From Methanomassiliicoccales archaeon (GTDB lineage Archaea > Thermoplasmatota > Thermoplasmata > Methanomassiliicoccales > UBA472), in the NCBI GenBank assembly GCA_026394375.1, contig JAPKYJ010000020.1, positions 1-37,297 on the forward strand: a stretch of 37,297 nucleotides of DNA. The letters run 5' to 3'. The notes under the pieces were generated by a model. That model had not been told where the DNA came from. It saw only the letters and a program-made list of their open reading frames with translations, and made no database searches. The translations under genes were made by a program, and so were the position numbers. Shown here one piece after another: positions 1-37,297 of the stretch (positions within the stretch are counted from its first letter, which is position 1; each line of letters begins with the position of its first letter).

Positions 1-1
1 C

Positions 2-865
2 GCCGCGGCGGTCTCAGACACTCCTAAAGAGGTGGAGGAGCTAGAGCCGGTACAAGAGGAGCGTAAAGAGCTGACCGAGGAGGAGGTGGCGCAGGCCGTC
101 GCCCAGCTGGGGAAGGAACTGGAAGAGCAATTCGGGACGCCTTTGCAGCATCCAGATACGGCGGTAATCTCGACCAAGGACGAGCGCCTGGACTTCATCC
201 TGGGTGGGGGCATCCCGGTCGGACATGTGGTCATCGTGAACGGTCCCGCGGGAACGATGAAGAGCACACTCTCATACTACATCCTGCATCGCGCCGCCGT
301 CAAGAGTGCCAAGCGGTCGATGTACTTCTCCTTGGAACAGAAGCGCGACTCTCTAATCAGGCAGATGGAGCGCATGGGAATGTCTTTGAAGGATACGGCC
401 GGGGGGATGGTGGTAGTGGATATGGTGGATCTGCGCAAGGCCACCGCCAATGAGCCCGGTGACTGGAGGGCCATCATGATGCGCTATGTGAGGAACGTCC
501 ATGCGCAGATGCCCTTCGACTTCTTCGTGCTCGATTCCCTGGAATCGTTCAAGAGCATGGCCCAGTTCGAGTTCACCCGGGAGAGCATGAAGGATCTGTT
601 CGACTGGTTCAAGGAGTTGAAGATCACCGTCCTGGTGATCACGGAAAAGCCCATCGAGGTCCTTTTCCAGAGCGTGCAAGGCGAGACCTATCTGGCGGAC
701 GGCGTGGTGGAGATGCAGATGAAGGAGTTCGACGACGCCAAAGTCTATCGATGGCTGAGGTGCGTGAAGATGCGGGGCATGCAGAACGATTCCCGCTACT
801 ACGCATTCTACCACACTGGCACGGAGTTCAAGTTCTCCCTGCCCCTGGTCGATTCAGGCAAATAG
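2..865 (+). CDS. KaiC/RadA-like P-loop ATPase (paralogue 1), 5' end probably outside the window
   Basis: A RecA-superfamily ATPase of the archaeal KaiC-like group. Counting from GTG 32, an acidic N-terminal stretch of about 45 residues precedes the core. The core has GGGIPVGH just before the P-loop GPAGTMKST (about 71-79), then YFSLEQ at the KaiC catalytic-glutamate position and FVLDSLES as Walker B. The P-loop has Met where the Walker A consensus has Gly before Lys, and EQ replaces the usual EE. The reading frame is open to the left edge. GTG 32 has no properly spaced ribosome binding site, because its GAGG abuts the codon, so the true start is probably upstream. The next gene downstream is a paralogue with the same odd P-loop. 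In this family a single ATPase domain usually serves signalling or regulation; the target here is unknown. Confidence 0.85.
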   Translation, partial: AAAVSDTPKEVEELEPVQEERKELTEEEVAQAVAQLGKELEEQFGTPLQHPDTAVISTKDERLDFILGGGIPVGHVVIVNGPAGTMKSTLSYYILHRAAVKSAKRSMYFSLEQKRDSLIRQMERMGMSLKDTAGGMVVVDMVDLRKATANEPGDWRAIMMRYVRNVHAQMPFDFFVLDSLESFKSMAQFEFTRESMKDLFDWFKELKITVLVITEKPIEVLFQSVQGETYLADGVVEMQMKEFDDAKVYRWLRCVKMRGMQNDSRYYAFYHTGTEFKFSLPLVDSGK

Positions 866-934
866 CTGGTTATCAAAATTCGACAGTGGCGATAGAAAAG
901 CCTAATATTGTCAAAGGGTATAATGCCACCTCTC

Positions 935-940
935 AGGAGG
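935..940 (+). promoter_or_regulatory. Ribosome binding site that favours a CTG start at 948
   Basis: AGGAGG matches the anti-Shine-Dalgarno sequence. The only in-frame codon at normal spacing is CTG at 948-950. The GTG at 963 is too far for this site. No ATG, GTG or TTG lies in frame between the stop at 921-923 and GTG 963. Confidence 0.5.
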
Positions 941-962
941 AAGTGGTCTGCAGATCGAGCGC

Positions 963-1661
963 GTGCGCACCTACATTCAGAACTTCGATGAATCATTGCA
1001 GGGCGGCATACCGAAAGGGCACGTGGTGCTCATCACCGGAACCCCGGGCACGATGAAATCCTCGGTCTCCTACAGCATCCTCTATCAGAACGCGCTCCAG
1101 AACAAGACAAAAAGCGTCTACATGACGCTCGAGCAATCGCGCGAGAACCTCCTGCAACAGATGCATTGCATGGGCATGGACAAGGAGGAGGTCAAGGAGT
1201 GCGTGCACATTCTGGACCTAGGGCTCATCCGCAAGTCGCTGACGCAGCTGAGCGCCAAAGGTACCTGGATGCAGGTCTTCAAGATGTACGCCGAGAGCCT
1301 GAAGCACTCCCTGAACTACGAGTTACTGGTCGTAGACTCTATGGACGTACTGGAGATGGCGGCGCAGATGGGCGAGAACCGCAGGACGGAGCTCTTCTTT
1401 CTCTTCGAGTGGCTGCGGAACCTGGGCATCACCACCTTCCTCCTTTCCGAGACGGCCCCGGACAAGATGTTCGAGAACAAGTACGACGAAGGATACCTGG
1501 CCGACTCGGTCATTACGCTCAAGCTGCATGAGCTAGGTGAGACGGACATTCAAAGGAGGATAAGGGCGGTGAAGATGCGTTCCACCAATCATAAGACCGG
1601 GTATTTCTCGCTCCTCTTCAATGACGGTGTCTTCAGAGCCACCCAGGTGATCACGGAATAG
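963..1661 (+). CDS. KaiC/RadA-like P-loop ATPase (paralogue 2)
   Basis: A single-domain KaiC-like ATPase of about 232 residues, paralogous to the gene just upstream. Visible motifs are GGIPKGH, P-loop GTPGTMKSS (about 26-34, Met in place of the usual Gly before Lys), YMTLEQ at the catalytic-glutamate site and LLVVDSMD as Walker B. It lacks the acidic N-terminal extension of its neighbour. The start is unsettled. The AGGAGG at 935-940 is 22 bases from GTG 963 but 7 bases from an in-frame CTG at 948, and a stop at 921-923 rules out any earlier start. Starting at CTG 948 would add LQIER, which resembles the usual KaiC N-terminus. The tandem pair probably arose by duplication. The cellular role cannot be named. 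Confidence 0.87.
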   Translation: MRTYIQNFDESLQGGIPKGHVVLITGTPGTMKSSVSYSILYQNALQNKTKSVYMTLEQSRENLLQQMHCMGMDKEEVKECVHILDLGLIRKSLTQLSAKGTWMQVFKMYAESLKHSLNYELLVVDSMDVLEMAAQMGENRRTELFFLFEWLRNLGITTFLLSETAPDKMFENKYDEGYLADSVITLKLHELGETDIQRRIRAVKMRSTNHKTGYFSLLFNDGVFRATQVITE

Positions 1662-1712
1662 GGTCACCGTCAGCCTTTAATATGGTCTGCACATTGTTCC
1701 CGCTTGCCATCC

Positions 1713-1785
1713 GGGCTCATGGTCTAGCGGCTATGACGTTTGCCTCACACGCAGAAGGTCGCCGGTTCGAATCCGGCTGAGCCCA
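1713..1785 (+). tRNA. tRNA-Val (anticodon CAC)
   Basis: A complete cloverleaf can be folded by eye. The acceptor stem is GGGCTCA (1713-1719) with TGAGCCC (1778-1784), and the discriminator is A1785. The D stem is GTC/GAC (1722-1724, 1735-1737). The anticodon stem is TTTGC/GCAGA, with loop CTCACAC and anticodon CAC at 1746-1748, which reads GUG valine codons. The T arm is GCCGG-TTCGAAT-CCGGC (1761-1777). There is no intron and CCA is not encoded. A TATA-like TTTAATATG lies about 35 bases upstream (1675-1683). Confidence 0.95.
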
Positions 1786-2010
1786 CTCCTATTCAAACCT
1801 CAATGATTCATATTCTGGTCCCAAATGGTCCATCCGCTCATTTTCGGCTTGGGCGGGAACAATCTAGGAATCGCCTTGGGACCGGCCTCGCCTGGTGGGG
1901 TTTGGGAGTGAATTGCTGCCTCGACTCGTTTCTGAGACATCATCCAGGCATATCCATGATAGCAAACGATTTAATCGGGCCCCAATATCATGACCACACA
2001 AGGAGAAGCA

Positions 2011-3060
2011 ATGATCCTTGCGCTTCTAGTGGATGACGAACCACCTCTATGCAGTGTGGCCAAGCAATTCCTGGAGCAGTCACATGAAATGGTCGTTGAT
2101 ACGGTCTTCTCGGCACAAGAGACTCTGCAATCCTTGGACCAGAAGGCCTACGATGTGATCGTATCCGACTATCAAATGCCAGGAATGGACGGCATCCAAC
2201 TCCTCAAATCGCTTCGGTCCACGGGCGTCCTAATCCCGTTCATCCTCTTCACCGGCAAAGGACGAGAGGAGGTGGTCATCGAAGCACTGAACAACGGCGC
2301 TGATTCCTATCTTCAGAAGGGCGGTAACGTTACAGCACAATTCGCGGAGCTGGGGAATGCGATCACGCAAGTGGTCAAAAAGAAGCGTGCGGAGGAGGCG
2401 CTGCGGGAAGCAAACCGCAAGTTGCAATTGATGACCAGCATCACACGGCACGACATCCGCAATCAGATCATGTCCATGCGCGGCTACCTGGAATTGGCGA
2501 ACGACAGCCGAGACCCGCTAAAGGCCAATGAACTGAGGAAGAAGGCCTTGGGAGTGACGAGAAACATCGAATCCACGATCGAATTCACCAAGGACTACCA
2601 GGAGATGGGGGTCCGCGAACCAGCATGGCACAACGTCCATGCTGTGGTGGACACCTTGGACCCTAACCTCACGTCCATGGGCTTCTGGTTGGAGAACCAA
2701 CTTCCGGAGGTGGAGATCTTCGCTGATCCCATGCTGGTCAAGGTTCTGCAGAGCATCGCTGACAACTCCGCCCGTCACGGCGTGCATGCGACGTTGATGC
2801 GTTTCTCGTCCGAGATGGAAGGCGAAGTGCTCAAGATCATATGCGAGGACGATGGGGTGGGCGTCCCTGTTGATGAAAAGGGCAAGATTTTCGAGCGTGG
2901 GTATGGCAAGCATACGGGCCTAGGCCTTCACTTCGCAAGAGAAGTATTTCACATCACGGGAATCGGCATTGAAGAGAACGGAGAGCCTGGAAAAGGTGCT
3001 CGCTTCGTAATCTCGGTGCCAAATGGGCGATGGCGATATGCGGGCGAGGAAGAAAGATAA
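2011..3060 (+). CDS. Receiver-histidine kinase two-component protein
   Basis: A soluble signalling protein of 349 residues with an N-terminal receiver domain and a C-terminal kinase core. The receiver has acid pocket D8-D9, phospho-acceptor Asp53 in SDYQMPGMDG, Thr81 and Lys103 in LQKGG. After a short linker comes an H-box-like TRHDIRNQ with likely phospho-His147. The HATPase domain shows the N box (IADNSARHG), G1 (DDGVGVP) and G2 (TGLGLHFA). No PAS domain or membrane segment is present, so input probably arrives by phosphotransfer to the receiver. ATG 2011 was chosen because AGGAG at 2001-2005 sits 5 bases ahead of it. The in-frame ATG 1990 has no such site. The partner kinase and output are not in the window. 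Confidence 0.9.
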   Translation: MILALLVDDEPPLCSVAKQFLEQSHEMVVDTVFSAQETLQSLDQKAYDVIVSDYQMPGMDGIQLLKSLRSTGVLIPFILFTGKGREEVVIEALNNGADSYLQKGGNVTAQFAELGNAITQVVKKKRAEEALREANRKLQLMTSITRHDIRNQIMSMRGYLELANDSRDPLKANELRKKALGVTRNIESTIEFTKDYQEMGVREPAWHNVHAVVDTLDPNLTSMGFWLENQLPEVEIFADPMLVKVLQSIADNSARHGVHATLMRFSSEMEGEVLKIICEDDGVGVPVDEKGKIFERGYGKHTGLGLHFAREVFHITGIGIEENGEPGKGARFVISVPNGRWRYAGEEER

Positions 3061-3264
3061 TCGCGGGCATTCGAGACAAGAAGCTCACCCGACGGTGGCT
3101 TGATATGGGGAGGATCACAGGCAAATAGGCTAGACCATAGCGACGTGGCGATCACGAAGCACAACGTTGGGTCGCCCCCATCTATCGCTAGGCTGACGTC
3201 TGCGATCTAATACCGTGAGGAAGGCAAGAACCTTATTACCGTCCGAATCGTTCCGTTTCAGCAG

Positions 3265-4215
3265 ATGAAGATAAACAGGATGCTCGTGACTGGGGCCGCG
3301 GGATTCATCGGTTCGAACATCTGCGACGGGCTCTTGGAGCGCGGGTACGAGGTGATAGCTCTTGACCGTCTGCCAATGAGCAGGTCGAAGAACCTTGAGC
3401 ACCTGACGACCTCGAAAGGGTTCAACTTCGTTGAGGGGTCGATCCTCGAAAGTGAGCTTCTTGCCGATCTGGCGAAGGATGCCGACGCGGTCATCCACCA
3501 CGCCGCTATCGCCTCCGTGCAGCGGTCGATGGAGGACCCGAGAACGACGAACCTGGTCAACGTGAACGGCACTCTGGAAGTCCTTCTGGCCGCGAAGAAG
3601 GCGGGGATAAGGAAGGTAGTGTTCGCATCCTCTTCGGCCGTCTATGGGGATACGCCAGAGCAGCCAGAGACAGAAGAGATGACCCCACGCCCGAAATCTG
3701 TGTACGCGGTATCAAAACTGACAGGCGAAGGATATTGCCAGGCCTTCAACGAGCTCTTCGATATGAGGAACGTCAGCCTGCGTTACTTCAACGTCTACGG
3801 TCCGAGGCAAGACCCCAAATCGGAATACGCAGCGGTCATCCCCCGATTCATCGAGCGCGCTCTCAAGGACGAGGCGATGACCATCTTTGGGGATGGACGA
3901 CAGAGTCGGGACTTCATCTACATAGAGGATGTCGTGCAAGCGAACCTCAAGGCTCTCGAATCGGATTGTCGGGGAATCTTCAACATTGGATCAGGAAGGC
4001 GAACCACGGTCAATGAGCTGGCGCATCTCATCGGGAAGCTTTTAGGGAGAGAGGTCCAGACGGTGCATCTACAGGCGAGGGAGGGAGACGTGAAGGATTC
4101 CCTGGCCGCCATCGAGAAGGCAGCGGGAGCATTTGGCTTTGCGCCCAAATGCGATATCGAGGATGGTCTCAGAACGACGATCGATTGGTACGCTCGGAAA
4201 GGTCAGAACGATTGA
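3265..4215 (+). CDS. NAD-dependent sugar-nucleotide epimerase/dehydratase (extended SDR, GalE-like)
   Basis: An extended short-chain dehydrogenase of 316 residues, the usual length for UDP-sugar 4-epimerases. It shows the NAD-binding GAAGFIG (about 10-16), an acidic end of the second strand at ALDR, the Ser-rich ASSSAVYG (121-128), the catalytic Tyr147-xxx-Lys151 in YAVSK, and the RYFNVYGPRQDP and GDGRQSRDFIYIEDV motifs typical of nucleotide-sugar epimerases. It probably supplies activated sugars for glycans or archaeal glycolipids. The exact substrate (UDP-Glc/Gal, GlcNAc or a uronic acid) cannot be read from sequence. No Shine-Dalgarno precedes ATG 3265. No other sugar gene is adjacent. Confidence 0.9.
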   Translation: MKINRMLVTGAAGFIGSNICDGLLERGYEVIALDRLPMSRSKNLEHLTTSKGFNFVEGSILESELLADLAKDADAVIHHAAIASVQRSMEDPRTTNLVNVNGTLEVLLAAKKAGIRKVVFASSSAVYGDTPEQPETEEMTPRPKSVYAVSKLTGEGYCQAFNELFDMRNVSLRYFNVYGPRQDPKSEYAAVIPRFIERALKDEAMTIFGDGRQSRDFIYIEDVVQANLKALESDCRGIFNIGSGRRTTVNELAHLIGKLLGREVQTVHLQAREGDVKDSLAAIEKAAGAFGFAPKCDIEDGLRTTIDWYARKGQND

Positions 4216-4383
4216 AAGGCACGGGTACCTCCGGGCTAGTACATTCTGTGGTCATGGCGTTTCTTGACGACAGGTTCAAAGGAAGATCTTGGTAATCTTC
4301 GCCACTGGCTGCTCCATCATCATCCAGTCCCGTCCACTTCGAGTCGCTTCCAAGCGCATTGGTCCTCGCCTCCTTTTTCAATA

Positions 4384-4401
4384 CGTCTGCCTCCGCAGAC
4401 G
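4384..4401. repeat. Perfect inverted repeat, 7-base stem and 4-base loop
   Basis: CGTCTGC-CTCC-GCAGACG. No T-run follows on either strand, so it does not look like an ordinary terminator. It could be part of a small structured RNA or a protein-binding dyad. Its role is unknown. Confidence 0.5.
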
Positions 4402-4464
4402 CCCCAAATGGATAATGATGCCGCCTTCGTTCCTGTGATTCAATGAACATCGAACCCTGCACTC

Positions 4465-4471
4465 TTTATCT
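4465..4471 (+). promoter_or_regulatory. TATA box for the small Cys protein gene
   Basis: TTTATCT is centred 25 bases before ATG 4493. That spacing places transcription start at or next to the start codon and suggests a leaderless message. Confidence 0.5.
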
Positions 4472-4492
4472 AGCCAAGTCGATTTGGCCTCG

Positions 4493-4684
4493 ATGACCTC
4501 TCCTGAGGCAATCAAGATTCGCTGTCTCTGGCACGCGGAAGACGGGCGGTGCGCTTCCTGCAAGGCCAGACGCATCAAGCACGATATTCTTGGGCAACAG
4601 GACTACGAGATGTGCGTCAGGGAGCGAGACTACCCCGCCTGCGAGTTCTACAAGGAGAAGCCAGTGCCCCCGCCGAAGAAGTGA
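4493..4684 (+). CDS. Small cysteine-containing protein, function unknown
   Basis: A 63-residue basic protein with five cysteines, two of them in a CASC pair, which could bind a metal. The tail is Pro/Lys rich (PVPPPKK). I do not recognise the family. ATG 4493 is preferred to the upstream TTG 4484 because a TATA box lies 25 bases before it and there is no Shine-Dalgarno. The HEAT-repeat gene begins 23 bases after the stop, so the two are probably co-transcribed. Confidence 0.6.
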   Translation: MTSPEAIKIRCLWHAEDGRCASCKARRIKHDILGQQDYEMCVRERDYPACEFYKEKPVPPPKK

Positions 4685-4707
4685 GGGAACGGTCGAAGAG
4701 GTCGTGC

Positions 4708-5259
4708 ATGGACAACAAAGAGATCAATGGGATCAACCGAGAACTGGATTCTGCCAATTCAGGCGCGCTGCTGGTCGCCATGGACCGTTTGGAGAGTGCG
4801 TTGCGCCATAGGTTGGGGGATGCTTCATCGCTCGGACCATTGGCTCGGTTGCTGAATCACGAGAACGCCGAGGTGCGCAAGAAGGCCATTTGGCTCATCG
4901 GCAAGTTGGCGCAGAACAAGGTCCCCGGCGAATACCCGATCTCATCCGTGCTCGGTCTGATGGAGGATGAGGACGAGGAGTCGCGCGAGAACGCCGCTTG
5001 GGCAGGTGGCGAAATGGCTGCTCTGCAGATAGGCAACGAACAAGAGGCAGAGAAGTTGAACTCCCTGTTGAAGGATGATAGCTCGCAGGTAAGGGGCATG
5101 GCCGCCTGGGCCTTAGGGCGGCTGGCGGAGAGGACCTCGGTTGCCCTCCGTTCCTCCGAAAGCCTCCTCAGACAGCTCCTCCAGGACAAGAGCGTCTACG
5201 TGAGCAAGAGCGCGTCCTGGGCCTTGGAACGTCTGGAACCTCTTTTAGCCAAGCGCTGA
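4708..5259 (+). CDS. HEAT-repeat protein
   Basis: A 183-residue all-helical repeat protein. At least four HEAT/PBS-lyase-type repeats are visible, each with the pattern xVRxxAxWxxGxLA: EVRKKAIWLIGKLA, ESRENAAWAGGEMA, QVRGMAAWALGRLA and YVSKSASWALERLE. Such proteins are usually binding scaffolds rather than enzymes. ATG 4708 has a GAGG about 7 bases upstream, and the frame ahead of it reads through the previous gene out of phase, so longer versions are unlikely. It probably forms a two-gene unit with the small Cys protein. No partner can be named. Confidence 0.85.
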   Translation: MDNKEINGINRELDSANSGALLVAMDRLESALRHRLGDASSLGPLARLLNHENAEVRKKAIWLIGKLAQNKVPGEYPISSVLGLMEDEDEESRENAAWAGGEMAALQIGNEQEAEKLNSLLKDDSSQVRGMAAWALGRLAERTSVALRSSESLLRQLLQDKSVYVSKSASWALERLEPLLAKR

Positions 5260-5378
5260 AGTAATCCTCTGAACGTGGTCAAACATTGGTCACATGTGCT
5301 CACTTCCTCCAAGTATTGTGACCGACCCTCTTCTGTTCCGGAAGCAGGCGGGAAGCCTGCGGACAAGGAGGAATCACG

Positions 5379-5837
5379 ATGGACGATTTCGAAGAGAAGA
5401 TCAAGGGAAGGATGCATGACGATCGCGAGTTCCGCGGAGTGGGCTGGAGGATATCCGCTTCCATCCTATCGGTCACGACCTGGCTGGCGGGTGGGGTGGC
5501 ATGGTTGTTCTTCCTGGCTGGTAACTACAGCATCTGGGAGAACATCGCCCTTTTCCTGGTGAGCCTGGTGGTGCTGGTGGGTCTGAACGCTTCCTGGTGG
5601 ATCGGCTACGGCATGCGGTTCATGCCTCATGGGAACGAGGCAGGAAGACGGCGTCGCTCCGCGCTCTCGGCATTTGCCGGTGTGACATGGGTGCTGGCGG
5701 TGGCCTTCTACCTGTACCAGTATGCGGGCGAATTCACCCTCTACCAGAATCTGGGTTTGCTGTTCGTCTCCCTGCTCATCATGGGCGGGGTGAACGCCGC
5801 CATCCACATCGGGAACCGCAGGATGAAATGCGCCTGA
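5379..5837 (+). CDS. Four-helix membrane protein with internal duplication
   Basis: A 152-residue integral membrane protein with a charged cytoplasmic-type N-terminus (about 25 residues) and four hydrophobic segments arranged as two similar pairs. The second helix of each pair aligns clearly: NYSIWENIALFLVSLVVL against EFTLYQNLGLLFVSLLIM, both followed by a GLNA or GVNA motif and a helix-ending WIG or HIG. This indicates duplication of a two-helix module. AAGGAGG lies 7 bases before ATG 5379, a strong initiation site. The function is unknown. The 2TM-type architecture suggests a small membrane-embedded accessory protein. Confidence 0.8.
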   Translation: MDDFEEKIKGRMHDDREFRGVGWRISASILSVTTWLAGGVAWLFFLAGNYSIWENIALFLVSLVVLVGLNASWWIGYGMRFMPHGNEAGRRRRSALSAFAGVTWVLAVAFYLYQYAGEFTLYQNLGLLFVSLLIMGGVNAAIHIGNRRMKCA

Positions 5838-5873
5838 TCCACGGGTACTACCGAACGCATGTCCTAGGCTGGC

Positions 5874-6965
5874 TCAAACCCCTTCATACTTCTTTTGCAC
5901 CTTTCCATCCGGTCCGTAGTATCTACGTCGAATCCAGAATGCCACGTTCACGAGCGATATGAGCACGGGCACCTCCATCAGCGGGCCGATGACGGCGGCG
6001 AAGGCCACCAGGGACTGGATGCCGAACACCCCGATCGCGACTGCGATAGCAAGCTCGAAATTGTTGCTAGCGGCGGTGAAGCTCTGCGCCGTCGCATGCG
6101 GGTAGTCGAACCGCAACTTGATCGATAGCCAGAAGGAGAAGAAGAACATGATGAGGAAGTAGATGACCAGAGGTATGGCCACCCTCACGACATCCAGCGG
6201 CTGCTGCAAGATGTACTGCCCCTTGAGCGAGAACATGACCACGATGGTGAAGAGCAATGCCAATAGCGACACCTTCCCGAATGCGGGGTTGAAGCGGTTC
6301 TCGTACCACTGCGTCCCCTTCCGAGGCAGAAGCACGAAACGCGTCAAGTACCCGGCCAAGAACGGAACGCCCAGGTAGATGAGCACGCTCTTGGCCACGT
6401 CCCAGATGCTGATCTCCACCACCCTTCCCGAGCCGGCGGAGACCCAATCGGAGGCGACGGCGATGAGGAAGTAGGCGTAGAAGGAGTAGAGCACTATCTG
6501 GAAGATCGAGTTGAGGGCGACCAGGATGGCCGCGTACTCCGAATCCCCCTCCGCGAGCATGTTCCAGACTATGACCATGGCGATGCAGCGAGCGATGCCA
6601 GTGAGAATGAGGCCGATGCGGAACTCCGGCAGATCGGGCAAGAAGATCCAGGCCAGCGCGAACATGAGCATCGGCCCGACCAGGTAGTTGAGGGCGAGGG
6701 AGGTGCCGAACATCCTCTTCGCCTCGGGCTGCTTGGCCACCTGGCCCAGCTCTTCGTACTTGACCCTGGCCAGGGGCGGCCACATCATGAGTATGAGGCC
6801 GATGGCGATGGGGATGGAGGTCGTCCCAATGCTGAGGCTGTTGAGCGCCTCCGCGATGCCTGGCACGGCGGCGCCCAGCCCCACGCCCAGGAATATCGCC
6901 AGGAAGATCCAAAGGGTGAGATAACGGTTCAGGAATGACAATTTCTTCTTGTCACGACCGGCCAA
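5874..6965 (-). CDS. acr3: Arsenite efflux permease, Acr3 family
   Basis: An integral membrane exporter of 363 residues with about ten hydrophobic helices, the size expected for Acr3 (BASS/SNF7-like fold). It extrudes arsenite, and in some members antimonite, by exchange with protons. The diagnostic segment [19 protein letters not shown] is present, and Cys127 in it corresponds to the conserved cysteine needed for transport. The start is TTG 6965, since no in-frame ATG occurs upstream and an AGGAG/GAGGG stretch (6971-6980) lies just ahead. No arsR or arsA is adjacent. An 18-base palindrome sits about 32 bases upstream. It is divergent from the COG0523 GTPase gene. Confidence 0.93.
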
Positions 6966-6996
6966 CTCGAACCCTCTCCTCTTGGATGCACTTCGA

Positions 6997-7014
6997 TTTC
7001 AAAACGGTTTGAAA
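6997..7014. promoter_or_regulatory. 18-base palindrome, candidate acr3 operator
   Basis: TTTCAAAACGGTTTGAAA has two perfect 7-base arms around ACGG. It overlaps a second dyad, GGTTTGAAACC (7006-7016). Reading towards acr3, a TTTATC element (7034-7040) lies about 30 bases upstream, which would put transcription start on the palindrome, where a repressor would block initiation. The assignment to acr3 is inference. Confidence 0.5.
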
Positions 7015-7167
7015 CCATTAGCTAGCCTGGAAATTGATAAAGGTTTCACCGCTCGTGAGAATATTTTTTGACTATTGGAGGGATGAATCAAATAATGGCA
7101 TTTCGTGTGCAATGCAAATCGTTTAATCAGTTCATGCCTTTTCTGCACTGCTTGCGAGGGATAGGCA

Positions 7168-8250
7168 TTGGCCACTAGGATAGCGATCATCGGGGGGTTC
7201 CTGGGCGCGGGAAAGACCACGCTCCTGACCAATCTAGCGAAGGAGTTCATGGCCCAAGGCAAGAGCGTGGCCATCATCACCAACGACCAGGGAGAGGTGC
7301 TGGTGGACACGCAATATGCCCGGGAGCTGGGCATCGACACGGCCGAGGTGCTGAAGGGCTGCTTCTGCTGCAAGTTCCCTGACTTCGTGGGTGCGGCCCG
7401 GAAGCTAGTGGACTCCAAGCGCCCGGACATAATCATGGCCGAGCCAGTGGGCAGCTGCACGGACCTTCTGGCGACGGTCGTGGCGCCCCTCAAGTTCCGT
7501 TTTCCCAACGAGTTCAGCGTCGCCCCCTTGACGATACTGCTCGACAGTACCCGAATCTCTGAGGGCGTGGAGGAGGAAGGATCGCTAGGAGCGTATCTGC
7601 GCAAGCACCAGGTGCAGGAAGCGGAGGTCATCGTGCTCACCAAGACCGATCTGCTCCCGGCGGACGAGGTCAAGGGTCTGCTGTCCATGGTGAAGGACAT
7701 GAACGCAGGGGCGAGAGTGATCCCCTACTCTTCCATCACCAAGCACGGGCTGGAGCAGATCGCGCAGCTCGTCATTTCCCGGGACAAGAGCCTCAAGCGC
7801 CCGGTGGACGTGGACTACGAGCTCTACGCCCAGGCGGAGGCGGAGCTGGGCTGGTACAATGGAACCTACAGCTTCGAGCTGCCTGAGGAGATTGATTCCT
7901 ACGAGCTCTCGCTCAACATCCTGAACGCGGTCTCGAAGCGCTATCGTCCAGGTGAGGTAGCGCACGTGAAGTTGCTCTTCTCCTCGTCCACGAATGCTCT
8001 CAAGATGAGCTTGGTCATGGAGAGCCTGGGAGTGGACGGGGTGCGTGGTTCTCGTCAGGTGCATGGCAACTGCACCATCAACCTGAACGCGCGGGTGATA
8101 TCAGCGCCGGAGCCGCTACGGGAGGCCATGCGAGCTTCGGCGCTCGAAACGCTCAAGAACAAAGGGGCGAAGGACGTGCAGTATCAGGACGATTGCTTCT
8201 CTCCCGGCAGACCGAATCCCACCTTCCGCATGAAGGATGGTGCTGGCTGA
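7168..8250 (+). CDS. COG0523/CobW-family metal-associated GTPase
   Basis: A G3E-class P-loop GTPase of 360 residues. Motifs are Walker A GGFLGAGKTT (9-18), the metal-binding GCFCC (64-68), EPVGS at the family's ExxG position and LTKTD for guanine recognition. Members deliver or insert metals (Co, Zn, Ni, Fe) into proteins or cofactors. The roughly 150-residue C-terminal half does not look like a typical CobW_C domain and ends with a CFSPGRPNPTF motif. TTG 7168 must be the start: an in-frame TAG lies at 7162-7164, the P-loop is only nine residues in, and GAGGG sits about 8 bases upstream. In a corrinoid-dependent methanogen a cobalt or corrinoid-protein role is plausible but not shown. Confidence 0.9.
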   Translation: MATRIAIIGGFLGAGKTTLLTNLAKEFMAQGKSVAIITNDQGEVLVDTQYARELGIDTAEVLKGCFCCKFPDFVGAARKLVDSKRPDIIMAEPVGSCTDLLATVVAPLKFRFPNEFSVAPLTILLDSTRISEGVEEEGSLGAYLRKHQVQEAEVIVLTKTDLLPADEVKGLLSMVKDMNAGARVIPYSSITKHGLEQIAQLVISRDKSLKRPVDVDYELYAQAEAELGWYNGTYSFELPEEIDSYELSLNILNAVSKRYRPGEVAHVKLLFSSSTNALKMSLVMESLGVDGVRGSRQVHGNCTINLNARVISAPEPLREAMRASALETLKNKGAKDVQYQDDCFSPGRPNPTFRMKDGAG

Positions 8251-8275
8251 AAGGGGATCGACCGAGGCAGGCAAG

Positions 8276-8743
8276 ATGGATTTCGAGTTCACGATGGGCG
8301 GCTGGGAGCTCCTGGACGAGGTCGAGCCCTTGTGGGCGGAACTGAATCGGCATCTTATCGAACGTTCCACGCATTTTGCCGCTACCTACGAGCACATGAC
8401 CTTTCAGGAAAGGCGGAGGGTGATCGATCGTCGCCCGCCCGGTACGAAGCTGCGGGTGGAGTTGGTGATGGTGAAGGGCAGCAAGGTCTACGTGGCCTAT
8501 TGCATCACCTCCCTCACTCCAGATGGGGCGGGTGAGATCGAGTCGATCTATGTGGACGATGGCTTCCGCCGCCAGGGGCTCGGGAGCAGGCTCGTGCGCA
8601 ACGCGATCAAGTGGCTGGACGAGCAAGGGGCAAGGAAGAAGCGGCTATGGGTGGCTTCTGGCAACGAGCAGGCGTTTCGCTTCTACGAGCGTCATGGCTT
8701 CCAAATCCGGCGCACTGAGCTGGAACAGACGAAACCACTCTGA
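8276..8743 (+). CDS. GNAT-family N-acetyltransferase
   Basis: A 155-residue protein with the GNAT fold signature. The acetyl-CoA pyrophosphate loop is RRQGLGSRL, preceded by IESIYVDDGFR (motif A strand), and motif B is NEQAFRFYERHGFQIRRTEL. It transfers an acyl group from acyl-CoA to an amine; the substrate is unknown. ATG 8276 begins right at the domain. An alternative in-frame ATG 8237 would overlap the end of the GTPase gene by 14 bases. It follows that gene closely and is probably co-transcribed with it. Confidence 0.88.
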   Translation: MDFEFTMGGWELLDEVEPLWAELNRHLIERSTHFAATYEHMTFQERRRVIDRRPPGTKLRVELVMVKGSKVYVAYCITSLTPDGAGEIESIYVDDGFRRQGLGSRLVRNAIKWLDEQGARKKRLWVASGNEQAFRFYERHGFQIRRTELEQTKPL

Positions 8744-8755
8744 TAAGGATAGAAG

Positions 8756-8764
8756 TTAAATATT
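8756..8764 (+). promoter_or_regulatory. TATA box for the Cys-rich winged-helix gene
   Basis: TTAAATATT is centred 26 bases before GTG 8786, consistent with a leaderless transcript. Confidence 0.5.
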
Positions 8765-8785
8765 GGAGGCTGTCCTGTCAGCGGT

Positions 8786-9415
8786 GTGAGCGCATCCTCC
8801 AGCTGCCGCATCGAGATCGCCCACATCGATCCTGAGGCATACACGGCGATCGTCAACCATCCTCTGCGCAAGGATATTCTGCGGTCGCTCTACCGCATGG
8901 CCCTCTCCGGACCGGTATCGAAGCAGAAGCTAGCGGATGAGCTGTCCATCGACTATCACCAGCTGGTCTACCAGCTGAACGACCACCTCCGGGAGTTCTG
9001 GAGAGTGGTGGAGGAGCAGAAGGTGAGAGGCACCCGCATGGAGCTCATCGCACCCGCTCATCCATCCACCGTCTACATCGCTCTGGGACGGGAGAGGAGC
9101 GTGAACGTGTTCGATCCGTTAGCCAACCTCTTCGGACCGCTGGCCAAGGTTGGAACGAGGTGTGATGCCTGTTCCCCCAGCGACGCGAGTCGCTGCATGC
9201 GCTACGTGCATAACGGCTGCGCCTGCACCAATTCGCTCTCGGCCGCGGAAAAGGACCTCCTCAAGGCAAATGGCCGTTCCTCGCCATACAGGCCGCTGGA
9301 CAACGCCATCCTCTGTGCCCTCAAGGGCATTTCGTCCGGGGAGAGCTGCGTCGTGGACATCCCTTGCGAAGGCTGCGCCTTTCTGAGGAAGACGATCAAG
9401 ATTTCGCTGGATTGA
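8786..9415 (+). CDS. Winged-helix protein with a cysteine-rich C-terminal domain
   Basis: A 209-residue putative transcription regulator. Residues about 20-70 (NHPLRKDILRSLYR, VSKQKLADELSIDYHQLVYQLNDHL) look like an ArsR/HTH_20-type winged helix. The C-terminal half carries nine of ten cysteines, in clusters RCDAC, RCM, GCAC, SCV and PCEGC, enough for a zinc site or an iron-sulfur cluster. A sensor of metal or redox state is the natural reading, but no family is recognised. The start is GTG 8786 with a TATA box 26 bases upstream. Because the window has an arsenite exporter without arsR, this is a possible, unproven regulator of it. Confidence 0.75.
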   Translation: MSASSSCRIEIAHIDPEAYTAIVNHPLRKDILRSLYRMALSGPVSKQKLADELSIDYHQLVYQLNDHLREFWRVVEEQKVRGTRMELIAPAHPSTVYIALGRERSVNVFDPLANLFGPLAKVGTRCDACSPSDASRCMRYVHNGCACTNSLSAAEKDLLKANGRSSPYRPLDNAILCALKGISSGESCVVDIPCEGCAFLRKTIKISLD

Positions 9416-9573
9416 GGGCCGCAGACACCGGTCTAGGTCGTTTCTCCCCTCTGGAGCATCAATCGACACGCCTCTTCGTCGCTATTCGACCTTTTATTCC
9501 GAGGATTCCACGGTTTTAATGAAAAAACTATAATAATGGAACGGCTTGGTAATAGTACAAGGGAGGGAGGAGC

Positions 9574-10017
9574 ATGGTCGCGGTCGACGAAATGAATCGC
9601 AAGATAGTCGAGCTACTGATGACCGACGGCAAACTCACGCACAATGAGGTTGCGGCCAAGCTCCACCGTTCCGCCTCCACCATCCGGGACCGCATCCGTC
9701 GCCTGGAGGACGACAAGGTCATCCTAGGCTACGTGGCGGTGGTGAACTCCGAGAGTATAGGCATGAGCGTGGAGGGCTTGCTCTTCGCCAACATGACAGA
9801 CGGGGCGGCCGCGAACAAGCTCAAAGGGCTTAGCAGACTGCCTGGCGTGACCGAAGTGCTGCAGATCAGCGGCCGGCGTAGAGTGATGATCCGCCTCTTG
9901 GCTGGTGACAATCGCGCCCTGCAAGAGATCATTCACAGAGAGATTCTGCCTTTGGGGCTGAAGGACGCAGAACTGCACATCGTTCTGGATTCGGTGCTGC
10001 GCTTCCCTGGCATCTGA
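9574..10017 (+). CDS. Lrp/AsnC-family transcriptional regulator
   Basis: A 147-residue protein with the standard Lrp layout. The N-terminal helix-turn-helix is LTHNEVAAKLHRSASTIRDRIRRLE, with a linker strand GYVAVVN. The ligand-binding RAM domain spans about residues 65-140 and includes PGVTEVLQISGRRRVMIRLLAGD. Lrp proteins bind DNA as octamers or dimers and respond to amino acids. GGGAGGAG lies directly upstream of ATG 9574 at good spacing. An AT-rich stretch near 9520-9540 provides a TATA element. The regulon is not apparent from neighbours. Confidence 0.92.
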   Translation: MVAVDEMNRKIVELLMTDGKLTHNEVAAKLHRSASTIRDRIRRLEDDKVILGYVAVVNSESIGMSVEGLLFANMTDGAAANKLKGLSRLPGVTEVLQISGRRRVMIRLLAGDNRALQEIIHREILPLGLKDAELHIVLDSVLRFPGI

Positions 10018-10019
10018 TC

Positions 10020-10403
10020 TCAGACGCACGTCGGATCGTAATGGCCAGAGAACGGTCTGCTCGATGTCGGCTGGACCATGACCCATTTCTCCCAGTTCCG
10101 GGGAACGGTCTGCTTGAAAACCTTCTCGAACTCATGCAGCGCGGTCTCCAGCTCAGGAATATCCTCATCGGTCACTTGCCCCATCGTCTCCAGCATCTTG
10201 ACGATCTTGTCGCCCGACAGCCGGCCACCGGAGAGGTCCATGCAGCCGGCGATGCCACAGCCCCCCATCTGGTACTGCAGCTTCGGAGGTCGGGTGGCGC
10301 CGTAGTGCTCCTCCATCGGCAGGTCCACCTGAGATGTGATGGCATTAGACACGTTGTGCTCGTCGCAACGTTCGCGAGGGACCTTCATCACTTCTAGCTC
10401 CAT
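10020..10403 (-). CDS. Short protein resembling the N-terminus of a class II glutamine amidotransferase
   Basis: A 127-residue protein. Its central segment GGCGIAGCMDLSGGRLSG, followed by KIVKMLETM, is very like the start of the glutaminase domain of archaeal glutamate synthase, where Cys in CGIAGF is the nucleophile. That domain normally runs about 300 residues further, but here it ends after some 60 unrelated-looking residues. The Cys is also internal, about 50 residues from the N-terminus. So it is either a degenerate remnant or a small protein that reuses the motif. The start ATG 10403 has an AAATAC element about 23 bases upstream and no Shine-Dalgarno. An internal ATG at 10388 is possible. 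It is convergent with the Lrp gene, 2 bases between stops. Confidence 0.55.
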   Translation of the reverse strand: MELEVMKVPRERCDEHNVSNAITSQVDLPMEEHYGATRPPKLQYQMGGCGIAGCMDLSGGRLSGDKIVKMLETMGQVTDEDIPELETALHEFEKVFKQTVPRNWEKWVMVQPTSSRPFSGHYDPTCV

Positions 10404-10763
10404 GCTCGTCCACAAAGGGCGCGTATTTGAACCTGGTGCAGAATGCTTCCACTGACAAGGCGGTCGGCGGTCCGCTCCATCGAACCACTGACTTATCAAG
10501 AGGTTATTAAGCGTTGTTGCCCTCTTGAATCGTAAAGGAATAGCGCATTGCGAAGTCAGCACACGATTGTCGTTGCGTTCTTGACATGGATTGTGAGATT
10601 TCGAACCGCTACCTCACCAAGCAAGGGATTTCGTCCACCCAGGTGGGAATGCTACCTGCTCAGTTTTGCCGCTGCCACGGGCAAGTGAAGTATGATTGGA
10701 ATATTATTTATGCGGGTTCGCGAATGGCACGTGATAGGAACGATTACCTGGGAGGAGACCAGC
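10404..10763. other. Divergent intergenic region with inverted repeat
   Basis: About 360 bases between two divergent genes. No reading frame in it looks coding. It holds a perfect 8-base inverted repeat (10496-10528), a smaller dyad CCACC-CA-GGTGG near 10637-10648, and an AT-rich promoter element ATATTATTTA (10701-10710) for the HTH-CBS gene. Confidence 0.6.
10496..10528. repeat. Inverted repeat TCAAGAGG-17-CCTCTTGA
   Basis: Two perfect 8-base arms (10496-10503 and 10521-10528) are separated by 17 AT-rich bases, about 25 bases centre to centre or some two and a half helical turns. It may be an operator for a dimeric regulator or an RNA hairpin. It lies in the divergent promoter region ahead of the HTH-CBS gene. 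Confidence 0.45.
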
Positions 10764-11399
10764 ATGACCAATCAACGACTGGGGCTCATACCCCAACTGC
10801 CGGACCTTGACAAGATCCGCCAGATGCGCAAGCGACTCAACCTCTCGCAGAGGGAACTGGCAGCCATGGCGGGCGTTAGCCAGTCGCTCATCGCCAAGAT
10901 CGAGCGAGGGAGCATCGACCCCTCATACTCCAATGTCCGCAAGATCCTGGGTGCTTTCGAAGAGGTGCTGCGCAAGCGTAAGGTGGAAGGCGTGAAACTG
11001 GGAGCCCAGCTTAGCGTGGGAGACCTGGCCACCAGAGGCGTCATCATTGTCACTCCTGAGCAGACGGTGGCGGAGTGCGTGGACCGGATGATGAAGGGCC
11101 GCTTCACCCAGTTGCCGGTAATCGTGGGCGATCGGGTGGTCGGTGGGATAACGGACGATTCCATACGTGACTACACCATCGAGGAGACGCGCAATGGCCG
11201 CAAGACCTATGACGGGGTCATGCAGACGAGGGTGGAGGACGTCATGAGCGCGCCATTTCCGATATTGAGCGAGGACACGCCGATCGAGCTCGCTTCGGTG
11301 CATCTGCAGCGGGAGGAGGCGGTGCTCGTGTCCCGCAAAGGGCAGATCGTGGGTATACTCACCAGCGCAGACTTCCTAAACCTGGGATTGAATCAGTGA
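10764..11399 (+). CDS. HTH-XRE transcription regulator with paired CBS domains
   Basis: A 211-residue regulator. Residues about 15-70 form a Cro/C1-type helix-turn-helix (LNLSQRELAAMAGVSQSLIAKIERG). Two CBS modules follow, one with LPVIVGDRVVGGITDDSI and the second ending VGILTSADFLNLG. Paired CBS domains bind adenine nucleotides or S-adenosylmethionine, so it probably couples transcription to energy or methyl status. Similar HTH-CBS proteins are widespread in Euryarchaeota. ATG 10764 was chosen because GGGAGGAG (10750-10757) is 6 bases upstream. The stop overlaps an alternative GTG start of the next gene, implying an operon. Confidence 0.9.
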   Translation: MTNQRLGLIPQLPDLDKIRQMRKRLNLSQRELAAMAGVSQSLIAKIERGSIDPSYSNVRKILGAFEEVLRKRKVEGVKLGAQLSVGDLATRGVIIVTPEQTVAECVDRMMKGRFTQLPVIVGDRVVGGITDDSIRDYTIEETRNGRKTYDGVMQTRVEDVMSAPFPILSEDTPIELASVHLQREEAVLVSRKGQIVGILTSADFLNLGLNQ

Positions 11400-11407
11400 G
11401 CCTGTTC

Positions 11408-12010
11408 ATGAAGCGCAAGGAACTGGAGATGGCGCTGCAGTGCGTCCGTCCCTTCAGATCGCCATCGACGCCATTGGAGCAATACGCCACCCCTGCCACC
11501 ATCGCGGCGGACATGCTCTTCCTGGCCTATTCGCTGGGAGATATCCAGGACAAGGTGGTGGTGGACCTGGGATGCGGCACCGGCATGTTGTCCATCGCGG
11601 CCGCGATGCTGGGCGCGGAGAAGGTCACGGGCGTGGACGTGGACCCGGTGGCGGTAGAGCAAGCTCGATCCAACGCCGTTGAGCTGGGCGTGGATGTGGA
11701 TTTCCTGACATTCGACGTGCGCTCTTACGAAGGACGAGCGGACACGGTGGTCATGAACCCGCCCTTCGGTGCCCAGACGCGTCGAGCGGACCGGCCGTTC
11801 CTTGAGAAAGCGGTCGAGGTCGCCCCCTGCACCTACTCACTGCACCTGACGGAAACGGAGGAGTTCGTGCTCCGGCTGATCTCGTCCGTTGGCGCTTCGG
11901 GTGCGATTCAGAAAAGGTATAAATTCGAGATCCCTCATACATTCGCATTCCATAAGAAGACAAAGAGGGATGTGGACGTGATCTTGGTCCGCATCCAGAG
12001 ACAAAGGTGA
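11408..12010 (+). CDS. METTL5-like rRNA N6-adenine methyltransferase
   Basis: A class I SAM-dependent methyltransferase of 200 residues. It shows motif I VVDLGCGTGMLSIAA, the acidic VTGVDVDP and the catalytic NPPFG that marks N6-adenine or guanine-N2 methylases. The N-terminal MKRKELEMALQ and PLEQYATPATIAADML match the archaeal COG2263 family related to METTL5, which modifies small-subunit rRNA. ATG 11408 fits the family N-terminus. GTG 11396 overlaps the previous stop and is an alternative. It lies between the HTH-CBS gene and csl4 with almost no spacing, so the three are probably one transcript. Confidence 0.88.
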   Translation: MKRKELEMALQCVRPFRSPSTPLEQYATPATIAADMLFLAYSLGDIQDKVVVDLGCGTGMLSIAAAMLGAEKVTGVDVDPVAVEQARSNAVELGVDVDFLTFDVRSYEGRADTVVMNPPFGAQTRRADRPFLEKAVEVAPCTYSLHLTETEEFVLRLISSVGASGAIQKRYKFEIPHTFAFHKKTKRDVDVILVRIQRQR

Positions 12011-12016
12011 ATGACG

Positions 12017-12577
12017 ATGAAGGAAAAGAGACCCGTTCTACCAGGTGAAGAGGTGGCCGAGGCGGAGGAGTTCCTGCCGGCCGAAGGCACCTACGAAGAG
12101 GACGGGAAGGTATTCGCCGCCCTGATGGGCGAGCTTGAACTAGACCATGACGAGAGAACCGCTGCGGTGCGCCCCTGCAATCCCATGGCGGAGCTGAATC
12201 CCGGGGAGGCGGTGTTCTGCGTGGTGACGGATGTGCGGAACTGCATGGCCATCTGCGAAGTGGTGGCCGTAGAGGGAAAGGAGCGAGCGGTCACCGGCGA
12301 CACCAACGGCACGATCCACATCTCCAAACTGGCCTCTGACTACACGCAGGACGTGGGCCGAGAGATGAGACCTAGCGATATCATCCGCGCCAAGGTGCTG
12401 CAGGCTAAGCCCTCGGTGCAACTCACGACCGCCAGCGACCATTTCGGTGTGATCAAGGCGCTGTGCCGGCGCTGCCGCGCGCCAATGGTGCGCGTGGAAC
12501 AGGGATTGTACTGCAACAACTGCGAGCGCAATGAAACGAGGAAGATCGCCGACGACTACGGCGACGTGAACTTCTGA
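12017..12577 (+). CDS. csl4: Exosome RNA-binding subunit Csl4
   Basis: A 186-residue cap subunit of the archaeal RNA exosome, which binds substrate RNA and recruits DnaG. The N-terminal domain starts with the characteristic VLPGEEVAEAEEFLPAEGTYEEDGKV. An S1 domain follows (about 65-140, with GTIHISKLA and DIIRAKVLQ), then a C-terminal zinc ribbon CRRC...CNNC. ATG 12017 has AAAGGTG 7-8 bases upstream. ATG 12011, two codons earlier, is possible but too close to that site. It follows the methylase gene immediately. Confidence 0.93.
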   Translation: MKEKRPVLPGEEVAEAEEFLPAEGTYEEDGKVFAALMGELELDHDERTAAVRPCNPMAELNPGEAVFCVVTDVRNCMAICEVVAVEGKERAVTGDTNGTIHISKLASDYTQDVGREMRPSDIIRAKVLQAKPSVQLTTASDHFGVIKALCRRCRAPMVRVEQGLYCNNCERNETRKIADDYGDVNF

Positions 12578-12688
12578 GCTGCGAATATCGCATCCTGAAT
12601 GAGCGTTCTCAGATAGGATGAAGCGCGGCCCAGAAGTCTAGGCAAAAGGCTATATCGCGACAAAGGAATTTCCGGAAAGGTGAAAGCA

Positions 12689-12868
12689 ATGGTGAAGACG
12701 AACGAAGATCTGTCCAAGGAGATCAGGGAGCTGAAAGATGAGCTCAGGCAAATGCGCGAGATCGTCAACATGCTCTTCACCATCATCGTGGAGTCGGAGG
12801 AAGAGGAGGACGACTACATGCCCTATCCCGGCATGTCGTCGGTCGATGACCTCCGATTGAACAACTGA
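12689..12868 (+). CDS. Small acidic coiled-coil protein
   Basis: A 59-residue protein. Residues about 5-38 form a heptad-patterned helix (LSKEIRELKDELRQMREIVNML), followed by an acidic run ESEEEEDDY and a short tail. The family is unknown. AAAGGTG lies about 6 bases before ATG 12689, and a TATA-like CTATATCG is near 12650-12657, so it appears to be its own transcript. It could be a small oligomerisation or adaptor protein. Confidence 0.65.
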   Translation: MVKTNEDLSKEIRELKDELRQMREIVNMLFTIIVESEEEEDDYMPYPGMSSVDDLRLNN

Positions 12869-12907
12869 GCGAGCTCGCTCATCCTTTATCTATTCTGAAA
12901 GCTTCGT

Positions 12908-13564
12908 ATGACCGAAGGTGCCTCTTTGCGAGCGATCTGCCTAATCTCCGGTGGCATCGATTCCCCCGTGGCCGCATATCAAATGGCCAAGCGCGGAGTG
13001 GAAGTGCTCCTTCTGCATATGGACAATTCGCCCTACTCGGACGAGACCGCTCTGCAGAAGGTCATGGAGATCCGAGAAGAGCTGCAGCATGCCACCGGGA
13101 CGAACATCAAGTTATACGTGGCGCCACACGGCCGCAACCAGGAGATGTTCGCGCTGAACTGCCGCAAAGGGTTCCAATGCGTGCTCTGCAAGCGCATGAT
13201 GCTCTTGGTGGCCAAGGCCGTGGCCGAGAGGCTGAGCGCGGAAGCGACCATCACCGGGGAGTCCCTCGGGCAGGTGGCATCGCAGACCCTGCACAATCTG
13301 AGGGCCGAGTCCCTCGGCCTTGACTTCTTGGTATTGCGTCCGCTCATCGGCATGGACAAGATCGAGATCGAGGCAACAGCCAAGCGCATCGGCACTTATG
13401 AGATATCGACCCGCAGCCCGTCCATATGCAAGATCGTCCCCGCCAAGCCGGTCACCATGGCCAAGGTAGATCGTCTGCTGAACGAGGAGTCAAAAGTGGA
13501 TATGAACGAGATGGTGGCCTTCGCCGCCGATCATGTGGCAGAGATCAAAGATCCTCATACATGA
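12908..13564 (+). CDS. ThiI-type PP-loop sulfurtransferase domain protein (no THUMP domain)
   Basis: A 218-residue adenylating enzyme that matches the AANH/PP-loop half of ThiI, which makes 4-thiouridine in tRNA. The PP-loop SGGIDS is at 14-19. TITGESLGQVASQTLHNL and the later LRPLIGMDKIEIEATAKRIGTYEIS are typical of ThiI. Cysteines occur at 85, 91 and 94 (CVLC) and near the C-terminus in SICKIVPAKPVT. The NFLD and THUMP RNA-binding domains of full-length ThiI are missing, so RNA recognition may come from another protein, or the substrate may differ. It starts at ATG 12908. Its 3' end overlaps the convergent gene by 20 bases. Confidence 0.85.
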   Translation: MTEGASLRAICLISGGIDSPVAAYQMAKRGVEVLLLHMDNSPYSDETALQKVMEIREELQHATGTNIKLYVAPHGRNQEMFALNCRKGFQCVLCKRMMLLVAKAVAERLSAEATITGESLGQVASQTLHNLRAESLGLDFLVLRPLIGMDKIEIEATAKRIGTYEISTRSPSICKIVPAKPVTMAKVDRLLNEESKVDMNEMVAFAADHVAEIKDPHT

Positions 13565-13808
13565 CGCAGCTGGCCATGCGCGCGGAATCGTAGATCATGC
13601 CCATGGTCACGCGTTCGAGATAGCGCGCCTGCACCCGGGAAATGTAAAGAATGCGCTCCCCGGCCTTGACCTTCAGGTCCGTATCCTTCGGAGGCTTTAT
13701 CTCCGTGGGGAGGATGACCGGTCCAGAGCAGTCCGTGGAGACCCGATAGTCCTGTCCGCTGTTCTTGACGAACTCGATGACCTCGGGGTCAACGAGGATC
13801 TCGCGCAT
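13545..13808 (-). CDS. Small conserved-looking protein, function unknown
   Basis: An 87-residue soluble protein beginning MREILVDPEVIEFVKNSG. Three cysteines or fewer, no membrane segment, no motif I can name. The middle (ILPTEIKPPKDTDLKVKAGERILYISRVQARYLERV) has a strand-rich composition. It looks coding because it carries its own TATA box TTAAATATG 27 bases upstream of ATG 13808, on the opposite side of the nob1 promoter. It is divergent from nob1 and overlaps the end of the ThiI-like gene. Confidence 0.65.
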   Translation of the reverse strand: MREILVDPEVIEFVKNSGQDYRVSTDCSGPVILPTEIKPPKDTDLKVKAGERILYISRVQARYLERVTMGMIYDSARMASCVMYEDL

Positions 13809-13830
13809 AGTGCCGATGAATGAGGATGAC

Positions 13831-13846
13831 CATATTTAACTTTAAT
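13831..13846. promoter_or_regulatory. Divergent TATA region between the 87-residue protein and nob1
   Basis: The AT-rich CATATTTAACTTTAAT serves both directions. TTAAATATG on the minus strand is 27 bases before ATG 13808. The plus-strand TTTAACTTTAA is about 35 bases before the nob1 start, which has its own ribosome site. Confidence 0.5.
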
Positions 13847-13877
13847 CCGTTAAGACGCACATTCAGGAGAGGATAGC

Positions 13878-14360
13878 ATGGAAAAAGACGGGAGGCTGGT
13901 GCTTGATACATCGGCGCTGTTCTCAATGGAGGACCTCCCCCCAGGATCGGAGGCCTTCGTCACCCCCTCGGTGGTGAGCGAGCTGGAGAAGTACAAAGAC
14001 CGGCGCTTGGAGCGCTGGGGCGATCTGCTTCGGACCTCAGAACCCACCTCTGCCGCCATCAAGAAGGTGAAAGAGGCGGCGCAACGCACCGGCGACGCAG
14101 GCAGGATATCGTCTACGGACCTGGATGTGCTGGCCTTGGCCTTGGACATGGAGGCGGTGCTGCTGACCGATGACTATTCAATCCAGAACCTGGCGGCGTA
14201 CCTGGGCATCGTCTATCGCCCTGTCGGCATGAAGGGCATCAAGAGGGTGCTCAAGTGGAAGTACAAATGCATCGGTTGCGGGCGGATCTTCGACAAGGAG
14301 ATCAAGGAATGCCCGATCTGCGGCAGTTCCTTGCGCTCGGTGCGCTCACGGAAGAACTGA
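13878..14360 (+). CDS. nob1: Nob1-type endoribonuclease (PIN domain plus zinc ribbon)
   Basis: A 160-residue rRNA maturation nuclease that cleaves at the 3' end of 16S rRNA. The PIN domain shows acidic residues at D10 (VLDTSALF), E35, D81/D83 and D98-D99 (LLTDDYSIQNLA). A linker leads to the zinc ribbon CIGCG...CPICG. Length and order match archaeal Nob1. AGGAGAGG lies 5 bases before ATG 13878. It converges on the geranylgeranyl reductase gene with a 15-base overlap. Confidence 0.95.
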   Translation: MEKDGRLVLDTSALFSMEDLPPGSEAFVTPSVVSELEKYKDRRLERWGDLLRTSEPTSAAIKKVKEAAQRTGDAGRISSTDLDVLALALDMEAVLLTDDYSIQNLAAYLGIVYRPVGMKGIKRVLKWKYKCIGCGRIFDKEIKECPICGSSLRSVRSRKN

Positions 14361-15434
14361 TCGGCAACGGATCGCTTTGCCCATACGCCTAGGTCCGAGT
14401 AACCGCATGGCCCATTCCAATCGCCATTGGCTCCCGAAGGCCAGCATGGCTATTCGTTTCGTCCTCATGGCGGTGGCAAGAGGAGCTCCTACCTGCCGGC
14501 GCCATTCCTGCTCGTAGTCTGTCAGCGGCCTCCGGCCCTGCGCCGCGTCCGCCGCCACCTCTCCCGCGATGCGACCGCAGATGATGGCGATCGGAATGCC
14601 GCCACCGCTGACGGGCATGACCTGTCCAGCGGCGTCCCCTACCACCAGGGCATTACCGGAGACCGTCTTGGATATCGGTCCGGACATGGGGACCATCTTT
14701 CCCGAGGCCGGGCCGGGGGAAAGCTTCCGGAAGGTGATGAAGGAATGATAGTAGTCTAGCAGCTTGCCCTTGGCGTAGAGCCTGGAGACCCCCAACCCTA
14801 CGTTGGCACCGTCCTTCTTGGGAATGACCCAGGCGTAGCCGCCGGGCGAGATGTTGCCGAAGTACATCTCTGGCACCGGCTCGAAATCGCCCTTGGCGAA
14901 GGCGGCCACGGCCGGGCACAGGTCCCAAGAACGCTCTAGCTGAAGGGATTTGGCGATCACGGAGAGCGGCCCATCAGCCCCTATTATCACTTTGGCCTCG
15001 ACCCTCTCCTCGCCCAGCAGCACGCGACTGCCCTCGAGCCCAGTGACCCTGGCTCCGGTGATCAACCGTGCTCCCGCCTTCTCTGCTTTCCTCGCCAGAT
15101 GTTGATCGAAACGGTCTCGGTTGGTGGTGTAGCCCTGGAAAGGTATCTCGAAGTGCCTTAGACGGGGGGAGTAGATGCGTATGCGGTCGGTCTCCATCGG
15201 GCGCAGATCGGCGGGGACATCGAATAGCGACGAAACGTCCTCCGCCTGAGGAAAGATCGTACGGACTTCGTCCAACTGAGGCATGAACTCCCCGCATCGG
15301 ACCGGAACGCCCACCTCCTTCCTTCTTTCCAGAAGGATGACGGTCGCCCCTTTGCGTGCGGCATGCTCGGCGGCCGTGCTGCCGGCCGGTCCAGCTCCTA
15401 CGACCACCACGTCCACCTTCTCCCCGGCAATCAA
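14346..15434 (-). CDS. Geranylgeranyl reductase family flavoprotein
   Basis: A 362-residue FAD-dependent reductase of the archaeal GGR family, which saturates isoprenoid double bonds in membrane lipids or quinone side chains. The Rossmann motif GAGPAGSTAA and LLERR start the protein. The RCGE segment near 47-50, GADGPLSVIAK, the substrate-loop-like SPGGYAWVIPKKDGANVGLG and GDAAGQVMPVSGGGIPIAI follow the family order. The start is TTG 15434 with GAGGGG about 8 bases upstream; no earlier in-frame start exists. It begins 19 bases after the polyprenyl synthase stop, so the two act together. The substrate could be archaeol precursors or a lipid electron carrier. Confidence 0.88.
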   Translation of the reverse strand: MIAGEKVDVVVVGAGPAGSTAAEHAARKGATVILLERRKEVGVPVRCGEFMPQLDEVRTIFPQAEDVSSLFDVPADLRPMETDRIRIYSPRLRHFEIPFQGYTTNRDRFDQHLARKAEKAGARLITGARVTGLEGSRVLLGEERVEAKVIIGADGPLSVIAKSLQLERSWDLCPAVAAFAKGDFEPVPEMYFGNISPGGYAWVIPKKDGANVGLGVSRLYAKGKLLDYYHSFITFRKLSPGPASGKMVPMSGPISKTVSGNALVVGDAAGQVMPVSGGGIPIAIICGRIAGEVAADAAQGRRPLTDYEQEWRRQVGAPLATAMRTKRIAMLAFGSQWRLEWAMRLLGPRRMGKAIRCRSVLP

Positions 15435-15453
15435 GTCATCAACCCCTCAATGA

Positions 15454-16428
15454 TCAGGTGCGGCGGCTCACCACCACGCGGGCGAGCTCCTTCAAGGCTT
15501 TCTTGTAGGGCGTGTCTGGAAGTACATCAAGAGCGGCGTTGGCCTTCTCCGCATATCCATGCGCCGCCCGCCTGGAGGTCTGGATGGCGTCGGTCCTCAG
15601 TATCAGGGACAAAGCCTCCTTCACCTCCTTCTGGGACTTCTTGCGCTTCACGAATATCTTGGAGATGCGCTTGCCCTCCTCAGGATCGTTCATGGCGAAT
15701 ATCAGCGGCAGCGTGGACTTGCCGTCGGTGAGGTCGATGCCCTTCGGTTTTCCCAGCTCTTTCTCGTTGCCGTCGATGTCGAGGATGTCGTCGATGATCT
15801 GGAATGCTATGCCGAGGTTGAAGCCGTAGTCGCCCAGGGCCCGAGCCTGCTCTTCAGTCGCCTTTCCCAGGTACGCTCCCACCAGCGCGGCGGCCTCGAT
15901 GGGCTTGGCGGTCTTGCCCTCGATGACCTTGATGTACACGTCCCTAGAGGTCTTGGCGTCGAAGTCGTGCGCGCTCTGCAGCATCTCGCTCTCGGCGGTG
16001 GCGGTGCAGGCATCGGAGATTATCTCCACCACCCGCTTGTCCCAGGCGCCACCGAGACGGAAGGAGCGGACGAAGAGGAAATCACCTGCGACGAGGGCTT
16101 TCTGCACTCCGAACTTCTTGTAGGCGGCCACCTTCCCTCGGCGGATATCGCCCGCATCGTTGATATCGTCGTGGATGAGGCTGGCGCTGTGGATGAGCTC
16201 GAAGGAGGCGGCGATGCCGATGAACTTATCCATCTCCTTTCCGTCCACGGCCTTGTAAGCGAGAAGCGCGATCCCCGGCCGGATGCGTTTTCCCCCTGCG
16301 CCGATGACGTGCATGCAGATATCGGTGAGGAGATGCTCCTCGGAGCGCACGCTCTTGCGCAGCTCCTCTTCGACCTGCTTCATTTCTCTCTTGATGGGGG
16401 CATCCCAGGTCAACTTTATCGGCAACAT
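15454..16428 (-). CDS. Trans-polyprenyl diphosphate synthase, chain length probably above C20
   Basis: A 324-residue all-helical prenyltransferase that adds isopentenyl units to an allylic diphosphate. The first Asp-rich motif is D87-D-I-N-D91, followed by IRRGK, and the second is DDILD with GKPKGIDLTDGKSTLP after it. GGKRIRP binds isopentenyl diphosphate. The fifth residue before the first motif is Ala82, with Ser83 next. Short-chain FPP and GGPP synthases usually have a bulky aromatic there, while long-chain quinone-type synthases have Ala. It follows fpoN by 140 bases and precedes the GGR gene. It may make the tail of a membrane electron carrier. A GGPP synthase for archaeol remains the alternative. 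Confidence 0.85.
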   Translation of the reverse strand: MLPIKLTWDAPIKREMKQVEEELRKSVRSEEHLLTDICMHVIGAGGKRIRPGIALLAYKAVDGKEMDKFIGIAASFELIHSASLIHDDINDAGDIRRGKVAAYKKFGVQKALVAGDFLFVRSFRLGGAWDKRVVEIISDACTATAESEMLQSAHDFDAKTSRDVYIKVIEGKTAKPIEAAALVGAYLGKATEEQARALGDYGFNLGIAFQIIDDILDIDGNEKELGKPKGIDLTDGKSTLPLIFAMNDPEEGKRISKIFVKRKKSQKEVKEALSLILRTDAIQTSRRAAHGYAEKANAALDVLPDTPYKKALKELARVVVSRRT

Positions 16429-16568
16429 AACGGTGCATCCCTACTTAACCCTAACTGGTATTGTTCAGGCTGGGTTGAGAGCGAGCCAGCTACCTCGCCA
16501 GAGAGCGTTAATGAAGAGAGAAAAGTGGCCCGAGAAGGGCCTTGGACCCGGCACAAGAGAACGCCAGG

Positions 16569-18041
16569 TCAGGGAAGGAAGAACGCCTTCGCCGCTTCCC
16601 CGGCCACCTTCAGCACTGGCTCCGGGTAGAGACCGATGAGGACCACGGCCAGGAAGCAGATCGCCACCGCCACGCTCATGGACACGGGCATCTTCAGCTT
16701 GTCTTCGGGTCCCTTGTCCACATACATGTACTTCACGATGCGGGCGTAGTAGTACAAGGACAAAGCCGAGTTCAATATGCCCGCTATGGCCAGCCACAGC
16801 ATCCACTCGTTGCCGCCGATCTGCGAGGCATAGACCGGTCCGGAGAAGAGCACGAACTTGGAGGCGAAGCCCGCCAGCGGAGGTATGCCCGCAAGCGAGA
16901 ACAGCATCACCGCCATGGCTAAAGCCATCAGGGGAGCGCGCTTGCTCAACCCCTTGTAGTCCGAAATCTGCTCGCCCAACGCCACAACGCTCAGCGTGGC
17001 CACGACTATGAAAGCACCTCCCTTCATGAAGGCGTGGGTGATGATGTGGAATATACCCCCTTGCAGGCTGTAGTTCGCCAGCGATGGGTCGCCGACCACG
17101 GCGATGGGCAGCACGATCATTATGTACCCCGCCTGAGCGATGGATGAGTAGGCGAGCATGCGCTTGATGCTGGTCTGCTGCACGGCGATGAGGTTGCCCA
17201 AGGTCATGGTCGCAATGGCCAGTATACCGGCCATGAGCTGCCAGTCCGCCCGGATGGCCACCATGCTCAACAGGAAGACTTTGAACAGGGCCACAAAACC
17301 CATCTTCTTGCTTCCCGCGGCCAGCATGGCGGTGATGGTGGTGGGCGCGCCCTCGTACACATCGGGCGCCCACATATGGAACGGGACGATGGCCACCTTG
17401 AAGCCGAAGCCGGCCATGATGAGCACCACGCTCAGCATCAGGACCGGCTGCATGGTTCCCGAGACCAAGGCGAGCTTGGCGCCGATCTCGTAGAAGTTGG
17501 TCACTCCCACAGCCCCATAGAGCAGGGAGATGCCGAACAGCGCCAGTGCGGACGAGAGGCCGCCGATGATGAAGTACTTCACCGCCGCCTCCGCACCCCT
17601 CTTGTCCTTCTTGCGGAAGGCCACCAAGGCGTAGGAGGACAGGCTGGTAAGCTCGATACCAACGAACAACGTGATGAGGTCCACCGACGAGGCCACGACC
17701 ATCATGCCGGTGGTCGCCAGCAGGACGAGCGCATAGTACTCGCCGGTGTTCTTCTCCTTGTCCACGTACTTGATGGAAGCGATGACAACGTAGAGAGCGA
17801 CCGACTGGAACACCAGCATGAACAGCGCCGAGAACGCGTCCAGGCGCAACAGGCCGGCGAACTCGCCTCTCGAGCTTCCGGAGATGAAGAAGTTCAGGGC
17901 GAAGTACATGGAGACGGCGATGCCGACGATCGCCCATCCCGCAGTGGCCCTATCCGATTTGCCGATGGCGCGCACCGCAGGCGCGGCGACGGCGAACACG
18001 GCCATGACGATCAGGGGGTAGAGCATCGAATAGTCGGTCAC
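16569..18041 (-). CDS. fpoN: Fpo/Nuo-like complex subunit N (antiporter-type)
   Basis: A 490-residue, about 14-helix proton-pumping subunit homologous to NuoN and Mrp antiporters. Recognisable segments are TLFVGIELTSLSSYALVAF, with the conserved Glu of helix 5, AIVPFHMWAPDVYEGAPT and KRMLAYSSIAQAGY, the broken-helix region with its Lys. It is the last structural gene of the oxidoreductase operon. It starts with GTG 18041, which nearly abuts the fpoM stop at 18043, so translation is coupled. ATG 18026 would be a shorter alternative. Confidence 0.93.
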   Translation of the reverse strand: MTDYSMLYPLIVMAVFAVAAPAVRAIGKSDRATAGWAIVGIAVSMYFALNFFISGSSRGEFAGLLRLDAFSALFMLVFQSVALYVVIASIKYVDKEKNTGEYYALVLLATTGMMVVASSVDLITLFVGIELTSLSSYALVAFRKKDKRGAEAAVKYFIIGGLSSALALFGISLLYGAVGVTNFYEIGAKLALVSGTMQPVLMLSVVLIMAGFGFKVAIVPFHMWAPDVYEGAPTTITAMLAAGSKKMGFVALFKVFLLSMVAIRADWQLMAGILAIATMTLGNLIAVQQTSIKRMLAYSSIAQAGYIMIVLPIAVVGDPSLANYSLQGGIFHIITHAFMKGGAFIVVATLSVVALGEQISDYKGLSKRAPLMALAMAVMLFSLAGIPPLAGFASKFVLFSGPVYASQIGGNEWMLWLAIAGILNSALSLYYYARIVKYMYVDKGPEDKLKMPVSMSVAVAICFLAVVLIGLYPEPVLKVAGEAAKAFFLP

Positions 18042-18042
18042 T

Positions 18043-19545
18043 TCAGATCACCCCGGGGAAGAGATGCGCGATGGCGCTCGCCGCCGGCCGTATGATGTCG
18101 AACATGGTCGACGGGAACAGCCCGAAGAGGATGACGAACACGCACAGAACCGCCAGTGGCGCAGCCTCGTACCAGGAGACATCGTGCAGATGCGAGGTAT
18201 CGATCCGGTCGGTCATCGGCCCGAAGATGGTCCGCTGCATGGCCCATATGTAGTAGGCGGCGGTGATCGCCACCGAGATGATGGGTATGAGCAGGATCCA
18301 CTTGAACGCCTCCCAGGTGGCGAAGAAGATGCCGAACTCGGCCGCGAATCCCACTAGACCGGGGAGGCCTAGAGAGGCCATGAACCCGATCATTATGAAA
18401 GTGGCCAGCCAAGGCACCTTCACCGCCAGCCCTCCCAGCTTGGAGATCTCCCTGGTGCCAGCCTTGTGCTGCACCACGCCGCACACCATGAAGAGGATGG
18501 CCGTGATGAGGCCGTGGGCGAACATCTGGAACACTCCCGCGGCGATGCCTATCGTTCCCAGGGTGGCGATGCCCAGCAACACCAGGCCCATGTGCGAGAT
18601 GGACGAGAAAGCCACCATCTTCTTCAGGTCGCGCTGCGCCAGAGAGGCGAACGCTCCGTACATGATGGAGAGGATGGCGATGGCGAGCAGCAGCCATTGC
18701 AGCTCATGTGCGCCCGTGGGCAGAGTGGGCAACGCGATCCTCAGGATGCCGTAGGCGCCCATCTTCAGCAGCAATCCGGCCAGGAGCACCGATCCAGCGG
18801 TAGGCGCTTCCACATGCGCATCCGGCAGCCAGGTGTGGAACGGTACGATGGGCATCTTCACCACGAAGCCGAAGAACAGCGCCGCGAAGATGGCGATCTG
18901 GAACTCGCGCCCGAAGAACGGGTTTTGCTGCTGTATGGAGATCATGTCGAAGCTGCCCAGGTGCGCCTGGAAGTAGAGCGCGAAGATTGCCAGGAGCATG
19001 ACCAGCGAGGCGATGTGGGTATAGATGAAGAACTTGATGGCGGCGTACTCGCGCCTTGGTCCCCCCCATATACTGATGAGGAAGAACATGGGGATGAGCA
19101 CTATCTCCCAGAATACGTAGAACATGAAGTAGTCCAGGGACATGAAAACGCCCATGACGCCCACCTCGAGGACGAGCATGAGGCCCATGTACTCCTTGGT
19201 CCGGTTCTCGACGTCCCAGGAGAAGAGGATGGCCAGGAAGCAGAGCAGCGCGGTCAGCCAGACCATGGGCACGCTGATGCCGTCCACTCCCACGGCGAAG
19301 TTGACGCCCAACGCCTTGATCCACTCGAACTTTTCGTAGTACTGGTAGTCGTTGACGTTCAGCTTGGCCAGGTCGGTGTAGAGCAGGAGCAGGGTGGCCA
19401 GTATGAGGGTGACCGCGGAGAACGTCAACGCCACGTACTTGGAGGCTTTGGCGTGCTTTCCAGAGAGGAAGGTAACCAGGGCGCCGATGAGCGGTACCAG
19501 GATCAGCAGGGTCAGGATATGCATGTCTTGCAGCAGTTGCATCAT
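18043..19545 (-). CDS. fpoM: Fpo/Nuo-like complex subunit M (antiporter-type)
   Basis: A 500-residue pumping subunit. The family segments are MFYVFWEIVLIPMFFLISIWGG (helix-5 Glu), MPIVPFHTWLPDAHVEAPTAGSVLLAGLLLKMGAYG and DLKKMVAFSSISHMG, together diagnostic of NuoM. About 14 hydrophobic helices. It starts at ATG 19545 or the adjacent ATG 19542, 4 bases after the fpoL stop. It lies between fpoL and fpoN, the usual order. Confidence 0.95.
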   Translation of the reverse strand: MMQLLQDMHILTLLILVPLIGALVTFLSGKHAKASKYVALTFSAVTLILATLLLLYTDLAKLNVNDYQYYEKFEWIKALGVNFAVGVDGISVPMVWLTALLCFLAILFSWDVENRTKEYMGLMLVLEVGVMGVFMSLDYFMFYVFWEIVLIPMFFLISIWGGPRREYAAIKFFIYTHIASLVMLLAIFALYFQAHLGSFDMISIQQQNPFFGREFQIAIFAALFFGFVVKMPIVPFHTWLPDAHVEAPTAGSVLLAGLLLKMGAYGILRIALPTLPTGAHELQWLLLAIAILSIMYGAFASLAQRDLKKMVAFSSISHMGLVLLGIATLGTIGIAAGVFQMFAHGLITAILFMVCGVVQHKAGTREISKLGGLAVKVPWLATFIMIGFMASLGLPGLVGFAAEFGIFFATWEAFKWILLIPIISVAITAAYYIWAMQRTIFGPMTDRIDTSHLHDVSWYEAAPLAVLCVFVILFGLFPSTMFDIIRPAASAIAHLFPGVI

Positions 19546-19549
19546 GGTA

Positions 19550-21484
19550 TCACCACAGCCCTCCGATCAGGTACATGAGCAGCAGTATCACCGAGAGCGC
19601 TGCCACCACCACGGTGGCGTAGGTCTGGACCATGCCGGTCTGCACCTTCCTCAGTCCTTGGCCGCTCCTCACGGCCACGAAGCTGATGCCGTTCACGATG
19701 CCGTCGATGACCTTCTGGTCGAACCAGTCGACCAAGCGCGAGAAGCCGTAGACCACCTTGACCCCGAAGGCGTTGTAGCCCTGGGGGAAGTAGTAGCGGT
19801 TCAGGAGCAGGTCGTAGAACCTCTTCGAGCCTCCGGTGGCGAAGCGGCTCAGGCTGAGGCTCTTCTTGTAGTAGGCTAGGTACGCCAGGCCGATGCCTAG
19901 CGCCGCGACCGCTATGGAGACGTAGGTCAGCGGGTCACCAAACGTGCCAACGAGCACGTCCATGGCGCTCTTGATCTCCGCCTCTTCGAAGAACACCACC
20001 CCGCCCAGGCCGAACAGCACCACCAGGCCGGAGCCGAAGGCGAAGCAGGCCAGTATCACGAGTGGAACGGTCATTGTCTTGGGAGCTTCGTGAGCATGGT
20101 GCGCTGCCTCCCCCTCATGTCCGGTGAAGGTCATGAACCAGAGCCGGAACATGTAGAATGCGGTGAGGAACGCGGTCACCACTCCCATGGCGTACAGCAG
20201 CAGGAACACCCAGTTCTCGCTGCCCGCGGTGAAGACCGTGGCCAGGATCTCGTCCTTGCTCCAGAAACCGCTCAGCGGAGGTATGCCAGAAATGGACAGG
20301 GCGCCGATGAGCATCACCAGTGAGGTGATCTTCATCTTCGAACGCAGCCCGCCCATCTTATTCATGTCCTCAGTATGCACGGCATGGATGACCGCGCCGG
20401 CGCCGAGGAAGAGCAGGGCCTTGAAGAAGGCGTGGTTGATGAGATGGAACATGCCGGCGGTGAAGCCCGCGCTCCCTTCCGCCTTCATACCCAAGGCCAG
20501 CATGTATCCGCCCGCTCCCAGGGCAAGGAACATGTAGCCCAGCTGGGAAATGGTGGAGTAAGCGAGAACGCGTTTGATATTGGGACCGTTGAGCGCCATG
20601 GTGGCCGCGAAAATGGCGGTGAAACCGCCGATGCAGGCCACGAACAGCATCACGTCCGGGGTCTGTACCATCAAGGGGAACGACCTCGCCACCAGGTAGA
20701 CGCCCGCCTTGACCATGGTCGCGGCATGGATTAACGCCGAGACGGTGGTCGGGCCTTCCATGGCGTCCGGCAACCAGTCATGCAGCGGGAACTGTGCGCT
20801 CTTGCCTATCGCTCCGCCGAACACGCAGAACATGCCGAACGTGAGAAGATTCGTGTCTACGGCATGCGCCTCGAACAGCTCGCGATAGTTGAGCGTGCCG
20901 AAGGAGGCGAAGACCGTGATGATGCCGATCATGAACAGGATGTCGCCGATCCTGGTGACCAGGAACGCTTTCTTCGCCGCCGCTGCCGCTGACGGCTTGT
21001 AGTACCAGAAGCCGATGAGCAGGTACGAGCACAGACCCATGATTTCCCAGAAGACGAACATCTGCAGGTAGTTGCTCGAGACCACCAGGCCCAGCATGCC
21101 TGTCACGAACAGGGAGATCTCCACGTAGTAGCGGCGCTTCCTCTCCCCCTCCTCGTGCATGTATCCCAGGGAGTAGACGAGGATGAGCGTGCAGAGGATC
21201 GAGACCACTATCAGCATGACCGTGGTCAGGTTGTCGACGTAGTAACCCATGTCGAGCCTGAGCCCATTGCCCAGGTCGATCCAGATCATCTCGTTCGTGG
21301 CCACCGCCCGAGTGCCGGTGAGGAACTCGTAGGCCACCAGGAGCGAGAGCACCATGGCAGCGGCGATGCCGCCGACGGCGAAGTAGCCGCCCCCCTCGGG
21401 CGTCTTCTTGCCCAGTGCCGCCACCAGCAGCAGCCCCACCATGGGAAAGATCGGGATCAGCCAGGAATACTCTACGAAGGTCAT
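19550..21484 (-). CDS. fpoL: Fpo/Nuo-like complex subunit L (antiporter-type)
   Basis: A 644-residue subunit, the longest of the complex. The Mrp/NuoL signature is visible as FVFWEIMGLCSYLLIGFWYYKP, SAQFPLHDWLPDAMEGPTTVSALIHAATMVKAGVYL and NIKRVLAYSTISQLGYM. The C-terminal part, after FWSKDEIL, has additional helices and a long amphipathic region leading to a final helix, as in NuoL's lateral arm. It follows fpoK with a 1-base gap. Confidence 0.95.
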   Translation of the reverse strand: MTFVEYSWLIPIFPMVGLLLVAALGKKTPEGGGYFAVGGIAAAMVLSLLVAYEFLTGTRAVATNEMIWIDLGNGLRLDMGYYVDNLTTVMLIVVSILCTLILVYSLGYMHEEGERKRRYYVEISLFVTGMLGLVVSSNYLQMFVFWEIMGLCSYLLIGFWYYKPSAAAAAKKAFLVTRIGDILFMIGIITVFASFGTLNYRELFEAHAVDTNLLTFGMFCVFGGAIGKSAQFPLHDWLPDAMEGPTTVSALIHAATMVKAGVYLVARSFPLMVQTPDVMLFVACIGGFTAIFAATMALNGPNIKRVLAYSTISQLGYMFLALGAGGYMLALGMKAEGSAGFTAGMFHLINHAFFKALLFLGAGAVIHAVHTEDMNKMGGLRSKMKITSLVMLIGALSISGIPPLSGFWSKDEILATVFTAGSENWVFLLLYAMGVVTAFLTAFYMFRLWFMTFTGHEGEAAHHAHEAPKTMTVPLVILACFAFGSGLVVLFGLGGVVFFEEAEIKSAMDVLVGTFGDPLTYVSIAVAALGIGLAYLAYYKKSLSLSRFATGGSKRFYDLLLNRYYFPQGYNAFGVKVVYGFSRLVDWFDQKVIDGIVNGISFVAVRSGQGLRKVQTGMVQTYATVVVAALSVILLLMYLIGGLW

Positions 21485-21485
21485 C

Positions 21486-21788
21486 TTACCACCTCAGCAG
21501 GTTGAGGTCCGACAGATCCACCGTGTCAGAGGCCCTTTGCAGATTGAGGAGGATCGCTAGACCCACGGCCACCTCGGCGGCGGCGATGGCGATCGAGAAC
21601 AATGCGAACACCTGTCCGGAGACGTCGTGGTTGTAGACCGCGAAGGTCACGAAGTTGATGTTGGCCGCGTTGAGCATGAGCTCGATGGACATGAGCACGA
21701 CGATGGCGTTCCTCCGGGTCAGCACCCCGAAGGCGCCGATGACGAAGAGGATCGCCGCGAGCACCAGGAAGTACTCCTGCGGGATCAT
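21486..21788 (-). CDS. fpoK: Fpo/Nuo-like complex subunit K
   Basis: A 100-residue, three-helix membrane subunit. MSIELMLNAANINFV carries the conserved Glu of helix 2 in the proton path, and FALFSIAIAAAEVAVGLAIL has the second conserved Glu. The length equals bacterial NuoK. It overlaps the end of fpoJ2 by 4 bases and abuts fpoL. Confidence 0.95.
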   Translation of the reverse strand: MIPQEYFLVLAAILFVIGAFGVLTRRNAIVVLMSIELMLNAANINFVTFAVYNHDVSGQVFALFSIAIAAAEVAVGLAILLNLQRASDTVDLSDLNLLRW

Positions 21789-22015
21789 TCCTTCTCCTCC
21801 TGTGCGATGTACACGCCACCAAGCATGGAAGCGAACATTAGCAGCCCTACGATGATCAGGGTCGGTCCCCAGGTCTCGAAGATGGCCTTGCCCACATCGT
21901 TGGTCGTGAACTCGGTGTAGGTGCCCGCCCAGGTGATGGTGATGATGCTCCCCAGCACCACCAGCAGAAGGGCGATGGCCGAGACGGCCGCGGCCCAGGT
22001 CTGCTTATGTTTCAC
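21785..22015 (-). CDS. fpoJ2: Fpo/Nuo-like complex subunit J, C-terminal half (J2)
   Basis: A 76-residue protein with two hydrophobic helices that corresponds to the C-terminal part of NuoJ (ends GPTLIIVGLLMFASMLGGVYIAQEE). GTG 22015 is preferred over GTG 22024 because GGAGG at 22022-22026 stands 6 bases ahead of it. It overlaps the end of J1 by 11 bases. Together J1 and J2 cover the length of one normal NuoJ, so the subunit is split, not lost. Confidence 0.85.
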   Translation of the reverse strand: MKHKQTWAAAVSAIALLLVVLGSIITITWAGTYTEFTTNDVGKAIFETWGPTLIIVGLLMFASMLGGVYIAQEEKE

Positions 22016-22280
22016 ACTTGCCACCTCCTGACAGACGACGTTTGGTCAGCATGACCCCGAAGAGGATGAGCACGCACACCGCGCCCACGTAAACCAGTAT
22101 CTGGATGACCGCTATGTACTCGGCACCGAGGAAGATGAAGGTCATGGCCACGCCGATGAAAGTGATCGCCAGCCAGACCACATTTCGCACGATCTCCTTG
22201 GCGAAGAGCACCATCAGCGCCGCGAACACCGTGGCCGCGGAGAAGATGATAAAAAGTATCAGTTCCCAGTCCAAAGGCAT
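22005..22280 (-). CDS. fpoJ1: Fpo/Nuo-like complex subunit J, N-terminal half (J1)
   Basis: A 91-residue membrane protein with three hydrophobic helices that matches the first part of NuoJ, including the helix-3 motif GAEYIAVIQILVYVGAVCVLILFGVML, which forms the pi-bulge segment next to the quinone cavity. ATG 22280 is used because AAGGAGG, embedded in the last codons of fpoI, stands about 7 bases upstream. The upstream in-frame GTG 22286 lacks that spacing. Confidence 0.88.
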   Translation of the reverse strand: MPLDWELILFIIFSAATVFAALMVLFAKEIVRNVVWLAITFIGVAMTFIFLGAEYIAVIQILVYVGAVCVLILFGVMLTKRRLSGGGKCET

Positions 22281-22282
22281 GA

Positions 22283-23017
22283 TCACACCTCCTTCATCGT
22301 TATGGCATGTTTCGGGCAGTTATCGAGGCATTGCTCGCAGGCCACGCACTTCTCCCCGTCGAACTTGGGGCGCTTGATCGGCCGGCCTTTCTCGTTCTTG
22401 CCCACTTCGATCATGGTGACCGCGTCCGCCGGGCACACCTTCTCGCACTTGGAGCAGGAGATGCACTTCTTGTCCTCTACCTGGGGCAGGTCCCGCAATC
22501 CCGCCGTCGCTCCCTTGATGCTATGGCCCTTGGCTCCGGTCCCCAGTTCGGAAGGCTTGATCTCGACCAGATCGACCTCGCATCCAGGCCGGTCCTCGTA
22601 CTGCAGTCGGAACGGGTCGTAGATGAGGTCTTGTCTGGAATAAGTAGCGAGCTCATATTCCGGGGTCACGAGCATGGCGTTCTTGGGGCAGTACTCAGCG
22701 CAGTAGCCGCACATCATGCAGCGGCCGAGGTTCACCTGGGGCCGCTTGACCTTGCCCTTGCCTTCAAGCTCCACCTCGACGAGCTCGATGCAGGTGGTCG
22801 GGCATATCTTCTCGCAGATGCCGCAGCCGATGCACTTGTCCATGACCAGGCCGGGTCTTCCGCGGTAGCCGTCTGCGATGATCAGCCTCTCCCAGGGGTA
22901 GCGCACGGTGTTGGGGGTGTTCACGGTGGTCCTGATGGTCTCCTTCATGGTGACCACCATAGGCCTAAGCATGATCGCCCTTGGCCTCTTCTCCTTCCTG
23001 TCCTTCTTATCTGACAT
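22283..23017 (-). CDS. fpoI: Fpo/Nuo-like complex iron-sulfur subunit I with two extra [4Fe-4S] motifs
   Basis: A 244-residue peripheral-arm subunit. The first pair of cluster motifs (C62-x2-C65-x2-C68-x3-C72 and C100-x2-C103-x2-C106-x3-C110) is normal for NuoI/FpoI and passes electrons towards subunit B. After a linker of about 75 residues come two more motifs (C185/188/191/195 and C224/227/230/234), a complete second 2[4Fe-4S] ferredoxin module. Classical FpoI is much shorter and ends after the first pair. With no FpoF or NuoEFG nearby, the extra module could be the ferredoxin docking site. The start ATG 23017 overlaps the fpoH stop by 1 base or less. Confidence 0.93.
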   Translation of the reverse strand: MSDKKDRKEKRPRAIMLRPMVVTMKETIRTTVNTPNTVRYPWERLIIADGYRGRPGLVMDKCIGCGICEKICPTTCIELVEVELEGKGKVKRPQVNLGRCMMCGYCAEYCPKNAMLVTPEYELATYSRQDLIYDPFRLQYEDRPGCEVDLVEIKPSELGTGAKGHSIKGATAGLRDLPQVEDKKCISCSKCEKVCPADAVTMIEVGKNEKGRPIKRPKFDGEKCVACEQCLDNCPKHAITMKEV

Positions 23018-24091
23018 TTAGAGCCACCCCAGCATCTTGATAGCGATAGCGATTCCCAGGTTGATCAGCGCCAGAGGCATGAGGACCTTCCAGCCGATGT
23101 GCAGGATCTGCTTGGTGGTGACCCTTACCAACGCTCCCCTCACCCAGATGAATATGGCGAAGAGGATGAACACCTTGAGGATGAACCAGATCTCCGGCCA
23201 TATGAACGACGGGCCGTTCCAGCCTCCCAGGAACAATATGACGGCGACGGAGCAAGCCGCATAACCGCGGACATACTCGGACAGCATGATCAGTCCAAAC
23301 CTCATGCCGCCGTACTCGGTCATCCAGCCTTCGACCAGCTCCGCCTCTGCTTCGGGCAGGTCGAACGGGATCCTCTCCAACTCCGCGATGATGGAGGTGA
23401 GGAAGACGATGAAACCGAGGATCAAAGGAATGAAGAACCATATGTTCTGCTGCTGCGCCACGATCTCTCCCAGGTTGAATGTGCCCGTCAAGACCACGAC
23501 GCTCGCAACCGAGAGCAGCAACGGGACCTCATAGGCGATGAGCTGTCCGGCCGCCCTCATCCCACCCATGACGGTATACTTGTTGTTCGACGCCCATCCA
23601 CCGATCAAAATGGCGAAGGGGGCGATGGAGAACACGGCGAAGATCAGGAGCAATCCGGTTTGAAGGTTGGCCAGAGCAAAATCGGGGCTCAAAGGGATCA
23701 GCCCTATCATCATGCAGGACATTCCAATCAGAATGACTGGTGCCGCGTTATAGACCCAGATGTCGACGTCCTTAGGGATGATGATCTCCTTGACGAAGGC
23801 CTTGAGACCATCGGCGAAGTTCTGGAACAGGCCGAGGACGCCCACCTGGGTACCGCGGCGGTCCATGAGCCTTCCCAGGATCTTCCTCTCTTCCCAAATG
23901 AAAGTAATCGAGATCAAGAATCCCACTATGAAGACGATGAGCGCCGCCACGGCGTTCGTTAGGAAATAGACCACGCCGGAGGATGTGAACCAGTCAGCGA
24001 CATCGTGCAGCCCGATAAAGTTGAATATCCAGGCCACTACCTGCATCAGCCAGAGGGATAGGCCATAAGCGAACTCGAAGAGGCCGTTCAT
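23018..24091 (-). CDS. fpoH: Fpo/Nuo-like complex subunit H
   Basis: A 357-residue, eight-helix membrane subunit that forms the quinone-type carrier channel with B and D. Diagnostic parts are RKILGRLMDRRGTQVG, GWASNNKYTVMGGMRAAGQLIAYEVPL and RIPFDLPEAEAELVEGWMTEYGGMRFG, which contains the conserved acidic loop. ATG 24091 is used. The frame continues upstream to 24172, but that part overlaps fpoD and has no family resemblance. It starts 4 bases after the fpoD stop. Confidence 0.95.
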   Translation of the reverse strand: MNGLFEFAYGLSLWLMQVVAWIFNFIGLHDVADWFTSSGVVYFLTNAVAALIVFIVGFLISITFIWEERKILGRLMDRRGTQVGVLGLFQNFADGLKAFVKEIIIPKDVDIWVYNAAPVILIGMSCMMIGLIPLSPDFALANLQTGLLLIFAVFSIAPFAILIGGWASNNKYTVMGGMRAAGQLIAYEVPLLLSVASVVVLTGTFNLGEIVAQQQNIWFFIPLILGFIVFLTSIIAELERIPFDLPEAEAELVEGWMTEYGGMRFGLIMLSEYVRGYAACSVAVILFLGGWNGPSFIWPEIWFILKVFILFAIFIWVRGALVRVTTKQILHIGWKVLMPLALINLGIAIAIKMLGWL

Positions 24092-24095
24092 TTGC

Positions 24096-25181
24096 TCACC
24101 GGTCCGTCTCCCCGAGGCACATGTCAATCGATCCCATGATCGCCGGCACGTCCGCGATCTTATAACCGACAAGATACGCTGGCGCCGCGCTCACCGAGAC
24201 GAATACCGGGGAACGCACCTTCAACCGGTATGGGTGGTCATCGCCGTTCCCGATGACATACATGAACCCCTCGCCCCTCGGGTCCTCCACGTGCGCCCAG
24301 CCGGCCTTGCCTTTGGGCGCGGTGCGCGGAGGCTTGACCCGGTAGGGGCCCTGGGGAATCTTCTTAATCGCCTGTCTTATGATCTTGCAGGACTCGTACA
24401 TCTCGTCTACTCTGACGCGGTACCGGGCGAAGGCGTCGCAGCCTGTCTCGTAGCAGACATCGAAGTCGATGTCGGAGTACGCCTCATAGGGATCATCCTT
24501 GCGGATATCATATTCAACGCCGCTGCCCCTCAAGTTCGGCCCTGTGACGCCAAGGTTCTTGGCCTGCTCCGCAGTGAGTTTCCCCACATCCTCCATCCTC
24601 ATTCGGAAGATCGCGGACTCGTCGCAAAGCGCCTCTACGATTGCCAGCCGCTTCTCGAAAACCTTCAAGACACGGGTGAAGTCGCGCTCGAAGTTGGCCG
24701 GGACGTCGTTGCGAACGCCTCCGATCCGAGTATAGTTATATGTCAGCCTTGCGCCGCACAGATTCTGCATCAGGTCGAGGAACAGCTCCCTCTCCCTAAC
24801 GCAGTAAAGGAAGATGGTGTAGGAGCCTAGGTCAGTTCCCAGAGCAGCGAGCCACATCAAGTGCGAGCCGATCCTCTGCGCTTCCAGCACGATGGTGCGG
24901 ATGTACTTGGCGCGCTCCGGGACCTCCAGCTCTAGCATGTTCTCCACGGTCGAGCAGTACAGGTGGCTCCAGCTCATGGAGGAACCGTAGCATAGCCTGT
25001 CGGCCATGGGGATGATCTGCGGGTACATCCGGTTCTCGGCGAGCTTCTCCCAGCCGCGGTGCAGGTATCCAATAATTGGTTCAGCCTGGGTTATGGTCTC
25101 GCCATCGATTTTGACTCTGAGGTTCCACAGACCATGCGTCATAGGATGCTGCGGACCCATGTTCAGCCACATCTCGGCCAT
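24096..25181 (-). CDS. fpoD: Fpo/Nuo-like complex subunit D (49-kDa type)
   Basis: A 361-residue soluble subunit related to the large subunit of NiFe hydrogenases that lines the electron-carrier reduction site. Typical segments are MGPQHPMTHGLWNLRVKIDGE, GYLHRGWEKLAENR, DRLCYGSSMSWSHLYCSTVE and LRGSGVEYDIRKDDPYEAY. The hydrogenase metal-binding cysteine pairs are absent, as expected for complex I. It starts at ATG 25181, immediately after the fpoC stop. Confidence 0.95.
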   Translation of the reverse strand: MAEMWLNMGPQHPMTHGLWNLRVKIDGETITQAEPIIGYLHRGWEKLAENRMYPQIIPMADRLCYGSSMSWSHLYCSTVENMLELEVPERAKYIRTIVLEAQRIGSHLMWLAALGTDLGSYTIFLYCVRERELFLDLMQNLCGARLTYNYTRIGGVRNDVPANFERDFTRVLKVFEKRLAIVEALCDESAIFRMRMEDVGKLTAEQAKNLGVTGPNLRGSGVEYDIRKDDPYEAYSDIDFDVCYETGCDAFARYRVRVDEMYESCKIIRQAIKKIPQGPYRVKPPRTAPKGKAGWAHVEDPRGEGFMYVIGNGDDHPYRLKVRSPVFVSVSAAPAYLVGYKIADVPAIMGSIDMCLGETDR

Positions 25182-25676
25182 TTAAACCCTCCTCCCGCCG
25201 ACGAAATCTTTTCGATAGGGGAAGTAGTCCGTGCCCTCCGGCGTCAATATCCTTTCCAGTCTCGGATGGCCGATGAAAATGATGCCGAACATATCGTAGG
25301 TCTCGCGCTCATGCCAGTTCGCCCCGCCCCAAAGTGGGGTGACCGAATCCACCTCTGGCTTGTCGCGGGGCAACTCCACGATTATCTCCGCCGTCACCCG
25401 GTTCGAATAGGAAGTGATATGGTACACCGCCCACATCTTCTTCTCCTCTAGCCAGTCCACGCCACTCACGGCGGTAATGTGGTCGAAGTCGAGTGCGTCC
25501 TTCATGAACTTGGCCACGTTCAGCAGACCGACCTTGTCCACCATGGCGAAGACGCGGTTGTGCGTGACCTTCGTGATCTTAACGTATTCGGGGAACCTAT
25601 CGATAAGCTCCTTCGCAACGATTTCGCCTGTTTTGCCCCCGGCAGCCAATCCCGCTCTTTGTGCCACTTCCCCCAC
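25182..25676 (-). CDS. fpoC: Fpo/Nuo-like complex subunit C (30-kDa type)
   Basis: A 164-residue subunit matching NuoC: FDHITAVSGVDWLE early, then the family signature SVTPLWGGANWHERETYDMFGIIFIGHPRLERILTPE, and FPYRKDF at the end. It connects B and D in the peripheral arm. GTG 25676 starts just after the fpoB stop. A second GTG three codons later is equally possible. The N-terminal 15 residues are family-unlike, so the start is uncertain by a few codons. Confidence 0.93.
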   Translation of the reverse strand: MGEVAQRAGLAAGGKTGEIVAKELIDRFPEYVKITKVTHNRVFAMVDKVGLLNVAKFMKDALDFDHITAVSGVDWLEEKKMWAVYHITSYSNRVTAEIIVELPRDKPEVDSVTPLWGGANWHERETYDMFGIIFIGHPRLERILTPEGTDYFPYRKDFVGGRRV

Positions 25677-25677
25677 C

Positions 25678-26241
25678 TCAGTCTTCCAGGAAAGTCCCCT
25701 TCATTTCCTTGTGGATCTTCTTATGCAACTTCATGAACCCGTCGATCATCGCTTCTGGACGAACCGGGCAGCCGGGGATGTAGATATCCACAGGGATGAA
25801 GGTGTCGACGCCCTGTACGACATTGTAAGAGTCATACCACGGGCCTCCAGAAATCGCGCACTCGCCCATGGCCACGACCCACCTAGGTTCGGCCATTTGT
25901 TCGTAAAGGCGGCGTAGGTCCGGGCGCAGCTTGGCGGTGACCCAGCCGTTGATTAGGAGGACATCGGTCTGCCTGGGGGACGACCTGTAGATTATGCCCA
26001 AGCGCTCCGCATCGAACCGCGAGCCGGAGGCGGCGGCCATTTCCAAGGCGCAGCAGGCGACGCCGAAGTGCAAAGGGTAGTTGGCGTTGCGCAGCGCCCA
26101 GCTCCATATCGGCGCCGTGATCTTGTCAACCGCCTTCTTCGCGCCCGAGGCCGTCAATAGTTGGTCCATGACGTTCTTCGACCATACCAGGAACTCCTGG
26201 GCGGACATCGCGATGGCGTTGGGAGCGAGGCTCAGATCCAT
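25678..26241 (-). CDS. fpoB: Fpo/Nuo-like complex subunit B (N2-cluster type)
   Basis: A 187-residue iron-sulfur subunit that holds the terminal [4Fe-4S] cluster N2. The ligands are C63-C64 ([10 protein letters not shown]), C128 (MGECAISGG) and C158 ([10 protein letters not shown]). ATG 26241 has GAAGGAG about 8 bases upstream and overlaps the end of fpoA by 10 bases. An in-frame upstream extension to 26313 lies inside fpoA and is not family-like. Confidence 0.95.
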
Positions 26242-26591
26242 AGTATCTTCTCCTTCTTCAGAGCGTATGTGACCCCGATGACCAGCAGGACCAGGAAGAT
26301 CACCATGTACCACCTGGCGTTGTCGCTCAGGTCAGCGAGCACAAGCGCCCATATCATCAGGAAAACGGTCACGATGTCAAAAATGACGAAAATGATGGCA
26401 TATATGTAGAATTGAACGTGGAATTGGATCTGTCCGTGCCCGATAGGCTGTTCACCGCACTCGTAGGTCATCTTCTTCTGCGGCTGGAATCGCGTCGGCC
26501 GGAAGAACCTTGATGCCCAGAAAGCCAATGCCGGGAACAGGATGGCTATCAGTGCAAAGACGGCCACCGGATAATAGTCGTCAATGAGCAT
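26232..26591 (-). CDS. fpoA: Fpo/Nuo-like complex subunit A
   Basis: A 119-residue, three-helix subunit, the first gene of the operon. The conserved loop reads [24 protein letters not shown], with the Cys of the E/Q-chamber loop, followed by [12 protein letters not shown], which carries the helix-2 acid. ATG 26591 lies 25 bases after a strong TATA box and has no Shine-Dalgarno, so the operon message is probably leaderless. Confidence 0.95.
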
Positions 26592-26611
26592 TATAGGGGC
26601 AATATTCTACC

Positions 26612-26623
26612 ATTATTTAAACT
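26612..26623 (-). promoter_or_regulatory. Promoter of the fpo operon
   Basis: On the minus strand AGTTTAAATAAT is a near-ideal archaeal TATA box centred 25 bases before ATG 26591. A purine-rich CGAA precedes it as a possible BRE. Close gene spacing downstream suggests one long transcript through fpoN and perhaps into the prenyl synthase and reductase genes. Confidence 0.65.
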
Positions 26624-26819
26624 TTCGAGATTTGTACTGGATGGGCATGAATTGCATCGTTTCTCTGCGAGGAAAGCGCCTTCTCCCTCGATATCCGCTG
26701 CTTCCTCCCTATTCTCAAGGATGATTCTGGCTTAACACCATTTAACGCTTCTCGGACTCGACGATGGAATCGTGAGAAAATAGTCAACACCCCGACTGCT
26801 TAGCCAAAAGGGGTCAATG

Positions 26820-27331
26820 ATGCCGAAAAAGGTGGCGATTCTAGCTGAGGACGACTACGAGGACCTGGAGCTTTAGTACCCGCTCATCCGGTTGAAGGAG
26901 GCCGGTCATTCTGTCACCATAGTGGGATCAGGAAGAAGCGAGATGTTCAAGAGCAAGCACGGATACGAGGTCAAGGCCGACATCTCGGCAGATATGACGG
27001 ATCAAGAAGAATTCGACGCAGTCGTCATACCAGGTGGATTCGCCCCGGACCGCCTACGCCGCTTTCCGGCGGTGAACGAATTCGTCAAGCGCATGTTCCA
27101 GGAGGGAAGGTGGTGGCGGCAATTTACCATGGCGGGTCTGTCCTGGCTTCGGCGAACATCCTCAGGGGCAGGAAGGTCACTTGCTTCATGTCGATAAAGG
27201 ACGATGTTATGAACGCCGGGGCACGCTATCTTGACCAAGAGGTAGTGGTGGACAGCAACTTGATCACATCACACTTTCCTGCTGACCTTCCGGCATTCAT
27301 GAAAGCAATCCTATTGGCCTTGAAGAGATGA
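26820..27331 (+). pseudogene. Decayed DJ-1/PfpI-family protein gene
   Basis: The conceptual product begins MPKKVAILAEDDYEDLEL, then an in-frame TAG (26874-26876), then YPLIRLKEAGHSVTIVGSG and VVIPGGFAPDRLRRFPAVNEFVKRMFQEG, a clear DJ-1/PfpI (class I amidotransferase-like) match. Near 27107-27110 one base is missing. The family sequence resumes in another frame as KVVAAIYHGGSVLASANILRGRKVTCFMSIKDD and runs to a stop at 27329-27331. The nucleophile Cys of the AAICHG motif is Tyr. Stop, frameshift and lost active site together mark a pseudogene. The intact family acts as deglycase, protease-like or chaperone. Confidence 0.8.
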
Positions 27332-27377
27332 CATTTTTCACAACGCCAGGACGGGCGTGTCAGACCCTCGCAAACTG

Positions 27378-27385
27378 TTTAAATA
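27378..27385 (+). promoter_or_regulatory. TATA box for proC
   Basis: TTTAAATA is centred about 60 bases upstream of ATG 27443, which predicts a leader of roughly 35 bases. Confidence 0.5.
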
Positions 27386-27442
27386 GTATCTTACAGATAG
27401 TCTTTTTCCTCAAGCCTTCACAGGCTGGATTGGTTGATTGTC

Positions 27443-28249
27443 ATGAAGATTGGGTTCATAGGCGCGGGCAATATGGCCGAGGCGCTAATGAAGGGCATCA
27501 TCTCCGCTGGACTTGCAATGAAAGAAGAGATCACTGCCGGGGAGATAGTCGTTGAGCGAAAAGAATACATCGCCCGGACCATCGGCGCGAGGACGACCAC
27601 CGACAACGTCGAGGTCGTGAAGTCGGCGAACATCATCGTGCTGGCCGTGAAGCCACAACAGATGGGAACGGTCTTGGAAGAGCTCAAACCCTACCTCACC
27701 GTTGACCACCTGCTCATCTCCATCGCCGCCGGCATTAGGATTTCATACATCGAGTCGAAGCTGAACGTCGGTGTCAGGGTCATAAGGGTCATGCCCAACA
27801 ACCCCTGCCTCGTCGCCGCGTCCGCGTCGGCATTCTCTCTGGGAAAGTGTGCCAAACCGCATGACAAGGACCTGGTGATGCGCATCCTGCAGTCCGTTGG
27901 GATAGCATTCCAAGTGGACGAGAAGCTGCTGGACGCCGTCACAGGTCTAAGTGGCAGCGGGCCAGCGTTCGTCTACCTGGTCATCGAATCAATGGCGGAC
28001 GGCGGCGTGCTGGCAGGACTGCCGAGGGACATCTCGCAGAAGCTAGCTGCGCAGACCGTGTTGGGCGCTGCAAAGACCGTCCTGGAGACCAACGGACATC
28101 CGGGATTCCTGAAGGACATGGTCGCTTCCCCCGCTGGGACGACAATCGAGGGCCTCAAGGTTCTAGAGAAGGCAGCTGTCCGGGGCGCGTTCATCGAGGC
28201 GGTCGAGGCCGCTGCAAAGAAGTCGAAAGAGCTAGGCGAGAAGAGCTAG
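27443..28249 (+). CDS. proC: Pyrroline-5-carboxylate reductase
   Basis: A 268-residue NAD(P)H-dependent enzyme that makes proline from pyrroline-5-carboxylate. The dinucleotide motif [12 protein letters not shown] starts the protein. [18 protein letters not shown], the family signature [25 protein letters not shown] and [17 protein letters not shown] follow in order. ATG 27443 starts right at the Rossmann fold. A TTG three codons earlier is the only alternative. proA and proB are not in the window. A hairpin and T-run follow the stop. Confidence 0.96.
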
Positions 28250-28343
28250 GATATCTTCTAGCGCTCGCATCTCCCATCGTTCAACGGCAGTCCAAATCCA
28301 ATTGTCATAGAAAAGGAGGAGGGAATGGGCTTGGATGGGGGAA

Positions 28344-28388
28344 AGACCCACGGGTCTAGGGCAAAAGTTGCCTGCCCGCGTTTTTTTT
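28344..28388 (+). terminator. Hairpins followed by T8, likely proC terminator
   Basis: AGACCC/GGGTCT (28344-28357, very tight loop) is followed by GGCAA-AAG-TTGCC (28360-28372). A run of eight T begins at 28381. The order fits termination of rightward transcription from proC. No equivalent T-run exists for the minus strand. Confidence 0.5.
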
Positions 28389-28462
28389 GACTGAAATCTA
28401 ATTAGATAATGATGGGAATGATCGAGCGCCAAAGGAAGAAAAGTCACAAGTCAGAGGCAGGC

Positions 28463-30187
28463 TCACTTGCTCTTCCGCTTCGAACGCACCAGCCCGAACA
28501 CCGCCCTAGGAAAGCTTCTAATTACTCCAGGTGTCTCCCACTCCAAGTCGCGCTTCTGGCATATGGTCGATTCCATAAGATCCCGAGCCCTTTCGCGGAG
28601 CCTGGAGAACCCTTCATCTCTCTTTGCCTGGTCGGCAATTACCATCACGCCGTCGATCTCGCGCATGAGCTGGCGGGCCATGTCAGTGCGGTCGATGCGG
28701 CATTTCAGCTCATCGTCGCCTATCAGGCCGCAATCGAACCTCGCCTTGTTCAGCACATCCGCCGCGTCGTAGGATGTTTCGACGATATCGTCGCGTGTCA
28801 TCCATTTCGTCTCATAGGAGAGGACATACTTCCAGGAGGGGGATACCAATCTCGCCCGGTGCTCCTCCAATGTCCTGGCAAACACTTTATAGCCCGATTC
28901 TTCCGCATTCTCGAAGGCGTAGCTCCCCGGGTCGAGGAACGGGGCCAGGGGGGAGGTGAAGACGAACAGCCTCTTATCGTTAGCGACGAGCGAATAAAGG
29001 CGCCGGGAATAATCGGCGCTCTCCAGCGCGCTCTTCCTGTCCTGCTTCGGGAGGCCGACCATGAAGAAGAGGTCGAACCTCTGGCAGCCGTTGGCGAGAG
29101 CGCTCACGACGCTCTTCTCTATCGAAGGGGTGTCATACTTCCTCCCCAGCGCCATTCTCACCTCCTCCGAATGGGATTCGGGAGAGAATTCTATTGAATA
29201 GGAGGACAGCGAACCCTGGGCGGATTGGAAGAACTCCTTGTTCGCTGGTGTGAAAAGCTCCAGGACGACCTGGTTGTCGATGCCCAGCCTCTTCGCTTCT
29301 GAGAAGAAGCGGGTCGCGTAATCCTTGCCTCCCGCCCTCAGGTCTCCGACGACGAAGGTGGGCGATTTTAGAAAATTCTGGATGTGGTAGATGTCCTCGG
29401 CCACCTTCTCCGGGGCGCGGAACGCCGGCTTCCTCCTTCCTAGGAAGTGGTTCATGGCCGAACACGAGCCGCCGCACTCCAGGCATTGCTGGTAGCAGCC
29501 CCTTACGGTGAAAACGACGGTCAAAGGGTACCGGTCCCAGTCCTTGAACGGCTTGTGCCCTTCCAGATCGCGATGGCGGATGACCGATCGAACGATCCAA
29601 CCGTAGTCGACGTCGATGTAATCCAGGTTCTCCGGAATGAAGGTCATCGGGTTCTCCGTGACCCTTTCTCCCTCCTTCCAAGTGAGGTTCTGTACCTTCT
29701 CCAGCGGGCTGCCCTCGTCTAGGGCGGCCAATAGCTCTGCCACCGGTATCTCAGTGGAGTCGCCGCGCATCACTAGGTCGACCTGAGGGTACCTTATCAA
29801 TTCCTTATGGAAGTAGGTGCTCGAGTACCCGCCCATGAGCACCTTCGAGTCCGGATGCAGCTCCTTGACGAGACGCGCGACCTCCAATGCACCGTGGGCG
29901 TGAGGGAGCCAATGCAGGTCGATTCCGAATGTCTTAGCGTCAAGTTTCTTCAAGAACGCCGGAACGTCCAGGTTACGGTCGTTCAACATCATGCTGGCCA
30001 GGTTGACGATGCGCACTCTATAGCCGAGGGAGTGCAGATGCGCCGCGATGGTCATGAAGCCGAAGGGGTACATCTCGAAGACTGGCGTCGAGGGTACCAG
30101 ATCGCTGACCGGACCGTAGAACAGGAACTCTTTCCTGAAGTCGTACACGCTTGGTGCATGGATCAGTATCAGGTCTTGCCTGGCCAA
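28463..30187 (-). CDS. B12-binding-domain radical SAM protein
   Basis: A 574-residue enzyme. Residues about 1-160 look like a cobalamin-binding domain (FGFMTIAAHLHSLGYRVRIVNL, VLMGGYSSTYFHKELI). The radical SAM core follows with the cluster motif C231-x3-C235-x2-C238 in RGCYQQCLECGG and FFMVGLPKQ later. It resembles the archaeal group named after Thermoplasma Ta0216, whose reaction is unknown; many relatives methylate unactivated carbons. The start is TTG 30187, with AAGGAGG 7 bases ahead. It follows the cis-prenyltransferase gene by 62 bases and may share its transcript. Confidence 0.85.
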   Translation of the reverse strand: MARQDLILIHAPSVYDFRKEFLFYGPVSDLVPSTPVFEMYPFGFMTIAAHLHSLGYRVRIVNLASMMLNDRNLDVPAFLKKLDAKTFGIDLHWLPHAHGALEVARLVKELHPDSKVLMGGYSSTYFHKELIRYPQVDLVMRGDSTEIPVAELLAALDEGSPLEKVQNLTWKEGERVTENPMTFIPENLDYIDVDYGWIVRSVIRHRDLEGHKPFKDWDRYPLTVVFTVRGCYQQCLECGGSCSAMNHFLGRRKPAFRAPEKVAEDIYHIQNFLKSPTFVVGDLRAGGKDYATRFFSEAKRLGIDNQVVLELFTPANKEFFQSAQGSLSSYSIEFSPESHSEEVRMALGRKYDTPSIEKSVVSALANGCQRFDLFFMVGLPKQDRKSALESADYSRRLYSLVANDKRLFVFTSPLAPFLDPGSYAFENAEESGYKVFARTLEEHRARLVSPSWKYVLSYETKWMTRDDIVETSYDAADVLNKARFDCGLIGDDELKCRIDRTDMARQLMREIDGVMVIADQAKRDEGFSRLRERARDLMESTICQKRDLEWETPGVIRSFPRAVFGLVRSKRKSK

Positions 30188-30249
30188 CCTTCAGCCTCCT
30201 TGGGGCGAAAAATGGAACGGTCATATTAGTACTTTGGTTTCTTCCCTGG

Positions 30250-31011
30250 TCACTTACCGAAGCGCCTCTGTCTCAATTGGTAGGACCGGATGGCTCTCAG
30301 GAAATCCACTTTGCGGAAACCGGGCCAGTAGACATCGGTGAAGTACAGCTCGGCATAGGCAAGCTGCCAGAGCAGGAAGTTCGAGAGCCGCTCCTCGCCG
30401 GACGTCCTCAAGATCAGGTCCGGGTCCGGAAATGGCGCGGTGTACAACGACTTGGAGACGACGCTCTCGTCGATATCGTCCACGCTCATCTCCCCATCTT
30501 TGACCTTCTGGGCGATGGCCTTGATGGCCTGGATGATCTCCTGCCTGGAGCCGTAAGCGACGGCGATGTTGTAGAAGTAGTTGCTATATGATGCCGACTT
30601 GGCCTCTGCATATTCGATGGCCTTCTGCAGCCTCTCCGGCAGCAGCTCCCTCTGCCCGAGCACGCTCACCTTGATGCCGTGCTTGTGGATGCGTTCCTCA
30701 TCTCCCAGCTTGTAGAAGTTCTCCTCGAACATGCGCAATAGGTAATCAACCTCTCCAGGCTCCCGGTTCAGGTTCTCGGTGCTGAAGGCGTAGACGGTGA
30801 GGATGCGTATGTCCAGCTCCAGGCACCACTCCATGACCTCTTCCAGCTTGTCCTTGCCTTTGACATGCCCTTCGGTGGTGGAAAGGCCGATCTCCCGGGC
30901 GAAGCGGCGGTTACCGTCCATGATGATGGCCACGTGGTTGGGCACATGGCCCTCTCGCACCTCCTTCAACAGCGACTTCTCGTAGGTCTGGTAGGCGGTG
31001 CTGGCTATCAT
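30250..31011 (-). CDS. uppS: Cis-prenyltransferase (undecaprenyl/dolichyl diphosphate synthase type)
   Basis: A 253-residue enzyme that builds long cis-polyprenyl diphosphate, the carrier lipid for protein glycosylation and surface glycans. The catalytic Asp32 lies in IIMDGNRRFAREIG. TVYAFSTENLNREPGEVDYL, DLILRTSGEERLSNFLLWQLAYAELYF and the C-terminal W-P-x-F motif complete the family pattern. ATG 31011 is used; the N-terminal 20 residues are typical of archaeal versions. It is divergent from the methyltransferase gene at 31145. Confidence 0.95.
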   Translation of the reverse strand: MIASTAYQTYEKSLLKEVREGHVPNHVAIIMDGNRRFAREIGLSTTEGHVKGKDKLEEVMEWCLELDIRILTVYAFSTENLNREPGEVDYLLRMFEENFYKLGDEERIHKHGIKVSVLGQRELLPERLQKAIEYAEAKSASYSNYFYNIAVAYGSRQEIIQAIKAIAQKVKDGEMSVDDIDESVVSKSLYTAPFPDPDLILRTSGEERLSNFLLWQLAYAELYFTDVYWPGFRKVDFLRAIRSYQLRQRRFGK

Positions 31012-31144
31012 CCGCGAGATCTCGTTCTTGATGATACTCCCTCACTCGGTCGGTCGCTCAATAAAGGCTGCAGCGATATCTATTTTTCCTGCGGTCCCGT
31101 ATGGGTTGCCCGCCTCGATCACGCGCGTGGCTGGATGAGAGAAG

Positions 31145-31927
31145 ATGGCGAACGGATACCACTTCGATGGAGAGGACTATAAGGCGCACTCCAGGCCGCA
31201 GAAGGACTGGGGCATGGCGGTCATCGATTCGCTCCAGCTGAAAGGGGATGAGAGCATTATCGATCTGGGTTGCGGGGACGGAGTGCTCTCGGCGGAACTG
31301 GCCCGTAGGGTCCCTCGGGGCCGAGTGCTGGGATTGGACAATTCGTCCTCGATGATCGAGACCGCAAGGAGCAACTGGGCTCCAAACCTGGACTTCCGCC
31401 TCCAGGACCTGACGCACATGGATTTCAGCGAAGTATTCGACCTCGCTTTCTCGAATGCCGCCTTGCACTGGATCAAGGACCAAGACACGTTTCTGCTAGG
31501 GCTGCACCGAGCGCTCAAGCCAGGAGGATGCCTTCGCTTCAACTTCGCCGGGGACGGCAATTGCCCTTCCATTTTCCGGGGAATGCGCGAGGCCATGTCC
31601 CATCCTAGGTTCACCTCGTACTTCGCCAGCTTCGAATGGCCCTGGCATATGCCAAGCGCCGGAGACTATGAGATCAAGCTGAGAGCGGCGGGCTTCAGGG
31701 ATATCGAGGTCTGGATGCAGGATGCCGATCGAGCCTTCGAGAATGCGCAGGAGTTTTCGAAGTTCATCGTGAGCATGGGGCTGGTGCCGCTACTAGAACG
31801 AGTGCCAGAAGGAAGAGAGCGCGCGGCGTTCGAAAAGCACGCGGTCACAAGCATCCTGGAGCACAGCCACGTCGATGGAGGCTACTTCGAGGTCTTCCGA
31901 AGGATCAATGTCAAAGCGAGGAAATGA
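31145..31927 (+). CDS. Class I SAM-dependent methyltransferase (trans-aconitate methyltransferase-like)
   Basis: A 260-residue methyltransferase with motif I IIDLGCGDGVLSAEL, the acidic GLDNSSSMIETAR, FDLAFSNAALHWIKD and a post-core helix LKPGGCLRFNFAG. The SNAALHWI element and overall length resemble Tam, which methylates trans-aconitate, but substrate assignment in this group is unreliable. A purine-rich GAGAGAAG is upstream of ATG 31145. It stands alone on the plus strand between two minus-strand groups, convergent with mmp11. Confidence 0.85.
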   Translation: MANGYHFDGEDYKAHSRPQKDWGMAVIDSLQLKGDESIIDLGCGDGVLSAELARRVPRGRVLGLDNSSSMIETARSNWAPNLDFRLQDLTHMDFSEVFDLAFSNAALHWIKDQDTFLLGLHRALKPGGCLRFNFAGDGNCPSIFRGMREAMSHPRFTSYFASFEWPWHMPSAGDYEIKLRAAGFRDIEVWMQDADRAFENAQEFSKFIVSMGLVPLLERVPEGRERAAFEKHAVTSILEHSHVDGGYFEVFRRINVKARK

Positions 31928-31933
31928 AAGGGA

Positions 31934-32884
31934 TCAGGCCCAATCCTCAGGCAGCATGGCCGCTCTCATGCCCATGTCGAAGCAGCCCACTCCCGCAACA
32001 GCGCCGATCATTCCACGTCGGCCGGTGATCTCCACTATCTCCAGCTCCCCCTGCTCGGCCGCTTTCATGGCGTCCTCGATCTTCAGGATGTGCTGCTTCG
32101 CCCTCAGCCCGTAGTCTTCCAGCACCTTCGGCACCTTCAGTCCGGAGAAGATGGCCATGGCCGTGTGCTGGGAGAGAGTGTTCTCGCGCACGAACTTGAT
32201 GACGAAGTCCTTCAGCGCCGGCACGTCCTTCGGTTCCACGGCGAAGGATATGCCCACGGCCACGCACTGCGTGGTTCTGTCCGGAGCTTTCGGATTGAGC
32301 TGCACTATCTTGTGCTCCAGGAAGTGACCGATCGGGCAAGCGCGGGCGCACTTCAGCATGAGCACCCACGACGCTCCCTTCTCCTTCGTATCGGTGTCAT
32401 CCACGCCAAAGACTATACGGACCATCTTCGGCGTGGCGATGGTGACCTCGATGCGGTTCGCGCCGCCAACCTTGGCATCCTCTGGATACTCCGCGGAAAT
32501 AGTGCCAGGACCTTGCGGCAAGCAGGCCCCAATGCCCACGCTCGCTCCTGCCAGCCCGACCCAGGTGGTCTTGACCAGATCCCCTTCGACCCTCAGGGCC
32601 TTGAGCCCCTGTCCCCCCACATCCTTGGAGGCCGGACCGAAGCGTACCTGCCTCTCCCCGATGATGGTGTCCATGATGAGGGTGGTTCCCTCCACCCTGA
32701 TGTTGGTGATCGCTCCCCCCGCCCTCTTACGGTTGGCGGCATCCCATTCCACCGGTCCCTTGGCGCTGCATTCCTCGATGATCTGCGCGACGTCATTCTT
32801 CTCATCCACTAGCGTGAAGACGCCCCGGCAGAACAGCTTGCCATGTCTTGCGGTAACTTCATCCGGTCTGAGGGTGACGCTCAT
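31934..32884 (-). CDS. mmp11: Methanogenesis marker protein 11-like protein
   Basis: A 316-residue protein. The core FGVDDTDTKEKGASWVLMLKC (about 159-180) is the VDDTD motif shared with TiaS-type nucleotide-binding proteins. GGAITNIRVEG, VGLAGASVGIGACLP, SQHTAMAIFSGLKVPKVLEDYGLRAK and the C-terminal ITGRRGMIGAVAGVG agree with methanogenesis marker 11, a family largely confined to methanogens and of unknown reaction. TiaS proper is longer and has zinc-ribbon and OB domains that are absent here. ATG 32884 has GGGAG upstream. The identification supports a methanogenic host. Confidence 0.75.
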   Translation of the reverse strand: MSVTLRPDEVTARHGKLFCRGVFTLVDEKNDVAQIIEECSAKGPVEWDAANRKRAGGAITNIRVEGTTLIMDTIIGERQVRFGPASKDVGGQGLKALRVEGDLVKTTWVGLAGASVGIGACLPQGPGTISAEYPEDAKVGGANRIEVTIATPKMVRIVFGVDDTDTKEKGASWVLMLKCARACPIGHFLEHKIVQLNPKAPDRTTQCVAVGISFAVEPKDVPALKDFVIKFVRENTLSQHTAMAIFSGLKVPKVLEDYGLRAKQHILKIEDAMKAAEQGELEIVEITGRRGMIGAVAGVGCFDMGMRAAMLPEDWA

Positions 32885-32934
32885 TTCATCATCGCTCCCT
32901 GGCCTAAGGGATGGTGCGATACCATTCCCGCTAG

Positions 32935-33861
32935 TTATCCCTTTTGTCCGGTCTCGATAAGTCTGGACGGTAGGTCGGCCAGCTCTAGCATCTTGACCTC
33001 CCCTCCATCATCCTCATAGATGAGGAAGCGGCCTTTGATGCCCAGCACCTTTCCCTGATGCGGACCGACGGTATCCACCCGGATTGGGGGTTCGTCAAGT
33101 GTGACGCGCATAGGATAGTCGGAGAGCAACTGCAGATCGGCGTTCATGACTGGATACTCTCCTTCCAGTGACCGGAGCAACGTCCGGTAGCGGTCCTCCA
33201 GCCGCCTCTTGCTCTGCCTGACCAGCAGCGCTTTCGAGAAGTCCTGCCCGGTGATGCCCTGCTTGGCCCGAAGCTTTCGGGTGATCTCCTTCTCCAGGGA
33301 ACGGGCGTTCTTCCTCCCCTGCACTTGCACCAATGGCACGATCGCATCCGCCCCTTGCTCGATCGCCCTCTCCCTCAAGCGAGTGCCACCAGTCATGCCC
33401 ACTTTGACCAGGTAGCCGTGGAACGCGGCGTAAACGATGTGCGCCTTGCGGCAGAAACTCGCGTCCTTGTCCTGGCATAGCTCGCCATTGCATCTCGGCT
33501 CAAAGATGCACTCCTGCACCGGGATCCAGACCTCGGCGCAGGTGGGGCACTGAGCGAATCCCCTGGTCAACTTGGCGTGCTTCGGGCAAGGGACGTAGCC
33601 ATCATCGCTGAAAGAGCCGACGCATCTGCAGGTGTCCGAGACGATCAGCTCCAGATGCTGGAGATCAAGTTCCTTGAGCTCTCGATCCTCCAGGTCGAAG
33701 TATTCCAGATGGGGAACGAATCCCTCCCAGTGGAAGCCTATGACGTGCTTTGAGAACCAATCCGGCTCTTCGGACAACAGGCGGTCGGCCCGAACGAACA
33801 TCGCCCAATACTCGTGCACGGCCAAAATGAATGTTTGGGTGGGCGGAACGAAAATGCTCAT
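32935..33861 (-). CDS. DUF2797 protein, GIY-YIG-like with cysteine-rich N-terminal half
   Basis: A 308-residue protein. Nine cysteines between residues 78 and 137 (including CRC, CPTC and CNGELC) can form two or more zinc sites. The following segment HIVYAAFHGYLVKVGMTGGTRLRERAIEQGA, with a later EKEI, is the DUF2797 signature and follows the layout of GIY-YIG nucleases: strand, strand with VG-x-T, then helix with Arg and a later Glu. The start ATG 33861 overlaps the kptA stop in ATGA, so the two are translationally coupled. Nuclease activity is inference; no function is established to my knowledge. Confidence 0.8.
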   Translation of the reverse strand: MSIFVPPTQTFILAVHEYWAMFVRADRLLSEEPDWFSKHVIGFHWEGFVPHLEYFDLEDRELKELDLQHLELIVSDTCRCVGSFSDDGYVPCPKHAKLTRGFAQCPTCAEVWIPVQECIFEPRCNGELCQDKDASFCRKAHIVYAAFHGYLVKVGMTGGTRLRERAIEQGADAIVPLVQVQGRKNARSLEKEITRKLRAKQGITGQDFSKALLVRQSKRRLEDRYRTLLRSLEGEYPVMNADLQLLSDYPMRVTLDEPPIRVDTVGPHQGKVLGIKGRFLIYEDDGGEVKMLELADLPSRLIETGQKG

Positions 33862-34532
33862 TCCGTGCTAGGCACGAGCTCTTCGGTCTGTTCCTCTGGC
33901 GTAGGTGCGCGCTTGAGATATTGAGAGGAGATATCCTGCACTAGGAAGACGGTCCTCCCAGCGCGCTGGATGACGATGCCCTCGTCCACGGCCCGTTTCG
34001 CGTCCACTTCCAGAATGACGGGGTCTTCCACTCGCACCTTCCCCGCGTTCATGGCGTCCTGGTAGGTCTTGGAAAGGTGCACCATCTTGCGGTCCGAGGG
34101 TTTCAGACCGGTTTCCAGGATGATGTCCGTTTCCTCCTTGGAGGTCGGGTAGTAGAGCGTCTCCGGGATATGGTCGGTGGGAAGATTGAGCTCGAGGGAG
34201 ATGGTATGACCGTACGTGGCCCGGATGAGATCGTTGCTCACCTGGTAGCGGCCTTTGGGGTCCGTTTCGATGATAGCGATGACATGATGCGGCCGGACCC
34301 AATGCCATCTGTCCCTTTGCTTCTTGAGCGCGTTGACGAAGTCGCGCATGGGCACGAAGCCTTGTGAGTCCATGGTCAGCTCGAACTTTTCCGGGAAGTG
34401 CCTGAGCGCTCCAGCCATGGTGCGGCCTATCTGTTCCAGCTCCTGGTCGTTCATCAGGAAGCGGCCGGCATCGCCGCATATCGGACACGTGTCACCTCGG
34501 AAATAGCCGTGATCTTGGCACTCGCGCAACAT
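33858..34532 (-). CDS. kptA: RNA 2'-phosphotransferase Tpt1/KptA with zinc-finger N-terminus
   Basis: A 224-residue enzyme that transfers an internal RNA 2'-phosphate to NAD+, giving ADP-ribose 1'',2''-cyclic phosphate. An N-terminal zinc site (C5, H8, C16, C19) precedes the core. The Arg-His pair R44-H45 in ALRHFPE and Arg95 and Arg104 (GRYQV, IRATYGHT) occupy the positions of the catalytic and NAD-binding residues. ATG 34532 is chosen because a TATA box lies 28 bases upstream. TTG 34544, in frame, would start before the expected transcription start. It is coupled to the DUF2797 gene. Confidence 0.9.
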   Translation of the reverse strand: MLRECQDHGYFRGDTCPICGDAGRFLMNDQELEQIGRTMAGALRHFPEKFELTMDSQGFVPMRDFVNALKKQRDRWHWVRPHHVIAIIETDPKGRYQVSNDLIRATYGHTISLELNLPTDHIPETLYYPTSKEETDIILETGLKPSDRKMVHLSKTYQDAMNAGKVRVEDPVILEVDAKRAVDEGIVIQRAGRTVFLVQDISSQYLKRAPTPEEQTEELVPSTE

Positions 34533-34556
34533 TCGCTCCGTCAATGTCCCGGTCCG

Positions 34557-34563
34557 TTTTAAA
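34557..34563 (-). promoter_or_regulatory. TATA box for kptA-DUF2797
   Basis: TTTAAAA on the minus strand is centred 28 bases before ATG 34532, with no Shine-Dalgarno between. This predicts a leaderless message. Confidence 0.5.
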
Positions 34564-34657
34564 CCTTTTCCGAAGAAGATGTCGACGTGCAGTTCTCAAG
34601 CGGCGTCCTGGAGTCAGAGTGAACGAGAATGAAGAGCAAAAGGTTTCAGCGTCTTGC

Positions 34658-35953
34658 TCAGCGCCTGCGCTTCCCGAACATGCTTTGCACCAACATCCCG
34701 CCCCTCGACCTTTGCGCGCTCTTGACCCTTCCCGTCAGGAGGATGTCCTTGCGGAACAACGACACGGCGATGAACATGGCCACCACCGCGAATATGGCGT
34801 TGTAGGCGATGCCCGCTAGCACTAGGGCCGAGTTGCCGAACATCAGTTCGCGCATCGCTATCATGGGATGCGTGAAGGGGATGGCGAACAGCCCTATCTG
34901 CATCGACGTGGGCAGGGTGTCGAAGTCCGTGAACATGGTGACGAACATGGGAATCAGCGCCAGCAGTGTGATTGGCAGCGTCATGGTCTGCGCCGCCTTG
35001 TAGTTCTTGGTGAAGATGCCCAGGATCATGCACAGTGCCAGGGCCGAGACCAACGCCAAGAATAGCGAAACGCCCACCAGCACGTAGTCGAAGGCGCCCA
35101 AGGTCATGCCATACTTGGCCAGGTCGATCGGCGCACTGATCATGAGCGAGCTCATGTAGTAGCCCATACCGACCATGTAGATGCCCGCCACCACCAGGCC
35201 GACGATGGCCGCGCCCACCAGCTTGCCAAGGACGATGGCCGTGCGACTGACGGGCAGAGTGAGCAGCGTCTCCAGGGTCTTGTTCTCTTTTTCCATGCCC
35301 ATGGAGGAGATGACCATGCTCCCGGCCATGATGATGACCATGAGGACGATCAGCGGGACCACCAAGCCCTGCTGCGAGACCACCGAACTGATGACGTCCG
35401 GGCTGATGCCCACCATCATGCGACCTTTGAACTCGGTGTCCTCGTGGCGCTTGAGGGGCTGCAGTATGACGCTCGAGTTCTCGGTGACGTGATGGTCGAT
35501 GATGTATCGCGAGAGATTGATGGTCATGACAGCAAGCACAGCCTGCACTGGTGCCATGGAAAAGCTATCAGCCATCCCCGCGCCTCTCATGATCCAGACA
35601 ACCGTGATGCTCGCCGAGTGATTGTTGGTGATGTTCGACTGGAAGTCGCTCTGAAGCACTATGAGCGCCACGCCGTTCTTGGCGCTCACCTCTTTGATGC
35701 CTGCTTGCACGTCGCTCTGGTTATAGACGATCTTGCTGTTCTTGTCGAGCTGGGAGTAGACGAATTGTGAAAGTACGGAATGGTCCTGATCGATGACCCC
35801 TACCATAGGCTTCTCGCTCAGCTTGCTTGTCGCTCCTCCGATCGCGCCTCCAAGCGAACCGAAGATGAGGGCCATGATGATGATCGGGACCAAGGTCCCG
35901 GGCGTGAGAAGCTCCTTGACCTCCTTCTTGATGATGTTGGACAGGCTGCTCAT
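34658..35953 (-). CDS. ABC-2 type export permease (NatB-like)
   Basis: A 431-residue membrane subunit. One N-terminal helix (LVPIIIMALIFGSLGGAIGG) is followed by an extracytoplasmic domain of about 150 residues, then five or more C-terminal helices. SSMGMEKENKTLETLLTLPVSRTAIVLGKLVGA is the conserved coupling region of NatB/YhaP permeases. ATG 35953 overlaps the ATPase stop in ATGA; an upstream extension in frame lies inside the ATPase gene and is discarded. With the ATPase it forms an exporter, possibly of Na+ or a small toxic molecule; the substrate is unknown. Confidence 0.92.
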   Translation of the reverse strand: MSSLSNIIKKEVKELLTPGTLVPIIIMALIFGSLGGAIGGATSKLSEKPMVGVIDQDHSVLSQFVYSQLDKNSKIVYNQSDVQAGIKEVSAKNGVALIVLQSDFQSNITNNHSASITVVWIMRGAGMADSFSMAPVQAVLAVMTINLSRYIIDHHVTENSSVILQPLKRHEDTEFKGRMMVGISPDVISSVVSQQGLVVPLIVLMVIIMAGSMVISSMGMEKENKTLETLLTLPVSRTAIVLGKLVGAAIVGLVVAGIYMVGMGYYMSSLMISAPIDLAKYGMTLGAFDYVLVGVSLFLALVSALALCMILGIFTKNYKAAQTMTLPITLLALIPMFVTMFTDFDTLPTSMQIGLFAIPFTHPMIAMRELMFGNSALVLAGIAYNAIFAVVAMFIAVSLFRKDILLTGRVKSAQRSRGGMLVQSMFGKRRR

Positions 35954-36669
35954 TTCGTCACCACCTTGACGAAGACCTCTTCGATGTTCGGGGCGTCGTA
36001 CTGCTCTTTCAGCTCTTTCGGCGTGCCGGAGGCTACGACCATCCCGTCGTTGATGAGGGCGATGCGGTCGCACATGAGCTCCACCTCGAGCATGTTGTGC
36101 GAGGAAAGGAGGATGGTCATTCCTTGCTGCGCCGATGTCTTGACCGTGCGGCGTATCTCCTGCGCGTTCAGGACGTCCAACCCGGACGTGAGCTCGTCCA
36201 GGATGGCCAGGCGTGGTCTGATCATCAGCGCTCTGGCCACCAGCAGCCGGCGGGCCATGCCCTTGCTGTAGGTATCCACCTTATCGTCGATGCGCTCGTT
36301 CAGGTGGGCGAACTTGAGCCCCCTCTCCAGCATATCTTTCCGCTCCTGGCTTTCGCCGAAGAAAGCGGAGATGAAAATCAAGTACTCCCGTCCGGTCATG
36401 TTCTTGTATGCGCCAGCGTCCTCCGGCAGATAGGAGATTATCTTGCGCACTTCGTTGGCTTCCTTGACCAGGTCGTGCCCGAAGATCTTCACTTCGCCGG
36501 ACGTGACCTCCAAGAGCGTGCTCAGAACCCTCAGCGTGGTGGTCTTTCCCGCCCCATTGGGACCGATGAGGCCGTAGACCTCGCCCTCCTTCACGCTGAA
36601 CGAGATCTCCTTCAGGGCTAGGAACTGCCCGTACTTCTTGGTCAGTCTGTTGACTTCGATGGCGGCCAT
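35950..36669 (-). CDS. ABC transporter ATP-binding protein (NatA-like)
   Basis: A 239-residue ATPase. Walker A is GPNGAGKTT (36-44), the signature YSKGMARRL takes the place of LSGGQ, as is usual in the NatA/CcmA group, and Walker B with catalytic Glu is LAILDELTSGLD. H-loop LLSSHNM follows. The residue after the catalytic Glu is Leu where most relatives have Pro. It is translationally coupled to the permease gene. Confidence 0.94.
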   Translation of the reverse strand: MAAIEVNRLTKKYGQFLALKEISFSVKEGEVYGLIGPNGAGKTTTLRVLSTLLEVTSGEVKIFGHDLVKEANEVRKIISYLPEDAGAYKNMTGREYLIFISAFFGESQERKDMLERGLKFAHLNERIDDKVDTYSKGMARRLLVARALMIRPRLAILDELTSGLDVLNAQEIRRTVKTSAQQGMTILLSSHNMLEVELMCDRIALINDGMVVASGTPKELKEQYDAPNIEEVFVKVVTK

Positions 36670-36769
36670 GTGTCAAATCTCCAAAGCAAGCCTATGGACG
36701 GAGCCAAGGCCGAGCTTCGAATGTGGTCGTGCTAGTAAAAACTATCGTCCCAGGGTGTGTCACATCCTC

Positions 36770-37297
36770 TCAGCGCTTACGCTTCTGCACATGCCGGAAG
36801 TGCTCTTCCGCTGCCGCCACCGTATTGCTCATGAGCATGGCGATGGTCATTGGACCTACTCCACCAGGCACGGGTGTGATGGCCTTCGCCTTCCTCGAGA
36901 CCGCTTCGAAGTCCACATCCCCCACCAGGCGGTATCCGTGCTTGGCGGAAGGATCGTCCACCCGGCTCGACCCCACATCGATGACCACGACGCCGTCCTT
37001 GACCATGTCCGCTTTGATGAAAGCGGGCCTGCCCATCGCAGCAACCAGGATATCTGCCTGCTTGGTTATCGAGACCAAGTTCTGCGTTCCCGAGTGGCAC
37101 ACCGTCACCGTGGCGTTCGCCCCCTTGGCCTTCTGCATGAGTATGGCCGCGACGGGCTTGCCGACGATGTTGCTGCGGCCCACGACCACCACGTGCTTGC
37201 CCTCGGGGCTGTTGCCGCTGCGTACCAGCAGCTCCTGGATCCCATGCGGCGTGCAAGGCAGCATTCCCGGCATGCCGATGAGCATCTTGCCCACGTT
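36770..37297 (-). CDS. folD: Methylenetetrahydrofolate dehydrogenase/cyclohydrolase FolD, 3' part
   Basis: The C-terminal 175 residues of FolD; the gene runs off the right edge, where the frame is still open (NVGKMLIG). It interconverts methylene-, methenyl- and formyl-tetrahydrofolate. The segment [13 protein letters not shown], the NADP-binding [44 protein letters not shown] and the signature [18 protein letters not shown] are all typical. The substrate-binding N-terminal domain is outside the window. It is in the same orientation as the ABC pair but separated by about 100 bases. Confidence 0.96.

Follow-up and report, generated by a model that had tools for sequence, protein, structure and literature searches.

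The window, by which we mean the whole stretch of 37,297 nucleotides that was analysed (contig JAPKYJ010000020.1), belongs to a Methanomassiliicoccales archaeon and carries a complex I operon of the Fpo type in the order fpoABCDHIJJKLMN. The operon is complete apart from the input genes, as a preliminary description of this DNA had stated, and fpoI stands between fpoH and fpoJ. The source genome is 99.84% complete and contains mcrA, and its closest named relatives by FpoI are Methanomassiliicoccales MAGs, with 71-74% identity. A split of fpoJ into fpoJN and fpoJC, of the kind that the operon appears to show, has been reported for the Methanomassiliicoccales (PMC4153887). The NiFe-binding motifs RxCGxC and DPCxxC, patterns that pick up hydrogenase loci in genomes other than this one, are absent from FpoD, so the complex is not an Ech/Mbh [NiFe] hydrogenase. 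The features, all on the reverse strand and numbered as in the window, are as follows.

26232..26591, reverse: fpoA, open reading frame, used as the fpoA query
25678..26241, reverse: fpoB (N2 cluster subunit), open reading frame; start approximate, with an internal ATG
25182..25676, reverse: fpoC, open reading frame
24096..25181, reverse: fpoD (49 kDa-type subunit), with a PF00346 match at 24099-24833
23018..24091, reverse: fpoH, open reading frame; start approximate (internal ATG)
22283..23017, reverse: fpoI/nuoI, 244 aa, ATG start, four [4Fe-4S] motifs (open reading frame, TIGR01971 and motif scan)
22640..22864, reverse: module 1 of FpoI, residues ~52-126, normal NuoI 2[4Fe-4S] unit with the motifs at C62 and C100
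22493..22621, reverse: linker of FpoI, residues ~133-175, of low confidence at 169-172 in the AlphaFold model
22286..22492, reverse: module 2 of FpoI, residues ~176-244, second NuoI-type 2[4Fe-4S] unit with C185 and C224 and a basic hairpin at 206-219
22005..22286, reverse: N-terminal part of fpoJ, open reading frame that overlaps the fpoI stop
21783..22003, reverse: probable C-terminal part of fpoJ, short membrane open frame; start not fixed
21486..21788, reverse: fpoK, open reading frame
19550..21484, reverse: fpoL, open reading frame
18043..19545, reverse: fpoM, open reading frame
16569..18041, reverse: fpoN, open reading frame

Four Cluster Motifs in FpoI

The FpoI protein contains the motif CxxCxxCxxxCP four times, starting at C62, C100, C185 and C224, as the preliminary description had read it, and in 20,000 residue shuffles of the protein the count of such motifs stayed at one or none. 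Pfam detects two 4Fe-4S dicluster stretches. Residues 26-136 match TIGR01971, the NuoI/FpoI/Nqo9/TYKY family, at 158.2 bits (cut-off 113.05), and FpoI shares with this family the two-motif unit and the place between H and J; by homology, the clusters of module 1 would be N6a and N6b. Against NF040612, the model of 135 positions for FpoI of the F420H2 dehydrogenase, the protein scores 102.4 bits, below the cut-off of 180. A member of the NuoI family is expected to end shortly after its second motif, whereas here C185 and C224 follow; the solved NuoI members listed align to FpoI residues ~3-150 only, and among the NuoI and FpoI models listed, which have 121-220 positions, the best stretch is always module 1. 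The linker had been described as about 75 residues long, which is correct as a count from C110 (the last cysteine of motif 2) to C185; about 25-30 of these residues are ordinary NuoI C-terminus, and the true extra linker measures ~40-45.

Conservation of the second module is high. An alignment of 44 Methanomassiliicoccales sequences, with homologues 47-73% identical to the FpoI of the window, keeps all 16 ligand cysteines invariant. Other invariant positions of module 2 include G206 and P217, and its basic hairpin retains K210 in 42/44 sequences, K or R at 212 in 44/44 and K215 in 42/44.

We surveyed 98 genomes of the order, counting by hand from the match table. The FpoI match reaches at least residue 231 with an intact N-terminus in 92 of them; in one of these (G346) the contig breaks off at residue 231 of FpoI and a different contig holds the remainder. 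Two further genomes have an FpoI cut at the N-terminus yet carry module 2, which brings the module to 94/98. In one more, FpoI breaks off at residue 195, and three genomes, all incomplete, have no proper FpoI match; none of the 98 yielded an intact FpoI that lacks module 2. There is practically no chance that faulty assembly or a wrong frame made the C-terminal half, or that an unrelated ferredoxin gene was joined on by mistake in one genome; nothing was found in favour of this, and the same open frame recurs across the order, in independent named MAGs and in enrichment genomes. On this recurrence we rejected both an artefact and a one-genome oddity. The module had been presented as a peculiarity of the complex in the window; it is instead order-wide, and is shared with many non-methanogens.

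Origin and Predicted Fold of Module 2

Over 67 aa, module 2 shares 37% identity with module 1 in its own protein (E 7e-16), and their local alignment score is 140, against 51 +/- 10 for shuffles with the cysteines kept in place. Taken alone, module 2 has NuoI as its best curated family (53 bits), with PorD at 38-39. A profile of the order's module 2 scores 69-82 bits against module 2 of seven outgroup families (f19, f23, f25, f27, f28, f31 and f54), 38-53 bits against module 1 of those same proteins, and at most 44 bits against other ferredoxins at the sampled loci. The more distant module 2 of f13, f14 and f38 gives 51-63 bits, and 58-72 bits are also reached by certain module 1 units from hydrogenase-like complexes; profile scores alone are thus no proof of a single origin.

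The AlphaFold2 model, built on the 44-sequence alignment, has a mean pLDDT of 77 and a pTM of 0.66, with most of both modules at 82-91. It gives both modules the same topology of helix, long hairpin, helix and strand (67-118 and 190-242). Foldseek returns NuoI matches to module 1, while a FwdF-type polyferredoxin spans both modules at low TM-score. From sequence and model together, the simplest reading would be that module 2 is a tandem duplicate of NuoI's own 2[4Fe-4S] ferredoxin unit, joined to the first by the linker of ~40-45 residues.

Distribution in Thermoplasmatota

Complex I loci were read from other families of the class and phylum, which are given here as codes. NuoI with four or more motifs occurs in f8, f13, f14, f19, f23, f24, f25, f27, f28, f31, f38 and f54. 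Two of these, f8 and f24, possess five or six [4Fe-4S] motifs and up to three ferredoxin units (L095:7992-8849, L096:7962-8867, L105:1932-2906), and in the NuoI of f7 a degenerate motif accompanies three complete ones. A two-motif NuoI in a complex I without NiFe motifs is found in f22 (which we take to be Thermoplasmatales), f30, f33, f36, f39, f47, f53, f55, f61 and f62. In f25, f27, f28 and f31 (L106-L110, L157, L158), just nuoB and the extended nuoI stand together in the stretch read, and the remaining complex I genes must lie elsewhere. Plasmid records held no place covering 80% of the FpoI query.

The preliminary description had proposed to align the homologues and map the module on a tree, and we built one from concatenated FpoB, C, D, H and module 1 of FpoI. 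It places module-bearing complex I on one side and two-motif complex I on the other, except for f39 and one f32 contig. The carrier group is supported at 0.75 (FastTree) and 70 (ultrafast bootstrap), and the two-motif group at 1.00 and 100. One gain of module 2 with a loss in f39 would be the most economical history of these sequences, with moderate support only. The NuoI of f39 (L166) ends in a cysteine-free, repetitive tail rich in Ala, Lys, Glu and Pro instead of module 2, and the f39 genome has two PF01512 genes elsewhere. A loss in f32 was considered and rejected: a short NuoI stands with BCD on L145 (G137:C2), but a second contig, L180 (G137:C33), has a module 2 sequence at ~5138-5371, at the contig edge and immediately upstream of nuoJ. 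Here nuoI may be split or present twice.

The gene mcrA is absent from all 38 outgroup genomes, 24 of which carry the module. The module is thus bound neither to HdrD nor to methanogenesis, and a methanogenesis-specific device was rejected.

Electron Input Subunits

The preliminary description had noted that FpoF and NuoF are missing from the operon, and had named their presence elsewhere in the genome, with a conserved partner interface, as a finding that would refute its reading. The search was extended to the whole 99.84%-complete genome, and neither the NuoF model PF01512 (9 controls positive) nor the FpoF/FrhB model PF04432 (Methanosarcina control found) has a match anywhere. The complex thus has neither the FpoF that defines the F420H2 dehydrogenase nor the NuoF that defines the 14-subunit Nuo. 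Among 120 genomes of the order, PF01512 is found in 6 and PF04432 in 15.

Among the outgroup genomes, 3/24 carriers vs 7/14 non-carriers have PF01512 (Fisher p 0.02, a test that ignores relatedness), and 3/24 vs 0/14 have PF04432. These counts are approximate, and PF01512 was rejected as a clean NuoF marker, since one of the three carrier matches, in f7, is RnfC in an Rnf operon (open reading frames read by eye). The family f54 has module 2 plus a NuoF-type gene adjoining a NuoG-like open reading frame, likewise read by eye. The six non-carrier genomes within the class have neither PF01512 nor PF04432, and the Thermoplasmatales together with f30 and f33 have no module 2 and no detected NuoF or FpoF. 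A missing input subunit therefore does not predict the module, and the strict rule that the module is present when NuoF/FpoF is absent was rejected.

A Proposed Path of Electrons

We consider it reasonably probable that the complex is a headless complex I, in which module 2, as a duplicated NuoI unit, would act as a covalently attached input wire upstream of N6a. Module 2 is most likely the ferredoxin entry site of a complex without the usual input subunits. It would bind two more low-potential [4Fe-4S] clusters, presumably at the tip of the arm and in a geometry that would let them hand electrons on to N6a, and these clusters would be the electron input of the headless 11-subunit complex. Electrons would run from reduced ferredoxin, the probable donor, to module 2, then through N6a and N6b of module 1 to N2 in FpoB, and from there to a membrane acceptor.

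This path is proposed from three lines. In cyanobacterial NDH-1L, a headless relative of solved structure, ferredoxin docks at the apex of the arm on Lys86/89/91 of NdhI and reduces N6a (PMC7021789). In the numbering of the PDB alignment, these lysines fall in the hairpin that joins one motif to the next, and the basic hairpin of module 2 may by analogy occupy the position of this ferredoxin-binding site. Lastly, M. luminyensis reportedly has a headless Fpo that oxidises ferredoxin and passes electrons to HdrD (PMC7374477); by analogy with that report, ferredoxin oxidation in the present complex may be coupled to ion pumping. Also in favour of the path are the invariant ligands, the likeness of module 2 to module 1 in sequence and predicted fold, the absence of NuoF- and FpoF-type genes from the genome and the lower frequency of PF01512 among outgroup carriers. 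The idea of a built-in ferredoxin port holds as the best reading of a module that is real and conserved, and it is qualified by the Thermoplasmatales, which have neither the module nor a detected NuoF or FpoF. The further claim that no separate input subunit would be needed was too strong, given those same Thermoplasmatales and the headless Fpo of Methanothrix, which is described as ferredoxin-dependent (PMC7374477).

That description, and the direct reduction of a two-cluster NuoI by ferredoxin in NDH-1L (PMC7021789), are counterpoints to the proposed path, as are the Thermoplasmatales, f30 and f33, with neither the module nor a detected input gene, and f54, with both the module and a NuoF-type gene. 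The first two favour a reading in which module 2 lies off the main path, as a store of charge, a domain for stability or docking, or a side branch with a regulatory role, and in which ferredoxin enters at N6a as in NDH-1L. The family f39, which sits in the same tree group and has no module, points the same way. We judge this improbable: none of the eight additional ligands varies within the order, and f8 and f24 lengthen the chain to 5-6 motifs, both of which suggest electron transport.

It is also unlikely, in our assessment, that module 2 is an electron-carrying dock for a dedicated partner (HdrD, MvhADG-HdrABC or an oxidoreductase) instead of free ferredoxin; in methanogens the module could even be an exit branch to HdrD. 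The order has no HdrE, a direct contact of Fpo with HdrD has been proposed (PMC7374477, PMC10804542), and the linker would fit a mobile arm touching a partner. However, the 24 outgroup carriers without mcrA argue that HdrD or methanogenesis was not the original or general purpose, and a lineage-wide module better fits a general donor such as ferredoxin.

Beyond the ferredoxin entry site itself, we propose tentatively, as something that may well fall short, a distinct complex I lineage that takes in the methanogenic Methanomassiliicoccales together with some dozen Thermoplasmatota families that are not methanogens. In it, the NADH or F420H2 input module would have been replaced by internal duplication of NuoI, so that four to six N6-type clusters would form a wire in line, fed directly by ferredoxin. 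Such a lineage would add a third kind of complex I head to NuoEFG and FpoF.

Comparison with Known Systems

The complex resembles cyanobacterial NDH-1L in its headless 11-subunit core, its presumed ferredoxin donor and entry at the NuoI homologue, NdhI (PMC7021789). It differs in that NdhI has two clusters and that the small OPS subunits NdhS/V/O occupy the ferredoxin site of NDH-1L, a position that the covalent ferredoxin-like module would take here. With the Fpo of Methanosarcina and the headless Fpo of Methanothrix and Methanomassiliicoccales it shares the FpoABCDHIJKLMN core, and it differs from the F420H2 dehydrogenase in having no FpoF and an FpoI below the NF040612 cut-off. Both FpoF and FpoO have been reported absent in Methanomassiliicoccales (PMC4153887). 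The polyferredoxins FwdF and MvhB also carry several 2[4Fe-4S] units per chain, and Foldseek aligns both modules with FwdF (5t61, 5t5m) over 206-232 columns at a TM-score of 0.23-0.27; these proteins are separate subunits, not extensions of NuoI.

The same genome contains a second complex-I-related operon (L190, G000:C27:28000-37000, genes 5065-8916, reverse strand). It encodes antiporter-like L/M/N, a NuoB-like protein, a fused NuoC-NuoD-like protein without NiFe cysteine motifs and a NuoI-like ferredoxin of 112 aa whose first motif is degenerate (CFAHKDC). By its sequences it looks like the Ehr (energy-converting-hydrogenase-related) complex, which has been described for the MALP genome (PMC6147122).

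Meaning for Complex I

A headless, ferredoxin-driven Fpo without FpoF and FpoO in this order is already published (PMC4153887, PMC7374477). The extra FpoI module was not found described in the literature searched, of which coverage was partial, and an earlier mention is possible. Earlier work treated the source of electrons for 11-subunit complex I as unsettled and found no common donor protein (PMC11238625). A conserved ferredoxin-like module fused to the entry subunit, across a whole lineage, offers for these archaea an answer that is concrete and open to test. The module has a bearing on the energy conservation of methyl-reducing gut methanogens and on how complex I came by its different input heads.
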